In this document: positions 1-64,000 of the stretch, piece after piece | Position numbering within the stretch: the first letter of the stretch is position 1 | How the letters are laid out: every line of letters begins with the position of its first letter | Origin: Mycobacterium adipatum | Lineage (GTDB): Bacteria > Actinomycetota > Actinomycetes > Mycobacteriales > Mycobacteriaceae | Direction: 5' to 3' | Length of the DNA: 64,000 bases | NCBI RefSeq assembly: GCF_001644575.1 | Contig: NZ_CP015596.1 | Coordinates: 124,001 to 188,000, forward strand | Made by a program: the position numbers and the translations under genes | The notes under the pieces: generated by a model | Seen by the model: the letters and a program-made list of their open reading frames with translations, nothing else | What the model was told of the DNA's origin: nothing | Databases searched by the model: none

Positions 1-103
1 CGCAATCGATTTACTGCTCAGAGCGACCGAGAACGCGGGCCGACATCCTCGCCACGTGTTGTTCCAGCCCGAGCTGGTGACCCGACTGTCCACGCAGGCC
101 TGA
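1..103 (+). CDS. LacI-family transcriptional regulator, C-terminal end only (partial)
   Basis: The second reading frame is open from the window edge to a TGA at 101-103. It encodes 33 residues ending in RHVLFQPELVTRLSTQA. The segment RHVLFxPELVxRxST is the standard C-terminal tail of LacI/GalR sugar-responsive repressors. The gene starts outside the window. It lies 104 bp upstream of rhaM in the same orientation, and a LacI-type palindrome sits in the gap, so it is probably the repressor of the rhamnose operon, with rhamnose or an intermediate as inducer. The family call rests on the tail alone; the effector is inferred from context. Confidence 0.8.
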   Translation, partial: AIDLLLRATENAGRHPRHVLFQPELVTRLSTQA

Positions 104-178
104 ACCCGCCCGGCTGCCCGCGGCCAGCGGGCGCTTGACGCACCGGCCGCCGCATGCCTATTGTTGCCCCCATCACAA

Positions 179-194
179 ATTGAAACGTTTCAAT
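179..194. promoter_or_regulatory. LacI-family operator upstream of rhaM
   Basis: ATTGAAACGTTTCAAT is a perfect 16-bp palindrome. Its GAAACGTTTC core with central CG is typical of LacI/GalR operators. It ends 13 bp before the rhaM start codon, where bound repressor would block transcription or early elongation. The partial LacI gene immediately upstream is the obvious ligand. Confidence 0.8.
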
Positions 195-207
195 AAGGGA
201 GTGGCGA

Positions 208-534
208 ATGGACGACATCCAACGCGTGTGCTTTGTGATGCACCTGAAGCCCGACCGCGTCGACGACTACCTGCAAGCACACACCGAGGTCTGGCCCGAG
301 ATGCTCGACGCCCTGCGGACCGCCGGCTGGCACAACTACTCGTTGTTCCTGCGCCCCGACGAGGGCATGGTGGTGGGTTACCTGGAAACCGATGATTTCG
401 CCCGTGCCACCGCCGAGATGAGCCGGACCGCGGTCAACGAGAAGTGGCAGGAACAGATGGCGCAGTACTTCCGCACCGAGGCCCGCCCCGACAGCAGCCT
501 GGAGCTGCTCACCGAGTACTTCCACCTGGCTTGA
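208..534 (+). CDS. rhaM: L-rhamnose mutarotase
   Basis: A 108-residue protein of the RhaM/YiiL family, which interconverts the alpha and beta anomers of L-rhamnose so that the isomerase receives the form it uses. Family features visible are the short length, an N-terminal CFVMHLKPDRVDDY segment, and the HTEVWPEM and GWHNYSLF segments that carry the conserved His and Tyr residues. An AGGGAG ribosome site at 196-201 supports the ATG at 208. It is the first gene of the operon, just behind the LacI-type operator. The following gene, a permease, starts 33 bp downstream. Confidence 0.88.
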   Translation: MDDIQRVCFVMHLKPDRVDDYLQAHTEVWPEMLDALRTAGWHNYSLFLRPDEGMVVGYLETDDFARATAEMSRTAVNEKWQEQMAQYFRTEARPDSSLELLTEYFHLA

Positions 535-567
535 TCACCCCCACCTCTGCACACACCTAGGACACCC

Positions 568-1884
568 ATGAAAATCGGAGCGCGCTCCACCACCGGCTGG
601 CGGGCAACCATCGCGGTCGCCATGTCCAACTACATCGAGGCCGGGTCGATCATCGCGATCGCCACCAGCCTCGGGTTCTGGCAGGCCGAATTCGGGATCA
701 GCAACTTCGCCGTCGGACTGCTCGCCGCCCTGAGCGCCAACGCCTTCGGCGCCGCCATCGGAGCCGCGCTCGGCGGCCCACTCTGTGACCGCTTCGGACG
801 CAAGGCGATCTACACCTACGACCTGCTGGTGTACATGGCGGGCGTGCTGCTGGCCGCCTTCGCGATGAACTTCACCATGCTGCTCGCGGCGTTCGTCATC
901 ACCGGCATCGCGGTCGGCGCCGGAGTGCCGGCCTCCTGGACCTACATCGCCGAGCAGGCACCGTCGAACGAGCGCGCCAAGCATGTCGGCACCGCCCAGC
1001 TCGCCTGGTCGGTCGGGCCGTTCATCGGGTTCGCGCTGGCCGCCGCACTGGCACCGCTGGAACTGCTGGGCTCGCGCATCATCTTCGTGCACCTGTTCGT
1101 GGTGGCCGCCATCGTCTGGTGGATCCGGCAGGGCCTGCAGGAATCGCAGATCTGGAAAGACGAGGCTGTCAACGAGTCTCTCGAACTGAGCTCGACGGTC
1201 GGAGCCCGCGGCGTGCGCGGCCTGTTCTCCCGCAAGGTCAACATCACCGCCCTGCTGTTCCTCGGCGGCATCTACCTGTTCTGGAACACCGTCGCCGGCC
1301 AGGCCGGCATCTTCATGCCGCGTGTCTATGACACCGCCGGCCTGCACAGCCCCGTCCAGCAGAACCTGCTGCAGGTGCTGGTGTGGGGGTGCACCGTGGC
1401 CGCCACCTACTTCGGCTTCATGCGCTACGCCGACCGGGTCTCCCAGCGCGCACTCTACGTCTTCGGCGCCGCACTGGGCATCGTCGGCTGGATCGTGCTG
1501 GTCGCCTTCACCGACAGCGGTATCTCCACGATGCTGATCTTCGCTGTGCTGTGGGGTATCTCGGCCGGCATCGGCTGCCAGGCCTTCTACAGCCTGTGGG
1601 CCAGCGAGCTGTTCGCCACGCCGTACCGGGCCAGCGCCCAGGGCGTGATGTTCTTCGTGGTGCGCACTGCCACCGGCCTGCTCAGCTACTTCTTCCCGAC
1701 CATGCTCGCCGCGACCGGGCTGACCACCGTCGGCATCCTGCTCGTCGGACTGCTCACCGTGGCCCTGATCATCGGGGCGGTCTGGGCGCCGCGCACCCAG
1801 GGTAAATCGTTGCAGCAGATCGAATCCGAGCGCTACGGCGCACCGGTCAGCGCGCCGGCACCTGCCCCCATCACCGCAGTCTGA
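568..1884 (+). CDS. MFS permease, probable L-rhamnose transporter
   Basis: A 438-residue multi-pass inner-membrane protein of the major facilitator superfamily. The loop 2-3 signature is visible as GGPLCDRFGRKAIY, and the paired RVSQRALY segment lies in the second half. About twelve hydrophobic helices fit the length. The C-terminus carries the sugar-porter-like phrase WAPRTQGKSLQQIESERYG. It sits between rhaM and rhaI on the same strand, so the substrate is most likely L-rhamnose; that is inferred from position only. The start has AGGA 7 bp upstream. Another sugar or sugar acid cannot be excluded. Confidence 0.82.
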   Translation: MKIGARSTTGWRATIAVAMSNYIEAGSIIAIATSLGFWQAEFGISNFAVGLLAALSANAFGAAIGAALGGPLCDRFGRKAIYTYDLLVYMAGVLLAAFAMNFTMLLAAFVITGIAVGAGVPASWTYIAEQAPSNERAKHVGTAQLAWSVGPFIGFALAAALAPLELLGSRIIFVHLFVVAAIVWWIRQGLQESQIWKDEAVNESLELSSTVGARGVRGLFSRKVNITALLFLGGIYLFWNTVAGQAGIFMPRVYDTAGLHSPVQQNLLQVLVWGCTVAATYFGFMRYADRVSQRALYVFGAALGIVGWIVLVAFTDSGISTMLIFAVLWGISAGIGCQAFYSLWASELFATPYRASAQGVMFFVVRTATGLLSYFFPTMLAATGLTTVGILLVGLLTVALIIGAVWAPRTQGKSLQQIESERYGAPVSAPAPAPITAV

Positions 1885-1891
1885 GGATCAC

Positions 1892-3040
1892 ATGAACACC
1901 CCGCTCGACAATCTCGCCATCGAACTGCCCTCCTGGGCATTCGGCAACTCCGGCACCCGCTTCAAGGTGTTCGGTACCCCCGGCACCCCACGCACCATCG
2001 AGGAGAAGCTGGCCGACGCGGCCACCGTGCACCGCCTCACCGGGTTGGCACCGGCTGTCGCCCTGCACATCCCGTGGGACACGGTCGAGGACTACGCCGC
2101 CCTCGGACGCTACGCCGGTGACCTCGGGGTCCGGCTGGGCACCATCAACTCCAACACCTTCCAGGACGACGCCTACAAGTTCGGCAGCCTCACCCACACC
2201 GACAAGGCCGTCCGGCAAAAGGCGATCGACCACCACCTGGCCTGCATCGAGGTGATGAACCAGACCGGGTCCCGCGACCTGAAGATCTGGCTGGCCGACG
2301 GCACCAACTACCCGGGCCAGGGCGATATCCGCGGCCGCCAAGACCGGCTGGCCGAGTCGTTGGCCGCCATCTATCAACACATCGGCGCCGACCAGCGACT
2401 CGTGCTGGAGTACAAGTTCTTCGAGCCCGCCATGTACGCCACCGACGTCCCGGACTGGGGCACGTCCTATGCTCATGTGAGCGCACTCGGCGAACGTGCC
2501 AAGGTCTGCCTGGACACCGGGCACCACGCGCCGGGCACCAACATCGAGTTCATCGTGGCGCAGTTGCTGCGGCTGGGGAAGCTCGGCTCGTTCGACTTCA
2601 ACTCCCGCTTCTACGCCGATGACGATCTGATCGTCGGCGCGGCCGACCCGTTCCAGTTGTTCCGCATCATGTTCGAGGTGATCCGCGGCGGTGGCCTGGA
2701 GGACGGTTCAACGGTGGCCCTGATGCTGGATCAGTGCCACAACGTCGAGGAGAAGATCCCCGGCCAGATCCGCTCGGTCCTCAACGTCGCGGAGATGACC
2801 GCCCGTGCCGCACTGGTGGACACCGACGCACTGACCGTCGCCCAGGAGGCCGGCGATGTGCTGGGCGCCAACGAGATCTTCATGAACGCCTTCTACACCG
2901 ACGTCCGGCCGATGCTGGCCGAGCGCCGCGTCGCACAGGGCCTGCCGGCCGACCCGATGGCCGCGTTCCGCGACAGCGGCTACCAGGACACCATCAACGC
3001 CGAACGAGTCGGCGGAACTCAATCCTCGTGGGGAGCATAA
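1892..3040 (+). CDS. rhaI: L-rhamnose isomerase (actinobacterial type)
   Basis: A 382-residue TIM-barrel sugar isomerase of the Streptomyces/Pseudomonas RhaI type, unlike the longer E. coli RhaA. It converts L-rhamnose to L-rhamnulose using two divalent metal ions. Segments that fit the metal and substrate site are LEYKFFEPA, CLDTGHHAPGTN, DFNSRFYADDD and MLDQCHN. A GAGGA ribosome site precedes ATG 1892, seven bases after the permease stop. The next gene begins two bases after its stop, so translation is probably coupled. Confidence 0.88.
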   Translation: MNTPLDNLAIELPSWAFGNSGTRFKVFGTPGTPRTIEEKLADAATVHRLTGLAPAVALHIPWDTVEDYAALGRYAGDLGVRLGTINSNTFQDDAYKFGSLTHTDKAVRQKAIDHHLACIEVMNQTGSRDLKIWLADGTNYPGQGDIRGRQDRLAESLAAIYQHIGADQRLVLEYKFFEPAMYATDVPDWGTSYAHVSALGERAKVCLDTGHHAPGTNIEFIVAQLLRLGKLGSFDFNSRFYADDDLIVGAADPFQLFRIMFEVIRGGGLEDGSTVALMLDQCHNVEEKIPGQIRSVLNVAEMTARAALVDTDALTVAQEAGDVLGANEIFMNAFYTDVRPMLAERRVAQGLPADPMAAFRDSGYQDTINAERVGGTQSSWGA

Positions 3041-3041
3041 G

Positions 3042-5087
3042 ATGCCATCACTGACCAAAAGTCCTGTCGCAGCACTGATCGCGCGGTCCAACGCGTTGGG
3101 TTCCGATCCGAAGAACACCAACTACGCGGGTGGCAACACCTCGGCCAAGGGCACCGAAACCGACCCGGTGACCGGTGACGACGTCGAGTTGTTGTGGGTC
3201 AAGGGATCCGGCGGTGACCTGGGCACCCTCACCGAGAGTGGCCTGGCCGTGTTGCGGCTGGACCGCATGCGCGCACTGGTCGACGTCTACCCCGGCGTGG
3301 ACCGCGAGGACGAGATGGTCGCCGCCTTCGACTACTGCCTGCACGGTAAGGGCGGCGCGGCGCCGTCCATCGACACCGCCATGCACGGCCTGGTCGACGC
3401 CGCGCACGTCGACCACCTGCACCCCGACTCCGGCATCGCGATCGCCACCGCCGCCGACGGCGAGGCGCTGACCCACAAGATCTACGGTGACCGGGTGGCC
3501 TGGGTGCCGTGGCGGCGCCCCGGATTCCAGCTCGGCCTGGACATCGCGGAGATCAAGAAGGCCAATCCCCAATCCATCGGCTGCATCCTGGGCGGGCACG
3601 GCATCACCGCGTGGGGCGAGACCTCCGATGAGGCCCAGGCCAATTCACTGGAGATCATCCGACTGGCCGAGGAGTACCTGGCCGCCAACGGCAGCGAGCA
3701 GCCCTTCGGCGCACCGCTGGACGGCTACGCCCCGCTGCCCGAGGATCGGCGCCGCGCGAAGGCCGCCGCGCTGGCACCGTTCATCCGAGGCCTGGCCTCG
3801 GCCGACCGCCCGCAGGTCGGTCATTTCACCGATGTCACGCCGGTACTCGACTTCCTGTCCGCTGCCGAGCATCCGCGGCTGGCCGCGCTGGGCACCAGTT
3901 GCCCGGACCACTTCCTACGCACCAAGGTCAAGCCGTTGGTGCTCGATCTGCCCGCCGATGCCGGTATCGAGGAATGCAAGACCCGACTGAGCGAACTGCA
4001 CGAGCTGTACCGTGCCGACTATCGGGCCTACTACGACCGCTACGCCACCGCCGAGAGCCCCGCGATGCGCGGCGCCGACCCGGCCATCGTGCTGATTCCC
4101 GGCGTCGGCATGTTCAGCTACGGCAAGGACAAGCAGACCGCCCGGGTGGCCGGCGAGTTCTATCTGAACGCCATCAACGTGATGCGCGGCGCCGAGTCGG
4201 TGTCCAGCTACGCTCCGATCGACGAGTCCGAGAAGTTCCGCATCGAGTACTGGGCGCTGGAGGAGGCCAAGCTGGCCCGCATGCCCAAGTCCAAGCCGCT
4301 GGCCACCCGCATCGCGCTGGTGACCGGCGCGGCCTCGGGCATCGGCAAGGCCATCGCGACCCGACTGGCCGCCGAGGGTGCCTGCGTGGTGATCGCCGAC
4401 CTGGATGCCGAAAAGGCCAGTGCCGCAGCAGCCGAGATCGGCAACACCGACGTCGCCATCGGGATCGCCGCCGATGTCACCGACGAGGACGCGGTACAGG
4501 CCGCCGTCGACTCGGCCGCACTGGCCTTCGGCGGCATCGACATCGTCGTCAACAACGCCGGGCTCTCGCTGTCGAAGTCGTTGCTGGACACCACCGCCGC
4601 GGACTGGGACCTGCAGCACAAGGTGATGGCCCGCGGCTCCTTCCTGGTCTCCAAGGCCGCCGCGCGCGCCCTGATCGACCAGAAGCTCGGCGGTGACATC
4701 ATCTACATCTCGAGCAAGAACTCGGTGTTCGCCGGCCCCAACAACATCGCCTACTCGGCCACCAAAGCCGATCAGGCCCACCAGGTTCGGCTGCTGGCAG
4801 CCGAACTCGGCGAGCATGGCGTGAAGGTCAACGGCATCAACCCCGATGGGGTGGTCCGTGGTTCCGGGATCTTCGCCGGCGGGTGGGGCGCCAAACGCGC
4901 CGCGGTGTACGGGGTGCCCGAGGAGGAGCTCGGCGCCTATTACGCCCAGCGCACCCTGCTCAAACGCGAGGTACTGCCGGAGAACATCGCGAACGCCGCG
5001 TTTGCGTTGTGCACCAGCGACTTCTCGCACACCACGGGGCTGCACGTGCCGGTCGACGCCGGCGTCGCCGCAGCCTTTCTCAGGTGA
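3042..5087 (+). CDS. rhaD: Bifunctional rhamnulose-1-phosphate aldolase / short-chain alcohol dehydrogenase
   Basis: A 681-residue fusion. Residues 1 to about 400 are a class II aldolase domain with a zinc-site segment HVDHLHPDSG and a later GGHGITAWG. Residues from about 420 on are an SDR with nucleotide motif VTGAASGIG, NNAG, and a catalytic Ser/Tyr/Lys set in SSKNS and YSATK. The aldolase splits rhamnulose-1-phosphate into DHAP and L-lactaldehyde. The dehydrogenase half is expected to oxidise the lactaldehyde to L-lactate. This fused form is known from actinobacteria and bacilli. The downstream kinase start overlaps its stop codon (GTGA), and lldD two genes on would use the lactate. Confidence 0.9.
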   Translation: MPSLTKSPVAALIARSNALGSDPKNTNYAGGNTSAKGTETDPVTGDDVELLWVKGSGGDLGTLTESGLAVLRLDRMRALVDVYPGVDREDEMVAAFDYCLHGKGGAAPSIDTAMHGLVDAAHVDHLHPDSGIAIATAADGEALTHKIYGDRVAWVPWRRPGFQLGLDIAEIKKANPQSIGCILGGHGITAWGETSDEAQANSLEIIRLAEEYLAANGSEQPFGAPLDGYAPLPEDRRRAKAAALAPFIRGLASADRPQVGHFTDVTPVLDFLSAAEHPRLAALGTSCPDHFLRTKVKPLVLDLPADAGIEECKTRLSELHELYRADYRAYYDRYATAESPAMRGADPAIVLIPGVGMFSYGKDKQTARVAGEFYLNAINVMRGAESVSSYAPIDESEKFRIEYWALEEAKLARMPKSKPLATRIALVTGAASGIGKAIATRLAAEGACVVIADLDAEKASAAAAEIGNTDVAIGIAADVTDEDAVQAAVDSAALAFGGIDIVVNNAGLSLSKSLLDTTAADWDLQHKVMARGSFLVSKAAARALIDQKLGGDIIYISSKNSVFAGPNNIAYSATKADQAHQVRLLAAELGEHGVKVNGINPDGVVRGSGIFAGGWGAKRAAVYGVPEEELGAYYAQRTLLKREVLPENIANAAFALCTSDFSHTTGLHVPVDAGVAAAFLR

Positions 5088-6577
5088 GCGGCCAGGTCGC
5101 GGCCATCGATCTCGGCGCCACCAGCGGCCGGGTCATGCTCGCCGATATCGGCCCCGGCCGCCTCGAGCTCGAACAGGTCGCCCGGTTCGCCAACGACCCC
5201 GTGCAGCTGTGGAACGGGCACCGCACCGCGCTGCACTGGGATGTGCCAGGCCTCTACCGTGAGGCCTGCGCCGGGCTCGCAGAGGCCGGCCGGCGCTCGG
5301 ACCGCCTGATCACCATCGGCGTCGACTCCTGGGCCGTCGACTACGGACTGCTGCGTGACGGCGCGCTGCTGTCGCTGCCCTACCACTACCGGGACTCTCG
5401 TTGCGAGGACGGTGTGCCCGCGGTGCACCGCAGCATCGACCCCGCCGAGCTGTATGCCCGCAACGGGCTGCAGTTCCTGCCGTTCACCACGATCTACCAG
5501 CTGGCGGCCGAAAAGGTTTCCGGGCGAATCGATCTGGCCGACCGTGCGCTGCTCATCCCCGATCTCATCGGATACTGGCTGACCGGCCGCCGGGTGACCG
5601 AACGCACCAACGCCTCCACCACCGGCCTGCTGCACACCACCGGGTACTGGGACGATGACCTGGCCGCCCGCGTCGGGCTGCGCGCCGGCCTGTTCCCGGC
5701 GCTGGCCGAACCCGGCACCGAGCTGGGACCGCTGCTCGGCGGCGTCGCGGCGCCACTGGGTCTGTCGACCCGCACCACGGTCACCACCGTCGCATCGCAT
5801 GACACCGCCTCGGCGGTGGTGGCGGTGCCGATGGACTCCGATACCGCGGCCTACATCTCCTGCGGGACATGGTGTTTGGTCGGCGTCGAGGTCTCCGGAC
5901 CGGTGATCAGCGAGGCGGGCAGGCAGGCGAACTTCACCAACGAGGTCGGTGCCGACGACCGGATCCGCTACCTGCACAACGTGATGGGACTCTGGCTGCT
6001 CAGCGAAACCGTGCGGCAGTACCAGCGGGAGGGCTATCGCGCCGACCTGTCGGAGCTGCTCGCCCAGGCCGGCGAGGTGCGCCCGATGTTCGATGTCTTC
6101 GACACCGCCGACCCGCGCTTCCTGGCTCCCGGCGACATGCCGGGCCGCATCCGCGACTGGTACGACGAGCGCGGACTGCAGGTGCCGATGACCCGCCCCG
6201 AAATCGTGCGGGCCATCGTGGAAAGCCTCGCCGCCGCGTTCGCCGACGGTGTGCAGCGCGCCGCCGAGTTGTCCGGCACGCCGGTGCGCACCGTGCACAT
6301 CGTCGGCGGCGGGTCGCAGAATCGGCTGCTGTGCCAACTCACCGCGGACCGCACCGGGTTGCCGGTGCTGGCCGGTCCGGTCGAAGCCACCGCGCTGGGC
6401 AACGTCCTGATCAGCGCCCGCGCCCACCATCTCGTCGACGGTGACCTGGAGGCCCTGCGCCACCTTGTCGCCACCCGATTCCCGCCGCAGCAATACACGC
6501 CCCGGACCCGGCGCACCAGTATCTCGCGTACCGTCGGGGCAGGAAAGGGCAGCACAATGAAAGAGGTTCGGCCATGA
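5084..6577 (+). CDS. rhaB: L-rhamnulokinase
   Basis: A 497-residue FGGY-family carbohydrate kinase that phosphorylates L-rhamnulose to rhamnulose-1-phosphate. The N-terminal phosphate-1 motif [13 protein letters not shown], the [12 protein letters not shown] segment and the C-terminal adenosine-site [14 protein letters not shown] are clear. GTG 5084 is chosen because it overlaps the rhaD stop in a GTGA junction and opens directly onto the ATPase fold; a longer in-frame extension into rhaD is not plausible. Its own stop overlaps the lldD start (ATGA at 6574-6577). Confidence 0.9.
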
Positions 6578-7806
6578 AACGCCGCATCCCCAAGGTCGCC
6601 GACCTCGCCCCACTGATGCAGTTCAAGAAGCCGGAACTGAATGCGCGTACCCGCCGCCTGGCCGCCGCGCTGACCGTCGAGGACCTGCGCACCATCGCCA
6701 AGCGCCGCACCCCCAAGGCCGCGTTCGACTACACCGACGGCTCCGCCGAAGCCGAGCTCTCGCTGTCCCGGGCCCGGCAAGCCTTCCAGGACATCGAGTT
6801 CCACCCGGCGATCCTGCGGGACGTGTCCAAGGTGGACACCAGCTGCACGATTCTCGGCGGCCGCTCCGAGCTTCCGTTCGGCATCGCACCCACCGGTTTC
6901 ACCCGGATGATGCAGACCGAGGGTGAGTACGCGGGTGCCCGGGCCGCCGCTCGCGCCGGCATCCCGTTCTCGTTGTCCACCATGGGCACGGCGTCCATCG
7001 AGGACGTCAAGGCCGCCAATCCGCACGGACGCAACTGGTTCCAGCTCTACATGTGGAAGGACCGGGACCGCTCGATGGCCCTGGTCGAGCGGGCCGCCGC
7101 GGCCGGCTATGACACCCTGCTGGTCACCGTCGACGTCCCGGTGGCCGGGGCCCGGCTACGCGACAAGCGCAACGGCATGTCCATCCCGCCCGCGCTGACG
7201 GCAAAGACGGTGCTCAATGCGCTGCCGCGGCCGCAGTGGTGGATCGACTTCCTGACCACCGAACCGCTGGCCTTCGCCTCGCTGGACCGTTGGTCGGGCA
7301 CCGTCGCCGAACTGCTCGACACCATGTTCGACCCGACCGTCACCTTCGAGGATCTGGCCTGGATCAAGTCGCAGTGGCCGGGCAAGCTGGTGGTCAAGGG
7401 CATTCAGACGGTCGCCGACGCCCGCGCCGTCACCGACCTCGGCGTCGACGGTATCGTGCTGTCCAATCATGGTGGACGCCAGCTCGATCGGGCCCCCATT
7501 CCATTTCACCTGCTGCCTCAGGTCGCACCGGCGGTGGGTGACCGGACCGAGATCATCCTGGACACCGGCATCATGTCCGGCGCCGATATCGTCGCCTCCA
7601 TCGCGTTGGGTGCCCGCTTCACCCTGGTCGGCCGCGCCTACCTGTACGGGCTGATGGCCGGCGGGGAAGCCGGCGTGGACCGGATGATCGCGATCCTCTC
7701 CGATCAGATCTCGCGCACCATGCGGCTGCTCGGTGTCGCCTCGCTCGACGAGCTGGAACCGGGGCACGTCACGCAGCTGCAGCGGTTGGTGCCGCGGCAG
7801 ATCTAG
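6574..7806 (+). CDS. lldD: L-lactate dehydrogenase, FMN-dependent alpha-hydroxy-acid oxidase family
   Basis: A 410-residue FMN enzyme of the LldD/glycolate oxidase family. The FMN and substrate motifs are present, including FGIAPTGF, the catalytic-histidine segment [24 protein letters not shown] and [16 protein letters not shown]. The family oxidises L-lactate to pyruvate and passes electrons to quinone or cytochromes at the membrane. It is translationally coupled to rhaB (ATGA), with an AAAGAGG ribosome site inside rhaB. That makes it the last step of the pathway, because the RhaD dehydrogenase half should yield L-lactate. A different 2-hydroxy acid is possible but less likely here. Confidence 0.87.
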
Positions 7807-7847
7807 TTTGGGTGGCGGCGGGGAGCCGATGCGACAAGGATGACTTG

Positions 7848-8861
7848 ATGGACCACATCACGTTCGTCCCGTCGCCCGAACAGTTCGCGTTCACCTTCGG
7901 CGGCGCCGAGCCGGTGTTACGGATCAAAGCCCCGACGGTGCTCACGTTGTGGACCGAGGACGCCTACGGTGGCCGGATCACCAGCGCCGACGATATCGCC
8001 AGCAGCGCGCTGGACACCGAGGACCTCAACCCGCAGACCGGACCGTTCTGGATCGAGGGCGCCGAACCCGGCGACACGCTGGCCGTGCACCTGGTCGATC
8101 TCACCCCGGCCCGCGGCTGGGGCGCGTCCACCCTGATCCCGTTCTTCGGCGGGCTGACCAGTGTGCCGGTCAGCCCGACGCTGCAGGATCCGCTGCCCGA
8201 GCGGACCTGGATCTACGAATACGACTCGGCGACCAAGACGGTCGGTTTCGCCGCGAAGGGCAGCAATTTAGAGGTGGCGCTGCCGGCGAACCCGATGCTC
8301 GGCACGGTCGGGGTCGCGCCCGCCCGCCGGGAGGTCCGCACCTCGCTGGTGCCCGATGTGTTCGGCGGCAACATGGACACCCCGGAGATGACCGCCGGCG
8401 CCACCTGCTACCTGCGGGTGAATGTGCCCGGAGCGCTGTTCTCCCTGGGCGACGGCCACTACCGCCAGGGTGAGGGCGAGTCGTGCGGCACCGCGGTCGA
8501 GGGCGCCATGAACGTCACGGTGATCATCGAGTTGATCAAGGGCGGCGGACCGGCCTGGCCCCGGCTGGAGACCGACACGCATCTGATGTGCATCGGATCC
8601 GGCCGCCCCCTGGAGGAGGCGTGGCGGGCCGGGCAGGTCGAGATGATCACCTGGCTGGGCGAGCTCTACGGGCTGGACCGGCTCGACGCCTACCAGTTGC
8701 TCACCCAGATCTCGCTGGCACCGATCGCCAACGTGGTGGACACCAACTACAGCGCGGTCACCAAGATCGACAAACGCCTGCTGCCCGCGGCACCCGCGTA
8801 CGGCGGTGTGCACACCGAACTCCGCTCGGCGGCCGCATCATTCGGCACCATCACCTATTAG
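7848..8861 (+). CDS. Acetamidase/formamidase family protein
   Basis: A 337-residue protein of the FmdA/AmdA family, which hydrolyses short amides to the acid and ammonia. Recognisable segments are GPFWIEGAEPGDTLAVHL near residue 60, the motif GDGHYRQGEGE (a metal-site region in the family) and GTAVEGAMNVTV. ATG 7848 is preferred over an upstream in-frame GTG at 7812 because AAGGA lies 7 bp before it and the homologous region begins there. It follows lldD by 41 bp on the same strand and precedes an SDR by 10 bp. Whether it belongs to the rhamnose transcript is unclear. The substrate is unknown. Confidence 0.82.
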   Translation: MDHITFVPSPEQFAFTFGGAEPVLRIKAPTVLTLWTEDAYGGRITSADDIASSALDTEDLNPQTGPFWIEGAEPGDTLAVHLVDLTPARGWGASTLIPFFGGLTSVPVSPTLQDPLPERTWIYEYDSATKTVGFAAKGSNLEVALPANPMLGTVGVAPARREVRTSLVPDVFGGNMDTPEMTAGATCYLRVNVPGALFSLGDGHYRQGEGESCGTAVEGAMNVTVIIELIKGGGPAWPRLETDTHLMCIGSGRPLEEAWRAGQVEMITWLGELYGLDRLDAYQLLTQISLAPIANVVDTNYSAVTKIDKRLLPAAPAYGGVHTELRSAAASFGTITY

Positions 8862-8871
8862 GAAGGCACTC

Positions 8872-9624
8872 ATGGATCTCGGACTCACCGGAAAGCGCTT
8901 CGCAGTCACCGGCGGCACCCGCGGTATCGGTCGGGCCGTCGTGGAGGGCCTGATCGCCGAGGGCGCCCAGGTTGCCTTCTGCGCACGCACCTCCGAGGAG
9001 GTGGCGCAGGCCCAGCAGGAACTCGGAAGTGCGGCATCGGGTACCGCGGTCGACGTCGGCGCCACCGCCACACTGGCGACGTGGGTGAACTCCACCGCCG
9101 AGGCGTTCGGCGGCCTCGACGGTGTGGTCGCCAATGTCAGTGCCCTGGCGATCCCGGAGTCCCCGGAGAACTGGCGCACCACCTTCGAGGTCGACCTGAT
9201 GGGGACGGTGGGTCTCGTTGACGCCGCGCTGCCGTATCTGGAGGCCTCCGGCGCCGGGTCGATCGTGACGATCTCCAGCGTCTCCGGCCGCGAGATCGAC
9301 TTCGCGGCCGGGCCGTACGGCACCATGAAGGCGGCGATCATCCACTACACCCAGGGTTTGGCGTTCCGACTGGCCGGAAAGGGTGTGCGCGCCAACACCG
9401 TCAGCCCCGGCAACACCTACTTTCCGGGCGGTGTGTGGCCGTCCATCGAAGAGAACGACCCCGAGCTGTTCGCCACGGCCCTCGCGCTCAACCCCACCGG
9501 CCGGATGGCTACTCCGAAGGAGGTGGCCAACGCGGTGGTGTTCCTGTCCAGTGCGGCAGCGAGTTTCATCACCGGGACGAACCTGCTGGTCGACGGGGCG
9601 CTGACCCGCGGGGTGCAGTTCTAG
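8872..9624 (+). CDS. SDR-family oxidoreductase
   Basis: A 250-residue classical short-chain dehydrogenase. The nucleotide site is VTGGTRGIGRAV; the usual NNAG tetrad is replaced by VANVSAL; the catalytic serine and YGTMK tyrosine/lysine are present, and the C-terminus reads SFITGTNLLVDGA. It probably interconverts an alcohol and a ketone with NAD(P)H. ATG 8872 is chosen for its GGAAGG ribosome site at 8861-8866, right after the acetamidase stop. The pair may act together on an amide- or carbonyl-containing substrate, but nothing in the sequence names it. Its end converges with the P450 gene 7 bp away. Confidence 0.83.
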   Translation: MDLGLTGKRFAVTGGTRGIGRAVVEGLIAEGAQVAFCARTSEEVAQAQQELGSAASGTAVDVGATATLATWVNSTAEAFGGLDGVVANVSALAIPESPENWRTTFEVDLMGTVGLVDAALPYLEASGAGSIVTISSVSGREIDFAAGPYGTMKAAIIHYTQGLAFRLAGKGVRANTVSPGNTYFPGGVWPSIEENDPELFATALALNPTGRMATPKEVANAVVFLSSAAASFITGTNLLVDGALTRGVQF

Positions 9625-9631
9625 TCGACGG

Positions 9632-10798
9632 TCAGCCCAATACCAGCGGTAGCCGCGGCAGCGTGCACGTCGGGGACGGCCAGGTGATCTCCGGGACATA
9701 ACCGGGTTCCAGCCGGAAATCCGTGATGCGGGCCAGCCATTCGGTGACGACGAGCTTGAGTTCCATCCTGGCCAGGTGCGATCCCAGACACCGGTGCGGT
9801 CCCCCGCCGAAACCCCAGTGCTTGTGCAGCTTTCCGTCCAGGACGAAATCGTTGACCGAGTGCTCGTCGCTGCCGTCACGGTTGATCGCAGCGATACACA
9901 GCCGGACATCGGCCCCGGCGGGCAACGTGACGCCGGCGACGGTCACCGGCTCAGTGGTGACGCGACCGACGATCGGGGCCGCCGGTTCCAGCCGGATCAT
10001 CTCCTCGACGAAGACCGCGACCGCGTCGGGGTCGTCCCGCAGCGCCGCACGCAATTCCGGCCTTCGGGCGAGTTCCGCCATTGTCGCCCCGATGGTCGAG
10101 GTGACCGTGTCCAGCCCGGCCAGCACGAACACCATGGACAGCCCGACCGCTTCGTCATCGGTGAGCGGCTCCTCGGCATGCAGCAGATCCGACAAGATTC
10201 CGGGTCTGCGCTGATTTCGCTGCTGGGCAACTGCTTCGGTGAGGTAGGTGAACATCTCGACAGCGGGGGTGAGGTCCACACTGGACGGGTCATCGGTGAG
10301 GCTGAACGCGATGATGGCGTCCTTCCACCCGACGAGTCGGTCTCGGTCTTCCAGCGGCAGCCCGAACAGCGTGAGGAACACCTGTGACGGGTACGGCGTG
10401 GCGAGTTCGGTCATCACCTCGCAGGTGTCCTGTTCTGCGATCCCGTCGATGATGTCGACGGCCTGTGCCTGCAGGGACGGCAGCAGTGCATTCAAGGTCT
10501 GCGGGCTGAAGAATTGGTGCAGGATGCGCCGGTACCGGGTGTGCTCCGGCGGATCGAAACCCAGTGGCACCAAAGGGACCGGGCTGATCATGTCGTCGTA
10601 AGCGATACCGGAGGAGAACACCGCGGGATTGCGCAGCGCGTCGAGCACATCCTCGCGGTGGGTGAGGTAATACCAGCCGTCGCCCCACACGACGGGACCC
10701 AACTCACGTAGCGCGGCCCACCCCACTCCGCGGTCCCGCGTCATCGGCAGATCTTCGTAGCGGACGTGCGGCAGCCCGAGCTCCCCGGCAGCGGTCAT
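9632..10798 (-). CDS. Cytochrome P450
   Basis: A 388-residue bacterial class I P450. The I-helix oxygen-activation motif is AGLDT, the K-helix ExxR lies in EEMIRLEP, and the heme loop FGGGPHRCLG puts the thiolate ligand at about Cys337. ATG 10798 overlaps the stop of the short upstream frame (ATGA), and longer upstream frames show no P450 sequence. It is the last gene of the minus-strand run that contains the membrane and NorQ/NorD-like genes, so it may oxidise the same substrate or its product. No ferredoxin lies beside it; the nearest is at 24.7 kb. Confidence 0.9.
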   Translation of the reverse strand: MTAAGELGLPHVRYEDLPMTRDRGVGWAALRELGPVVWGDGWYYLTHREDVLDALRNPAVFSSGIAYDDMISPVPLVPLGFDPPEHTRYRRILHQFFSPQTLNALLPSLQAQAVDIIDGIAEQDTCEVMTELATPYPSQVFLTLFGLPLEDRDRLVGWKDAIIAFSLTDDPSSVDLTPAVEMFTYLTEAVAQQRNQRRPGILSDLLHAEEPLTDDEAVGLSMVFVLAGLDTVTSTIGATMAELARRPELRAALRDDPDAVAVFVEEMIRLEPAAPIVGRVTTEPVTVAGVTLPAGADVRLCIAAINRDGSDEHSVNDFVLDGKLHKHWGFGGGPHRCLGSHLARMELKLVVTEWLARITDFRLEPGYVPEITWPSPTCTLPRLPLVLG

Positions 10799-11007
10799 GG
10801 CCGGACCAGTCGGCGCGGGCGGACCACGCCGCGATCGAGATGAGTCACCCAACCGGGTTCGGCGTCGCAGACCGCGGGGATGGTGCCGGCCTCGTGGCAC
10901 ACCGGGGCGCCGACGAGTTCCAGGTCGGGTTGTTCGTGGTCGGCGGCGAGGGCGAGGCTGCCGACATTGCCTGTGGCCCATTGAATGACGCGCAGCGGGG
11001 GCGCCAT
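10795..11007 (-). pseudogene. Internally deleted dihydrodipicolinate-reductase-like oxidoreductase
   Basis: The frame encodes only 70 residues. It opens with PLRVIQWATGNVGSLAL, the start of the Rossmann fold of the mycobacterial DHDPR-N-like family, whose members are usually about 350 residues. After residue 40 it switches to GTIPAVCDAEPGWVTHLD, which resembles the C-terminal end of the same family (from memory, NAIPxVCxAxPG near the terminus). About 280 central residues seem to be lost without breaking the frame. It sits between the 133-residue membrane gene (one base gap) and the P450, whose start overlaps its stop. It is unlikely to be an active enzyme but may still carry the P450 by translational coupling. 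Confidence 0.6.
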
Positions 11008-11008
11008 C

Positions 11009-11410
11009 TCAGCCACCCTGTCCGGCAAGGCGGGCCTGCCGCGCCTCGTACCGGTCGACCAGTTCTCGGAAGCCGAGCCGGTCGTACTGCGGGATGGGCT
11101 GGATGCCCCAGATGTCGCGGGCGGTGTCCTTACCCTCGGCACCCTCGGGCGGCCCGAGCGGCGGGTACGGGAACTTGCACTCCAGGGTGTCGTCGGAGTA
11201 CCGAACCTTGAGCAGTTCGCTGCAGATCTGGGTCAGACTCAGGGTCGGGTAGCCGTAATAAACCGCCATGAAGGGCAGCGTGAAGGCGCCCTCCAGTACG
11301 AGTGCGACCAGGCAGACCAACACGGCGCGCTTTATCCATTTGTGCATCCGGGCGTAGTAGGGCGTGGTGCCCGGCGGCAGATCCTCGGTGATCTCTTCGG
11401 TGGTTGTCAC
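11009..11410 (-). CDS. Single-span membrane protein of unknown function
   Basis: A 133-residue protein I do not recognise. An acidic 27-residue N-terminus leads into one hydrophobic helix (about residues 27-50, [14 protein letters not shown] and following). A soluble C-terminal half follows, with two Cys and many Pro ([11 protein letters not shown]) and a charged tail. GTG 11410 has AAGGAG 7 bp upstream. It lies 13 bp downstream of the six-helix membrane gene and is probably translated from the same mRNA, so it is a candidate accessory subunit. The topology is predicted by eye only. Confidence 0.72.
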
Positions 11411-11423
11411 GATGATGCTCCTT

Positions 11424-12113
11424 CTAGTCCGTGAAGATTTCGCGGTTCACCGTGTGTAGGTACGGGATCGCCAGGAACGGGGTGATGTAGAAGATGTCGT
11501 AGAGCCACCAGCCGACGACCGGGAAGATCACGCCGGCGAAGCGGACGTCGGCGAACATCGTCATGTTGAACACATAGATGCACCAGATCAGCACGCCCAT
11601 CCAGCAGGTGACGATCATCCATTGGTGGCCCCAGCGTTTCATCTGCAGGAAGCCGATGGCGGCGGCGCAGCGCATGGCGAAGACCGTGATGATCATGCCG
11701 AACACCATGGACTTCTCACCGGGTCCGGCGGCACCGCCGACCCAGAGTTCGTTGTAATGCCAGAAGTATCCGGCGTCGAACATGTGCCCCCAGCCGACCA
11801 TCAGTACCCGGTTGATCAGGGTGTGGTTGGCGACCAGGTCCAGCGCCCAGCCCAGGCTGTTGAGCATGCCGTCGATGAGCGCCAGGTAGCCGATCAGGGT
11901 GACGATCATCGGACGTACCGACAATCCGGCGCGCTGCGCCTGGCGCTGCAGCCACACCCCGCGCATGAAGATCGGGAAGCCGATCAGTCCGGGCGCCCAC
12001 ATTCCCATCAGGGCGGCGCCGACGATCATCCATTTGTCCGCGCGGCGCTGCGCAAGTCGGGATTGCCCGCCGTGGTCCTCCAGGCCGACGGAGTCCCCGA
12101 CGGCCACACTCAC
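11424..12113 (-). CDS. Six-helix membrane protein, copy A (putative membrane oxidoreductase component)
   Basis: A 229-residue integral membrane protein with about six hydrophobic spans and no family that I can name. Between spans lies [16 protein letters not shown], with His, Asp, His and Glu in a spacing that could bind metal. The same residues occur in the paralogue at 14856-15548. The last 40 residues, ending [12 protein letters not shown], are identical in both copies except for one position. GTG 12113 overlaps the stop of the 43-residue gene upstream (GTGA). The gene is embedded with a NorQ-like ATPase and NorD-like VWA protein, which usually mature metallo-oxidoreductases, so a metal-dependent membrane enzyme is inferred. 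The function is unknown. Confidence 0.78.
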
Positions 12114-12241
12114 AGATACCACCAACCCCGTTCGAAAGACATGTAGAGCTGGATCAGGAACATCGTGAGCAGGTAGCCGTAGATGGCAACCTGAAACACG
12201 ATGAGCGCCCGCTTACGCTTCTTCTCTTTCTGGTCGACCAT
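12110..12241 (-). CDS. 43-residue single-span membrane protein
   Basis: A short gene with a strong AGGAGGGG ribosome site 10 bp before ATG 12241. The product starts with a basic cluster (KEKKRKR, about residues 5-11), continues with one hydrophobic helix (ALIVFQVAIYGYLLTMFLI) and ends FERGWWYL. By the positive-inside rule the N-terminus should face the cytoplasm. It lies 14 bp downstream of the AAA+ ATPase gene and its stop overlaps the start of the six-helix gene (GTGA), which argues that it is really translated. It may be a small subunit of the membrane complex. No homology is recognised. Confidence 0.7.
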   Translation of the reverse strand: MVDQKEKKRKRALIVFQVAIYGYLLTMFLIQLYMSFERGWWYL

Positions 12242-12255
12242 GACGAATTCCCCTC

Positions 12256-13041
12256 CTAGAGTGTGTCGACGGCCAGTAGGCCGGCCGCCGCGATTTCACG
12301 CAGACCTTCACTGATCGCGCCGTCGGTGCTCAGCGGCGCCAGGATGCACGCTTCGGCGGCTTCCACTTCGTTGGCGCCGGCGGCGATGAAGTGGGCGGCG
12401 GTGACGAGAACCCGGGTGGAGGGCGGCTCGAAGTGAAAGGCCTCCTCGGCGGTCCGGATCGCGATGGCGCACCGCACGAGTCGTTGCGCACAGGCAGGGT
12501 CGATGCCCGTCTCTGCGACGATGGCCTGGGCCTCTCTTTCGGGTGGCAGATAGCGCATCGCCACGGTGGCGAACCGCTGTCGGAAGGACGGTTTGAGCTC
12601 CTTGAGTGAGCTGCGGTACGCGGGGTTATAGGAACAGACGAGCATGAACTCGTCGGGCGCGGTGATGACTTCGTCGGCGCGGTCCAGATAGAGGGTGCGG
12701 CGGTGATCGGTGAGAGAGTGCAGGATGGCCAGCGAGTCGTGCCGGGCTTCGACCACCTCATCGAGGTAGCAGATGGCCCCGGCCTTGACAGCTCGGGTGA
12801 GTGGCCCGTCGGTCCAGACGACATCGCCACCGGTGACCATGAACCGGCCGACGAGGTCGGAACTGGTCAGATCGTCATGGCAGCTGATGGTCACCACCGG
12901 CCTGCCCAGCAGCGAGCCCATGTGTTCGACGAAGCGGGTCTTGCCGCAACCGGTGGGTCCGGTGAGCATGACCGGGATCTTGCGCGTGTAGGCCTGCTCG
13001 AAGAGCTGGACCTCATTGCCGTTGGCGAAGTAATTCGTCAT
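12256..13041 (-). CDS. MoxR-type AAA+ ATPase, NorQ/CbbQ-like
   Basis: A 261-residue AAA+ protein with Walker A GPTGCGKT (residues 28-35), Walker B AICYLDE (about 89-95), and a CSYNP segment that fits sensor 1. Size and the LTGPTGCGKTRFVEHM start fit the NorQ/NirQ/CbbQ subgroup. These ATPases work with a VWA-domain partner to remodel or load metal into an oxidoreductase. That partner is the next gene upstream; their junction is an ATGA overlap (13038-13041), so they are probably made in fixed ratio. The client is likely the membrane protein encoded just downstream. NO reductase structural genes are absent here, so a denitrification role is not supported. Confidence 0.85.
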   Translation of the reverse strand: MTNYFANGNEVQLFEQAYTRKIPVMLTGPTGCGKTRFVEHMGSLLGRPVVTISCHDDLTSSDLVGRFMVTGGDVVWTDGPLTRAVKAGAICYLDEVVEARHDSLAILHSLTDHRRTLYLDRADEVITAPDEFMLVCSYNPAYRSSLKELKPSFRQRFATVAMRYLPPEREAQAIVAETGIDPACAQRLVRCAIAIRTAEEAFHFEPPSTRVLVTAAHFIAAGANEVEAAEACILAPLSTDGAISEGLREIAAAGLLAVDTL

Positions 13042-14570
13042 GTGGTGACCAACTCCCTGTGCACATGGGCGAGTACGCGGGGCAATTCTTCGACGCGCCG
13101 GATCCGTTGCGAGCGTCTGGGTCCGAACACTTCGGGCAGCGGGTCCACCCGGGTCGGACCGACACCGACGTAGTAGACCGAGACGCCGGCGTCGTTGGCC
13201 TCCTGCACCGCGTGCGCGGCGTCCGACCATGCGTAGCGACCTTCATAGCCTTCGTCGGAGATCATGCCGTCGCCGATGATGATGAGCAGTCTGCGCTCCG
13301 CCGGCTGGGCCAGCAGCCGGCTGGTCAGGTGCCGGATGGGCGCACCGAGGCGGGTGTAGCCGCCGGTGGTCAGCCCGAGCCCGCTGGGCGGCACGAAGCG
13401 TACCTCCGGAAAATCCTTGAGGCACCGCACTTCCACGCGGTGCCGGGTGTTTCCGGTGAACACGAAGATGCCGTGCCGTTCCCGGGCGTGGGTCATCGCC
13501 CGCGACAGCGCGTCGGCGCAGGCCAACTCCAGCCGGAAGACCCGGCCGCCATGCACGCCCAGTGACGAGCTGCCGTCCAGCAGCAGTGCGGTGCTCACAT
13601 CGCGGTTGCTGGGCAGTAGTTCCCGGAACAGCCGCGGCTCTCCTGCCTCGCCGGTGCGCAGGTCCACGTAATGACGGACGTAGGAGTCGATGTCGATATC
13701 CGAGCCATCCTCCAACCGGTTGATCATGGCGCGGTGGGTGTTCTCCTGGAACCACTTCCGCAGATCGGCAGACATTGTCGTGGCCGCACCGATCCGGCGG
13801 TCGCGGGCGATCTCGACGACGGCCACATGGTCGGGCAGGAACCGCTTCGCCCAGGCATTCCATTCCGGGTACGGGATGCCGGGGCGGTGCTCGGGTGTGA
13901 CGTCCATATCGTTGTCCTGCGGCCTGCTCGGCGGGGGCAGGTTCGGGTTGCGCACTCCACCGTCGCCGCCGACGGGCACCGAATAGGGCCGCGGCATCCG
14001 CTTCTGTGTGGTGGTCCACGGCATCCGGCCGAACTGGCGACGCAACTTGTCGGCCAGCCCGATGGGCGTGGTGTAAACCGCGGGCAGGCTGCCCAGCAGC
14101 GGATGACCGCCGAGAGTCTCCGAGGTGCGGGCCAGTTCGATGGCCCGGCTGATCATGGTGTGGGCGTCCATGTGTGGGTCCGCCGGTGCCAGTTCTGGCA
14201 GCGCACGTGCGAATTCCGCCATCAGCCCCGGCCAGCGCGCGGCGACCCAGCCCAGTGCCACGCCGGCCTCGACGAGGGTGAGCGCACGTATCTCGCGGGC
14301 GGTGAGTTCGTGGACCCGATACTCACCGATCCGGTCTTTGGAGTCCGCGCATTGCAGGGCGATGCCGCAGGTCACCGTGCGCCGGGTCCAGTCCGCGACG
14401 CGTGGCGGAAACGGCACGTGCACATCGGTGCGCGAGTAGTTCAGGCCGAAGCCTCGGTGCGCCCCGGTGACCAGCCGAGCACCCGCTCTGCGCCGGTCGC
14501 TCAGCGCGACGGCGGTCAGCGCGCAACTACGTTCCAGTGCCATCGCCGTGCTGTCGCCGAGGTCGCCCAT
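13038..14570 (-). CDS. VWA-domain activator protein, NorD/CbbO-like
   Basis: A 510-residue cytosolic-looking protein with no signal peptide. The C-terminal third is a von Willebrand A domain with a MIDAS motif DGSSS (residues 332-336) and a later GDGMISDEGYEG segment. The long N-terminal part matches the general layout of NorD/CbbO activators, which bridge an AAA+ ring and a metalloenzyme client. ATG 14570 is chosen because it lies 13 bp after the stop of the small upstream gene; longer frames run through that gene. It overlaps the AAA+ gene by four bases. The client is not known; context points to the membrane proteins on either side. Confidence 0.8.
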   Translation of the reverse strand: MGDLGDSTAMALERSCALTAVALSDRRRAGARLVTGAHRGFGLNYSRTDVHVPFPPRVADWTRRTVTCGIALQCADSKDRIGEYRVHELTAREIRALTLVEAGVALGWVAARWPGLMAEFARALPELAPADPHMDAHTMISRAIELARTSETLGGHPLLGSLPAVYTTPIGLADKLRRQFGRMPWTTTQKRMPRPYSVPVGGDGGVRNPNLPPPSRPQDNDMDVTPEHRPGIPYPEWNAWAKRFLPDHVAVVEIARDRRIGAATTMSADLRKWFQENTHRAMINRLEDGSDIDIDSYVRHYVDLRTGEAGEPRLFRELLPSNRDVSTALLLDGSSSLGVHGGRVFRLELACADALSRAMTHARERHGIFVFTGNTRHRVEVRCLKDFPEVRFVPPSGLGLTTGGYTRLGAPIRHLTSRLLAQPAERRLLIIIGDGMISDEGYEGRYAWSDAAHAVQEANDAGVSVYYVGVGPTRVDPLPEVFGPRRSQRIRRVEELPRVLAHVHRELVTT

Positions 14571-14583
14571 CAGTGCCGCGCGC

Positions 14584-14688
14584 TCAGAAGGTTCCGATAT
14601 TGGAGAACATCCAATACCAGAACCAGATGACCAGGCCGGTGCCGCCCCACGCCGCGACGTAGCGCAGCACTTCCCACAGGTAGTCCAC
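14584..14688 (-). CDS. 34-residue single-span membrane protein
   Basis: A very short gene with GTG start 14688 preceded by AAGGAG at a normal distance. The peptide begins VDYLWEVLRYVAAW and continues as one aromatic-rich helix (GLVIWFWYWMF) ending SNIGTF. It is the first gene of the transcript carrying the VWA and AAA+ genes, and its stop lies 13 bp before the VWA start. A promoter with a TGACT-NN-AGTCA site lies about 100 bp upstream. Good ribosome site, position and composition support a real microprotein. Function unknown. Confidence 0.65.
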   Translation of the reverse strand: MDYLWEVLRYVAAWGGTGLVIWFWYWMFSNIGTF

Positions 14689-14788
14689 GGTGGAATCTCC
14701 TTGTCGAGGTGGCCACAACGGCGAAAGCGCCCGCACAGGAGCCCGTTTGACGCGGACAACGGCGCACCGTTCGGCTCATGATGCTCTG

Positions 14789-14817
14789 TTTCTATCGGAG
14801 TTACTGACTTGAGTCAA
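14789..14817 (-). promoter_or_regulatory. Promoter of the NorQ/NorD-like operon with overlapping operator
   Basis: On the minus strand a TTGACT -35 element (14812-14817) is followed after exactly 17 bp by TAGAAA (14789-14794), a good housekeeping-type promoter. The -35 is overlapped by TGACTTGAGTCA (14805-14816), an inverted repeat TGACT-NN-AGTCA. The same arms recur before the copy B gene at 15555-15566. A repressor bound here would exclude polymerase. The leader to the first start codon is about 95 bp. Confidence 0.65.
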
Positions 14818-14855
14818 TAGAATGACCGCGCGTCGCCTGACGAGATCGGGCAAGG

Positions 14856-15548
14856 TCAATCGGTGAAGATCTCGCGATTGACGGTGTGTAGATAGGGAAT
14901 CGCCAGGAACGGGGTGATGTAGAAGATGTCGTAGAGCCACCAACCCACGACGGGGAAGATGGTTCCCGCGAACCGGACATCGGCGAACATCGTCATGTTG
15001 AAGACGTACAGCACCCAGATCAGCACACCCATCCAGCAGGTGACGATCATCCACTGCTGACCCCAGCGCTTCATCTGCAGGAAGCCGATCGCGGCGGCGA
15101 TCCGCATGGTGAATACCGTGAGGATCATTCCCACTTCCATGGCTTTTTCGCCCGGTCCCGCCGCACCACCGATCCAGAGTTCGTTGAAATGCCAGAAGTA
15201 TCCGGCGTCGAACATGTGACCCCAGCCGTTGAGCAACACCCGCGCCAACAGGGTGTGGCTGCCGATCAGGTCCAGCGCCCATCCGACGGTGTTGATGGCC
15301 GCGTCGATGATGACCAGGTACCCGATCAGGGTGACGATCATCGGGCGCACCGACAATCCGTTGAGGTGCGCGCGACGCAGCAGCCACACCCCGCGCAGGA
15401 ACAGCGGGAGGCCGAAAATTCCCAGTGCCGCAGTGCCGATCAGGATGCTACCGCTGATCAACCACTTGTCCGCCTGGCGTTGAGCCAGCCGCGACTGCTC
15501 GGCGTGTTCGTCGAAGGACAGGGTCGCCGAGGAGGCGGGCGTACGCAT
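14856..15548 (-). CDS. Six-helix membrane protein, copy B (paralogue of 11424-12113)
   Basis: A 230-residue protein with the same six-span pattern as copy A. It has [16 protein letters not shown] in place of A's WHYNELW, and nearly the same C-terminal third. The N-terminal 35 residues differ (MRTPASSATLSFDEHAEQ against [15 protein letters not shown]). Long exact DNA matches between the copies near the 3' ends point to recent duplication or gene conversion. Copy B is in its own transcript, with the shared TGACT-NN-AGTCA site ending only 6 bp before ATG 15548. No clear Shine-Dalgarno is present; TAGAGT 9-14 bp before the ATG could serve a nearly leaderless mRNA. The pair could form a heteromeric membrane complex. 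Function unknown. Confidence 0.76.
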   Translation of the reverse strand: MRTPASSATLSFDEHAEQSRLAQRQADKWLISGSILIGTAALGIFGLPLFLRGVWLLRRAHLNGLSVRPMIVTLIGYLVIIDAAINTVGWALDLIGSHTLLARVLLNGWGHMFDAGYFWHFNELWIGGAAGPGEKAMEVGMILTVFTMRIAAAIGFLQMKRWGQQWMIVTCWMGVLIWVLYVFNMTMFADVRFAGTIFPVVGWWLYDIFYITPFLAIPYLHTVNREIFTD

Positions 15549-15554
15549 GGTGAC

Positions 15555-15566
15555 TGACTCTAGTCA
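15555..15566. promoter_or_regulatory. TGACT-NN-AGTCA operator in front of copy B
   Basis: TGACTCTAGTCA has the same arms and spacing as the site at 14805-14816. It overlaps the putative -10 of the copy B gene and lies 51 bp from the 3' end of the TetR gene at 15617-16219, which is the likely binder. No third copy was found in front of the TetR gene itself. Confidence 0.6.
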
Positions 15567-15616
15567 TTCAAATCGCCCGCCGACAAGACCCCTGCCGCTG
15601 AGAGACCGTCGCGCGC

Positions 15617-16219
15617 TCAGCCCGCAACGACGACGCTGCGCATGGTGCGCTTGACCAGATCCTCGAGCAGGTCGCGTCGCATCGGGTCATTGGTGGTGAT
15701 CGCCAGCGCGTAGAGGCACAACAGGAAGAACACCGCACTGTTCATCGGCTGAACATCGGGATCCACTTCGCCTTTGGACCTCGCCTGCTCGATGCGCTGA
15801 GCCAACAAGAGCACCAGCGAGTGATCGCCGCCGTCCTCCGATTCCGGACGGGTCTGCGAGAAATGCAGCGCCAGAAAGTCTTTGAAGAGAAGGTCACCGA
15901 GCCGGCGCTCCAGTCCCAGAACCAGACGGACCGCTTCGGTCAGTGCCGATTCCAGATCGTGTCCTTTGTCGAGATAGCGGCCGAACTGCTTGGCCATCCG
16001 GTCTTCTTCACGCTTCTCCAGCTCGAGGAGAACGTGCTCCTTGGTGGGGAAATGAAAGAAGAAGGTGCCGTGCGCGACACCGGCCGCGGCCACGATCGCT
16101 GCGACGTCGGCCTCGGCCATCCCGGAGCGCTTGAACTCGGCCACCGCGGCACCCATCAGGCGCTCCCGCGTCTGCAGGCGCTTCGTCTCGCGCGCAGACA
16201 GGCCATTCGCCACCGCCAT
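15617..16219 (-). CDS. TetR-family regulator, likely controller of the membrane/NorQ-NorD-like cluster
   Basis: A 200-residue TetR protein. The N-terminal helix-turn-helix is visible around ETKRLQTRERLMGAAV and VAAIVAAAGVAHGTFFFHF. The C-terminal ligand domain is generic. ATG 16219 opens on MAVANGLSAR; longer upstream frames run antisense through the DJ-1 gene and are not supported. It is upstream of copy B on the same strand, with a 68-bp gap that holds the operator. That places it well to sense the substrate of the system, but the ligand is unknown. Confidence 0.83.
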   Translation of the reverse strand: MAVANGLSARETKRLQTRERLMGAAVAEFKRSGMAEADVAAIVAAAGVAHGTFFFHFPTKEHVLLELEKREEDRMAKQFGRYLDKGHDLESALTEAVRLVLGLERRLGDLLFKDFLALHFSQTRPESEDGGDHSLVLLLAQRIEQARSKGEVDPDVQPMNSAVFFLLCLYALAITTNDPMRRDLLEDLVKRTMRSVVVAG

Positions 16220-16327
16220 ACCCGCTCCGTTTCTGTCCACGCCCCGGTTCGCTTCGACCCTATCGCCTCGGCGCCGCACGGTCGGCGCGATGTTTCGCTG
16301 ACCCGCGGTCGCGGGAATCCCCCCTCG

Positions 16328-16876
16328 ATGACTGACAACACCCTCACCTCGCGGAAGATCGCCATCCTGGCCACCGACGGGGTCGAACGCGCGGAGCTCG
16401 CGGAGCCGCGCCGGGCGATCGACGAGGCCGGCGGAACCACCGAACTGCTGTCCTTGCAGACCGGCGAGATCAGCGCGCGCGAGCACGACCTGGAACCGGC
16501 CGGCAGCTTCACTGTGCAACGGCTGGTCAAAGACGCGACGGTCGACGAGTTCGACGCACTCATCGTCCCCGGCGGCACCGTCAACGCGGACAAGCTGCGC
16601 TCCGATGGCGATGCCGTCGGCTTCGTCCGCGAGTTCGTCAACTCCGGGCGCCCGGTGGCGGTCATCTGCCACGGTCCCTGGACGCTGGTCGAGGCGGGTG
16701 TGGCGAAGGGGCGGACGCTGACGTCCTACCCGAGTCTGCGCACCGACCTCCGCAACGCCGGAGCCACCGTCGTCGACGAGGAGGTCGTGGTGGACGGCAA
16801 CCTCATCACCAGCCGTAACCCCGATGATCTACCGGCGTTCAACGCCGCGATCATCACGGCGTTAGCGCGGCAGTGA
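16328..16876 (+). CDS. DJ-1/PfpI-family protein
   Basis: A 182-residue protein of the PfpI/YhbO branch of the DJ-1 superfamily. The nucleophilic elbow is VICHGPWTL with the reactive cysteine, preceded by ALIVPGGTVNAD. Family members are stress proteins reported as glyoxalase, deglycase or peptidase; the sequence does not decide which. ATG 16328 is chosen because homology begins right there (TSRKIAILATDGVE). It is divergent from the TetR gene (108 bp between starts) and its 3' end overlaps the convergent TenA gene by 23 bp. Confidence 0.85.
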   Translation: MTDNTLTSRKIAILATDGVERAELAEPRRAIDEAGGTTELLSLQTGEISAREHDLEPAGSFTVQRLVKDATVDEFDALIVPGGTVNADKLRSDGDAVGFVREFVNSGRPVAVICHGPWTLVEAGVAKGRTLTSYPSLRTDLRNAGATVVDEEVVVDGNLITSRNPDDLPAFNAAIITALARQ

Positions 16877-17468
16877 AGAAGGCCAACTCCAGACGCATCG
16901 CCCGACGGTAGGCGTCCCGGACGGCCGGGCTGTCCTCCCCGTGTCGGTCGAGCAGCCGTTCCAACAGCGCGGCGACCTCCTCGAATCCGGGGTCGGCGTA
17001 GGTCTGTACCCATTGGGCGTACGGACCGGCGCTCGCTTCGTCCAATGTCGAGCCGATATGCGCGTAGAGGCGCATGCACGGGGTCATCGCCGCACACACC
17101 ACCCCCAGCCCGCCGGTGGCCGCCGTGGCGAGCAGGAACTCGGTGTAGGCCAGTGTCGCCGCGGCCGGTTTCACACCGGCCATATCGATGCCCCAGGAGG
17201 CGGCGTATCCCGCGTGCAGTCCCAGCTCCTCACGCACACCCGCCAGCAGATCGGCGAAGGCCAGCAGGGTGGCGGTGTCGTCACTGCGCGCCAGCGCCAA
17301 AGCGTATGCACGGGCGAAGGATTCGAGGAAAAAGGCGTCCTGGGCGAGGTAGCCGGCGAACAGCTCCCGCTCCAGGGTTCCGTCCCCGATGCCGCGGACG
17401 AAAGGGTTGGCCAGGACGTCGGCGACGAGATCGGCGTTCTCCGACCACAGTTGAGCGGACAGCGTCAT
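16854..17468 (-). CDS. tenA: TenA/thiaminase II family protein
   Basis: A 204-residue all-helical protein of the TenA/PqqC-like fold. Family landmarks are FVRGIGDGTLERELFAGYLAQDAFFLESFARAYALA in the N-terminal half (here spanning about residues 23-58), CAAMTPCMRLYAHIG with a cysteine in the catalytic region, and YAQWVQTYADPGFEE. TenA hydrolyses aminopyrimidines for thiamin salvage. Its start overlaps the stop of a second TenA-like gene (ATGA), so both come from one mRNA. No thiamin biosynthesis genes or TPP riboswitch are visible nearby. Confidence 0.78.
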   Translation of the reverse strand: MTLSAQLWSENADLVADVLANPFVRGIGDGTLERELFAGYLAQDAFFLESFARAYALALARSDDTATLLAFADLLAGVREELGLHAGYAASWGIDMAGVKPAAATLAYTEFLLATAATGGLGVVCAAMTPCMRLYAHIGSTLDEASAGPYAQWVQTYADPGFEEVAALLERLLDRHGEDSPAVRDAYRRAMRLELAFFTAALTP

Positions 17469-18112
17469 GCCCGAGCCTCGGTGGCCATGTTCCAGAAGTC
17501 CACTTCCAGACGCAGCACCTCATCGACCAGTCCCTGATGGGCGTCCGGGGCGGCGAGGGCCTCGAGGGCGTCCACGTAGGCCGCGAAGTCCGGAACCGTC
17601 CAGTGCTCGATGAACTCGCCGAACGGCGAGGTCGGTGAGATCGCCGAGGTCCAGCCGAGCAGATAGACCCGCTCGATGACCCACAGCGCGGTGACCGCGG
17701 CCGGGTAGGGCTCACCGTCGAGGCGTTGCAGCAGTTGGCGGTATCGCAGCGTGGTCGGCAGCGCCGGGACGTCGAGATCGATGCCACGTCGGGCGGCCTG
17801 CTCTTCGAACCAGTCCAGTTCGGCGACCAGTGCGGCGCACCCGCCGACGATGGCGCCCTGGGCGTGGCGCGGCGCGCGGGCCAGCAGCCGGGACTGGAAG
17901 ATCAACAGGTCGGCGACGAACAGCGCATCTTGGCACAACCATCGATCGAAGGCTTCGTCGGTGATGGTGCCGTCGCGCACCGCGTCGAGAAATGGGTGCT
18001 GGGTGGCAGCCGTCCAGAGGTCATCGGGCACACGCGCAAGGGTATCGGCGGGCGGGAGCGCAGCGACCCAGGGGATCGGTTCAGCCCAGCATGGGCCGCT
18101 GGGCTGAGGCAC
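17465..18112 (-). CDS. Second TenA-like protein
   Basis: A 215-residue protein with TenA-type spacing: HPFLDAVRDGTITDEAFDRWLCQDALFVADL near the N-terminus (about residues 39-69), then VIERVYLLGW and EHWTVPDFAAYVDALEAL. It is clearly divergent from its neighbour, so this is not a recent duplication. It lacks the central Cys seen in the other copy (CAAMTP). It may be a TenA-E-type protein or a PqqC-like oxygenase relative. GTG 18112 is the longest start; no good ribosome site separates it from an internal GTG at the start of VPDDLW. It is coupled to tenA by a four-base overlap. Confidence 0.68.
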   Translation of the reverse strand: MPQPSGPCWAEPIPWVAALPPADTLARVPDDLWTAATQHPFLDAVRDGTITDEAFDRWLCQDALFVADLLIFQSRLLARAPRHAQGAIVGGCAALVAELDWFEEQAARRGIDLDVPALPTTLRYRQLLQRLDGEPYPAAVTALWVIERVYLLGWTSAISPTSPFGEFIEHWTVPDFAAYVDALEALAAPDAHQGLVDEVLRLEVDFWNMATEARA

Positions 18113-18118
18113 ACCGCG

Positions 18119-18697
18119 TCACTCGACCCGTCCGCCCTGTTTGGTCGACTCGTAGCCGGCGGTGAGCCAGTACACCGCACGGTCCAGTGTCGGCAGGATG
18201 TCGGTGGTTTCGATCTCACCGGCCACGAATCGGCCCAGTAGGCCGTAGACCACGCTGGAGAGCACATCGTTGAGATCGGCGACGAAGTCCTCGTCGACGT
18301 CGGCCATCAACTCCAGACCGGCCGGAGCCACGATATTGAGGCCCCGGTGCAGCAGACGCTGGCCCCGCGGCGAGGATCGGGCCCGGAAGTAGGCCGTCAA
18401 CATGCCGGGGTGTTTCTCCCAGGGCTCGAAGATGGTCCTGAAGAGGTCCATCAACGCTTCGTGCAGCGACTGTCCCTGCGCCCGCCGATGTGCCCTGACC
18501 TCGGAGTAGCGATGCTCATCCAGCCATGCCTCCAGCCCGGCCAGGATCAGGTCTTCGCGGGTCGCGTAGCGCTTGTAGATGGTGGCCAGCGATGATTGCG
18601 CGCGCCGAGCGACCTCGCGCAACTGGACCGCGTCATAGCCTTCGGTTTCCAGGATCTCCACGACGACGGCGAGCAGCCGGTCATCGATCTCCGCCAT
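18119..18697 (-). CDS. TetR-family regulator
   Basis: A 192-residue TetR protein. The helix-turn-helix is LREVARRAQSSLATIYKRYATREDL, spanning about residues 25-50. The C-terminal domain is of the type found in mycobacterial KstR-like regulators (GYESTKQGG at the end). ATG 18697 is preferred because AGGGG lies 6 bp upstream; an extension to GTG 18718 is possible. It is divergent from an SDR gene, and the 80-bp gap carries two GTAAC-N3-GTTAC sites, so it probably controls both itself and the SDR operon. Confidence 0.84.
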   Translation of the reverse strand: MAEIDDRLLAVVVEILETEGYDAVQLREVARRAQSSLATIYKRYATREDLILAGLEAWLDEHRYSEVRAHRRAQGQSLHEALMDLFRTIFEPWEKHPGMLTAYFRARSSPRGQRLLHRGLNIVAPAGLELMADVDEDFVADLNDVLSSVVYGLLGRFVAGEIETTDILPTLDRAVYWLTAGYESTKQGGRVE

Positions 18698-18719
18698 CGC
18701 CACCCCTTGCCGGTCCACA

Positions 18720-18755
18720 GTAACTCGGTTACCGTACCGGATGTAACACGGTTAC
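18720..18755. promoter_or_regulatory. Tandem GTAAC-N3-GTTAC operators between TetR and SDR genes
   Basis: Two 13-bp inverted repeats, GTAACTCGGTTAC (18720-18732) and GTAACACGGTTAC (18743-18755), have identical arms and lie 23 bp centre to centre, about two helical turns. They fill the divergent promoter region between the TetR gene and the SDR at 18778. Two dimers of that TetR on one face of the DNA is the simplest reading. Confidence 0.75.
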
Positions 18756-18777
18756 TCACGCAGTGAAGCGAGGATTC

Positions 18778-19608
18778 ATGGGCTCATTGGACGGCAAGGT
18801 CGCCTTCATCACCGGCGTGGCACGCGGCCAGGGGCGAAGCCACGCACTACGACTGGCCGGCGAGGGCGCCGACATCATCGGTATCGACATCTGCGCCGAC
18901 ATCCCGGCCAACGGATATCCGATGGCCAGCCGCGACGAACTGAACGAGACGATCGCACTGGTGGAAGCCGCCGGCGCCACGATGCTCGGCACCGTGGCCG
19001 ATGTGCGGGACTTCCAGGCGGTGCGAGCGGCCGTCGACGACGGCGTGGCGCGATTCGGCCGACTCGACATCGTCTGCGCCAACGCGGGTATCGCCCCGAC
19101 AGCCTTCCGCGAGACAAGCATCGAAGAGGACCTCGCCATGTGGTCGGCGGCGATCGATGTCAACCTCGTCGGCTCCTTCCACACCGCCAAGGCCGCCATC
19201 GGGCACCTGATCGCCGGTGAGCGCGGCGGCGCGATCGTGTTCACCAGCTCCACCGCCGGACTGAAGGGCTTCGGTGGATCCCAGGGCGGCGGCCTGGGCT
19301 ACGCGGCTTCCAAGCACGGTGTTGTCGGCCTGATGCGGACTTTGGCCAACGCGCTTGCGCCGTACAGCATCCGGGTCAACACCGTACATCCCACCGCGGT
19401 CAACACCATGATGGCGGTGAACCCGGCGATGACGGCCTTCCTGGAGAACTACCCCGACGGCGGACCCCACTTGCAGAACCCGATGCCGGTCTCCCTGCTG
19501 GAGCCCGAGGACATCAGCGCCGCGGTGCAGTACCTGGTCTCCGACGCAGCCAAATACGTCACCGGGGTCACGTTCCCGGTCGACGCCGGCTTCTGCAACA
19601 AGCTATGA
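18778..19608 (+). CDS. Mycofactocin-coupled SDR oxidoreductase
   Basis: A 276-residue short-chain dehydrogenase of the carveol-dehydrogenase-like, mycofactocin-associated family. It shows GVARGQGRSHALRLA at the nucleotide site, DIICADIP-type insertions after the second strand (here IIGIDICADIP), CANAGIA, and a YAASKHGVVGLM catalytic segment. Family members hold NAD(H) tightly and pass electrons to the peptide cofactor mycofactocin. ATG 18778 has GAGGA just upstream; an earlier GTG at 18763 lacks one. It starts a five-gene run with ATGA or near-ATGA couplings. Alcohol substrates are likely; identity unknown. Confidence 0.86.
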   Translation: MGSLDGKVAFITGVARGQGRSHALRLAGEGADIIGIDICADIPANGYPMASRDELNETIALVEAAGATMLGTVADVRDFQAVRAAVDDGVARFGRLDIVCANAGIAPTAFRETSIEEDLAMWSAAIDVNLVGSFHTAKAAIGHLIAGERGGAIVFTSSTAGLKGFGGSQGGGLGYAASKHGVVGLMRTLANALAPYSIRVNTVHPTAVNTMMAVNPAMTAFLENYPDGGPHLQNPMPVSLLEPEDISAAVQYLVSDAAKYVTGVTFPVDAGFCNKL

Positions 19609-20408
19609 GCGGCCGGATCGCGGGCAAACGCGTACTCATCACCGGCGCGGCCCGCGGAATGGGTCGCAGCCATGCGGTGCGGTTGGCGCAGGAGGGCGCC
19701 GATCTGATCCTGATCGACATCTGCACCTCGCTGCCCGAGCTGGAGTACCCGCTGTCCACCGCAGCTGATCTGACTGAAACCGCGCGTCTGGTCACCGAAC
19801 TCGGCCGCCGGGTGATCACCCACATTGTCGATGTCCGCGATGCGGAAGCCCTCGCGGCCGCGGTCGATGCCGGGGTGGCCGAACTCGGCGGCCTGGACGC
19901 ATCGGTGGCCAATGCCGGGGTCCTCACCGCGGGCACCTGGGATACCACCACATCCGCTCAGTGGCGCACCGTGGTGGACGTCAATCTGATCGGCGTCTGG
20001 AACACGTGTGCCGCCGCCCTGCCGCACCTGGTCGACCGTGGTGGCAGCCTGATCAACATCAGCTCGGCGGCGGGCATCAAGGGCAGCCCGCTGCACACCC
20101 CCTACACCGCCGCCAAGCACGGCGTCGTCGGCATGAGCAAGGCGCTGGCCAATGAGCTTGCGGCGGTCAATGTCCGGGTCAACACCGTCCATCCGACCGG
20201 CGTCGAGACCGGCATGCAACCGGCGTCGCTGCACACCCTGCTGGTGGAGACGCGAGCCGACCTGGGGCCGATCTTCCAGAACGCGCTGCCCATCGTGATG
20301 GCCGAGGCCATCGATATCAGCAATGCGGTGTTGTTCCTGGTCTCCGACGAAGCGCGGTACGTGACCGGGCTGGAATTCAAGGTCGATGCCGGAGTCACCA
20401 TCAGATGA
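19605..20408 (+). CDS. Mycofactocin-coupled SDR oxidoreductase
   Basis: A 267-residue member of the same family as its neighbour, with GAARGMGRSHAVRLAQ, LILIDICTSLP, VANAGVL and YTAAKHGVVGMS. The two enzymes differ widely in sequence, so they probably serve consecutive or alternative alcohols rather than being a fresh duplicate. The start overlaps the previous stop (ATGA at 19605-19608). The next gene begins 26 bp on, with its own ribosome site. Confidence 0.86.
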   Translation: MSGRIAGKRVLITGAARGMGRSHAVRLAQEGADLILIDICTSLPELEYPLSTAADLTETARLVTELGRRVITHIVDVRDAEALAAAVDAGVAELGGLDASVANAGVLTAGTWDTTTSAQWRTVVDVNLIGVWNTCAAALPHLVDRGGSLINISSAAGIKGSPLHTPYTAAKHGVVGMSKALANELAAVNVRVNTVHPTGVETGMQPASLHTLLVETRADLGPIFQNALPIVMAEAIDISNAVLFLVSDEARYVTGLEFKVDAGVTIR

Positions 20409-20433
20409 CCGGCCGCTCGGAAGGAAAACGCTT

Positions 20434-21231
20434 GTGACGCTGACCGATACCGACCGCCTGGAACGCGGCCGGCAGGCATTCGCCGAGGTGATGACTACTC
20501 CGGCGCCGGAGGACACGGACCCCACCACCACCAGCATGCTCGACTTCGTGTTCGCCGAGGTCTGGAAGCGGCCGGGTCTGAGCCGCCGAGACCGCAGATT
20601 CGTCACGCTGGCGTGTGTGGCCGACGCCGACGCCGAGGCCCCGCTGCGCGATCACGTGTACGCCGCACTGAACAGCGGGGACGTGAGCATCGTCGAAATG
20701 CAGGAGGCTGTACTGCATTTCGCGGTGTACGCCGGGTGGCCGAAAGCCTCCCGCTTCAACATCATCGTCGACGAACAATGGGCCCGCATTCACCGCGAGC
20801 GCGGTGAGCAAGTCCCACCCCCGCAACCGTTGCTGCCGCTGCCCACGCCCAGTGATCCGGAGACCCGCCTGGCTCTGGGAGCGCGGTCTTTCAAGGACAT
20901 CAACTGCCTGGAGTTCGCACCGAATCGGGACAACCCGTTCCAGGGCGCCGGGATCCTGAACTTCGTGTTCGGCGAGATGTGGTTGCGACCCGGACTCGGC
21001 ATGAAGGAACGCCGCCTCATCACCGTCGCGTGCGTGGCGTTTCAGGACGCCCCCTACCCCATCGTCAGCCACGTCTACGCAGCGCTGAAGAGCCGTGAGG
21101 TGTCCTTCGACGAGATGGACGAGTTGGCATTGCACTTCGCGGCCTACTACGGATGGCCGAAGGGCTCGCACCTCAATCAGGTGATCGGTGAACAGAAACA
21201 ACGGGTCGCCCACGAGTGGGGAGCGCAATGA
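20434..21231 (+). CDS. Double carboxymuconolactone-decarboxylase-like protein
   Basis: A 265-residue protein made of two similar CMD-type halves. Each has a phrase of the form F-FAEVWKRPGLSRRDRRFVTLACVA (about residues 40-65) and FVFGEMWLRPGLGMKERRLITVACVA (about 173-198), followed by H-YAAL and LHFA-Y-GWPK. The usual AhpD CxxC is absent, so a peroxidase role is unlikely. GTG 20434 is chosen for GGAAGGA 8 bp upstream. It is coupled to the ALDH gene by ATGA. A hydratase, lactone-opening or decarboxylating step on the product of the SDRs is a guess. Confidence 0.75.
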   Translation: MTLTDTDRLERGRQAFAEVMTTPAPEDTDPTTTSMLDFVFAEVWKRPGLSRRDRRFVTLACVADADAEAPLRDHVYAALNSGDVSIVEMQEAVLHFAVYAGWPKASRFNIIVDEQWARIHRERGEQVPPPQPLLPLPTPSDPETRLALGARSFKDINCLEFAPNRDNPFQGAGILNFVFGEMWLRPGLGMKERRLITVACVAFQDAPYPIVSHVYAALKSREVSFDEMDELALHFAAYYGWPKGSHLNQVIGEQKQRVAHEWGAQ

Positions 21232-22670
21232 CCGGTGCACCAGTCGGACTGTTGATCGGCGGGGACCGGATCACCTCGACCGGGCACACGCACGAGCACA
21301 TCTTTCCGGCAACCGGACTCCCGAATGCGACCGTCGCGATGGCCGGTGCCGCCGACGTCGACCGCGCCGTCGACGCCGCACGCGCAGCCCAACGCGAGTG
21401 GATGGCGCAGACAGTCGATATGCGTCGCGACCGACTGATCGACCTCGCCGACGCCGTCCACCAACACCTGGACGAACTTGCCACGCTGAACGTGCAGGAC
21501 TACGCGGTACCGATATCGTTCGCCGGAACCGCGCACATGCTTGAGGGCTTCCTGCGCCATTTCGCCGGCTACGCCGACAAGATCGCCGGGTCGAGCACCC
21601 CGGTAAGTGGATCGTTCGACGTCAACCTCGTCGAGCGGGAACCCTACGGTGTAGTCGGGGTAATCGCCCCGTGGAACGGCGCACTGGCGGTCGCCGGTTC
21701 CTGTGTCGCACCGGCGCTTGCCGCCGGGAACGCCGTTATCTTCAAGCCCTCCGAGCTGGCGCCCCTGGCCGCCCTGCGCTTCGGCGAGTTGTGTCTGGAA
21801 GCCGGACTGCCTCCCGGTCTGGTGAACATCCTGCCCGCCGGCGCTGAGGGGGGTGACGCCCTCGTGCGGCATCCGGGAATTCGCAAGGTCCACTTCACCG
21901 GTGGCGGAACCACCGCGCGCGCTGTGATCCGCGCGGCGGCCGAGAACCTGACACCGGTGGTCGCCGAACTGGGCGGGAAGTCGGGCAACATCATCTTCGA
22001 CGATGCGGACCTGGACCGCGCGGCGATGCTGTCGGCGCATCAAGGGCCGCTGATGCAATCGGGCCAGAGCTGCGCGTGCGCAAGTCGGTTGCTCGTACAT
22101 GCATCGGTCTATGACACGTTCGTCGAGAAGTTCCTCGCAGTGCTCGACTCCGCCCCGGCCGGCGACCCGTTCGACCCGTTGGTCAGGTTCGGACCGGTCA
22201 TCTCCGAGAGCGCCCTCACCCGCATTCTCGACACCGTGGATCTTGCGGTGAGCGCCGGTGCCGGTGAGCTCCTCACCGGCGGCAAGAGGATGGGGGGTCC
22301 ACTGGCGCAAGGCTTCTACATCGAACCCACGGTGTTCGCGGATGTGGACAACTCGTCACCGCTGGCGCAGACCGAGACCTTCGGCCCGGTCGTCTCGATC
22401 AGCAGGTTCACCGATGACGACCAGGCCGTGCGAACCGCCAACGACACGCGCTACGGATTGAACGCGTTCGTCCACACCCGAGACCTGCGGCGCGCGCACC
22501 GGGTGTCTCGGGCACTGGAATCCGGCTCGGTATGGATCAATTCGACCAGTAGGATCTCGCCGCAGGGCCCGTACGGCGGATACAAGCAGAGTGGCTTCGG
22601 GCGCACCGGCGGATGGGAAGGCCTGCTGGAATTCCTGCAGACCAAGACCATCCGCATCGGTCTCGACTGA
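21228..22670 (+). CDS. NAD(P)-dependent aldehyde dehydrogenase
   Basis: A 480-residue ALDH. Motifs in order are PWNGALAVAG (about 148-157), the FKPSE cofactor segment (172-176), FTGGGTTARA, the general base in ELGGKSGN (Glu247) and the catalytic cysteine in GQSCACASR (Cys282). The C-terminal GGYKQSGFGRTGG is standard. It overlaps the CMD-like gene (ATGA), which places it as the oxidation step of an aldehyde made by the two SDRs. A TetR operator-like site begins 17 bp after its stop. Confidence 0.88.
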   Translation: MTGAPVGLLIGGDRITSTGHTHEHIFPATGLPNATVAMAGAADVDRAVDAARAAQREWMAQTVDMRRDRLIDLADAVHQHLDELATLNVQDYAVPISFAGTAHMLEGFLRHFAGYADKIAGSSTPVSGSFDVNLVEREPYGVVGVIAPWNGALAVAGSCVAPALAAGNAVIFKPSELAPLAALRFGELCLEAGLPPGLVNILPAGAEGGDALVRHPGIRKVHFTGGGTTARAVIRAAAENLTPVVAELGGKSGNIIFDDADLDRAAMLSAHQGPLMQSGQSCACASRLLVHASVYDTFVEKFLAVLDSAPAGDPFDPLVRFGPVISESALTRILDTVDLAVSAGAGELLTGGKRMGGPLAQGFYIEPTVFADVDNSSPLAQTETFGPVVSISRFTDDDQAVRTANDTRYGLNAFVHTRDLRRAHRVSRALESGSVWINSTSRISPQGPYGGYKQSGFGRTGGWEGLLEFLQTKTIRIGLD

Positions 22671-22686
22671 GCGGCGCGACCAAGGA

Positions 22687-22702
22687 CTGATCGATCGACC
22701 GA
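22687..22702. promoter_or_regulatory. TTGRTCGATCGAYCAA-type operator before the TetR gene at 22768
   Basis: CTGATCGATCGACCGA matches a 16-bp palindrome that is perfect at 24970-24985 and recurs at 25094-25109. Here two outer bases deviate. It lies 66 bp before the TetR start and would serve autoregulation. Confidence 0.6.
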
Positions 22703-22767
22703 CCGCACTGTTAGAATGCGCCATGCCCTATATGGTGCACCGCAACCCGCTGGCGCGGGGCAACTGA

Positions 22768-23394
22768 GTGGCAGCCGCCCGCACACCGAAGTCACCCGAC
22801 ACGGGCGCCCGGTTCCGGCTCATCGAGGCCACTGCGAAGCTCATGCGGGACGAGGGTTACGCGGCCGCCACGTCACGTCGGGTGGCCGCGGAAGCAGGTG
22901 TCAAGCAGGCGCTCGTCTACTACTACTTCCCCACCATGGACGACCTGTTCGTCGAGGTGCTGCGCGCCGGTGCCGATGCCTCGCTCGAGCGGATGCGTGC
23001 CGCACTGACCGACGCGGACCCGCTGCGGGCGCTGTGGGAGATGAACAGCGACTCCCGGCTGACCGGCCTCAACACCGAATTCATGGCACTTGCCAACCAT
23101 CGCAAGACAATCCGTACTGAGCTTCGCGCGTACGCGGAACGCGTCCGCGATATCGAGACCGCTGCCGTCACCGTCGCGTTGCGTGCCGGCGGCGTGGACC
23201 TCGACATGTTCCCGCCGGTGGCGGTGTCCATGCTCATCGCCCAGATCGCACGCAGCCTGTGCAACGAGGAGGCGGTCGGCGTCACGCTCGGTCATCGCGA
23301 GATGCGCGCCTTCGTCGATGCCCAACTCGCCATGCTCGCCCGGGCATCGGGAGGCGCCTCCTCGGACGGTGCGCAACACGCCGACAGCGGGTAA
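22768..23394 (+). CDS. TetR-family regulator
   Basis: A 208-residue TetR protein with a textbook N-terminal domain (ATAKLMRDEGYAAATSRRVA and AGVKQALVYYYFPTMDDLF). The first codon is GTG 22768, and upstream bases GGGGCAACTGA give only a weak ribosome site. It sits between the ALDH operon and a convergent P450 gene. Three copies of a TCGATCGA-centred palindrome lie at 22687, 24970 and 25094, in front of this gene, the ferredoxin-P450 pair and the next SDR, so it probably controls those three units. Confidence 0.82.
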   Translation: MAAARTPKSPDTGARFRLIEATAKLMRDEGYAAATSRRVAAEAGVKQALVYYYFPTMDDLFVEVLRAGADASLERMRAALTDADPLRALWEMNSDSRLTGLNTEFMALANHRKTIRTELRAYAERVRDIETAAVTVALRAGGVDLDMFPPVAVSMLIAQIARSLCNEEAVGVTLGHREMRAFVDAQLAMLARASGGASSDGAQHADSG

Positions 23395-23432
23395 CTACTG
23401 GCTCGCGCCCCGGTGTGTACGCAACGCGCCCC

Positions 23433-24713
23433 TCATGCCGACCGGGTGTACTCGATGCGCAGTTGCGTCAACCCGCGCAGCAGGAACGTGGGCTCATAGG
23501 TGTAGCTGCGGTGCCCGGCCGGTCCGTGCACCGACTCGTCGATCCGAATGTCGCTCATGCGTTCAAGCATGCGGCGCACGGTGATCTGCCCTTCGACACG
23601 GGCCAGCGGCGCCCCGGCACAGGTGTGGATGCCGCGCCCGAACGCGATGTGCTCACGCACGTTCTTGCGGTCGGGCCGGAACTCATGTGGATCCTCGAAC
23701 TTGAGCGGATCCCGGTTCGCGGCCCCCAGGCAGAGCATGACGATCGTGCCTGCCGGCAGGTGCACGCCGCCGAGTGTGGTGGTCCTGCGCACGAGCCGGA
23801 AGTCGATCTTCGTCGGGGAGTGCATCCGCAGGGCCTCCTCGATGAAGGTCGGAATGCGCCCCGGATTGTCACGGAGCATCTGCTGATATTCCGGTCGGTC
23901 GCCGAGCGTTTGCACCGCGGCGCTGAGCAACTTGGTGACGGTCTCCTGTCCGGCGGCGAACAGGAAGGTGGCCGGCTTTGCCACCTCGATCAGTTCCGGC
24001 GTCGATCCGTCCGGGTACACCGCGGTCGCCATGCCGGACAGCACATCGTCTTGGGGGGCCCGGCGCCGTTCGGCGAGGTACCCGACGAACTTGTCGTCAA
24101 GGTACTGCAGCGGGTCCAGACCCACCGGCTCGCCGTCGAGGGCGCCCACCCGATTGCCTTCCGGGCGTTCGGCTCCCAGCGCGGCCAGGAACTCCGGGCG
24201 GTCCCCGACAGGGACCCCGAGCAGGTCGATGATCGCCGAGGTGGCGAACGGCTTGGCGTACTCGGTCAGGAACTCACAACGTCCCTTGTCGATGATGGCG
24301 TCGATGGAGCTGTCCACCAGCTTCCACATGTATTCTTCGTTCTCCTTGAGCCGCCGCGGCGTGAGCAGCTTGCTCAGCAGCGAACGCGCCTTGTCATGGG
24401 CGGGCGGATCCATCACCACCATGTGCTCGTAAATCGGGAACAGGTGCCGGTGCGCCTCGATCTGGGCACTGATGTCATCGCCTTCGGGCGTGAACGGCAA
24501 CGGTGGGAACGGCCCGCCGATGGCATTGACGGCGGAGAACGACTGATGGTCCTTGAAGGCGGCCATCACCTCCTGGTAGCCGGTGACGGCGACGACACCG
24601 TAGTGCGGCTCCCGGGTCACCGGTCCCTGCTGCCGCAGGTAATCCCAGTATTCGTAGGGATCCTGGCTCACGGCCGGATCGGAGAAGAAGTCCACGGCGG
24701 CGAGATCGGTCAT
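23433..24713 (-). CDS. Cytochrome P450
   Basis: A 426-residue class I P450. The I-helix motif is AAGQET (Glu in place of the more common Asp before Thr), the K-helix ExxR lies in EEALRMHSP, and the heme loop FGRGIHTCAG gives the Cys ligand at about residue 365. Its start overlaps the stop of the ferredoxin gene (ATGA at 24710-24713), so the redox partner is co-expressed. Set among mycofactocin-type SDRs and an ALDH, it most likely hydroxylates a hydrophobic substrate to the alcohol that those enzymes oxidise. Confidence 0.92.
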   Translation of the reverse strand: MTDLAAVDFFSDPAVSQDPYEYWDYLRQQGPVTREPHYGVVAVTGYQEVMAAFKDHQSFSAVNAIGGPFPPLPFTPEGDDISAQIEAHRHLFPIYEHMVVMDPPAHDKARSLLSKLLTPRRLKENEEYMWKLVDSSIDAIIDKGRCEFLTEYAKPFATSAIIDLLGVPVGDRPEFLAALGAERPEGNRVGALDGEPVGLDPLQYLDDKFVGYLAERRRAPQDDVLSGMATAVYPDGSTPELIEVAKPATFLFAAGQETVTKLLSAAVQTLGDRPEYQQMLRDNPGRIPTFIEEALRMHSPTKIDFRLVRRTTTLGGVHLPAGTIVMLCLGAANRDPLKFEDPHEFRPDRKNVREHIAFGRGIHTCAGAPLARVEGQITVRRMLERMSDIRIDESVHGPAGHRSYTYEPTFLLRGLTQLRIEYTRSA

Positions 24714-24934
24714 GGGGCGGGTTGTCCTTTCGGGTCATCGGTGAGGCTGATCGCCCCGCGTGGGCAGGCGTCGATGGCGGCGCTGACCTGGGCCAGAAGT
24801 TCCTCGGCGGGCTCGGCGACGCATTCGGCGACGTCATCGCCGGACAGACCGAAGACCTCGGGCGCGGTGTCCAGGCACAGCGCATGCCCCTCGCACAGCC
24901 GCGGATCGACCCACAGTCGCTTGCGCGCGGTCAT
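24710..24934 (-). CDS. Ferredoxin with His-variant cluster motif (P450 redox partner)
   Basis: A 74-residue ferredoxin. The cluster motif is CEGHALC followed by a distant CP in DACPRGA, so the second cysteine of the usual CxxCxxC is histidine. Mycobacteria have several P450-linked ferredoxins of this kind, mostly [3Fe-4S]. ATG 24934 begins at MTARKRLWVDP, the normal N-terminus; an in-frame GTG at 24964 would add ten residues. The gene is divergent from the SDR at 25144 and has a perfect operator palindrome at 24970-24985 just upstream. Confidence 0.85.
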   Translation of the reverse strand: MTARKRLWVDPRLCEGHALCLDTAPEVFGLSGDDVAECVAEPAEELLAQVSAAIDACPRGAISLTDDPKGQPAP

Positions 24935-24969
24935 GTTCCGAAAGCTCGCTGCACCAGGATCCACCTAAC

Positions 24970-24985
24970 TTGATCGATCGACCAA
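24970..24985. promoter_or_regulatory. TTGATCGATCGACCAA operator before the ferredoxin-P450 operon
   Basis: The sequence pairs fully if A/T and C/G at the two R/Y positions are read as TTGRTCGATCGAYCAA. It lies 36 bp before the ferredoxin start at 24934, in the 209-bp divergent gap. This is the best copy of the three. Confidence 0.7.
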
Positions 24986-25093
24986 ACACACGGACTGGCC
25001 ACACCTAATCACGGTGCGCAAGGTTCGTCAATGACCCATGGGCTCCGCGCATCGCCAGGCTGTTGACAGTCCCATCGATCGGTGCCAGGCTCC

Positions 25094-25109
25094 CTGATCG
25101 ATCGACAAA
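25094..25109. promoter_or_regulatory. TCGATCGA-type operator before the SDR at 25144
   Basis: CTGATCGATCGACAAA keeps the TGATCGATCGAC core of the other two sites and lies 35 bp before the SDR start. A weaker, related ATCGATCGG lies at about 25074-25082, which may give a second contact. Confidence 0.6.
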
Positions 25110-25143
25110 CCAATTCGGTCGATGGAACAGAATCGAGGGCCAC

Positions 25144-25986
25144 ATGGGTACAGGGCGGGTCGAGGGCAAGGTCGCTTTCGTCACAGGCGCGGCACGCGGG
25201 CAGGGGCGCAGCCACGCGGTCCGGCTGGCCGAGGAAGGCGCCGACATCATCGCGGTCGACATCTGCGCCCCGATCAGCGAGGACGCCCAGATCGCACCGT
25301 CCACGCCCGACGATCTGGCGCAGACCGCCGAGCTGGTCAAGGCCCTGAACCGGCGCATCGTCACCACCGAGGTCGACGTGCGGGACTACCAGGCCCTCAA
25401 GGCGGCCGTGGACAGCGGCGTGGAACAGCTCGGACGTCTCGACATCATCGTTGCCAACGCCGGTATCGGCAACGGCGGCCAAACGTTGGACAAGACCAGC
25501 GAGGCCGATTGGGACGAGATGATCGACATCAACCTCACGGGTGTCTGGAAGTCGGTCAAAGCCGCTGTCCCCCACATGCTCTCCGGCGGCAACGGTGGAT
25601 CGATCGTGCTCACCAGCTCGGTCGGCGGCCTCAAGGCCTACCCTCACACCGGTCACTACATCGCCGCCAAGCACGGTGTCATCGGTCTCATGCGCACCTT
25701 CGCAGTGGAACTGGGCCAGCATGGCATCCGGGTCAATGCCGTCTGCCCCACCAACGTGAACACGCCGATGTTCATGAACGAGGGCACCATGCGGCTGTTC
25801 CGCCCAGACCTGGAGAACCCCGGACCGGACGATATGGCCGTCGTCGCCCAGATGATGCACGTGCTGCCGATCGGCTGGGTGGAACCCGTCGACATCAGCA
25901 ACGCCGTGCTGTTCCTGGCTTCCGACGAATCACGTTACGTCACAGGCCTTCCCGTGACGGTAGATGCCGGCAGCATGCTCAAGTAG
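25144..25986 (+). CDS. Mycofactocin-coupled SDR oxidoreductase
   Basis: A 280-residue SDR of the same family as those at 18778 and 19605. It has GAARGQGRSHAVRLAEEGADI, AVDICAPI, VANAGIG, SSVGGLKAYPHTGHYIAAKH (about residues 160-179) and a long loop before the C-terminal VTVDAG. ATG 25144 has GAGGG 6 bp upstream. It is divergent from the ferredoxin-P450 pair and shares its operator type. The likely role is oxidation of the alcohol produced by that P450. Confidence 0.87.
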   Translation: MGTGRVEGKVAFVTGAARGQGRSHAVRLAEEGADIIAVDICAPISEDAQIAPSTPDDLAQTAELVKALNRRIVTTEVDVRDYQALKAAVDSGVEQLGRLDIIVANAGIGNGGQTLDKTSEADWDEMIDINLTGVWKSVKAAVPHMLSGGNGGSIVLTSSVGGLKAYPHTGHYIAAKHGVIGLMRTFAVELGQHGIRVNAVCPTNVNTPMFMNEGTMRLFRPDLENPGPDDMAVVAQMMHVLPIGWVEPVDISNAVLFLASDESRYVTGLPVTVDAGSMLK

Positions 25987-26062
25987 CCCGGGCCTGCGCA
26001 TGACATTAATTGCGCTAATGACAAGTAAGAATCATTAGCTGTACTTGACTGCCGCGTCGACC

Positions 26063-26068
26063 TAGCGT
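26063..26068 (+). promoter_or_regulatory. -10 box of a leaderless transcript (lysE-like gene)
   Basis: TAGCGT fits TANNNT and ends exactly 6 bp before ATG 26075, the spacing expected if transcription starts at the A of the start codon. No Shine-Dalgarno lies before the ATG. Confidence 0.6.
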
Positions 26069-26074
26069 GATCGC

Positions 26075-26674
26075 ATGGCTTCACCCGTCCTCGTCGGATT
26101 CCTCACCACCATGGCGTTGATCGCCGCCATCGGCGCACAGAATGCCTTCGTCCTGCGTCAGGGCATCCGCGGCGAGCATGTGATCCCGGTGATCGCGTTG
26201 TGCACGGTGTCGGACCTGATCCTCATCGCCGCCGGCATCGCCGGGGTGGGGGCGCTTGTCACCACACACCCCACCGCGGTGACGGTGGCGAAGATCGGTG
26301 GCGCAGCCTTCTTGATCGGCTACGGCGCGCTGGCCGCCCGGCGCGCACTGCGACCCGGGGCGCTCAACCCATCGGAAGAGACACCGGCCCGGCTGGTCGA
26401 GGTGCTGCTCACCGCCGCGGCACTGACCTGGCTGAACCCGCATGTCTACCTCGACACCGTCGTCCTGCTCGGATCGTTGGCCAACGAGCATCGGGAGCAG
26501 CGTTGGCTCTTCGGCGCCGGGGCGGTCGCAGCGAGCGCCCTGTGGTTCACCGGTCTGGGACTCGGTGCCCGACGACTGGCCGGCCTGTTCGCCAAACCGT
26601 CCACGTGGCGCGTCCTGGACGGGGTGATCGCCGCCGTGATGGTGGCGCTCGGTGTCTGGATGGCGGTCTCGTGA
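26075..26674 (+). CDS. LysE/ArgO-family amino-acid exporter
   Basis: A 199-residue membrane protein with about six hydrophobic spans. The family's N-terminal phrase [16 protein letters not shown] and the conserved [17 protein letters not shown] (about residues 112-128) are both present. LysE/ArgO proteins export basic amino acids such as lysine and arginine. No LysG/ArgP-type LysR regulator lies beside it. The start at ATG 26075 matches a leaderless promoter. It is followed by TerC after 60 bp, with that gene's own promoter. Confidence 0.87.
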
Positions 26675-26722
26675 GGACGACGCCCCCCAAAAATTCTTAG
26701 CAGAGCGAACATTCTGTGTCGC

Positions 26723-26728
26723 TACCCT
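26723..26728 (+). promoter_or_regulatory. -10 box of a leaderless transcript (terC gene)
   Basis: TACCCT (TANNNT) ends 6 bp before ATG 26735, which lacks a ribosome site. Confidence 0.6.
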
Positions 26729-26734
26729 GATGCC

Positions 26735-27736
26735 ATGCTCGAGATAAGTGCCGTGACGTGGGGAGTAACGATCGCCGTGATCGTCGGCCTCTTGGCCGTC
26801 GACCTCATCCTGGCGGCGGTCCGCCCGCACCGGGTGGGTTTCCGCGAGGCCACCGCGTGGTCGGTGTTCTACATCCTGGTGGCCATCGCGTTCGGTGTGT
26901 GGTTCGCGGTGACCTACGGCGGGGACTTCGGCACGCAGTACTTCGCCGGCTACATCGTCGAGAAGAGCCTGTCGGTCGACAACCTGTTCGTCTTCGTGAT
27001 CATCATGACGACATTCGCGGTACCCGAACAGCACCAGCACAAGGTGCTGACGTTCGGCATCATTCTGGCGCTGATCATGCGCGCCATCTTCATCGCGCTC
27101 GGCGCCACCCTGCTGGCGTTGTTCTCGTTCATGTTCCTGATCTTCGGACTGCTGTTGATCTACACCGCGATACAGCTCTTCCGGCACCGCAACGAAGATC
27201 CCGATGTCGAGAACAACATCATGATCCGGGCCACCCGCAAGATCCTGCCGATCAGCGATGACTACGACGGCGGCAAGCTGCTGACCCGCCGCGACGGTCG
27301 GCGGATGGCCACCCCGCTGCTGGCGGTGCTCATCGCCATCGGCAGCGTGGACCTGTTGTTCGCGCTCGATTCGATCCCGGCGGTCTTCGGGGTGACCAGC
27401 GAGCCCTATATCGTCTTCACCGCAAACGCTTTCGCACTGTTGGGACTGCGGGCGCTGTTCTTCCTGGTGAAGGGTTTGCTGGACCGGCTGGTGTATCTGT
27501 CGACCGGCCTGTCGATCATCCTTGCCTTCATCGGCGCGAAGCTGATCCTGCACTGGGGACACGTGGATATCGACCCCCGGATCCCGGAGATCAACACCTA
27601 CCTCAGCTTGGTGGTGATCATCGGCATCCTGGTGATCGTCACCGTCGCCAGCCTGGCCAAGACCCGAAAGGATCCGTCGGCGAAGGCGCACGCCGGTTCG
27701 CTGCGCGCCTCCCGCAAGGATCCGCAGGAGGAGTGA
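26735..27736 (+). CDS. TerC-family integral membrane protein
   Basis: A 333-residue protein with about nine hydrophobic spans. The family signatures are present: EKSLSVDNLFVFVIIMTTF (about 77-95) and DLLFALDSIPAVFGVTSEPYIVFTAN (around residues 206-231), whose acidic residues line the membrane and probably bind metal. TerC proteins are linked to tellurite resistance and, in other bacteria, to manganese export or metalation of secreted proteins. No other ter genes are present, so a tellurite role is not supported by context. The start is read from a leaderless promoter. Confidence 0.88.
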   Translation: MLEISAVTWGVTIAVIVGLLAVDLILAAVRPHRVGFREATAWSVFYILVAIAFGVWFAVTYGGDFGTQYFAGYIVEKSLSVDNLFVFVIIMTTFAVPEQHQHKVLTFGIILALIMRAIFIALGATLLALFSFMFLIFGLLLIYTAIQLFRHRNEDPDVENNIMIRATRKILPISDDYDGGKLLTRRDGRRMATPLLAVLIAIGSVDLLFALDSIPAVFGVTSEPYIVFTANAFALLGLRALFFLVKGLLDRLVYLSTGLSIILAFIGAKLILHWGHVDIDPRIPEINTYLSLVVIIGILVIVTVASLAKTRKDPSAKAHAGSLRASRKDPQEE

Positions 27737-27811
27737 CTCTGCTGCGCCGCACCGCTTTCCGCCGCGGCGGTGGGTGATCCATGGCGGGATTAGTGCAAAG
27801 ATCGCCTCGAC

Positions 27812-28696
27812 ATGGCCCGCAGATCCCCGCAGACCGAGCGTCTGGTCGAGATGCTCGAATACCTGGCTGCTGATCCGCAGCGGGAGTACCAACTCACCGA
27901 ACTGGCAAGACTGGTCAACCTGGACCCCGCCACCTGCTATCCGATGCTGACCGAGCTGACGCGGGTGGGCTGGCTGGTCAAGGATCGGACCCGCAAGACC
28001 TACCGACTGGGCCCACGCCTGGTGTCCGTCGGCTCCGCGGCCCGGGCCTCACTGCAGATCGCCACCTACGCCCGCCCGGAGATGCTGAGCCTGAGCGCGG
28101 ATACCGGCGTGCCGGCATGCCTGTTCATCCCGTCCTCGGAAGACCTCGTGATCGCGGATCTGACGTACCCGGACGGCAGCGACACCGGCCATCTGCCCTT
28201 GCAGGCTGGTGACCACATCGAGTTCGGGCCCCCACTCGGGGCGGTGCTCGCTGCGTGGGCGAACCAGTACACCGTCGACACCTGGCTGCGCCGGGTCGAG
28301 CCCGAGCCCGACGACCCGGTGCGGGTCTGGCAGATCCTGCGGCTGATCCGGACGCGCCGGTTCTCGGTGGAGTTGTCGCCGGCACCGCAGGCGCAGATGC
28401 AGCAGATGACGGATTTCGGGATCGGCGAGGTGCACGGCTCTCGGCGGACCGAACGGATGATCGGTGGGCAGCGGCCCGTCATGACACCCGAACTGATGCT
28501 CGGGGACATCGATGAGACGGCGACTTACGTGCCGCTGTCGGTCAGCGCGGCCTGCTTCGATCCCGGCGGCAACCCGGTCGCCGCGCTGTCTGTGCTGACG
28601 ATGGCCGAGCCCAGGAAGGGCCGGGAGCTGCTCGTACTCGGAGCCAGTGTCCGCGCGGCCGCGGACGCCATCACCGAACGCCTCGGCGCACCCTGA
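27812..28696 (+). CDS. IclR-family transcriptional regulator
   Basis: A 294-residue IclR-type protein. The N-terminal winged helix reads RLVEMLEYLAADPQREYQLTELARLVNLDPATCYPML (about residues 10-46), followed by the ligand-binding domain with GPRLVSVGSAARASL and a C-terminal SVLTMAE segment. It precedes a molybdopterin oxidoreductase by 89 bp, and that gap holds a 17-bp palindrome TTTTGCA-N3-TGCAAAA. A half site TGCAAA lies at 27794-27799 before its own start. It most likely controls the oxidoreductase and itself. Effector unknown. Confidence 0.85.
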   Translation: MARRSPQTERLVEMLEYLAADPQREYQLTELARLVNLDPATCYPMLTELTRVGWLVKDRTRKTYRLGPRLVSVGSAARASLQIATYARPEMLSLSADTGVPACLFIPSSEDLVIADLTYPDGSDTGHLPLQAGDHIEFGPPLGAVLAAWANQYTVDTWLRRVEPEPDDPVRVWQILRLIRTRRFSVELSPAPQAQMQQMTDFGIGEVHGSRRTERMIGGQRPVMTPELMLGDIDETATYVPLSVSAACFDPGGNPVAALSVLTMAEPRKGRELLVLGASVRAAADAITERLGAP

Positions 28697-28706
28697 CACC
28701 TGCATG

Positions 28707-28723
28707 TTTTGCACTATGCAAAA
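28707..28723. promoter_or_regulatory. Palindromic operator for the IclR regulator
   Basis: TTTTGCA-CTA-TGCAAAA is a perfect 7-bp inverted repeat with a 3-bp centre, 62 bp before the TTG start of the oxidoreductase gene and 10 bp after the IclR stop. Size and symmetry fit IclR operators. Confidence 0.72.
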
Positions 28724-28785
28724 GCTTGCCCGGCCCGTCGCTCCCCGTTTACGGTGACCGGAGTCACAGCCCACGAGGAGGCCTC

Positions 28786-31005
28786 TTGACCGTCGAACAG
28801 AAGGTCACGTACTGCCGCATCTGCGAGCCGTTGTGCGGGCTGATCGCCACCGTCGAGGACGGCCGCCTGCTCGCGTTGCGACCGGATAAGCAACACCCAC
28901 TGTCGCAGGGCCGCGCCTGCCCCAAGGGCATCGCATTCACCGACGTGCAGAACGACCCCGACCGCGTGCTCGCCCCGCTGCGCCGCCAACCCGACGGCAG
29001 CTTCGCCGAGGTCAGCTGGGAGGCCGCACTGGCCGACATCGCGCACCGACTCCAGGCCGTGCTCGACACCCACGGTGGTGCAGCGGTCGGCGAATATCTG
29101 GGTAACCCGTCGGCATTCGGGTACGCAGCCAGCCTGTGGTCGGGTCTGTTCATGAAGCGGATCGGCGCCGGGCACCTGTACTCGGCCGGCTCGCAGGACA
29201 TCAACAGTCGTTACGTGGCCAGCAAGCTGCTCTACGGCGCGGCCACCCAGATCCCATTCCCGGACCTGCCGCGCACCGACTTTCTGTTCATGCTGGGCGC
29301 CAATCCACTGGTGTCACATGGCAGTGCGATGCGGGTGCCGCGGGTCCGCGACGACCTGGCGGCGATCGTCAAACGCGGCGGGCGTGTCCTGGTGGTGGAT
29401 CCGCGGCGCACCGAGACGGCGGCGGCCTACGAACACGTTGCGGTGCGGCCCGATTCGGATTCCTGGTTGATGCTCTCGCTGCTGCACGTGGTGTTCGCCG
29501 AGGGGCTGGAGGACCGGACCGCCATCGCGACGCAGACCACGGGCATCGACACGCTGCGCGCGCTGTGCGCGGACTTTCCGCCGGAGGACACCGCCCTGCG
29601 CACCGGGGTGCCCGCCCAGACCGTGCGAGCGCTGGCGCGCGACTTCGCCACCGCCCGAACGGCGGTCGCCTACGGGCGCACCGGCGCCTGCCTCGGACAT
29701 CACGGCACCCTGGTCAGTTTCCTGATCGACGCGCTGAACGTGGTGACCGGCAACCTCGACCGGCCGGGTGGGGCACTGATGTCGCATCAGGTCATCCCCG
29801 TCGAGGACATGGGGGAACGCTCGGGCGCGTTCGGTTACAACAGCAAGCGTTCCCGGATCGGCGATTTCCCAGACGTTTTCGGTTCCTTCCCGGCGGCGCT
29901 GATCGCCGATGAGATCACCACACCCGGGCCAGGGCAACTGCGGGCGTTGTTCGTGTTCGCCGGCAATCCGGTGCTGTCGGTGCCCAACAGCGCGGCCCTC
30001 GACGCGGCGCTGGGCACGCTGGATCTGATGGTGTCGTTGGACCTATATGTCAACGAGACCAACCGGCACGCCGACTACATCCTGCCGGGCACGACCTTCC
30101 TGGAGCGCGACGATATGCCGATGGCGTACGCGGCCTGCTGCCCCACGGTGTTCCTGCAGGCCGCCGAACCGGTGCTGGCACCCTACGGCCAGGCCCGACC
30201 GGAGTGGGAGGTGTTCGAAGAGCTCGCTGCGCGGATGGGCCTCTCCCTGATCGCCACCGGCCCGCTGGCCCGGCTCAACCCGGTGCTGCGCTGGCTGGAG
30301 GCTCGTGGCCTGCGGTTGACACCGCAGAAGATGATGAACGCGCTGCTGCGTATCGGCCCGTACGGGGACCGATACGGCCTGCGCCGCGGCGGGCTGAACC
30401 CGCGCCGGCTGAAGGAGAATCCGCACGGCATCGTGCTGGCCGAACACGCACCCCACGGGGTGCTCGCCGATGTGGTGACCCACAAGGGCGGCAAGGTGCG
30501 TCTGGATCCCGGCGAGATCGCCACCGAGGTCGCCCGACTCGGCACCGCCCCCGGCACGAGCCCGCAGTTCCCCTTGGCGGCCATCGGGATCCGTGAGCTC
30601 CGCTCCCAGAACAGCTGGATGCACAACAGCCCGACCTTGATGAAAGGCAAGCGCACGCAGCGCGCGCGGATCAATGCCGCCGATGCCGCCGCGGCGGGGA
30701 TCGTCGACGGCGACGTCGCCCGCGTCGTCTCGGCGACCGGGGCGATCGAAATGCCGGTGACGATCACCGACGAGGTCGGGCCGGGGACCGTCGCCATCCC
30801 GCAGGGCTGGGGACACCGCGGCGGCGGCTGGCGGCTGGCCAACTCCAACCCCGGCGTCAACGTCAACGAACTGACCTCCAACCGGCCCGAGGATCTGGAG
30901 GCCCTGGCCGGGATGTCGGTGCTCAACGGGGTGGCGGTGCGGTTGGAAGCCGTCACCGCGGTTCCCGCCGACCAGACCGGCACCGCCGGCCTGGCCCGGG
31001 CGTGA
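28786..31005 (+). CDS. Molybdopterin oxidoreductase, FdhF/Nap-type catalytic subunit
   Basis: A 739-residue DMSO-reductase-superfamily protein. An N-terminal [4Fe-4S] site is formed by Cys10, 13, 17 and 45 (CRICEPLC and RACPKG). The bis-MGD domain is recognisable by NPLVSHGSAMRVPR, VVDPRRTETA, GNLDRPGGAL and the C-terminal dinucleotide-binding barrel (INAADAAAAGIVDGDVARVV). There is no twin-arginine signal, so it should be cytoplasmic. TTG 28786 is chosen because GAGGAGG lies 5 bp upstream and the cluster motif begins 9 residues later. I could not see the usual Cys or Sec metal ligand near SQDINSRYVASK. No electron-transfer subunit is adjacent. The substrate is unknown; control by the IclR neighbour is likely. 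Confidence 0.85.
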   Translation: MTVEQKVTYCRICEPLCGLIATVEDGRLLALRPDKQHPLSQGRACPKGIAFTDVQNDPDRVLAPLRRQPDGSFAEVSWEAALADIAHRLQAVLDTHGGAAVGEYLGNPSAFGYAASLWSGLFMKRIGAGHLYSAGSQDINSRYVASKLLYGAATQIPFPDLPRTDFLFMLGANPLVSHGSAMRVPRVRDDLAAIVKRGGRVLVVDPRRTETAAAYEHVAVRPDSDSWLMLSLLHVVFAEGLEDRTAIATQTTGIDTLRALCADFPPEDTALRTGVPAQTVRALARDFATARTAVAYGRTGACLGHHGTLVSFLIDALNVVTGNLDRPGGALMSHQVIPVEDMGERSGAFGYNSKRSRIGDFPDVFGSFPAALIADEITTPGPGQLRALFVFAGNPVLSVPNSAALDAALGTLDLMVSLDLYVNETNRHADYILPGTTFLERDDMPMAYAACCPTVFLQAAEPVLAPYGQARPEWEVFEELAARMGLSLIATGPLARLNPVLRWLEARGLRLTPQKMMNALLRIGPYGDRYGLRRGGLNPRRLKENPHGIVLAEHAPHGVLADVVTHKGGKVRLDPGEIATEVARLGTAPGTSPQFPLAAIGIRELRSQNSWMHNSPTLMKGKRTQRARINAADAAAAGIVDGDVARVVSATGAIEMPVTITDEVGPGTVAIPQGWGHRGGGWRLANSNPGVNVNELTSNRPEDLEALAGMSVLNGVAVRLEAVTAVPADQTGTAGLARA

Positions 31006-31109
31006 CCGAACTCGCAGCATACGATCAGGTGGTTCCGGGTACTCCCCCAGTCGCCGCTCACCGCCGAGTTGCGAAGCCAGTCGTACGCCGTTGAGCAGTG
31101 AGGACCTCC

Positions 31110-33263
31110 ATGCCGGAATCCCCCGATTCGTCGACCACCACGGACCCCGTCCAGGAAGTGTGGCCGGGCAAGGCCTACCCCCTCGGCGCGACCTATGACG
31201 GCTCCGGCACCAACTTCGCGCTGTTCAGCGAGGTCGCCGAGAAGGTGGAATTGTGCCTGTTCGACGCCGACGGCACCGAGACCCGCTACCGGCTCCCCGA
31301 GGTCGACGGCTTCATCTGGCATGGCTTCCTGCCCACCATCGAGCCCGGCCAGCGCTACGGCTACCGGGTGCACGGTCCTCATGACCCGGCCGAGGGCAAC
31401 CGGTGCAACCCGAACAAGTTGCTGCTGGATCCATACGCCAAGGCCATCGACGGCACCTTCGCCTGGGATCAGTCGTTGTTCGGTTACAACTTCGGTGATC
31501 CCGACAGCCGCAATGACGAGGATTCGGCCGCGAGCATGCCGAAGTCGGTGGTGGTCAACCCGTTCTTCGACTGGGGTGTGGATCGCCCGCCGCAGCGCGA
31601 GTACGCCGACAGCTTCATCTACGAGGCGCACGTCAAGGGCCTGACCCAAACCCATCCGGACATCCCGGACGCGATGCGCGGCACCTACAGCGCCATCGCG
31701 CACCCGGCGATCATCGACCACCTCAAGGCGCTCGGCGTCACGGCCATCGAGCTGATGCCGGTGCATCACTTCGCCAACGACTCCACGCTGATCGACAAGG
31801 GCTTGTCGAACTATTGGGGCTACAACACGATCGGGTTCTTCGCCCCCGACGCCAAGTACTCCAGCAGCACCACCCCCGGCGGGCAGGTCCAGGAGTTCAA
31901 GGCGATGGTGCGCACCCTGCACGAGGCCGGTATCGAGGTCATTCTGGACGTCGTCTACAACCACACCGCCGAGGGCAATCATCTCGGCCCGACGGTCTCC
32001 ATGCGCGGGATCGACAACGCCGCCTACTACCGGCTCGTCGATGACGACAAGCGCTACTACATGGATTACACCGGCACCGGGAACAGCCTCAACGTCGGCC
32101 ATCCGCACTCGTTGCAGCTGATCATGGATTCACTGCGGTACTGGGTCACCGAGATGCACGTCGACGGTTTCCGGTTCGACCTGGCCTCCACGCTGGCCCG
32201 GGAGTTCTATGACGTGGACAAGCTTTCGACGTTCTTCGAGCTGGTGCAGCAGGATCCGACCGTCAGCCAGGTCAAGCTGATCGCCGAGCCGTGGGATGTC
32301 GGTCCCGGCGGCTACCAGGTCGGCAATTTCCCGCCGCAGTGGACGGAATGGAACGGCAAGTACCGCGACACCGTGCGCGACTTCTGGCGCGGCGAGGCCG
32401 GCAGTCTGGGTGAGTTCGCCTCCCGGCTCACCGGGTCGGCCGATCTCTACGAGCACACCGCCCGCCGGCCTGTCGCGTCCATCAACTTCGTCATCGCCCA
32501 CGACGGGTTCACCCTGCGTGACGTGGTGTCCTACAACGACAAACACAACGAGGCCAACGGCGAGGACAACAACGACGGCGAAAGCCACAACCGCTCGTGG
32601 AACTGCGGTGTGGAAGGCCCGACCGATGATCCGGAGATCACCGCGCTGCGCGCCCGCCAGGAACGCAATTTCCTGACGACCCTGCTGCTGTCGCAGGGCG
32701 TGCCGATGATCTGTCACGGCGACGAGCTCGGCCGCACCCAGGGCGGTAACAACAACGGCTACTGCCAGGACAACGAGATCACCTGGGTGGATTGGGAGAA
32801 CGCCGACGAGGAACTGGTCGCCTTCGCCTCCAAGCTGTCCGCGCTGCGGGCCGAGCATCCGGTGTTCCGCCGGCGCCGTTTCTTCACCGGTCGTCCGGTC
32901 CGCCAGCGCGGCTCCGAGGGGGTACCCGACATCTCGTGGTTCCGGCCCGACGGCTCGGAGATGAACGACGAGGACTGGGACACCGGCTTCGGCAAGTCGG
33001 TCGCGGTCTTCCTCAACGGCCACGGCATTCCCGACCTGGACCCCCGCGGCCAACGGGTGATCGACGACTCCTTCGTGATCTGTTTCAACGGCCACCACGA
33101 GCCCATCGAGTTCACCTTGCCGCCGGAGGAGTTCGGTGCGGCGTGGCAACCCGTCATCGACACGGCGGCCGACGTGGACGACGACGGCGAAGCGGTGGCC
33201 GCGGGCGCGTCGCGCCAGATCGAGGCGCGGTCGGTGCTGGTGTTCCAGCAAGCCGGCAGCTGA
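31110..33263 (+). CDS. glgX: Glycogen debranching enzyme
   Basis: A 717-residue GH13 isoamylase-type debranching enzyme. It begins with the CBM48-like segment YPLGATYDGSGTNFALFSE, then a GH13 barrel with region I DVVYNHTAEG, region II DGFRFDLAS (nucleophile Asp), region III IAEPWD (acid Glu) and region IV FVIAHDGFT (Asp). It removes alpha-1,6 branches from glycogen after phosphorolysis. ATG 31110 is chosen because homology begins soon after; an upstream GTG at 31098 would add four residues. Next to it lie RsbQ/RsbP stress genes and, further on, another GH13 enzyme, suggesting storage-sugar turnover under stress. Confidence 0.92.
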   Translation: MPESPDSSTTTDPVQEVWPGKAYPLGATYDGSGTNFALFSEVAEKVELCLFDADGTETRYRLPEVDGFIWHGFLPTIEPGQRYGYRVHGPHDPAEGNRCNPNKLLLDPYAKAIDGTFAWDQSLFGYNFGDPDSRNDEDSAASMPKSVVVNPFFDWGVDRPPQREYADSFIYEAHVKGLTQTHPDIPDAMRGTYSAIAHPAIIDHLKALGVTAIELMPVHHFANDSTLIDKGLSNYWGYNTIGFFAPDAKYSSSTTPGGQVQEFKAMVRTLHEAGIEVILDVVYNHTAEGNHLGPTVSMRGIDNAAYYRLVDDDKRYYMDYTGTGNSLNVGHPHSLQLIMDSLRYWVTEMHVDGFRFDLASTLAREFYDVDKLSTFFELVQQDPTVSQVKLIAEPWDVGPGGYQVGNFPPQWTEWNGKYRDTVRDFWRGEAGSLGEFASRLTGSADLYEHTARRPVASINFVIAHDGFTLRDVVSYNDKHNEANGEDNNDGESHNRSWNCGVEGPTDDPEITALRARQERNFLTTLLLSQGVPMICHGDELGRTQGGNNNGYCQDNEITWVDWENADEELVAFASKLSALRAEHPVFRRRRFFTGRPVRQRGSEGVPDISWFRPDGSEMNDEDWDTGFGKSVAVFLNGHGIPDLDPRGQRVIDDSFVICFNGHHEPIEFTLPPEEFGAAWQPVIDTAADVDDDGEAVAAGASRQIEARSVLVFQQAGS

Positions 33264-33288
33264 GGACGGGCACCGGGCTCGGGGGCCC

Positions 33289-33294
33289 TATGCT
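33289..33294 (+). promoter_or_regulatory. -10 box of a leaderless transcript (rsbQ)
   Basis: TATGCT ends exactly 6 bp before ATG 33301. No Shine-Dalgarno is seen, so rsbQ is probably read from a leaderless mRNA separate from glgX. Confidence 0.58.
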
Positions 33295-33300
33295 GCAAGC

Positions 33301-34107
33301 ATGGGGGTCGAGGCCCGGAACAACATCCAGGTGGTGGGCGCCGCGGGGGCGCCGGTGCTGCTGTTGTGCCACGGTTTCGGCTGCGACCAGAACATCTGGC
33401 GTCCCATCGTCGACCGCCTGAGTTCCCGATTCCAGATCGTGCTGATGGATCATGTTGGGGCCGGCGCGTCCGACCCTGCCGCCTGGGATGCCGGCAAATA
33501 CTCGCAACTGTCCGGATACGCGTCGGATGTGGTGGAGATCCTCCGTGAGCTGGATCTGCGTGACGTGGTGTTCGTCGGGCATTCGGTGGCGGCGATGATC
33601 GGTGCGCTGGCCGCCATCGTCGCGCCCGAGCGGTTCGACAAACTCATCATGGTGACACCGTCACCGCGTTATGTGGACGACGGCGATTATCGGGGCGGCT
33701 TCTCCGAGGCCGATATCGACGAGCTGCTGGAATCGCTGGACGCCAACTACCTCGGCTGGTCGCATGCGATGGCGCCGGTCATCATGGGCAACCCGGAGCG
33801 CCCGGATCTGCACGCCGTCCTGGACGCCGCGTTCTGCCGGACAGACCCGGCCTGCGCCCGGGTCTTCGCCCGGACCACATTCCTGTCCGACAATCGGTCG
33901 GACCTGGCGAAGGTCGGCGTTGCGACCCTGATCATCGAATGCGCCGACGACGTGATCGCCCCGCGGACGGTCGGCGCCTACGTCCACGAGCAGATTCCGG
34001 ACAGCCGGCTGGTCACCCTCGATGCACAGGGACACTGCCCGCACGTCAGCGATCCGGATGCGACCGCGACCGCCATTGCCGCGTTCGCAGCGCCGGCGCG
34101 GCCGTGA
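33301..34107 (+). CDS. rsbQ: RsbQ-like alpha/beta hydrolase
   Basis: A 268-residue alpha/beta hydrolase that resembles Bacillus subtilis RsbQ along its whole length. It has FVGHSVAAMIG with nucleophile Ser95, MVTPSPRYVDDGDYRGGF, FCRTDPACARVFA, CADDVIAP (Asp217) and GHCPH (His245). In B. subtilis RsbQ is needed for the phosphatase RsbP to signal energy stress. The next gene is an RsbP-like PAS-phosphatase, joined by a GTGA overlap, which makes the assignment strong. The small ligand it may turn over is unknown. Confidence 0.85.
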   Translation: MGVEARNNIQVVGAAGAPVLLLCHGFGCDQNIWRPIVDRLSSRFQIVLMDHVGAGASDPAAWDAGKYSQLSGYASDVVEILRELDLRDVVFVGHSVAAMIGALAAIVAPERFDKLIMVTPSPRYVDDGDYRGGFSEADIDELLESLDANYLGWSHAMAPVIMGNPERPDLHAVLDAAFCRTDPACARVFARTTFLSDNRSDLAKVGVATLIIECADDVIAPRTVGAYVHEQIPDSRLVTLDAQGHCPHVSDPDATATAIAAFAAPARP

Positions 34108-35270
34108 TCGATCACGCAGACTTCTGGGACAACGCGCCGGCGGGCCATCTGGTCCTGACCACGGACGGCCAGATCGTGGATGTCAACGCCACCTTGGTGG
34201 GCTGGCTGGGACGCCCGGCGCAGGCGCTGCGCGGGACATCGTTCGCCGAGCTGCTGACGGTCGGCGGGCGGATCCACTACGAGACCCACTTCGTACCGCT
34301 GCTGCGGATGACGGGCTCCCTGAAGGGCGTCACCGTCGACATGCGGACCGCCGACGGGTCCCGACTGCCGATGTTCCTCACCGCCAACGTCAAACGAGCC
34401 ACTGCCGCCTCGCCGGAGGTATGGCGCGTCACCGCGGTGGACGCCACCGACCGTCGAACCTATGAACGCGAACTGCTCGCACAACGCCGACGGGCCGAGC
34501 ACGAGCAGGAGCGGGCCCGGGTGTTCGCCAACACCCTGCGCGGTTCGCTGCGCCCGCCGATACTGGCCCCGCCGGAGGGATTGGAAGCCGCCGACTATTA
34601 CCACACCGCGTCTCCCGACGATGTCGGCGGCGACTTCTACGATCTGTTCCCGCTGTCCCCACATACCTGGGGGTTCTTCCTCGGCGACGTGGCCGGCAAG
34701 GGCGTCGACGCCGCCGTGGTGACCGTTCTGACCCGCCATGTCCTGCGCTCGGCCGCGGTCTCCGACGACGACCCGGTGCAGGTCCTGAACAATCTCAACA
34801 CCGTGCTGCTGCAGCAGATAGGCATCGCTCCCAACAGGTTGTGCACCGTGGTCTACGGCAACCTGACGCGCAGCGGCGACGGCTTCGACGTCGACCTCGC
34901 CAGCGCCGGCCACCTGCCGCCCATGCTGCTCGGCGGTGACGGCAACGCGTACTTCGCCGACACCATGGGCGGTCAGGCGGTCGGCATGATCGCCAGACCG
35001 CGGTTTTTCAGCACCCGCATTCACCTGGCACCCGGTGACACCCTGGTGCTCTACACCGACGGTTTGACCGAGGCGCGTACCGGAACCGGGACCGAACGCT
35101 ATGACGACGGCGGTGCGCTGCTGCGGTTCGTGCGCGCACACACGCCGGGCAGCGCGGCCCGGATCGTCGACGCGCTGCGTGGGCTGCTCGAACGCATGGG
35201 TGACGGCGTGGAGGACGACGCGGCGGTGCTCGCGTTCGGGTTGCCCCGCCAGGCGCACCACCAGCGGTAG
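34104..35270 (+). CDS. rsbP: RsbP-like PAS-PP2C phosphatase
   Basis: A 388-residue two-domain protein. Residues 5-115 are a PAS domain (GHLVLTTDGQIVDVNATLVGW and following). A short charged helix around 117-140 could be coiled coil. Residues 165-385 are a SpoIIE/PP2C phosphatase with DDVGGDFYD (172-180) and GDVAGKG (194-200) carrying the Mn-binding aspartates, then SAGHLPP and YTDGLTEAR. GTG 34104 overlaps the rsbQ stop. Such phosphatases dephosphorylate anti-anti-sigma proteins and so release a sigma factor. The RsbW-like kinase at 39233 in this window could belong to the same circuit; no RsbV homologue is visible. Confidence 0.88.
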   Translation: MIDHADFWDNAPAGHLVLTTDGQIVDVNATLVGWLGRPAQALRGTSFAELLTVGGRIHYETHFVPLLRMTGSLKGVTVDMRTADGSRLPMFLTANVKRATAASPEVWRVTAVDATDRRTYERELLAQRRRAEHEQERARVFANTLRGSLRPPILAPPEGLEAADYYHTASPDDVGGDFYDLFPLSPHTWGFFLGDVAGKGVDAAVVTVLTRHVLRSAAVSDDDPVQVLNNLNTVLLQQIGIAPNRLCTVVYGNLTRSGDGFDVDLASAGHLPPMLLGGDGNAYFADTMGGQAVGMIARPRFFSTRIHLAPGDTLVLYTDGLTEARTGTGTERYDDGGALLRFVRAHTPGSAARIVDALRGLLERMGDGVEDDAAVLAFGLPRQAHHQR

Positions 35271-35293
35271 GTTTGCCGGTGCCGCAATGCGGC

Positions 35294-35299
35294 TACCGT
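35294..35299 (+). promoter_or_regulatory. -10 box of a leaderless transcript (80-residue protein)
   Basis: TACCGT ends 6 bp before ATG 35306. No ribosome site precedes the ATG. Confidence 0.58.
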
Positions 35300-35305
35300 C
35301 TCGCC

Positions 35306-35548
35306 ATGTCTACTACGAGTCGCATCGACGATGTCGCCCCCGGTGATGTCGTCACCCTCGACCGCGGCGCCGGCGAGCAGGCGTTCAAGGTCGTGCACAA
35401 AGGAGAATCCGAGACCGGCTACCTGGTGACCTTCGAGGGTGACGACGGTGCGACGTTCCAGACCGAGATCGCGGCCGGGGCGCCGGTGCAGCGGTCATTG
35501 GAGTCGAAGTGGGAGTCCACCCAGAGTCCGACACCGCACCGGGCGTGA
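35306..35548 (+). CDS. Small conserved-looking hypothetical protein
   Basis: An 80-residue, acidic, soluble protein that I do not recognise. The central part, DVVTLDRGAGEQAFKVVHKGESETGYLVTFEGDDG (about residues 14-48), reads like a small all-beta fold with alternating hydrophobic residues. ATG 35306 is supported by a leaderless promoter. The next gene starts inside its 3' end, so the two are probably translated together. Confidence 0.65.
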   Translation: MSTTSRIDDVAPGDVVTLDRGAGEQAFKVVHKGESETGYLVTFEGDDGATFQTEIAAGAPVQRSLESKWESTQSPTPHRA

Positions 35549-36216
35549 CCGTCGAATACGCCCCCGGGCGGCTGGCCGACCTGTACGGCGAGCCGTCCCG
35601 GCCGACCGTGCTGTTGTGGCACGGCACCCAAACCGATTCCCGCGCCGCCGTGCGCGTGCTCGCCGAGTCCATCGCCGAACTCGGCGTCGGCGTCATCGCG
35701 GCGGACTGGGACTCCCACGCCGCCGACCACGGCCGGGCGGACCTGCTGGCGTCGGTGCGGTTCGCGCAGCGAACCACCGCCGGCGCCGAACTCGTGCTCG
35801 TCGGTTGGTCGCTGGGCGGCGTCACCGCAGCCGGATTGACCTTGCACGCGCACGCATTCGGGGTGACCATCGCGCACACGGTCTGTCTGGGCGGGGCGTT
35901 CATGGCCGAGGATCCGATCACGGGTGGGCCGGTGCTGGCGGACATCCCGGCGTCCGCGTTCCGGGCGCCGTTCACCCTTCTTGTCGGTACGGCCGACGAC
36001 GTCATCCCGGTCGGCGCTGCCGAGGACTTCGCCGCCGGGTTGCGCCGGCATGACTGGCCGGTCGAGATCGTCGAGGTGGTCGCCGACCACGGGTCGATCG
36101 CCGGGGCCCGGTACGACGCGGCGACCGACCGTTACGAGCCCGACGACTCTGCCGGCACCGCCGTCACCGCTCGGGCGGTGGCGACCCATATCGTCGCGGT
36201 GGCGCGGCACGCGTAG
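35509..36216 (+). CDS. Alpha/beta hydrolase (dienelactone-hydrolase-like)
   Basis: A hydrolase of about 235 residues. It has VLLWHGTQTDS at the oxyanion region, a nucleophile elbow VGWSLGGVT, an Asp in GTADDVIPVG and a His in VADHGSIAG, so the catalytic triad is complete. Two starts are possible: GTG 35509 with GGAG upstream, or GTG 35545, which overlaps the preceding stop (GTGA). The listed start is the longer. It is probably an esterase or lipase-like enzyme of unknown substrate. It converges with the GH13 gene 64 bp downstream. Confidence 0.76.
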   Translation: MGVHPESDTAPGVTVEYAPGRLADLYGEPSRPTVLLWHGTQTDSRAAVRVLAESIAELGVGVIAADWDSHAADHGRADLLASVRFAQRTTAGAELVLVGWSLGGVTAAGLTLHAHAFGVTIAHTVCLGGAFMAEDPITGGPVLADIPASAFRAPFTLLVGTADDVIPVGAAEDFAAGLRRHDWPVEIVEVVADHGSIAGARYDAATDRYEPDDSAGTAVTARAVATHIVAVARHA

Positions 36217-36280
36217 CGCCAGGACCGGTGCGCGGACGTTGGCCTCGCGCATCCGGCATCGCGGTGCTGCACCGCTGGAT

Positions 36281-38563
36281 CTACGTATTGTCCGGATCGT
36301 CGGGTTCGTCCTCGACGGGCTGCCGCTGCACCAGCAGCGACATGCCGTGGTGTGCCGGCATTTCCACCGCGAAGCTGTGCAGGTCATCGACATGCGCAAT
36401 GTGCTTGCCGCTGAACATATCCGAGACGATTGCGTCGGGCGGCAGGAATTCCGATCGTACCGTCCCGGCGATATCGGCGTTGGCGAAGTTGAGGACCGTC
36501 AGCTGCAGTTGGTGCGGATCCGCCAGCTGATGCACCATCACCAGCATGCCGCGGTGCGACACCTCGGGGATGTCGATCTGGGTGCTGGTCGCGATGCCGA
36601 AGTGTGTCCGCACGGCCAAAATCGCCTGCAGCTGGCGCAAGAAGCTGGTCTCCTGCGCAAGTTGATCCGGGATGGATCCGTAAAGACTTGTGCCGCGCGG
36701 CATTCCAGCACTGGAGTGGGAGGCACCGGGGTTCACGCCCATCAGGTCGTGCGCGGCGCGGTGAATCCACCGGGTGTCTCCGCCCCGGAGGAGCTCACCG
36801 ACCTCGGCAGGCGGCAGCGTGAGCATGCCGCACAGGTCCCAGCCCGACAGCGCGAACACCCCGGGCTGCAGGGCGTTGAACATCGCCAGCAGCAAATGGG
36901 CGCGCCGGATCCGGTCGATATCGGTGATCTGTTCGAGGTCGGTGATACCGAGCGTCGCCGCGATGACGGTCGCCGTGGTGCACGCGATGCCGTTGGTGGT
37001 GAATACCAGGTTGTACGAGGCGTCGGGGCCGGTGAGCGCCTCGATCAGATCGGTGCGGACACTGTGCCCGAGTTCTTCACCGGTGATCTCGTGACCCTTG
37101 TAGGTGTAGACGTCGTCGCGGTGACCGGCCGACCAGTGCACCAGTTCGTAGGTCAGCTCATCGTGGTTCTGCAGGGCATGGACCAGTGAGGCCGGGTCGA
37201 TCTCCGTTTCCAGGGTGGTGCGCAGCGTCAACCGGAGAAATTCGGTGTCGGCGGTGGCCAACGCGTGATGGTACGCGGGCCTGTTGATGAAGTCATAGGA
37301 CAGATCCGGCCCCGCGATGCTGTTCTCACGGATGTCGTCGATGGTGAGATTCAGTTCCTGGAAGGTGAATCCGCCCAGCTTGCGCACCATGCTGCCGATG
37401 AATTGGTTCGCCGCTTGCGACAGCGGGTGGCCCTCGGACCAGCCCACGTCGTCCTCGGTGGACTTCTCGGCGCCCAGGAAGCCGTTGGCGTCCAGCCGCA
37501 GCCCGCCGGTGCCGAGATCCGACAATGAATGCAGCGCATCACCGATCACCAGCCGCATTCCGGCGAAACTGGGATCCAGCCAGTTGATCGACGGCTGCCC
37601 GTCCTTGAAGTAGTGCAGGTACACCCAGCGCCGCTCGACACCGTCGACGCCGACAATCGGGCGGGTCACACTCCAGTTGGTCTCCTTGATGCCCTCGGCG
37701 TAGAAGATGACGCGCTGCAGCCGCCCGATGATGTAGCCGGCCTTGTCGAGCCAATCTTCGGTGGCGGCATCGATATTCACCGAATCCGCGCCGTCCGGGA
37801 CCTGCGGCAGATGCTCCCAGTCACGGGGATCGATATCGACCATGTGATAGATGCCCGGGTAGTCCGCGTACTTCATCTCCGCCAGCCGGAAGTCTGCGCC
37901 TTTGCCGGTGTGCCCGGGGACGATGTCGTCGATGATGGTGCCGCCGTACCAATTGGCGGTTCCACACATCTGGCGGAACTCTTCCTCGGATCCGAAGGCC
38001 GGATCGATCTGAGTGCTGATGCGATCGAAGTGGCCATCGACGCTCGGCGTCAGCTGCCAGCCGGAGATCCCGCCCGCCCTCTTCACCGGGCCGGTGTGCA
38101 CGGCCTGGATGCCTATCTCCGCGAACGCCTTCCACAGGGCTTCATCGGCCATCGCCTTGAGAAACGACTCGTCCGGACGGGTGATCAGCGACAGCGGATA
38201 GGCGGTGAACCACACCGACGCGGTCTCGACCGCGGTGCGCGGGTTCGGGCGGGCAAACGGGTTCTGCCACATCGAGCCCTGTCCCGAGAATTGCTGGCTG
38301 ATCTCATTGGCATCGGCGAGCATCGACTGCGACAGCAGCCACGAGACATAGGCCTGGTTCTCTCCGGTCGGCGGGCCGTCCTGGGCAAGCGATCGCCGCA
38401 CGAACGGGGTGCGCACACGCGGGCGGAACCGCAGAACTTTGGGGCGCGCCGGGTGCAGATGCTCGTCGAAGGTGATCTCGGCAGGTTCGTTGACCTGGTC
38501 TTCGAGTTTGGGGTCCGGTGACGTGGAGGCAGCTTCGGACGGCTCAGCCGCGTGTGTCGACAT
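36281..38563 (-). CDS. GH13 alpha-glucosidase/trehalose-synthase-like protein
   Basis: A 760-residue glycoside hydrolase family 13 protein of unusual sequence. The catalytic residues are placed by GLRLDANGF (Asp358), FTFQELNL (Glu403) and ALQNHDE (Asp468). The C-terminal part carries [14 protein letters not shown], typical of the beta-sandwich after the barrel. There is no signal peptide. The layout recalls trehalose synthase/alpha-glucosidase members, but it is longer than the usual TreS of about 600 residues and the 120-residue N-terminus is atypical. ATG 38563 has GGAGGAG upstream. It lies near glgX and the stress genes; a role in trehalose or glycogen metabolism is inferred. Confidence 0.75.
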
Positions 38564-38675
38564 CTGACTCCTCCCTAAGTCTCGCGCAGCCGCAGGCCGG
38601 CCGCTGCTGGTATTGCCGTTATCTGCGGCACGGAAACGTGCTGTCGACAACGCTACAGAGAGTTCCGCTCCGCGG

Positions 38676-39104
38676 TCAGTCGGCGACGTCGAAGGCGGCG
38701 ATCACCTTCTGCGGTGTGATGCGGACGACGAGTTCACCGGGGACACCGTTGCGCGCGCCGTACTCGTCGGCGCGGTGGGCGCCCATGTAGCGGGCCGCGA
38801 TTCGGGTGGCGGTCCCACGCAGATCCGGGTCGTCGACGCTGATTTCCGCTGTGCCCTGCACCTGGACGAAGGAGAACGGTGGGTGCTCGTCATCGACGAC
38901 GAGCACCACCCGAGGATCACGCTGCAGCGCGCGGCCCTTGGCGGTGTCCAGCCCGGTGTTGAAGACCAGCCGGCCATCCTCGACCAGGAACCAGACGGGG
39001 GCGACCAGCGGACGGCCGTCGGCTGCCACATACCCGAGTTTGCCGGTGCGGGTCCCTTCCGACAGGAACCTGATGACATCGTCGCTCAGTGAATCGGTTG
39101 CCAT
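38676..39104 (-). CDS. PPOX-class F420-binding-type protein
   Basis: A 142-residue split-barrel flavin/F420 protein. The family phrases are [24 protein letters not shown] (about residues 21-44), [17 protein letters not shown] and VQVQGTAEI, which match the TIGR03618-like class common in mycobacteria. These proteins bind F420 or flavin and reduce varied substrates; none can be assigned here. ATG 39104 is listed; GTG 39107 would add one residue. It is divergent from the RsbW-like gene, with 128 bp between the starts. Confidence 0.8.
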
Positions 39105-39193
39105 CACACCATCATGCGCGTGTCACGCTCGGGCTTGCCTGTGCCGCGCGCACGCGTGTTTGCCAGATCGGGGCGGACCGTTGACCCTGTCCC

Positions 39194-39220
39194 GGATTGA
39201 TCGGCGACGAGAATGGGTAA
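39194..39220 (+). promoter_or_regulatory. SigF-type promoter before the RsbW-like gene
   Basis: GGATT (39194-39198), 16 bp, then GGGTAA (39215-39220) fits the mycobacterial SigF consensus GGWWT-N16/17-GGGTAY at all but the last base. It ends 12 bp before ATG 39233, so the leader would be very short. An anti-sigma factor gene driven by its own sigma factor would be a feedback loop. Confidence 0.6.
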
Positions 39221-39232
39221 AGTGCACGTGTC

Positions 39233-39715
39233 ATGGATGAGCAAGCGCAACAGCGTGCGACCTTCTCCCGCACCGGGGTGGTTGCCACGATGACGCATGC
39301 CGTGCAAATCCGCGACGACTTCGCCGCCTGGCTGACACAGCATCTGGTGCTGGACCCGGAGAAGACCAGCGATATCGTGCTGGCCGTCAACGAAGCCCTG
39401 GCCAACGCCGCCGAACACGCCTACATCAGTTCTTCACAGCCCGGGCCGATGCATGCCCGGGCCGAACATGATCCGGAACTGGCCACGCTGACGGTATGGA
39501 TCACCGACGAAGGCCGCTGGCATGTCAAGGACCCCGCGATCGCCCCGAATCCCGGACGTGGCCGCGGAACAATGTTGATGCGGGCGCTCACGGACCGCAG
39601 CGTGGTCGACTCGATGTCAACGGGCACCGAGGTGCGACTGCAGTGGGATCACGTCAGCGCGCGTGTCGACGACACCGCCCAGCATGCGCAGGACGACGAC
39701 CGCCTGCTGGCGTAA
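39233..39715 (+). CDS. RsbW/SpoIIAB-like anti-sigma kinase
   Basis: A 160-residue HATPase_c protein of the anti-sigma kinase type. The N-box is VNEALANAAEHAY (about 51-63) and the G-box is GRGRGTMLMRALTD (about 104-117). These kinases bind a sigma factor and phosphorylate an anti-anti-sigma partner. No sigma factor gene is adjacent, so it is not in the usual usfX-sigF arrangement. With the RsbQ/RsbP pair 4 kb away and a SigF-type promoter, it may feed into SigF-like stress control. The target is inferred. Confidence 0.82.
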   Translation: MDEQAQQRATFSRTGVVATMTHAVQIRDDFAAWLTQHLVLDPEKTSDIVLAVNEALANAAEHAYISSSQPGPMHARAEHDPELATLTVWITDEGRWHVKDPAIAPNPGRGRGTMLMRALTDRSVVDSMSTGTEVRLQWDHVSARVDDTAQHAQDDDRLLA

Positions 39716-39727
39716 CCGCGGACGGCG

Positions 39728-40081
39728 CTACTGCGTGGGTGTCACGCCGGCGAGCAACGAGCGCGTCTCGGTGAAGAAAGCCCCGACGACGGCGACAGCT
39801 CCGATCACCGCGGCCGCCAGGAAGGCCGCGTGCACACCCGGCATGTCCGGGGCTCCGCCCGATGCGGAGGCCCTGGACATGACTGTCACGAACAGCGCCG
39901 TGCCCGCCGCTCCCGCGACCTGCTGCAGGGTCGTCATGATGGCGCTGCCGTGGGAGTACAGCCGATCGGGCAGTGCGCTGAGCGCATCGGTCATCAGCGG
40001 GGTGAACATCATCGACAGTCCCACCATCATGATCGTCTGCAGCACAACGAGTTCCCACACCGGCGTGGCCGCTGACAGCTC
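39728..40081 (-). pseudogene. C-terminal fragment of a DHA2-type MFS drug exporter
   Basis: About 117 residues ending GVTPTQ match the last helices of EmrB/QacA-type 14-helix exporters: LMTDALSALPDRLYSHGSAIMTTLQQVAGAAGTALF (about 36 residues) is a family hallmark. Everything upstream, roughly 350-400 residues, is missing. The reading frame passes straight into IS3 transposase sequence on the other strand at about 40081, so an insertion followed by deletion removed the 5' part. It has no start of its own and is presumably not expressed. Confidence 0.8.
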
Positions 40082-40503
40082 GACTCCCGAATGAAGTCGT
40101 CGTTGGCCGTGGCGGCGCTGGACCACGCTGTGGCGCTGCGCTCACCGGTTGCGGCGATTGTCCACTCCGACAGGGGTAGCCAGTTTCGATCGCGAAAGTT
40201 CGTCCACGCGCTGTCACACAACGGATTACACGGATCGATGGGCCGTGTCGGTGCCTGCGGAGACAACGCAGCCATGGAGTCGTTCTTCGCCCTGTTGCAA
40301 CGCAACGTCCTGGACCGACGACGCTGGACAACCCGCGCCGAACTCCGGATGGCGATCGTCATCTGGATCGAGCGGACCTACCACCGCCGCCGGCGCCAAC
40401 GCGCCCTCGGCAGGCTCACCCCGATAGAGTTCGAACTGCTCCACACACCAGTCGCAACCGCGGCCTGAAATTCACACCCCGCGAGTCAACTGAACTCGGG
40501 GCA
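40082..40503 (+). mobile_element. 5'-truncated IS3-family element (OrfB C-terminus)
   Basis: The frame read from 40082 to the TGA at 40466-40468 encodes the last third of an IS3-type DDE transposase: DSRMKSSLAVAALDHA, HSDRGSQFRS (second catalytic Asp), ESFFALLQRN (catalytic Glu) and the terminal TYHRRRRQRALGRLTP. The orfA part, the first Asp and the left end are gone. The sequence after the stop, GAACTCGGGGCAGTCCCC at about 40491-40508, looks like an IS3-type right end; CA at 40502-40503 is the probable tip. It is not capable of moving by itself. Confidence 0.82.
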
Positions 40504-40962
40504 GTCCCCTCGTTGACGAGAATCCGACCCACGACAGCTGATGACGGTTGTTGGTGCAGTAGTGCTCGCGCTAGATCAAAATCGGGATAGGTCCGGCCGC
40601 CGTGGTCACGACGACGACAACACCGCCTATTCTGTCGACAGCACCTCGGAACGAGGACGAACGCACCATGGTGAGTTCCTCGATACGTCGACGTAGCGCT
40701 TCGTATTCCGCATAGAGGACGAAGTATTTTATCGGAAAGGTGCGCCCCGCGACGGGCTCTGCAGCGAAGATCTAGACAGCGCGAATAGCGTTCGGCAGAA
40801 GCCTTGCGCATCACCAAGGTCGGCTAAGCACTTTCTCATCCATCTGGCGGCGCCGCCATTTTCCGCCATCTCAAATGAGGCACCGCCACGCAGTTTGAGA
40901 ATCGACACGAGCCCACGCACACCCCTTGCCCTATTCCGCAACGCGCCGTAGCGTAACTATCC
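40504..40962. other. 459-bp stretch with no recognised gene
   Basis: Between the IS3 remnant and the monooxygenase gene I find no frame with recognisable protein sequence or a good ribosome site. Base composition is lower in GC than the neighbours (AT-rich patches near 40720-40740 and 40860-40880), which fits decayed or foreign DNA. TAGCGT at 40949-40954 may be the -10 of the downstream gene. Confidence 0.6.
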
Positions 40963-42861
40963 GTGACGCGCAGCTTCCACGCCGGCAGCCCGTTCGACAC
41001 CCCCGACGCCGAGATCGCCGCGGCGTTGGAGCAGGTCAGCATCCCGACGCTGCTGTTGTCGTTGGTGCACATCACCGGCGACCCGCGGTTCATTCGGGAC
41101 TACAAGCAGGCCGGGCTGTTCCTCAACGAGGTACAGGGATTCATGTCCGAGGAGGACAAGGCCCGCGCCCGCGCCGAGGCGCTGCCGATCATCGCCGGCT
41201 ACCGCGATGCCGGCTGCCCGGTCCCCGACCCGCTGCCCCCTGAACTGGTCGAGGAAATGCTCGACTGGGCGGCCTGCGAACACGTCGGCGAGGACAACCT
41301 GCCACTGGTCCTGGAGGAGTTGGACCTCGACGGCGTCGACCCGCGAAGGCCCACCGCACTCGAAGATCCCGGGGACTTCCATGTCATCGTCATCGGCGCC
41401 GGCGAATCCGGGGTGCTGGCCGGCGTGCGGCTCAAGCAGGCCGGTATCAACTTCACCATCCTGGAGAAGAACTCCGGCCCCGGTGGAACCTGGTGGGAGA
41501 ACAGCTATCCCGGCGCCCGCGTCGATGTCGCGAACCACTTCTACTGTTACAGCTTCGAACCCAGCAACCACTGGGACCACTTCTTCGCCGAACAGCCCGA
41601 GCTGCGCCGGTACTTCGCCGATGTGGTGGATCGCCACGAGCTCGGCCCGCACATCCGGTTCAACACCGAGGTGCGCTCCCTGCGCTGGGACGGTGCGGCC
41701 TGGACGGTCGACACCGGGAACGGGAGCTTCACCGCCAACGCCGTCATCACCGCCGTCGGCCAGCTCAACCGGCCGAGCATCCCGGAATTCCCGGGCGCGG
41801 AAACCTTTACCGGACCGGCCTTTCACTCCGCGGCGTGGGATCACAGCGTCGATGTCACCGGGAAACGCGTCGCGCTCATCGGCGCGGGCGCCAGCGGATT
41901 CCAGATCGCCCCGGCCATCGCCGACACGGTCGAGCACCTCACGGTGTTCCAACGCACCGCGCAATGGATGTTCCCCAACCCGATGTACCACGAGCCCGTG
42001 GCCGATGGCGTGCGCTGGGCCATGGAGCATCTGCCCTACTACGGCCGCTGGTACCGCTTCCTCCTGCTGTGGCCCGGCGCCGACAAGGGCCTGGACGCCG
42101 CGATCGTCGACCCGGACTATGCGGACCAGGGCAACGCGGTCAGCGAGATCAACGCCATCGCGCGGATCATGTTCACCGACTGGATCACCACCCAGGTCGG
42201 CGACGATCCCGACCTGCTGGCCAAGGTGCTGCCGGACTATCCCGCGACCGGAAAACGCACCCTGCAGGACAACGGCAGCTGGCTGAACACGCTCAAGCGG
42301 GACAATGTCGAGCTGGTCCGCAACCCCATCGAACGGATCACCCCGACCGGGGTCGTCACCGCCGACGGGACCGAATACCCGGCCGATATCATCTTGTACG
42401 CCACGGGTTTCCGCGCCACCGAGGTGCTGTTCCCGATGACGGTGACCGGCCGTGACGGCGCCGACCTACACGAGGTCTGGGGCAGCCGACCGTACGCGTA
42501 CCGCAGCATCACGGTGCCCGGCTTCCCGAACTTCTTCATGACCTACGGCCCGGGTGCGCACCTCGCCCACGGCGGCAGCCTGATCCTGAACTCCGAACTA
42601 CAGATGCGCTATATCAACCAGTGTCTGGAACGCCTGATCGAGAAGAACCTGCGCACCCTGGAGCCGCGCCCGGAGCCGACCGCCGAATGGCACCGACGCT
42701 CGCAGGAGGCGATCCGCAAGACCGTGTGGGCGCACCCGTCGATCACACACTCCTATTTCAAGAACGCCGACGGCGAAATCCACACCGTCAGCCCGTGGCG
42801 GCTGAGCACCTATCACGCCGCCGTGTACGAACCCGTCTGGTCGGACTTCCGGGAGGAATGA
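40963..42861 (+). CDS. Baeyer-Villiger-type FAD monooxygenase
   Basis: A 632-residue flavoprotein. An N-terminal extension of about 140 residues is followed by an FAD site VIGAGESGVLAG, the BVMO fingerprint FTGPAFHSAAWDH (about residues 282-294, form FxGxxxHxxxW) and an NADP site LIGAGASGFQIAP. Such enzymes insert oxygen next to a ketone to give an ester or lactone. GTG 40963 is the start that opens the fold. It is coupled to an alcohol dehydrogenase by ATGA, so alcohol to ketone to ester is the likely order. The extended N-terminus occurs in some actinobacterial steroid or cycloketone BVMOs. Confidence 0.9.
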   Translation: MTRSFHAGSPFDTPDAEIAAALEQVSIPTLLLSLVHITGDPRFIRDYKQAGLFLNEVQGFMSEEDKARARAEALPIIAGYRDAGCPVPDPLPPELVEEMLDWAACEHVGEDNLPLVLEELDLDGVDPRRPTALEDPGDFHVIVIGAGESGVLAGVRLKQAGINFTILEKNSGPGGTWWENSYPGARVDVANHFYCYSFEPSNHWDHFFAEQPELRRYFADVVDRHELGPHIRFNTEVRSLRWDGAAWTVDTGNGSFTANAVITAVGQLNRPSIPEFPGAETFTGPAFHSAAWDHSVDVTGKRVALIGAGASGFQIAPAIADTVEHLTVFQRTAQWMFPNPMYHEPVADGVRWAMEHLPYYGRWYRFLLLWPGADKGLDAAIVDPDYADQGNAVSEINAIARIMFTDWITTQVGDDPDLLAKVLPDYPATGKRTLQDNGSWLNTLKRDNVELVRNPIERITPTGVVTADGTEYPADIILYATGFRATEVLFPMTVTGRDGADLHEVWGSRPYAYRSITVPGFPNFFMTYGPGAHLAHGGSLILNSELQMRYINQCLERLIEKNLRTLEPRPEPTAEWHRRSQEAIRKTVWAHPSITHSYFKNADGEIHTVSPWRLSTYHAAVYEPVWSDFREE

Positions 42862-43889
42862 GCATGCGTTCGGTGATGGTCGATGCCAGCGGGGCAATCA
42901 GTGTGCAAGACCGGCCCGATCCGGAACTGCCCGGAGCCGACGGCGCCATCGTGAAAGTCGAGTCCGCCGCCATCTGCGGATCCGACCTGCACTTCCTGGA
43001 AGGGCACTATCCCCTCTTCGAGCCGGTCGCCCTCGGGCACGAGGCGATCGGCACGATAGTCGAAACCGGTTCCCAGGTCGTAGGTTTCAGCGTCGGCGAC
43101 CGGGTACTGGTGTCCTCCGTCGCCGGCTGCGGACGGTGCGCCGGTTGTGCCACCCGTGATCCGATCCGCTGTGTGCACGGCCCGCAGATCTTCGGCTCCG
43201 GCGTGCTGGGCGGCGCGCAATCCGAACTGCTCGCGGTTCCGGCCGCGGACTTCCAGCTGCTCGCATTGCCCGACGGGATCAGCACCGAACAGGCGCTGCT
43301 GCTCACCGACAATCTGGCCACCGGTTGGGCGGCAGCAAAGCGCGCCGATATCCCGTTGGGCGGGTCGGTCGCGATCGTCGGTCTGGGCGCGGTCGGCATG
43401 TGCGCGCTGCGCAGCGCGCTGACCCTCGGCGCGGCCACCGTGTACGCCGTCGACCCGGTGCAGACGCGGCGCGACCGCGCGCAGGCCGCCGGCGCGGTGC
43501 CCGTGGCCCCGCCGGGGGCGCAATCCATCCGGGAGGCAACCGGCGGTCTCGGCGTGGACGCCGTCATCGACGCGGTCGGCACCGACACCTCGATCAACGA
43601 CGCGCTCGACGCCGTGCGCACCGGCGGCACGGTGTCCATCGTCGGTGTGCACGACCTGCAGCCGTATCCGCTGCCTGCGCTGGCCTGCCTGATCCGAAGC
43701 CTCACCATCCGGCTGACCACCGCACCGGTGCAGCAGACCTGGCCCGAACTGGTGCCACTGCTACAGTCCGGTCGGTTGAATACCGATGGGATATTCACCA
43801 CCACAATGCCGTTGGATGACGCCTCCGCCGGGTATGACGCGGCGATGTCGCGAGCTGGGGATCACCTGAAGGTGCAGTTGGTGCCCTAG
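42858..43889 (+). CDS. Zinc-type alcohol dehydrogenase (MDR family)
   Basis: A 343-residue medium-chain dehydrogenase. It has a catalytic zinc site in ICGSDLHFLEGHYPLFEPVALGHEAIG (about 35-61), structural-zinc cysteines in CGRCAGCATRDPIRC, and the Rossmann motif VGLGAVGMCAL. ATG 42858 overlaps the BVMO stop and has GGGAGG upstream; ATG 42864 is an alternative. It likely supplies the ketone for the BVMO. Its TAG stop is shared on both strands with the convergent monooxygenase gene: the palindrome CTAG at 43886-43889 ends both. Confidence 0.88.
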   Translation: MSMRSVMVDASGAISVQDRPDPELPGADGAIVKVESAAICGSDLHFLEGHYPLFEPVALGHEAIGTIVETGSQVVGFSVGDRVLVSSVAGCGRCAGCATRDPIRCVHGPQIFGSGVLGGAQSELLAVPAADFQLLALPDGISTEQALLLTDNLATGWAAAKRADIPLGGSVAIVGLGAVGMCALRSALTLGAATVYAVDPVQTRRDRAQAAGAVPVAPPGAQSIREATGGLGVDAVIDAVGTDTSINDALDAVRTGGTVSIVGVHDLQPYPLPALACLIRSLTIRLTTAPVQQTWPELVPLLQSGRLNTDGIFTTTMPLDDASAGYDAAMSRAGDHLKVQLVP

Positions 43890-45484
43890 CGGAACGTCCG
43901 CTTCAGATACCCGGTCAGCGAATCGGCTGCTGCCGGGCCGACATAGCCGAGCTGCCCGTCGGGGCGCACCACAAACGCGGTGATCCCGGCGACACCATAG
44001 GCCCTGGCGAAATCACCCTCGGCGTCGTGCAGCAGCGGCAGCACCGTTGCGTCGCCGTCGACATCGGGGGCGGCGACCACATAGACATCGATCAACCCGT
44101 GCGCCGCGTCCTGCGCGGCCGCGGCCACCACCTCCAGCAGATCGAAATCCGCTGACACATCGGCATACAACACCAACGTATGGCGGGTACCGGCAAGCAC
44201 GGTGTACAGCCGCACCGGATCGGTTGCGGCCGCCCGGGTCAGTCCGCGGGCATCGGGCGCACGGGCACCGGCACCCTCGGACACGATGGGGCTGTCGGCG
44301 TAATCGACCAACAGTTGCGCCTCGCGTCGGATCACGAAAGCGGGATCGTCGGAATCGGCACCGATACCCTCGCGCGCACTGCGGACCGTGCGGCCCACCA
44401 CTTCCTCACCCACGGGCCGACGTTCGGCGTCATAGCTGCCGAGTAATCCGTCGGCAGCATCGCCGTTGACGGCAAGAGCAAGCTTCCAGGCCAGGTTATG
44501 GGCGTCCTGGATGCCGGTATTCATGCCCTGCGCCCCGGTGGGCGGATGGATGTGCGCGGCATCGCCCGCAACGAACACCCGGCCGACGCCGTACGCGTCG
44601 ACGATGCGGTGGCTGATCCGGAACACCGAGGACCAGCGCAGGTTTCGTGCGGTCGTGGGTTCGGGTGAGAGCCTGTCGAGCACCGCCTGGATGTGCTGCA
44701 GCTCCGGCGAATGACCACCCTCGAACCCGTGTTGCACTTCACCGGAGGCCTGGGTGGATAGGTCCGGGGGTACCAGCATCGACATCCGGTAGCGCCCCCG
44801 ACCGGGCAACGGGATGCACACCAACAGGTCGTCGATCGTCCCGTCGGTCTGGTGCATCGCCCGGATGGCGTAGCCCGGTGGCTGCGACCAGTCGACCTCG
44901 ACATCGCCGAGCATGTACTGCTCCTCGAATGCCGCGCCCTCGAAGGTCAGACCGAGGGTCTTGCGGACCACGGAATGGGCGCCGTCGGCGCCGACCAGGT
45001 ACCGGGTCCGGATCGTCTGCCGCCCGTCCGCGCCGTCCAGGGTGGCGGTGACACCATCGGCGTTCTGCCCGAAGCCGGCCAACCGCACCCCGCGCTCGAT
45101 CCGAACACCCCGGGTGCCCAGTTCCTCGCGCAGCACGCGCTCCGTGCTGTACTGCGGGAGCCCGATGAAGCCGAACGGCACATCCTCGGGCAGGGTGAAA
45201 TCGACCTGCCCGCCACGTTCACCGTTGACGTAGATGATCTGACCGCGGAAGTGCACGGCCGCGTCGAGAATCTGTCGCACAATGCCCATGCGCTCGAAGA
45301 TTTCGAGTGTACGGGGTTGCACACCAACGGCTTTGGCATACTGAGGCGGTTCGGGCAGCGGATCGATGATCCGGACGGCCACGCCGCGCCGGGCGAGCTC
45401 GATGGCGGCGGTCAACCCGACCGGGCCGGCGCCCGCGACGAGCACCTCGGTGTCGGTCACCCGAGAAGTATGCCCGAGCGTCAC
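43886..45484 (-). CDS. FAD-dependent aromatic monooxygenase (PheA/MhpA-like)
   Basis: A 532-residue group A flavoprotein hydroxylase. It has a GxGxxG site VAGAGPVGLTAA, the DG motif YLVGADGAHSVVR, the GD motif VFVAGDAAHIHPPTGAQGMN and a C-terminal thioredoxin-like domain (about 420-532). The pattern fits phenol and 3-(3-hydroxyphenyl)propionate hydroxylases. GTG 45484 overlaps the stop of the OhrR-like gene; GTG 45460 (VTDTEVLV) is an alternative start closer to the fold. Being behind ohrR, its expression may respond to organic peroxides. The substrate is unknown. Confidence 0.85.
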   Translation of the reverse strand: MTLGHTSRVTDTEVLVAGAGPVGLTAAIELARRGVAVRIIDPLPEPPQYAKAVGVQPRTLEIFERMGIVRQILDAAVHFRGQIIYVNGERGGQVDFTLPEDVPFGFIGLPQYSTERVLREELGTRGVRIERGVRLAGFGQNADGVTATLDGADGRQTIRTRYLVGADGAHSVVRKTLGLTFEGAAFEEQYMLGDVEVDWSQPPGYAIRAMHQTDGTIDDLLVCIPLPGRGRYRMSMLVPPDLSTQASGEVQHGFEGGHSPELQHIQAVLDRLSPEPTTARNLRWSSVFRISHRIVDAYGVGRVFVAGDAAHIHPPTGAQGMNTGIQDAHNLAWKLALAVNGDAADGLLGSYDAERRPVGEEVVGRTVRSAREGIGADSDDPAFVIRREAQLLVDYADSPIVSEGAGARAPDARGLTRAAATDPVRLYTVLAGTRHTLVLYADVSADFDLLEVVAAAAQDAAHGLIDVYVVAAPDVDGDATVLPLLHDAEGDFARAYGVAGITAFVVRPDGQLGYVGPAAADSLTGYLKRTFR

Positions 45485-45933
45485 CGGCCGTGAGCATTTT
45501 CGCGAGCATGTTCACGCAGGTTGTCCCGCAGTTTGACGATCCCGCGCCGCATCGCCGAGAACTCCTCGGGCGACAACCCGGTCGCGGCCACCAGGTCCAT
45601 CTCCAGGCCCTGTTCACGCAACGCCCGGCCGGCGTCGGTCAGGCTGATCAGCACCTGGCGCTCATCCTCGGCGGACCGCCGCCGGGTCAGGTATCCCATC
45701 GCCTCGAGCCGCTTGAGGATGGGCGTCAGGGTGTTGGACTCCAGGAACAGCTTGTCCCCCAGCCCGCCGACGGTCTGATGATCTTCCTCCCACAGTGCGA
45801 CGATCGCGAGGTACTGGGTGTAGGTGATACCGATCTCGTCCAGAATCGGCTTGTAGGCCTTGCCGTAGGCCAGGTTGGCCGAGTACACGGCGAAGCACAG
45901 GAAATCGGACAGTGGGGGCACGCCAGCCTTCAT
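45481..45933 (-). CDS. ohrR: OhrR-type MarR regulator of organic peroxide response
   Basis: A 150-residue MarR-family protein with the OhrR N-terminus MKAGVPPLSDFLCFAVYSAN, in which Cys13 is the peroxide-sensing residue. The winged helix follows (YTQYLAIVALWEEDHQTVGGLGDKLFLESNTLTPILKRLEAMGYL, about 45-90). Oxidation of the Cys by organic hydroperoxides releases DNA. The divergent ohr gene and a palindrome in the 109-bp gap support the call. The stop overlaps the start of the monooxygenase gene. Confidence 0.9.
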   Translation of the reverse strand: MKAGVPPLSDFLCFAVYSANLAYGKAYKPILDEIGITYTQYLAIVALWEEDHQTVGGLGDKLFLESNTLTPILKRLEAMGYLTRRRSAEDERQVLISLTDAGRALREQGLEMDLVAATGLSPEEFSAMRRGIVKLRDNLREHARENAHGR

Positions 45934-45951
45934 GAAGCTATTATAGCGCGT

Positions 45952-45964
45952 CCGATTTAATCGG
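45952..45964. promoter_or_regulatory. Candidate OhrR operator
   Basis: CCGATT-T-AATCGG is a perfect 6-bp inverted repeat around one base, with the AATT-like core of MarR sites. It lies 19 bp before the ohrR start and 78 bp before ohr, in the divergent gap. Confidence 0.65.
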
Positions 45965-46042
45965 GAATGAAACAAAAACGGTCGCGGTTCTACCGAGCAG
46001 TCGCGCCCGACCACGGGGGCGAATGAGCGCAAGGAGCACGTC

Positions 46043-46447
46043 ATGACCGTTCTGTACACCGCCGAGACCCACACCACCGGTGGCCGCCAAGGCGAGTCCT
46101 ACAGCTCGGACGGCAACCTGGACATCCAGCTCACCCCGCCCGGCGCTGCCGGTAACGGCACCAACCCCGAACAACTCTTTGCCGCCGGCTGGTCCGCCTG
46201 CTTCATCGGCGCCATGGGTGTGGCAGCCGCGGCGCACAAGGTTAAGCTACCCACCGAGACCGCGGTCGATGCACAGGTCGACCTGTTGAACAACGACGGC
46301 GCGTTCGGGCTCGCGGCCCGGCTCAACGTCAGTGTGCCCGGTGTCGAACGCGATGTCGCGCAGGCCATTGTCGATGCCGCCCACCAGACCTGCCCCTACT
46401 CCAAGGCGACTCGCGGAAACATCGACGTGACCGTCACGCTGGTCTGA
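46043..46447 (+). CDS. ohr: Organic hydroperoxide resistance protein
   Basis: A 134-residue thiol peroxidase of the Ohr/OsmC family that reduces organic and fatty-acid hydroperoxides. The two catalytic cysteines are in AGWSACFIG (Cys53) and HQTCPYS (Cys117). The N-terminal VLYTAETHTTGGRQGE is typical. ATG 46043 has AAGGAG at the right distance. It is divergent from its regulator ohrR. Confidence 0.93.
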   Translation: MTVLYTAETHTTGGRQGESYSSDGNLDIQLTPPGAAGNGTNPEQLFAAGWSACFIGAMGVAAAAHKVKLPTETAVDAQVDLLNNDGAFGLAARLNVSVPGVERDVAQAIVDAAHQTCPYSKATRGNIDVTVTLV

Positions 46448-46461
46448 GGTGCCCCGCCGGC

Positions 46462-47805
46462 CTACTCCTTGAGATCCAAGGTGGGAGTGGGCCGGCGGAA
46501 GAGCCGCGTCACACCGAGCAGCCAGGCGAAACCCACCGCCAGCCAGATCAATCCGGTGACCAGCGTCATCACCGACAGGCTGGTCCACAGCCAGAGTGTC
46601 AGCGCGAACCCGATGAACGGCAGGATCAGATTGCCGATGACCTGCCCACCCGCACGCTCGCGCAGATCGACGAAGTAGTGCTTGATCACCGACAGGTTCA
46701 CCACCGAGAAGGCCACCAGCGCACCAAAACTGATCAGTGACGCCAGCGTCGCGAGGTCGATCACGACAGCCAGCAGCGACACCGCCGACACCACCAGGAT
46801 CGCGTAAACAGGTGTCGCGAAGCGTGGCGAGACATGCCCGAACAGCGCCCGCGGAAGGATGCCGTCACGGCCCATCGCGTAGAGAATCCGGGCCACCGAC
46901 GCCTGCGAGGTGATCGCCGATCCCAGCGCACCGGCCACGTAGGCCGCGGTGAAGAAGGTCGCCAGGAAGTCACCGCCGGCGGCCACCATCACCTCCAGCG
47001 AGCCGGAGTCGACATCGGCGAACTCGTTGGAGGGGAACACCAGCTGTCCCAGATAGGACAGCAGGATGAAGATCAAACCGGACGCCACGGTGGCGATCAT
47101 GATCGCCCTCGGCACGCTGTGCCTGGCGTCTTTGGCTTCCTCTGACAGCGTCGACACGGCATCGAAGCCCAGGAATGACAGGCACAGGATGGCCGCCCCC
47201 GCGAAGACCGGACCCAGGCCGCCGGCCGAACCGTCACCGGTGAACGGGGCCGCCAGATCCACGGTGCCACGTCCTGACAACGATGCGACCACCAACACCG
47301 CGAAGACCACGATGAAGATGGCCTGGATCGCGATGATGAGGGCATTGGCCCGCGCCACCGAGACGATGCCGACGATGTTGAGCACCGTGACGATCGCGAT
47401 GGTGACCACGATGATCACCCAGGCCGGCAGGGCGGGAACGGCCGCTTCCAGATAGATGCCGATGACCAGGTAGTTGATCATCGGCAGGAACAGGTAGTCC
47501 AACAGCAGCGCCCACCCGGCCAGAAAGCCGGTCGGCGCGCCGAATGTCCGCTGCGTGTAGGTGTATGCCGAGCCTGCCACCGGGAACGCGGTGGCCATCC
47601 TGGCGTAGGACCGCGCGGTGAACACCATCGCGACCAGGGTCACCACATAGGCCAGTGGCAGGCGGCCGCCAGTGGTTTCGGTGACGATGCCGTAGGTGGT
47701 GAACACGGTGAGCGGCACCATATAGACGAGACCGAAGAGCACCAGGGAGGGCAGGCCGAGAACACGCTTCAACGCACCCTCGGTATCGTTGCCGGACAAG
47801 GACAT
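46462..47805 (-). CDS. APC-family amino acid/polyamine permease
   Basis: A 447-residue transporter with about twelve hydrophobic spans. Family marks are LGLPSLVLFGLVYMVPLTVF near the N-terminus, GWALLLDYLFLPMINY and FLGFDAVSTLSEEAKDA (about residues 212-228), the conserved loop of APC permeases. It is the last gene of the agmatine-deiminase operon, 4 bp after the amidohydrolase stop, so agmatine, putrescine or a related amine is the likely cargo. Confidence 0.86.
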   Translation of the reverse strand: MSLSGNDTEGALKRVLGLPSLVLFGLVYMVPLTVFTTYGIVTETTGGRLPLAYVVTLVAMVFTARSYARMATAFPVAGSAYTYTQRTFGAPTGFLAGWALLLDYLFLPMINYLVIGIYLEAAVPALPAWVIIVVTIAIVTVLNIVGIVSVARANALIIAIQAIFIVVFAVLVVASLSGRGTVDLAAPFTGDGSAGGLGPVFAGAAILCLSFLGFDAVSTLSEEAKDARHSVPRAIMIATVASGLIFILLSYLGQLVFPSNEFADVDSGSLEVMVAAGGDFLATFFTAAYVAGALGSAITSQASVARILYAMGRDGILPRALFGHVSPRFATPVYAILVVSAVSLLAVVIDLATLASLISFGALVAFSVVNLSVIKHYFVDLRERAGGQVIGNLILPFIGFALTLWLWTSLSVMTLVTGLIWLAVGFAWLLGVTRLFRRPTPTLDLKE

Positions 47806-47809
47806 CGGG

Positions 47810-49411
47810 TTACCCTTCCCTCATGTAGACCTGTTGACCGCGCAGGTAGGTGGCCCGGACGGTGATGGACGGCAGCTCGGCCGCCGCCGTGGCGGTGGGG
47901 TCGGCGTCCAGCCACACCAGATCGGCACTGGCCCCGGGAATCAGCCGGCCCCAGTCTGATTCAGCGAACGCCTGATGTGCGACGCCCGCCGTATAGGCGG
48001 TCAGCGCGGCCTCGATCGGCAGAATCTCCTGCGGCGTCCAGCCACCGGGGGGCGTGCCGTCCTCGGTCTGTCGCGACACCGCGACCGCAATCCCGTCCAG
48101 CGGCGCACCCGAGGACACCGGCCAGTCCGATCCGAAAGCCAATGCAGCCCCGGATTTTTCCAGAGATCGGATGCGGTACTGCTGCTCGGACCGTGCGGCG
48201 CCCAGGCGGGGCACGGTCAGCACCGTCATCAACGCATCCAGCTGCGCCCACAGCGGCTGCATGTTCGGGATGACGCCCAATTCTGCGAACCGGCCGAGAT
48301 CGGCATCGTCGACCAACTGCGCGTGCGCGATGACCGGACGGCGATCGCGGGGGCCGTTGGCGCGGACCACGTGTTCGATGGCATCGAGGGCTTGGCGCAC
48401 CGCGGCATCCCCGATGGCATGGATGTGGATCTGCAACCCGAGATCATCGACCCGCTGCGCGGCACGGGCCAACCCGTCGCCCTCCCACAGCTGCATGCCG
48501 TGACTGTGCAGCCCGGAACAATACGGCTGCAGCAGGGCGCCCGTCTCGTTCTCCACGACTCCGTCGGCGAAGAACTTCACCGTATTGGCCGACAGCAGCG
48601 GGGAGCCGGCGGCCCGGACCCGCTCGCGGGCATCGGCGAACCGTGTGACCTGGGTGTCGAAATGCCGGGGGTCGGCGTACAACGCCAGATTGAACCGCAT
48701 CCGCAGGGCGTCGGCGGCAGCCGCCGCGATGTAGGTGTCGACATCATCGGGCTCGACCCACGCGTCCTGCACCCAGGTCACCCCACGCGCCAGGTAGTAG
48801 TCCGCCGCGGTACCGAGCGCGGCGATGCGCACGGACTCATCGCGCGCGGGCATCACCGCGGCGACCAGATCGGTGGCACCCCATTCGCGCAGCGTGCCGA
48901 GCACCGAACCGTCTGCGCGGCGCGGGATCTCGCCGAGCACCGGATCGGGGGTCTGCGCGGTGATGCCGGCACGATCCAGGGCCACCGAGTTCACCCAGAA
49001 GGTGTGGTAGTCCCAGGCCCGCAGCACCACCGGCCGGTCGGGGACCGCGGCGTCGAGCCAGCGGGCATCGAAGAGTCCGCCCTCGACCAGGCTGCCGTCG
49101 TAGGAGGCGCCGACAATCCAGTCCTGGTCCGGGTGGGCATCGGCGTATGTCTTGACCTCGGCGACGATCTCGTCGACCGAACCGCACGAGCGCACCTGGG
49201 GCCCCACCGATTCCAGCCCGCCGTAGAGCGGATGGGCGTGCCCGTCGCCGAACGAAGGCATCAGGAATCCGCCGCCGAGGTCGACGCGGTCATCGGCGTG
49301 CCCCACGCGGGCCTGTGCACCGACCGCCGCCACCACGCCGTCGGCGACCAACAGCGCATCGGTGGTGCCGGCAGCCGTCCAGATCGTGCCACCGCTGAAC
49401 AGGGTGCTCAC
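47810..49411 (-). CDS. YtcJ-like metal-dependent amidohydrolase
   Basis: A 533-residue amidohydrolase of the YtcJ/imidazolonepropionase-like group. The metal-binding HxH is in PSFGDGHAHPLYGG, with further His in HIHAIGD and IAHAQLV and an Asp in FGSDWPVSS. The family hydrolyses amide or formamide bonds; substrates are mostly unknown. GTG 49411 overlaps the agmatine deiminase stop (GTGA) and is preferred over an in-frame ATG 42 bp upstream. Being in the agmatine operon, it may deacylate a polyamine derivative. Confidence 0.83.
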   Translation of the reverse strand: MSTLFSGGTIWTAAGTTDALLVADGVVAAVGAQARVGHADDRVDLGGGFLMPSFGDGHAHPLYGGLESVGPQVRSCGSVDEIVAEVKTYADAHPDQDWIVGASYDGSLVEGGLFDARWLDAAVPDRPVVLRAWDYHTFWVNSVALDRAGITAQTPDPVLGEIPRRADGSVLGTLREWGATDLVAAVMPARDESVRIAALGTAADYYLARGVTWVQDAWVEPDDVDTYIAAAAADALRMRFNLALYADPRHFDTQVTRFADARERVRAAGSPLLSANTVKFFADGVVENETGALLQPYCSGLHSHGMQLWEGDGLARAAQRVDDLGLQIHIHAIGDAAVRQALDAIEHVVRANGPRDRRPVIAHAQLVDDADLGRFAELGVIPNMQPLWAQLDALMTVLTVPRLGAARSEQQYRIRSLEKSGAALAFGSDWPVSSGAPLDGIAVAVSRQTEDGTPPGGWTPQEILPIEAALTAYTAGVAHQAFAESDWGRLIPGASADLVWLDADPTATAAAELPSITVRATYLRGQQVYMREG

Positions 49412-50424
49412 CGTGCCGCCTCCGCCGCCGACGGTTGCTGTTGGGTGATGCAATGGATACCGCCACCGCGGGCGAACAACGGGCGCGCGTCGACCGAGAC
49501 GATCGTGCGACCCGGATATTGCTCGGCGAGAATGGCCGCAGCATCGGCGTCGCGGCGGTCACCGAAGCTGCAGGCGATCACCGCGCCGTTGACGACCAGG
49601 TGATTGATATAGCTGTAGTCGACGTAGCCCTCGTCGTCGGTGAGCACATCCGGGGCAGGCATCTCCACGATCTCGAAACTGTCGGCAAGCAACTCGCGTA
49701 ACTGCTTGCACACCAGCGTATCCGGATGCTGATCGGCGGTCTGGGTGTGCAGCAGCAGGCGGCCCGGCGCGGTGAACGCGGCCACGATGTCGACGTGGCC
49801 GCGAGTACCGAAACGTTCCGAGTCACGGGTCAGTCCACGCGGCAGCCACACCACCTCGGCGGCTCCGATGGTGCGGGCGAGTTCTGCCTCGACGTCCGAT
49901 CTGCTCAGACCCGGGTTGCGGCCCGGATCCAGCTGCACCGTGTCGGTGACCAGCACGGTGCCGCGCCCATCGACCTGGATTCCGCCACCCTCGTTGACAA
50001 GGGGTGAGGACACCAGCGGTACCCCGGCGATCTCGGCGATCAGTGCGCCGACCTTCGCGTCACGATCCCAGCGCGCCCAGTCCTGGCCTCCCCATCCGTT
50101 GAACACCCAGTCCACCGCGGCCACCGACCCGTCCGCGGCGTGCACGAACGTCGGGCCGATGTCACGCATCCAGGCATCATTGAGCGGTGCTTCCACGATC
50201 TCGATGTCCTGGGACACATAACGTTTGGCGGCGCTGAGCTCCCCGGGATCCACCAGGAGCGTCACCGGCTCGAACTCGGCGATCGCGTGCGCCACCGCCG
50301 CCCAGGTGCTGCGTGCCTCGTGCTGTTCGGCGGCGGTCCCGCCGAGTGAGTAACCCGCCGACGGGTAGGCCATCCACACCCGGTCCTGTGCCGCACCCTC
50401 GGCGGGCATCAAATAGGAGCTCAC
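49408..50424 (-). CDS. aguA: Agmatine deiminase
   Basis: A 338-residue guanidino-group-modifying enzyme (PF04371 type) that converts agmatine to N-carbamoylputrescine and ammonia. It shows WVFNGWGGQDWARWDRDAK, LVNEGGGIQVDGRGT, RGHVDIVAAF with the catalytic His, and the nucleophile in GGGIHCITQQQP (Cys325). GTG 50424 overlaps the aguB stop by four bases; an internal ATG (MPAEG) is possible. The two enzymes act in sequence to give putrescine. Confidence 0.9.
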   Translation of the reverse strand: MSSYLMPAEGAAQDRVWMAYPSAGYSLGGTAAEQHEARSTWAAVAHAIAEFEPVTLLVDPGELSAAKRYVSQDIEIVEAPLNDAWMRDIGPTFVHAADGSVAAVDWVFNGWGGQDWARWDRDAKVGALIAEIAGVPLVSSPLVNEGGGIQVDGRGTVLVTDTVQLDPGRNPGLSRSDVEAELARTIGAAEVVWLPRGLTRDSERFGTRGHVDIVAAFTAPGRLLLHTQTADQHPDTLVCKQLRELLADSFEIVEMPAPDVLTDDEGYVDYSYINHLVVNGAVIACSFGDRRDADAAAILAEQYPGRTIVSVDARPLFARGGGIHCITQQQPSAAEAAR

Positions 50425-51407
50425 TTGACGACCGCCGTCGCCTGGTGACCTTCACCGTACGGACGCTGCGCGTCCACCGCGGCGGTCAGCCCGCCGTAGC
50501 TGTCCGGGCGCCTGGTCAGCAGGAACGGGAAGAGCTCCAGCCAGTCCCTGCGCTGATCCAAGTCCAGGTCGGCGACCAGCACCGCCTCCTCGTCCCGCGG
50601 TGCCTGCACCAGGACCCGGCCGTACGGGTCGGAGATGAACGACGAACCGTAGAACGACAGCGCCCCCTCGTTGCCGGTGCGGTTGGGGACCACCATGAAC
50701 AGGCCGCTGCTGATGCCGTTGGCCACGATCACCTGCTGCCACAGCGGCTGGGTGTCCAGGTCGGGGAACACCGGTTCGGACCCGATGGCGGTCGGGTAGA
50801 CCACGATCTCGGCGCCGCCCAGCGAGTAGGAGCGGGCGACCTCGGGAAACCATTCGTCCCAGCAGGTGGGCATGCCGATGCGCGCGCCCAGGCCCTCGGG
50901 GGCGTACACCGGATAGGCATCCCCGGGGGGACCCGGACGGAAGTAGGTGTCCTCGTAGTAGCCCGCCGAGATGGGGATGTGCATCTTGCGGGTACGGCCC
51001 ACCAGCTCGCCGGACGGCGACACCAGGATCGCGGTGTTGAAGCCCAAACCGTCTGCCGCCGGAGCCTTCTCGTAGAGCGAGGCGTGCACGAAGATTCCGT
51101 TGGCACGGGCCGCCTCGGCCGCCAGCGCGAAGGTCGGCCCACCGGTGAGATCCTCGGCACCGGCACCCGGGTTCGGCCCGGCCGGGGTGTCCGCGGGGTA
51201 GCGCAGCAGGGTGATCTCGGGCAGGAACACCGCGGTGGCACCCTCACCCGCGGCCCGGTCGATCCCGTCGCGCAGCACCCGGGCCAACTCGGCGGCGTCC
51301 GGACGCCAGCGGTGCTGAATCAGACCCACCCGCAGCGGCGGCCGCTGCGAGGCGTGCGAACGGGACAGTGGTGCGGCGGCTCCGGCGATCAGGGTGCGCA
51401 TGTCCAT
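50421..51407 (-). CDS. aguB: N-carbamoylputrescine amidase (nitrilase family)
   Basis: A 328-residue nitrilase-superfamily amidase. The catalytic triad is seen as Glu63 (LPEITL), Lys140 (RTRKMHIP) and Cys181 (PTCWDEWFPE); the CWDEWFPE form is characteristic of AguB, which releases putrescine, CO2 and ammonia. ATG 51407 and ATG 51401 are both possible starts. It is the first gene of the operon, divergent from a TetR gene, with an inverted repeat between them. The N-terminal 22 residues before the fold are longer than usual. Confidence 0.9.
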   Translation of the reverse strand: MDMRTLIAGAAAPLSRSHASQRPPLRVGLIQHRWRPDAAELARVLRDGIDRAAGEGATAVFLPEITLLRYPADTPAGPNPGAGAEDLTGGPTFALAAEAARANGIFVHASLYEKAPAADGLGFNTAILVSPSGELVGRTRKMHIPISAGYYEDTYFRPGPPGDAYPVYAPEGLGARIGMPTCWDEWFPEVARSYSLGGAEIVVYPTAIGSEPVFPDLDTQPLWQQVIVANGISSGLFMVVPNRTGNEGALSFYGSSFISDPYGRVLVQAPRDEEAVLVADLDLDQRRDWLELFPFLLTRRPDSYGGLTAAVDAQRPYGEGHQATAVVK

Positions 51408-51414
51408 ACTCCTA

Positions 51415-51433
51415 AAACGAATGCAATTCGTTT
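51415..51433. promoter_or_regulatory. Operator between aguB and the TetR gene
   Basis: AAACGAAT-GCA-ATTCGTTT is a perfect 8-bp inverted repeat with a 3-bp centre. It lies 7 bp upstream of the aguB start and 48 bp before the TetR start, so it could repress both. The TetR at 51482 is the natural binder. Confidence 0.78.
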
Positions 51434-51481
51434 ATTGTGTGACCCAACCCACGTTTGCGCAAGCGGTACAGGAGAAAAAGC

Positions 51482-52078
51482 ATGGGACGACCGAAGGTGG
51501 CAATCCTGTCCTGCGATCTGATTGCCGGGGCCGCAATGGATCTCGTCAACTCAACGGGCGCATTCACCATTCCGGAATTGGCGCGCAGGCTGAAGGTCAG
51601 CCCCTCGTCGCTGTACAACCACGTCTCCGGGCGCGAACAGATCGTCGAACTGCTGCGCGAGAAGGCCATGAGCGAGGTACGACTCCCCGACCTCGGCGGC
51701 CCGTGGATCGACGTGGTCGCCGAGATCGCGCGGTCCTACTACCGCAGTTATGCGCGCTACCCCCGGCTGATCCCGCTGATGACCGCCTATCCGGTCGGCA
51801 GCCGTCAGGCCGTCGCGATGTACGACGCGCTGGCCGTCACGCTCACCCGGGCCGGCTTCACCGCCGAGGACACCCTGCGCATCATCACGCTCATCGACAG
51901 CTTCGTCCTCGGCTCCGCCCTCGATGCCGCCGCACCCGCGGAACCATGGGGCAACGCTGCCGACGCCGGGCCGGAGCTGGCCGCCGCGCTGGCAACCGGG
52001 ACCGCCAGGGCGGATCGCGCCGAGGACGCCTTCGAGTTCGGCCTTGCGGTGCTGCTACGTGGCCTGAGCCGGCTCTGA
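51482..52078 (+). CDS. TetR-family regulator of the agmatine operon
   Basis: A 198-residue TetR protein. It opens MGRPKVAILSCDLIAGAAMDL; the helix-turn-helix is FTIPELARRLKVSPSSLYNHVSGREQI (about residues 28-54), in the style of TetR-class-C-terminal regulators. AGGAGA lies 7 bp before ATG 51482; the upstream MRKRYRRKS extension lacks support. Its place opposite aguB and the shared operator suggest it senses agmatine or a polyamine. The ligand is inferred. Confidence 0.85.
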   Translation: MGRPKVAILSCDLIAGAAMDLVNSTGAFTIPELARRLKVSPSSLYNHVSGREQIVELLREKAMSEVRLPDLGGPWIDVVAEIARSYYRSYARYPRLIPLMTAYPVGSRQAVAMYDALAVTLTRAGFTAEDTLRIITLIDSFVLGSALDAAAPAEPWGNAADAGPELAAALATGTARADRAEDAFEFGLAVLLRGLSRL

Positions 52079-52105
52079 CACTGCCGCTGCGATGCGATCA
52101 GCGGT

Positions 52106-52111
52106 TACGCT
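52106..52111 (+). promoter_or_regulatory. -10 box of a leaderless transcript (FecB-like lipoprotein)
   Basis: TACGCT ends 6 bp before GTG 52118, with no ribosome site. Confidence 0.6.
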
Positions 52112-52117
52112 CACGGC

Positions 52118-53062
52118 GTGCCGACAACCTGGTCCCGGCGTAGTTTCCTCTTGGCGCTTGCCGCCGGCTCCGCGGCCGCGGTGACCGCCTGCCGATCGGA
52201 ACCGCCCGGCGCCATCGCCGAGGACGGCTCCGTCACCGTGGATCACGCCTTCGGTCAGACCAGGGTTCCCGCGCCGCCCACCCGGGTGATCAGCGCGGGC
52301 CTGACCGGACAGGATTGTCTGCTTGCCGTGGGTGTGGTCCCGATCGCGGTCACCGAGTGGTTCGGCGGCCAGCCGTTCGCGGTGTGGCCGTGGGCCCTTC
52401 CAGCTCTCGGCACCGCGCAGCCCGCGGTGTTGAACCTCGACGGCGGCATCGACGTCGAGGCCATCGCCGCGCTGGACCCGGATCTGATCATCGCCACCAA
52501 CGCCGGGCTCGATCAGGACACCTACACCCGGTTGTCCGATATCGCGCCGACCATCGCGCAGGCCGGCCAGGACGCGTTCTTCGAGCCGTGGAAGGACCAG
52601 GCCACCGCAATCGGGGCGGCGGTGTTCAAGCACGACCAGATGCAGCAGCTCATCGCCGATATCGACGCCCGGTTCACCACGCTGGGCACCGAGACCCCGG
52701 CCTTCAAGGGCAAGCGGGCGTTGCTGCTGCAGGGCAGCCTGGACGACGGCGAGCTGGTGACCACCCCGGCGGGCTGGCGCACCGAGTTCCTCACCCAGCT
52801 CGGTTTCGAGATACCGGAGGTCGACGCGACGGTGCCGCGCGACCGGATGGCCGAGGTACTGGGCGGTGCGGATGTGCTGATCTGGGCCGCCGACGACGCG
52901 GAGACCGCGATACTGGCCGCCGACCCGGTCATCGCCGAGCAGGGCGCGCGCAATGTGTTCACCGGCCGCGACCTGGCGGCCGCCATCGCGTTCTACTCGC
53001 CACTGTCGCTACCGCTGGTGGCCGATCAGCTGCCGGCGATGCTGAGCACCGCACTGGCCTGA
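52118..53062 (+). CDS. Iron-siderophore ABC transporter substrate-binding lipoprotein, FecB2-like
   Basis: A 314-residue periplasmic binding protein. The N-terminus has twin arginines (RRSFLLALAAG) and a lipobox AVTAC at about residues 21-25, so it is exported (probably by Tat) and lipid-anchored. The body has LDPDLIIATNAG and DVLIWAADD, typical of class III siderophore binders. From memory it corresponds to Rv0265c of M. tuberculosis, with the same neighbours (PxpB, PxpC). No permease or ATPase genes are beside it. It is read from a leaderless GTG. Confidence 0.85.
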   Translation: MPTTWSRRSFLLALAAGSAAAVTACRSEPPGAIAEDGSVTVDHAFGQTRVPAPPTRVISAGLTGQDCLLAVGVVPIAVTEWFGGQPFAVWPWALPALGTAQPAVLNLDGGIDVEAIAALDPDLIIATNAGLDQDTYTRLSDIAPTIAQAGQDAFFEPWKDQATAIGAAVFKHDQMQQLIADIDARFTTLGTETPAFKGKRALLLQGSLDDGELVTTPAGWRTEFLTQLGFEIPEVDATVPRDRMAEVLGGADVLIWAADDAETAILAADPVIAEQGARNVFTGRDLAAAIAFYSPLSLPLVADQLPAMLSTALA

Positions 53063-53074
53063 CAAGATGTCCGG

Positions 53075-53761
53075 GTGAGTAGCCCGACCCAGACCCCGCA
53101 GCACCCGTCCTATGCGCAGGTCGGTTCGGCCTACTATCCGATCTTCGTGGCGGTCTTCACCGCACTGGTCATCATCTCCAACGTCACCGCCACCAAGGGC
53201 GTCGAGTTCGGACCGATCATCACCGACGGCGGCTTCATCGTCTTCCCGCTGACCTATGTGATCGGCGATGTGCTCTCCGAGGTCTACGGGTTCAAGGCCG
53301 CGCGGCGCGCCATCTTCACCGGTTTCGCGATGAATGCTCTTGCCGCCGCCGCATTCTGGGCAACCGTCTACCTGCCCGCCGCCGACTTCTACCCCAACCA
53401 GGAACACCTGGAGAACATCGTCGGCGCCTACACGGGCCTGATCATCGCCGGGATGGCCGGGTTCCTGGTCGGACAGACACTGAACGCCTGGTCGCTGGTG
53501 CTGATCAAGGAACGCACCAAGGAGAAGCATCTGTGGGCGCGCCTGGTCGGGTCGACGTTCGTCGGGCAGCTGGGTGACACCGTGGTGTTCTGCGCGATCG
53601 CCGCCAGCGTCATCGGGATCACCTCGTTCAGCGACTTCCTGATCTACACAGCCCAGGGCTGGTTCTACAAGACCATCGTCGAGGTGGTCCTGCTGCCGGT
53701 GACCTACCGGGTGATCGCGGCGGTCAAGCGTCGCGAGCCCACCTATCAACCCGCTGTGTGA
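53075..53761 (+). CDS. yhhQ: Queuosine-precursor transporter, YhhQ/VUT family
   Basis: A 228-residue membrane protein with about six spans. The family phrases are IISNVTATKGVEF, FPLTYVIGDVLSEVYGFKAAR (about 60-80) and GQLGDTVVFCAIA. YhhQ proteins import preQ0 or preQ1 for tRNA queuosine; other members take up related vitamins. No queuosine gene is visible nearby. GTG 53075 begins 12 bp after the previous stop. The usual M. tuberculosis order does not have it here, so it looks like an insertion into the conserved block. Confidence 0.85.
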   Translation: MSSPTQTPQHPSYAQVGSAYYPIFVAVFTALVIISNVTATKGVEFGPIITDGGFIVFPLTYVIGDVLSEVYGFKAARRAIFTGFAMNALAAAAFWATVYLPAADFYPNQEHLENIVGAYTGLIIAGMAGFLVGQTLNAWSLVLIKERTKEKHLWARLVGSTFVGQLGDTVVFCAIAASVIGITSFSDFLIYTAQGWFYKTIVEVVLLPVTYRVIAAVKRREPTYQPAV

Positions 53762-53823
53762 GACGCCCTTAAGGCTCCTCTGGCAAAGCTCACAGAGCTA
53801 TCGATAAACAACTTACCCGGCGG

Positions 53824-53829
53824 TAGCTT
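53824..53829 (+). promoter_or_regulatory. -10 box of a leaderless transcript (pxpB)
   Basis: TAGCTT ends 6 bp before ATG 53836, and no Shine-Dalgarno precedes the ATG. Confidence 0.58.
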
Positions 53830-53835
53830 CGGTAG

Positions 53836-54492
53836 ATGAGCGTGACAACGGAAACCAAAGCGCCCGGGACACTGGGCGCCGTTCGTGACTATGGCGATCA
53901 GGCGCTGCTGCTCGAGTTCGACAGCACCGCGGACGTATTGGCCTGGACCGACACCGTGACCCGGGCCGGCATGCCGGGCGTTCTCGATATCGTGCCGGCT
54001 TCGCGCACCGTCCTGCTGAAACTTGCCGGGCCGCGCTATCTCGCACCGACCCGGCAACGGCTCTCGAAGCTGGCCCCGGAACACACTCCGACCGCCGTCG
54101 TCGGGACCGACCGACCCGACGTGGTCATCGAGGTGACCTACGACGGCGCCGACCTCGACACGGTCGCGGAGTTGACCGGCCTGAGCGCCACCGAGGTGAT
54201 CGCCGCCCACACCGGCAGCCGGTGGCGGGTCGGATTCGGCGGTTTCGCACCGGGATTCGCATACCTCGTCGGCGGGGACCCGCGGCTGCAGGTGCCCCGC
54301 CGCGACGAGCCGCGCACCCGGGTGCCGGCCGGATCGGTGGCTCTGGCCGGCGAGTTCAGCGGTGTCTACCCACGCGAGTCCCCCGGCGGTTGGCAGCTGA
54401 TCGGACGCACCGACGCCGTGCTCTTCGACGTCACCCGGGACAAACCGGCCCTGCTGACGCCGGGTATGACCGTCGCGTTCCGGGAGGTCTGA
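53836..54492 (+). CDS. pxpB: 5-oxoprolinase subunit B (KipI-like)
   Basis: A 218-residue protein of the PxpB/KipI/allophanate-hydrolase-subunit-1 family. It has [13 protein letters not shown] at the N-terminus and the ligand-region segment [33 protein letters not shown] (about 134-166). With PxpC and PxpA it converts 5-oxoproline to glutamate at the cost of ATP. PxpC follows directly; no pxpA (LamB/YcsF) gene is in the window. Confidence 0.87.
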
Positions 54493-54497
54493 TCCTG

Positions 54498-55385
54498 ATG
54501 AGTATCACGCTGGAAGTCCTGCGCACCGGACCGCTGGCGCTTGTCGAAGATCTCGGCCGTCCGGGCATGGCCCACATGGGCGTGACACGTTCCGGGGCGG
54601 CCGACCGCCGCGCCCACACGCTGGCCAATCGGCTGGTCGCCAATCCTGGGGAGCGGGCCACCGTCGAGGTGACCTTCGGCGGGTTCTCGGCACGGGTGCA
54701 CGGCGGCGGAAAAGAAGGCGTCGCCATTGCCGTGACCGGCGCCGACACGGATCCCTCGGTGAACGGTGTTCCCTTCGGCACCAACAGTATTCACTACGCA
54801 CATGATGGAGAGGTCATCTCGCTGGGCGCCCCGCATTCGGGCTTGCGCAGCTACCTCGCGGTGCGTGGCGGCATCGACGTGGGGCCGGTGCTCGGGTCGC
54901 GGAGCTATGACGTGATGTCGAGTATCGGACCGGCGCCGCTGCGCGCCGGCGATGTGCTGCCGGTCGGCGAGCACACCGCCGATTTCCCCGAACTGGACCA
55001 GGCCCCGGTCGGCACCATCGAACCCGACATCCTCGAGCTGGCCGTGGTGCCGGGCCCGCGGGACGACTGGTTCGTGGACCCCGACATCCTGATCCGCACC
55101 AACTGGCTGGTGACCAACCGCAGCGACCGGGTCGGGATGCGGCTGGTCGGCATGCCGCTGGAATACCGCTGGCCCGACCGGCAGCTGCCCAGCGAGGGCG
55201 CCACCCGCGGGGCGATACAGATTCCGCCCAACGGGTTCCCGGTGATCCTGGGGCCGGATCACCCGGTCACCGGCGGATACCCGGTGATCGGTGTGGTGAC
55301 CGAGGAGGACATCGACAAGCTCGGCCAGACCCGACCCGGTCAGACAGTGCGGTTGCACTGGTCGCGGCCCCGCCGGCCGCTCTGA
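54498..55385 (+). CDS. pxpC: 5-oxoprolinase subunit C (KipA-like)
   Basis: A 295-residue protein of the PxpC/KipA biotin-dependent-carboxylase-like family. It starts [22 protein letters not shown] and contains [21 protein letters not shown] (about residues 107-127) and [22 protein letters not shown] near the end. It pairs with PxpB five bases upstream. GGGAGG lies about 10 bp before ATG 54498. From memory the pair matches Rv0264c-Rv0263c. Confidence 0.88.
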
Positions 55386-55396
55386 TTTGGTGGTAG

Positions 55397-56002
<606 letters not shown>

Positions 56003-56191
56003 CTGGGCACCTCACAGCCCGGCGCCGTCGGCGGTGAGCGGAAGTTCACTGCCGGGTTATCGCGAGCAGCGATTGTGCAACATTGCCCTCCTAGCCTGTG
56101 ACCCCATGCACCACGCGCTCCAGCCCAGTGCGACACCGCCATGCAATCGCCAGGTAACACCCGAGAAACATGCACTGAATACACAGGACAG

Positions 56192-57340
56192 ATGACCGAA
56201 CCTGATTGGGCGCCGCTCACCGGGTTCCGGGTCGCCGTGACCTCGGCCCGGCGCGCCGAGGAGCTCAGCGCCCTGCTGACCCGGCGCGGCGCGGCCGTGA
56301 CCAGCGCAGCCGCCATCACCATGGTGCCGCTGCCCGACGACGACGAACTGCGGGTGAACACCGAGGCCCTGATCGCGGCGCCGCCGGACATCGTCATCGC
56401 CACCACCGGCATCGGGCTGCGCGGCTGGATCGCCGCGGCCGACGGCTGGGGACTGGCCCACGAACTGACCGCGGCGCTGGGCAACGCCCGCATCGTCTCC
56501 CGTGGCCCCAAGGCGACCGGGGCACTGCGCGCCGCCGGGCTGCCCGAGGAGTGGTCCCCGGAGTCGGAGTCCTCCCGCGAGTTACTGCACTACCTGCTGG
56601 AGGGCGGGATCGTCGGGATGCGGGTGGCCGTCCAGCTGCACGGCACCAATGACGATTGGGACCCGTTCCCGGAGTTTCTCGACGAACTGCGGGCCGCCGG
56701 CGCCGACGTGGTGCCGATCCGGGTGTACCGGTGGAATCCGGCACCCCGCAACGGCCCGTTCGACCAGTTGGTCCTCGGCATCGCCGAACAGCGTTTCGAC
56801 GCCGTCAGCTTCACCTCCGCGCCGGCCGTCGCGGCCCTGCTGCTGCGCGCCCGCGACCTCGACGTGGAGGACGCCGTCCTCACCGCACTGCGCACCAACG
56901 TGCACGCCATGTGCGTCGGTCCGATCACCGCCCGCCCGCTGGTGCGCCTCGGCGTGCCGACCTCGGCGCCGGAGCGGATGCGCCTGGGCGCGTTGGCCCG
57001 GCACATCACCGACGAGCTGCCGTTGCTGCAGTCCCGCCGGATGCGGGTCGCCGGACACCTGCTGGAGATTCGCGGCACGTGCGTGATGGTCGACGAGGTG
57101 GTCAAGGAGCTGCCACCGGCCGGGATGGCGACCATCAGGGCATTGGCCCACCGCCCTGGCGCGGTGGTGTCGCGCTCCGATCTGCTGAGCGCACTACCGG
57201 GCAGCGGGACCGACACCCACGCCGTCGAGACTGCGGTGCTGCGTCTGCGAACAGCACTGGGCGACAAGAACATCGTGTCCACCGTCGTCAAGCGGGGGTA
57301 CCGGCTGGCCGTCGACGAGTTCCCGGCCGGTGCGGCATGA
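56192..57340 (+). CDS. HemD-like protein fused to an OmpR-type winged helix
   Basis: A 382-residue fusion. Residues 10-265 resemble uroporphyrinogen-III synthase (FRVAVTSARRAEELSALLTRRGA, ATTGIGLRGW, VSFTSAPAVAALL, CVGPITARPLVRLGV). Residues about 285-375 are a winged-helix DNA-binding domain (LLEIRGTCVMVD, LPPAGMATIRALAHRPGAVVSRSDLL, VETAVLRLRTALG). It corresponds in content and position to Rv0260c. It may regulate nitrite/siroheme genes, bind a tetrapyrrole, or both. ATG 56192 fits the start of the fold. Its stop overlaps the next gene (ATGA). Confidence 0.86.
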   Translation: MTEPDWAPLTGFRVAVTSARRAEELSALLTRRGAAVTSAAAITMVPLPDDDELRVNTEALIAAPPDIVIATTGIGLRGWIAAADGWGLAHELTAALGNARIVSRGPKATGALRAAGLPEEWSPESESSRELLHYLLEGGIVGMRVAVQLHGTNDDWDPFPEFLDELRAAGADVVPIRVYRWNPAPRNGPFDQLVLGIAEQRFDAVSFTSAPAVAALLLRARDLDVEDAVLTALRTNVHAMCVGPITARPLVRLGVPTSAPERMRLGALARHITDELPLLQSRRMRVAGHLLEIRGTCVMVDEVVKELPPAGMATIRALAHRPGAVVSRSDLLSALPGSGTDTHAVETAVLRLRTALGDKNIVSTVVKRGYRLAVDEFPAGAA

Positions 57341-58047
57341 ACCGGCACACGGCCGCCGTGCTGGTGGCACACGGCACCCGTAAACCGGGCGGTGTCGCCA
57401 TGGTGGAGGAACTCGCCCGGCGCGTCGGCCACCTGCTCGACCGCACGGTGCAGGTCGCGTTCGTCGACGTGCTCGGCCCGACCCCGACCGACGTGCTCTC
57501 TGGCCTTCCCCAGCACCAGCCGGCCGTGCTGGTGCCCGCGTTCCTGGCCGGCGGCTTCCACGTCCGCGTCGATGTGCCCGCCCATGTGCAGGCCAGTGCC
57601 CACCCGGACGTCACGGTGACCAGACCGTTGGGGCCGTGCGCCGGGACGGTCCGGGTACTCGCCGACCGTCTCTACGAATCAGGTTGGCGCCCTGGCGATT
57701 CTGTTGTCTTGGCCGCGGCCGGGACATCGGATCGCAGTGCGCAGTCCGATCTCCGGCAGACCGCGGCGATGCTGTCCGCACTGATCGGCGACCGGGTGGA
57801 ACTCGGCTACGCCGCCACCGGCGCCCCGACGGTCGCCGACGCGGTCGCGACCGCGCGCGCCCGCAGCGACGGGGCGAGGATCGCGGTGGCGTCCTACCTG
57901 CTCGCCGACGGACTGTTCCAGGATCGGCTGCGCGCGTCCGGCGCCGACATCGTGAGCGAGCCGCTGGGCATTCATCCCGGCATGATCCGGCTGATCGCGA
58001 GCCGGTTCCGGCGCGCGCACGCGGCGCACCTGCCGCTGGCCGCATGA
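57337..58047 (+). CDS. CbiX-type sirohydrochlorin chelatase
   Basis: A 236-residue protein with two CbiX-like halves. The first begins AAVLVAHGTRKPGG with the metal-site His in AHGT; the second has LVLAAAGTSDRSAQSD (here SVVLAAAGTSDRSA) with no matching His. It inserts iron (siroheme) or cobalt into sirohydrochlorin. Coupled by ATGA to the HemD-like gene and close to nirBD, it most likely supplies siroheme to nitrite reductase. From memory it is the Rv0259c counterpart. Confidence 0.85.
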   Translation: MNRHTAAVLVAHGTRKPGGVAMVEELARRVGHLLDRTVQVAFVDVLGPTPTDVLSGLPQHQPAVLVPAFLAGGFHVRVDVPAHVQASAHPDVTVTRPLGPCAGTVRVLADRLYESGWRPGDSVVLAAAGTSDRSAQSDLRQTAAMLSALIGDRVELGYAATGAPTVADAVATARARSDGARIAVASYLLADGLFQDRLRASGADIVSEPLGIHPGMIRLIASRFRRAHAAHLPLAA

Positions 58048-58097
58048 GCTGAGCTGGCGATTCGGGGACGCCATGTTCCTGGGCTAATATCGCACAA

Positions 58098-58361
58098 ATG
58101 GTTTCGCTGGGGGGAGGTGAGCAGCTGCGTGCGCAGCTGCTCGCGATATTGCAGGACGCCGACCGCCCCTTGACGACCTCGGAGCTGCGCGACCATCTGC
58201 ACGCGCACTGCGCGTCGCAGGTGGTGATAGAGACCGTGTACCGCAATCTGACGGTGCTCCAGCGTCGCGACGAAGTGGAGCGGCGGCCGGGTGCCGGCCG
58301 CGACGCCTGCTGGGGCCCGACCGAGGCTACACAGCGATCTGCACGTAACCGTCCGGCGTGA
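58098..58361 (+). CDS. Small winged-helix protein
   Basis: An 87-residue protein. The core LLAILQDADRPLTTSELRDHLHAHCASQVVIETVYRNLTVLQRRDEVER (about 16-64) reads as a winged helix, the type found at the N-terminus of Fur-like and PadR-like regulators. No metal site or ligand domain is present. TAATAT ends 7 bp before ATG 58098, so expression is nearly leaderless. The 3' end overlaps the convergent nirD gene by 35 bp. Role unknown; control of the nir or siroheme genes is a guess. Confidence 0.62.
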   Translation: MVSLGGGEQLRAQLLAILQDADRPLTTSELRDHLHAHCASQVVIETVYRNLTVLQRRDEVERRPGAGRDACWGPTEATQRSARNRPA

Positions 58362-58698
58362 TGCGGGTCCGGTAGACCTGCACCGAGGCTTCCGGATCAT
58401 CCAGGCAGACACCATCATCGAATGCGAATGCCTGCTTCTTGATCGGCGACTGCACGCAGGCGCGGCCGGCGCGGTCCCCGACGAGGCCCCGCGACATCAC
58501 TGCGGCGCCCGAGAACGGGTCGATATTGCTCACCGCGTGCAGGGCACCGTCATCGAGCCGGAACAGCGCGACCTGCACATCGTCGGGCAGCAGCACCGCG
58601 ACACCGCGACACGGCAGCAGCCGGTCATAGGCACATGCCAGCGTCCACTCCGAATCACCCTGAGCGTCCATGGTTTTGCGGTCGTCGAGCAGGGTCAT
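58327..58698 (-). CDS. nirD: Nitrite reductase (NADH) small subunit
   Basis: A 123-residue NirD protein with the Rieske-like fold (VSNIDPFSGAAVMSRGLVG and SPIKKQAFAFDDGVCLDD). The CxH...CxxH iron ligands of true Rieske proteins are absent, as is usual for NirD. ATG 58698 overlaps the nirB stop (ATGA), so the two subunits are made together. It works with NirB to reduce nitrite to ammonium. Confidence 0.92.
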   Translation of the reverse strand: MTLLDDRKTMDAQGDSEWTLACAYDRLLPCRGVAVLLPDDVQVALFRLDDGALHAVSNIDPFSGAAVMSRGLVGDRAGRACVQSPIKKQAFAFDDGVCLDDPEASVQVYRTRITPDGYVQIAV

Positions 58699-61274
58699 GA
58701 GGTCTCCTGTACTGGTCGCATCTTCGGCATCCCGATGGGCACCTTGCGGCCGAACGACTCGGTGAACTCGATGGTCGGGTCGGCGACGTCGGGGGCGTTG
58801 ACGAACGACACGAACCGCGACAGCTTCTCCGGGTCCTCCAGCACGCCCTTCCACTCGCACGCGTAGCCGTCGACGTGGCGCGCCATGGCGGCCTCGAATT
58901 CCGCTGCCAGGCCCAGCGAATCGTTGCAGACCACATCACGCAGGTGGTCGATACCGCCTTCGAGCGCGTCCAGCCACGGCGCGGTGCGCTGCAGGCGGTC
59001 CGCGGTGCGGATGTAGAACATCAGATAGCGGTCGATGTAACGGATCAGCGTCTCGTCGTCGAGGTCGCCGGCCAGTAACTGGGCGTGCTTGGGGGTCATC
59101 CCGCCGTTACCGGATACATAGAGGTTCCAACCGGTTTCGGTGGCGATGACACCGACGTCCTTACCGCGGGCCTCCGCGCACTCGCGTGCACATCCCGATA
59201 CGCCCATCTTGATCTTGTGCGGTGCACGCAGCCCGCGGTAACGAAGTTCCAGGTTGATCGCCATCTGGACCGAGTCCTGCTGGCCGTACCGGCACCAGTC
59301 ACTACCCACACAGCTCTTCACGGTGCGCAGCGACTTGCCATAGGCCTGGCCGGATTCCATCCCGCCCTCGACCAGGCGGCGCCAGATCTCGGGCAGTTGA
59401 TCGACACGGGCACCGAACATGTCGATGCGCTGCCCACCGGTGATCTTGGTGTAGAGGTCGAAATCCCGGGCGATCTCCCCGATCAGGATCAGCTGCTCGG
59501 GGGTGATGTCACCGCCGGGCACCCGCGGCACCACCGAGTAGCTGCCGTTCTTCTGGATATTGGCCAGGAAGTGATCATTGGAGTCCTGCAGTGAGGCTTG
59601 CTCACCACCGAGCACATGGTCCGAGCTGGTGGAGGCCAGGATCGAGGCGACCGTGGGTTTGCAGATATCGCAACCCTTTCCGGTGCCGAACTTCTCGATC
59701 AGGCCGGAGAACGTCCGGATCTCGGTTGCGGTGATGATCTCGAACAGTTCGGCGCGCGACTGGCTGAAGTGCTCACACAGTGATTTCGATTGCTCGACGC
59801 CCTCGGACTCCAGCAACTGCTTGAGCAGCGGGACACAGGATCCGCACGAGGTCCCGGCCAATGTGCACTTCTTCAGTCCGGGAACATCGGTGCAGCCGCC
59901 GCAGATGGCTTCCTTCAGATCACCTTTGGTGACGTTGTTGCAGGAGCAGATCTGCGCGATATCGGGCAGCGCGCCGACGCCGAGCGCTCCCGCACCGTCC
60001 CCATTGCCGACCGGCGCGATGAGCGAGAGCGGATCTCCCGGCAGCTCGCTGGCCACCATCGGGCGCAGCACACCGTAGGCGGACGCGTCGCCGACCAGGA
60101 TTCCGCCGAGCAGCGTCTTGGCGTCATCGGAAAGCACCAGTTTGGCGTAGGTCTGTTTGACCGGATCGTTGACCACGACGTCAAGGCTGTTGGGGGTGTG
60201 TCCCTTGGCGTCACCGAAACTGGCCACATCCACACCGAGCAACTTCAGCTTGGTGGACATGTCGGCCTCACCGAATTCGGCTCCGCCACCGAGCAGCCGG
60301 TCGGCGACGACCTCGGCACTGGTGTAGCCCGGGCCCACCAGCCCGTAGCAGCGGCCCTCGATGGCAGCCACCTCGCCGACCGCGTAGATGTCGGGATCGC
60401 TTGTCACACAGGTGAGATCGGTCATGACGCCACCGCGCTGGGCGAGCTCCAGGCCGGCCTCGCGGGCCAGTTCGTCGCGGGGACGCACACCGGCGGCGAA
60501 GATGACGACACCAGCCTCGATGCTGGTTCCGTCGTTGAGCGTCACCCGCACCGCGTCGCTGGACTGAGACTTGCGCAGCGGCTGGTTCTTCTGCGCGGGC
60601 GCGATGGTCTCGGTGCTCACGCCGGTGTGGACCTCGATGCCCAGCCCCCGGATCATCCTGGTCAGCACGGCGCCGCCGGCCTCGTCCAGCTGGGCCGCCA
60701 TCAGATGCGGGGACATCTCCAGCACATGGGTGTCCAGGCCGAAGGTGCGCAGGGCGTTGGCGGCTTCCAGGCCGAGCAGGCCGCCACCGATCACGACCCC
60801 GACCGGCGTCTTGGTCGCCAGTGCCGCCTGCGCGCCGTCCCGGATGGCATCCAGGTCGTCGAGGGTGCGGTACACGTGGCACTGCGGCAGATCGCGCCCC
60901 GGAACCGGCGGCACGAAGGCGTACGACCCGGTGGCCAGCACCAGGGCGTCGTACTCCAGGCAGCTGCCGTCGGCCAGCGTGATGGTCTTGGCGGCCCGGT
61001 CGATTCCCCGGGCCGCCAAGCCCAGATGCAGGACGACACCGTTGTCGCCTGCATAGTCATTTCCGGGAAGCGCCAGCCGGGCGCGTTCCCAGTGCTCGGT
61101 GTAGCCGGTCAGACCCACCCGGTCATAGGCCGCGTCGGCTTCCTCGGACAACACCGTGACCCGCCAGGCGCCGTCGGTGTCACGGGCCCGCAACGCCTCG
61201 ACGAAGCGGTGCCCGACCATGCCGTGTCCGACGACGACCACATGCTTAGGGGCCACCTGCTTGGCTGATTGCAT
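58695..61274 (-). CDS. nirB: Nitrite reductase (NADH) large subunit
   Basis: An 859-residue assimilatory nitrite reductase. It contains an N-terminal FAD/NAD domain (VVVVGHGMVGHRF and VGVVIGGGLLGLEAA), a BFD-type [2Fe-2S] domain (CSCNNVTKGDL and CGSCVPLLKQLL), and a C-terminal siroheme/[4Fe-4S] domain with SCVGSDWCRYG and SGCARECAEARG. It reduces nitrite to ammonium with NADH in the cytoplasm. The gene is divergent from hsp20 across a 199-bp gap, exactly as in M. tuberculosis Rv0251c-Rv0252. Confidence 0.95.
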   Translation of the reverse strand: MQSAKQVAPKHVVVVGHGMVGHRFVEALRARDTDGAWRVTVLSEEADAAYDRVGLTGYTEHWERARLALPGNDYAGDNGVVLHLGLAARGIDRAAKTITLADGSCLEYDALVLATGSYAFVPPVPGRDLPQCHVYRTLDDLDAIRDGAQAALATKTPVGVVIGGGLLGLEAANALRTFGLDTHVLEMSPHLMAAQLDEAGGAVLTRMIRGLGIEVHTGVSTETIAPAQKNQPLRKSQSSDAVRVTLNDGTSIEAGVVIFAAGVRPRDELAREAGLELAQRGGVMTDLTCVTSDPDIYAVGEVAAIEGRCYGLVGPGYTSAEVVADRLLGGGAEFGEADMSTKLKLLGVDVASFGDAKGHTPNSLDVVVNDPVKQTYAKLVLSDDAKTLLGGILVGDASAYGVLRPMVASELPGDPLSLIAPVGNGDGAGALGVGALPDIAQICSCNNVTKGDLKEAICGGCTDVPGLKKCTLAGTSCGSCVPLLKQLLESEGVEQSKSLCEHFSQSRAELFEIITATEIRTFSGLIEKFGTGKGCDICKPTVASILASTSSDHVLGGEQASLQDSNDHFLANIQKNGSYSVVPRVPGGDITPEQLILIGEIARDFDLYTKITGGQRIDMFGARVDQLPEIWRRLVEGGMESGQAYGKSLRTVKSCVGSDWCRYGQQDSVQMAINLELRYRGLRAPHKIKMGVSGCARECAEARGKDVGVIATETGWNLYVSGNGGMTPKHAQLLAGDLDDETLIRYIDRYLMFYIRTADRLQRTAPWLDALEGGIDHLRDVVCNDSLGLAAEFEAAMARHVDGYACEWKGVLEDPEKLSRFVSFVNAPDVADPTIEFTESFGRKVPIGMPKMRPVQETS

Positions 61275-61394
61275 ACCGCGACGGTAGGGAGCCGATATTG
61301 CCGCAATGTCGCCTCGTGTGAATCGGCCGTCACGGTGTCCTCACATACCGGCGCGGCGTCCTGTGAGTGCTTCGCCGAGAGCGAACACCCTGTT

Positions 61395-61421
61395 GGAACT
61401 TAAGCGTGGTCGACTCAAGTT
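61395..61421 (+). promoter_or_regulatory. ECF-type promoter with HspR/HAIR-like operator before hsp20
   Basis: GGAAC (61395-61399) and GTT (61419-61421) separated by 19 bp fit SigE/SigH-class promoters. Between them CTTAAGC-N7-ACTCAAG (61399-61419) matches the HAIR inverted repeat CTTGAGT-N7-ACTCAAG, the HspR site, at 12 of 14 arm positions. This agrees with the known dual control of the M. tuberculosis homologue. Confidence 0.75.
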
Positions 61422-61473
61422 CTAAGGGTATCGGACCGGCGCAGGGCTGGTCACCGTACGCAAGGAGCTAGAC

Positions 61474-61893
61474 ATGACCAACACCGCCGTGCGCACCCGA
61501 CCCACCTCTCCGGTCGATTTCTGGCTGCGCGACTTCTTCGGCACCCCCGCCCCGGTCGCGGCGGAATTCAATCCAGCGGCCGAGGTGGTCCGCGACGGCG
61601 ACGACGCCGTCGTCCGCCTGGAGCTGCCCGGCGTCGACGTCGAGCAGGATGTGACCGTCGAACTCGACCGTGGTCAGCTGGTCATCCGCGGGGAGCGCCG
61701 CGATGAACACAGCGAGGGTCGCACCCTCTCGGAGGTCCACTACGGCACGTTCCGTCGCTCGTTCAAGGTGCCCGCTCAGGTGTCCGGCGAGGCGGTATCG
61801 GCGTCCTACGATGCCGGGGTGCTCACCGTCCGGGTCGCCGGGGTCTACGCCGGCACCGAACCGCAGCGCATCGCCATCACCACCAAGGCATAG
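61474..61893 (+). CDS. hsp20: Hsp20/alpha-crystallin small heat-shock protein (Acr2-like)
   Basis: A 139-residue small heat-shock protein. The alpha-crystallin domain spans about residues 35-130 (DAVVRLELPGVDVEQDVTVELDRGQLVIRGERR and ASYDAGVLTVRVAGV). The N-terminus FWLRDFFGTPAPVAAEF is typical of actinobacterial members. It holds unfolding proteins as oligomers. AAGGAG precedes ATG 61474. It is the positional equivalent of M. tuberculosis Acr2 (Rv0251c), with a matching HspR/ECF promoter. Confidence 0.92.
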   Translation: MTNTAVRTRPTSPVDFWLRDFFGTPAPVAAEFNPAAEVVRDGDDAVVRLELPGVDVEQDVTVELDRGQLVIRGERRDEHSEGRTLSEVHYGTFRRSFKVPAQVSGEAVSASYDAGVLTVRVAGVYAGTEPQRIAITTKA

Positions 61894-61945
61894 GCCCGAA
61901 AGGACCCCGGTCGAACCCGACACCCTCAACGGGGGTGCCATGCAA

Positions 61946-61975
61946 CGAGGCCCCGCGCGATGCCGCGGGGCCTCG
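61946..61975 (+). terminator. GC-rich hairpin terminator after hsp20
   Basis: A perfect 12-bp stem CGAGGCCCCGCG/CGCGGGGCCTCG with a 6-base loop lies 53 bp after the hsp20 stop. No T-tract follows, as is usual for mycobacterial hairpins. Confidence 0.75.
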
Positions 61976-62089
61976 TCGTCGGGGAGTTCGACCGGACCGA
62001 AAATCATTCGAACGGCGTACTGCCCCGGTGGATGTCCTCGGCTAGCGTTGCACTGCTGCGCAATAGCTGAATAGGAAGTCAGACCGCCG

Positions 62090-64000
62090 ATGCCCCACCG
62101 GGATACCCCTTACGCACGTCAGATCGGCAGAGTCGGGGCACTCGCGGTCGCCCTCGGAGTCGGCTTCGCGATCGGCTCGCCGATCGCCTGGGCGAAACCG
62201 GAACCCAACGAAGCATCGGCGTCCTCCGACGGCGCCGGTTCAGCTACCCCCGATGCGGCCGAGAGCGCTTCCGGCACCCCCACATCCGGCACCAAAGACG
62301 ACCCGAACCCAGCGGCCGACCCGGCCGAACCCAAGGCGATCCCGCAAACCGCGGAAACCGAAACCGGGTTGTCCGAGCCGACCTCCATGTCGAGCAGCAC
62401 GCGGGCCGGTAAACGGGGCATCCGGACCGCGGCCGAGCCGAAGGTCCGGGCGGCCCTCGCCGAAGAGGACACCGAGGCCGAACCGGAGCCGCCAGCCATC
62501 GAAGTCCAGGATCGGCCACCGACCAGAGTCGAGCCCGCCGCGCCGGCCCTCGCCCCGGTAGCGACGCTGCCGGAACCCGAACTGAAGGCTGCCGAGGCGG
62601 ACCTGGTCGCCACCGACACCGCCGCGATCATGGCCTCCCCGCTGTCGGCACTCGACACCGGACAGACGAACCCCGTCGAGGATCCGATGATCTGGGTGCT
62701 CGCCGCAGCGGCACGCCGTGAGGTCGGCGCCAACGCCGGCGGAGCGAATCTGGCCCCGATCATCGGCACCCCGGTCATCGGCACCCCCGACCCGACCAGC
62801 GGAGCCGTGACCGGGCTCCTGGTCGCCACCGACCCGGAGAACAAGAAACTCACCTACACGGTGACCTCCGCACCGGCGGGGCTGATCTTCAACACCAAGA
62901 CCGCGGCGTTCAGCTACACCCCGACCGCGGCCCAGCGCGTCCAGGCCGCCCTGACACCGCAAGCCGACACGGTGGCCCTGGCCGTCACCGTGTCCGACGG
63001 CACCAATACGGTGCCGGCCACGATCAACGTCCCGATCGCTGCGGCACCGGTGTTCAATCTCGGCCAGGTCGAGGTGGGGTCCGGCGCCAGCGGGGTCGCG
63101 GTGACTGACACCCGCGCGTACGTGACCAATCGCAACGACGGCACCGTCACCGTGATCAACACCCTCGATCGCACCGTGGTGGCCACCATCGCGGTCGGGT
63201 CGCTGCCGATGAATGTCGCCGTCACCCCGGACGGCAGCAAGGTGTACGTCTCGAATTCCGGCTCCGACACGGTCTCGGTGATCGACTCGGCGACCAACAC
63301 CGTCGTCGCCACCGTCGCGGTGGGTGATCATCCGTACGGAATCACCCTGAGCCCCAACGGAAAAACTCTATACGTCGCCAACGCGAACGACGGCACCGTC
63401 ACCAAGATCGACACCGTGACCAACAAGGTCTCCGGCACGGTACGCAACGCCGGTGAAATTCCCTACAACATCGTCGTCAGCCCCGACGGCAAGAAGGTGT
63501 TCGTGGTCAACTCCGCCGCGGACTACGTGACGGTGTTCACCGCATCGGGGTCAACGGCCACCCGGATACCGGTGGAGACCGGCCGGTTGTCCTACGCGGT
63601 CGCGGTCAGTCCCGACGGTACCCGGCTATACGTCGCCGGATTCAGCGACGGCAAGGTGACGGTATTCGACACCGCCAGATACGCGGTGATCGACACCTTC
63701 ACGGTCAACGGCAAGCCGACCGGTATCTCCTTCAACAAGGACGGATCGCTGCTACTGGTCACCACCAACGACGGCAACGTCCAGGTGCGCGACACCACGA
63801 CGAGCACCGTCCTGACCACCCTGACGATCAGTCCCGCCGCGATGGGCACCGAGGGCTCGATGCCGCATATCGCCGTCAGCCCAGACGGCATGCAGGCCTA
63901 CATCACCGATTCGAATTCAGCTCTGCTGCGGGTGGTCTCACTGGTGCCGGCCAATGCGAAACCCACTGCCAGCATCGGCGCACTGAGTGCTCCCGATTCC
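62090..64000 (+). CDS. Secreted YVTN-type beta-propeller protein (partial, runs off the end)
   Basis: The frame is open from ATG 62090 to the window end, 637 codons without a stop. Residues about 10-35 are a signal peptide (IGRVGALAVALGVGFAIG, ending AWA before KPEPNE). A Pro/Ala/Glu-rich linker runs to about residue 200, then a cadherin/Ig-like domain (LTYTVTSAPAGLIF and FSYTPTAAQ). From about residue 330 come seven-bladed-propeller repeats with VNTLDRTVVATIAVG, VTPDGSKVYVSNSGSDTVSVID and related units. AGGAAG lies 16 bp upstream. Mycobacteria have several such exported proteins; ligands are unknown. The C-terminus lies outside the window. Confidence 0.85.
   Translation, partial: MPHRDTPYARQIGRVGALAVALGVGFAIGSPIAWAKPEPNEASASSDGAGSATPDAAESASGTPTSGTKDDPNPAADPAEPKAIPQTAETETGLSEPTSMSSSTRAGKRGIRTAAEPKVRAALAEEDTEAEPEPPAIEVQDRPPTRVEPAAPALAPVATLPEPELKAAEADLVATDTAAIMASPLSALDTGQTNPVEDPMIWVLAAAARREVGANAGGANLAPIIGTPVIGTPDPTSGAVTGLLVATDPENKKLTYTVTSAPAGLIFNTKTAAFSYTPTAAQRVQAALTPQADTVALAVTVSDGTNTVPATINVPIAAAPVFNLGQVEVGSGASGVAVTDTRAYVTNRNDGTVTVINTLDRTVVATIAVGSLPMNVAVTPDGSKVYVSNSGSDTVSVIDSATNTVVATVAVGDHPYGITLSPNGKTLYVANANDGTVTKIDTVTNKVSGTVRNAGEIPYNIVVSPDGKKVFVVNSAADYVTVFTASGSTATRIPVETGRLSYAVAVSPDGTRLYVAGFSDGKVTVFDTARYAVIDTFTVNGKPTGISFNKDGSLLLVTTNDGNVQVRDTTTSTVLTTLTISPAAMGTEGSMPHIAVSPDGMQAYITDSNSALLRVVSLVPANAKPTASIGALSAPDS

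Follow-up and report, generated by a model that had tools for sequence, protein, structure and literature searches.

A conserved mycobacterial gene set linking predicted EXPERA-like six-helix membrane proteins with a NorQ/NorD-type pair

A conserved set of seven genes found in Mycobacterium adipatum joins membrane proteins resembling EBP, the human sterol isomerase, with an ATP-driven chaperone pair of the kind that inserts metal into nitric oxide reductase. It points to a membrane enzyme complex of mycobacteria and their relatives that would depend on a chaperone. Our main reading, to which we assign a probability of about 0.6, is that a TetR-controlled operon encodes an EXPERA-like membrane enzyme complex together with its own NorQ/NorD machine for maturation or remodelling. 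The observations behind this reading are the gene order, its conservation, the shared promoter palindromes, the homology to NorQ/NorD and the linkage in the sampled genomes.

Layout of the locus

The window, i.e., the whole 64-kb stretch of DNA that was analyzed, lies in a genome of 6.05 Mb. Judged by the operon, the nearest named relative was Mycolicibacterium frederiksbergense (93% in six-helix protein A). All of the genes that a first-pass annotation had named at 10795..16219 were present in the window, at that place and on the minus strand. The features are listed below.

15617-16219, minus strand: TetR-family regulator (TetR_N 3.8e-10, scored on the longer ORF 15617-16672)
15555-15566, no strand: predicted palindromic operator-like site TGACTNNAGTCA, 5' of six-helix A
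14856-15548, minus strand: six-helix membrane protein A, 230 aa, predicted EXPERA-like fold (AF2 model and fold matches)
14805-14816, no strand: predicted palindromic operator-like site TGACTNNAGTCA, 5' of the 34-aa gene
14584-14688, minus strand: 34-aa one-helix microprotein with the C-terminal end FWYWMFSNIGTF (conservation)
13038-14570, minus strand: NorD-like VWA protein, 510 aa, MIDAS DGSSS...T...D (match to solved NorD 9qhd)
12256-13041, minus strand: NorQ-type MoxR AAA+ ATPase, 261 aa (AAA_5 and CbbQ_C; solved NorQ 9qh4)
12110-12241, minus strand: 43-aa one-helix microprotein (conservation)
11424-12113, minus strand: six-helix membrane protein B, 229 aa, GTG start (paralogue of A)
11009-11410, minus strand: 133-aa protein, one N-terminal helix as judged from its sequence (conservation)
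10795-11007, minus strand: remnant of DapB-like reductase genes, 70 codons (alignment to M. frederiksbergense locus L011)
9632-10798, minus strand: cytochrome P450, possibly of the same pathway (PF00067 6.8e-24)

From the 34-aa gene through the 133-aa gene, neighboring genes overlapped or were separated by gaps of ≤14 bp, a spacing that fits a single transcript. No Pfam family exceeded its cut-off in the 133-aa protein. The six-helix proteins A and B shared 75% identity as well as the stretch quoted for both, in agreement with their earlier description as paralogues. The P450 had been placed in the same run; it is present downstream, but it is not directly joined, as the DapB-like remnant lies between.

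Conservation of gene order

Relatives of six-helix A were sought in one genome per species, giving 277 stretches of which the best 80 were analyzed. These loci were picked by six-helix A only, which means that the remaining six genes were found linked without having been selected for; the sample does consist of the nearest relatives. The seven genes displayed the identical order in 77 of the 80 loci (best 80 of 277), an observation beyond chance. Two of the three exceptions contained the first three genes only, both on short stretches (12.4 and 4.4 kb), while in the third (L050) A stood apart and the remaining genes were inverted.

Median identities in the best matched segment, calculated over the best 80 of the 277 loci, were 85% for A, 88% for the 34-aa protein, 74% for the VWA protein, 84% for NorQ, 79% for the 43-aa protein, 88% for B and 82% for the 133-aa protein. 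The 34-aa microprotein was present in 80/80 of these best loci, and the 43-aa microprotein and the 133-aa protein were each detected in 78/80. The microproteins were as conserved as the large proteins, indicating that they are real genes. In 58/77 loci of the same sample (best 80 of 277), the region ≤3 kb upstream of the gene for six-helix A included a relative of the TetR gene.

In M. triplex, a COX3/NorE-like gene (L073:8951-9577; PF00510 1.8e-10) was found just 5' of six-helix A. Its relatives in L044 and L048 had the opposite strand and lay about 2.5-3 kb before A, and none occurred in the other loci.

Promoter palindromes

The palindrome TGACTNNAGTCA was present in two copies in the 64-kb window, compared with 0.03 expected, and two copies were obtained in none of 100 shuffles of the window. 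Its distribution was then counted over 79 related loci (the best 80 of 277, minus the rearranged L050). Among the 137 copies detected, 67 were located before A, 55 before the TetR relative, 14 between A and the 34-aa gene and 1 elsewhere. The site before A was found in 62/79 loci and that between A and the 34-aa gene in 14/79. Eight of nine control palindromes had zero copies in the 79 loci and one had 3, all elsewhere. Across the host genome, the longer form of the palindrome had no further place at ≤1 mismatch, and its two-mismatch matches were as many as those of the reversed control. Through the common palindrome, six-helix A and the NorQ/NorD unit are joined in a single small regulon, and the TetR protein presumably binds this site.

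The NorQ/NorD pair

The NorQ protein displayed both AAA_5 (PF07728; 122.2 bits, E 2.1e-35, cut-off 22) and CbbQ_C (PF08406; 74 bits, E 1.1e-20, cut-off 20.6) domains over the curated cut-offs. Its best solved relative was NorQ 9qh4 (E 1.6e-77, residues 4-253 of 261), followed by long multi-AAA midasin chains (5.7e-73) and another NorQ (1.9e-71), with CbbQ-type chains behind (5c3c, 2.9e-66; 6l1q, 9e-66). The VWA protein matched the solved NorD 9qhd (E 2e-31, residues 223-508). Its MIDAS, which follows the motif DxSxS-T-D given in a passage of PMC9976466, was complete, and DGSSS, YTRLG and GDG aligned with the corresponding parts of NorD.

Judged on sequence, this is a genuine NorQ/NorD-type pair, as the first-pass annotation had suggested from the letters, and it resembles that of cytochrome c nitric oxide reductase (cNOR; 9qh4, 9qhd) in the homology of both proteins, in the MIDAS residues and in having adjacent, overlapping genes. 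For the maturation of cNOR, passages of PMC9976466 and PMC13036017 propose that the client is held at the MIDAS site of NorD while NorQ drives the movement opening the iron site. The system described here differs from that of cNOR in several respects. The sequence match of the VWA protein began only at residue 223, leaving unmatched the first ~220 residues, where a NorD-type N-terminal domain would lie. The run is without NorB/NorC, and its client is probably a six-helix protein of small size. No nitric oxide reductase gene was present among the seven conserved genes.

Fold and family of the six-helix proteins

The AF2 model of six-helix A (pLDDT 87.4, pTM 0.85) gave EBP (6oht) and the sigma-2 receptor/TMEM97 (7mfi) as its best fold matches, and the alignments covered 167/206 residues of EBP and 152/164 residues of the sigma-2 receptor. 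The latter, bound to cholesterol, was the second match. By sequence, PF05241 (EXPERA) did not match any protein of the window at E up to 1, the best match among distant relatives of the six-helix family (7.9e-4) fell below the cut-off, and a scan of 201 genomes returned one match over the cut-off (G741) and none at the operon locus. The model makes an EXPERA fold likely. The first-pass annotation had stated that a clear match to a characterized family with another job would speak against its proposal; the fold does point to the EXPERA group (EBP, sigma-2 receptor), whose job is a different one, and this counts in part against the proposal, but the likeness is too weak for membership.

In contrast to EBP, the six-helix proteins are predicted to have an extra N-terminal helix before the EBP-aligned part. 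The catalytic residues of EBP are H76, E80, E122 and N193. The six-helix family differs from EXPERA in remaining below the Pfam cut-off and in having its own invariant residues D82, N86, W90, D93, D114, E134 and R192.

In mycobacteria, the A and the B sequences each grouped in a clade of their own (supports 100/97 and 100/99), and the two clades joined at 93/86. The sequence from G050, where the operon has one six-helix gene, branched outside the joined clade. Therefore, the second six-helix gene probably arose by duplication at a later time.

PF05241 has been noted in mycobacteria (PMC9903846), and EBP-like genes have been reported in a genomic island (PMC4818103); the passages concerned name neither NorQ nor NorD. 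None of the titles and abstracts retrieved dealt with a linkage of such membrane proteins with NorQ/NorD, in accordance with the earlier statement that no system with this gene set had been described.

Linkage and distant relatives

In a neighborhood survey of the kind suggested by the first-pass annotation, the six-helix family was detected in 10 of 150 genomes of the order, and NorQ adjoined the family in 10/10. The family occurred in 9 of 396 genomes drawn from the phylum. Seven of these belonged to the same genus (the host genome included), one to another genus of the same family and one (G121) to another class. The G121 locus (L108) was arranged as three small ORFs followed by six-helix, VWA, NorQ and an APH-type kinase, with identities of 41% (six-helix, to A), 35% (VWA) and 49-50% (NorQ). 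The 34-aa profile ranked one of these small ORFs first, weakly (E 0.03) and at the right place, and this ORF ends in WNWMMSHFGTF, the ending W.WM.S..GTF being common with the 34-aa protein. The 133-aa profile also ranked an L108 small ORF first, at the right place (weak, E 0.29), and second the ORF before the six-helix gene of M. branderi (weak, E 0.5), while the 43-aa profile found nothing at the expected place in L108. The association of NorQ with the family in 10/10 genomes and the distant row of six-helix, VWA and NorQ single out the six-helix proteins, alone or in complex with the small proteins, as the likeliest client.

A plasmid of M. branderi carries a solo six-helix copy (33% identity), and NorQ had no match on the plasmid record, suggesting that some relatives function without the pair or with a pair located elsewhere. 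On the same plasmid, an 82-aa protein is encoded before the solo six-helix gene (L107:14735-14983); its C-terminal helix is similar to the helix of the 133-aa protein (E 0.5).

Downstream enzymes

The remnant at 10795-11007 aligned in two parts to distinct positions of M. frederiksbergense L011, and about 1.9 kb that separates these positions is missing from the window; thus, the strain may have lost a pathway step. The join lies near 10885-10889 and concerns two DapB-like reductase genes, for which DapB_N matches were found in relatives. The downstream regions of relatives contained DapB-like reductases, P450s, an apparent SDR and other enzymes (the last two labeled by eye), consistent with redox chemistry on a hydrophobic compound of ring type. 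A match to the P450 was located ≤6 kb downstream of the run in 66/77 loci, and a DapB-like reductase directly followed the 133-aa gene in 31/77 (both in the best 80 of 277 sample).

Proposed function and alternatives

Under the main reading, the TetR-controlled operon would give rise to a membrane complex with one or two EXPERA-like six-helix proteins as its core and the three single-helix proteins as stable subunits. Its substrate would be a hydrophobic compound of ring type (a sterol, a terpenoid or a lipid), and the pathway would include P450, SDR and DapB-like enzymes. Maturation or remodelling of the complex would be the dedicated task of NorQ and NorD. If these work as they do on cNOR, NorD would grip the complex via the MIDAS site, and the NorQ hexamer, using ATP, would twist NorD and open the client, whereupon a cofactor, subunit or substrate could enter or leave. 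We infer both a physical complex of the six-helix and small proteins and the contact between NorD and its client. That the complex is an enzyme rather than a carrier appears reasonably likely, a sterol-like substrate is a tentative suggestion, and metal insertion as the step performed by NorQ/NorD is somewhat doubtful.

An unlikely alternative is that NorQ/NorD insert a metal (iron or other) at invariant carboxylates of the six-helix proteins, as with FeB in cNOR, and that the product is a metalloenzyme. Insertion of non-heme iron is the studied job of NorQ/NorD in passages of PMC9976466 and PMC13036017. In keeping with it, the same residue was found in 75/75 family members at D27, D82, D93, D114 and E134, which makes a carboxylate metal site in the family possible. 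The other positions counted with full identity were R68, N86, W90, Y117, W162, Y181, R192 and W204; H98 was H in 70/75, and R149 was R in 72 and K in 3. However, the histidines of the shared stretch vary, the first (H111) being kept in 4/75 and the second (H120) in 47/75. The family as a whole thus lacks a histidine-based metal site, and the metal-binding role earlier suggested for the stretch ending in (Y/F)NELW is not supported as far as its histidines are concerned. Non-metal work is also performed by the gas-vesicle protein GvpN, a relative of NorQ-type pairs, which counts against a metalloenzyme. The same applies to the related pair CbbQ/CbbO, which acts on Rubisco according to a passage of PMC9976466.

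It is quite unlikely that the six-helix proteins are sterol or lipid carriers or sensors, binding and passing lipids like the sigma-2 receptor while NorQ/NorD drive release. The cholesterol-bound receptor among the fold matches and Mce-like genes near the distant locus L108 (labeled by eye) would agree with such a role, but the recurring neighbors resemble oxidoreductases (by eye, except for the DapB-like enzymes and P450) and no transport ATPase or binding protein was present among the seven conserved genes.

NorQ/NorD might instead serve another nearby protein (the 133-aa protein, the P450 or a reductase), with the six-helix proteins as mere neighbors. The 133-aa protein is indeed linked as tightly as six-helix B (78/80 in the best 80 of 277). 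This explanation is nevertheless improbable, since the P450 and the DapB-like reductase are less constant, the remaining NorQ-type genes of the sample also adjoin polytopic membrane proteins (AveC-like), and the six-helix protein is the part recognizably kept with NorQ/NorD in L108.

A CuMMO-like copper monooxygenase relative (AmoC/PmoC), in favor of which only the short WGHxF likeness speaks, is most improbable, because the histidine of that motif varies, PF04896 did not match any of 23 family members at E up to 10 and the genes of the run had no AmoA/AmoB-like Pfam match. Thus, the earlier proposal of the six-helix proteins as clients is partly supported: the linkage to NorQ/NorD holds, but a histidine-based metal motif and a kinship to AmoC/PmoC found no support.

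MoxR/VWA pairs are widespread and few of their clients are known. The operon read as an EXPERA-like complex with its own NorQ/NorD machine offers such a pair with a small, defined candidate membrane client, conserved microproteins and a promoter palindrome in cultivable organisms. It could test NorQ/NorD as metal inserters versus general remodelers of membrane complexes, and could assign a function to a bacterial EXPERA-like protein.

AveC-like loci with NorQ/NorD

The host genome contains a second NorQ/VWA pair (L110:6486-10080; C1, about 884.5-888.1 kb) that immediately follows the gene of an AveC-like membrane protein (match to PF17198 at E 1.1e-96), and this parallel locus would provide a second test. 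In the 150 genomes of the order, with about 17 first-look candidates at most scored in any genome, at least 28 NorQ-type genes reached E 1e-45, in 13 genomes. By hand reading, 10 of them adjoined the six-helix family, 17 had an AveC-like gene within about 3 kb and 1 was beside neither. The 27 family-linked genes were spread over 12 genomes and two genera, and 11 of these genomes belong to the same genus as the host. Among the 29 AveC-like genes of the 150 genomes, 19 were near such a NorQ gene and 10 were not. The constant neighbors of the pair in the sampled genera were the six-helix and AveC-like membrane families.

As in the six-helix operon, a polytopic membrane protein accompanies the NorQ and VWA genes, at the AveC-like locus directly before them, but hhalign gave no sequence relation between the two membrane families. 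The reaction of AveC is known, and the Pfam name of the AveC-like family says spirocyclase. It is a bold extension, and rather unlikely, that mycobacteria and their relatives have a class of membrane enzymes (EXPERA-like and AveC-like) active only after ATP-driven NorQ/NorD maturation, perhaps via metal insertion. If true, a fold like that of sterol isomerase would serve as a catalyst of ring chemistry that depends on a chaperone and possibly uses a metal.

The single NorQ-type gene beside neither family (L156; G623:C98, NorQ at 66307) lay next to a VWA gene, an apparent ABC transporter (by eye) and a 487-aa ORF for which Pfam gave no match at E 0.001. A conserved pattern D-x-x-x-N was seen by eye in both NorQ-linked families, as D82/N86 in the six-helix proteins and as D114/N118 in the AveC-like alignment (L110:6486-7664).
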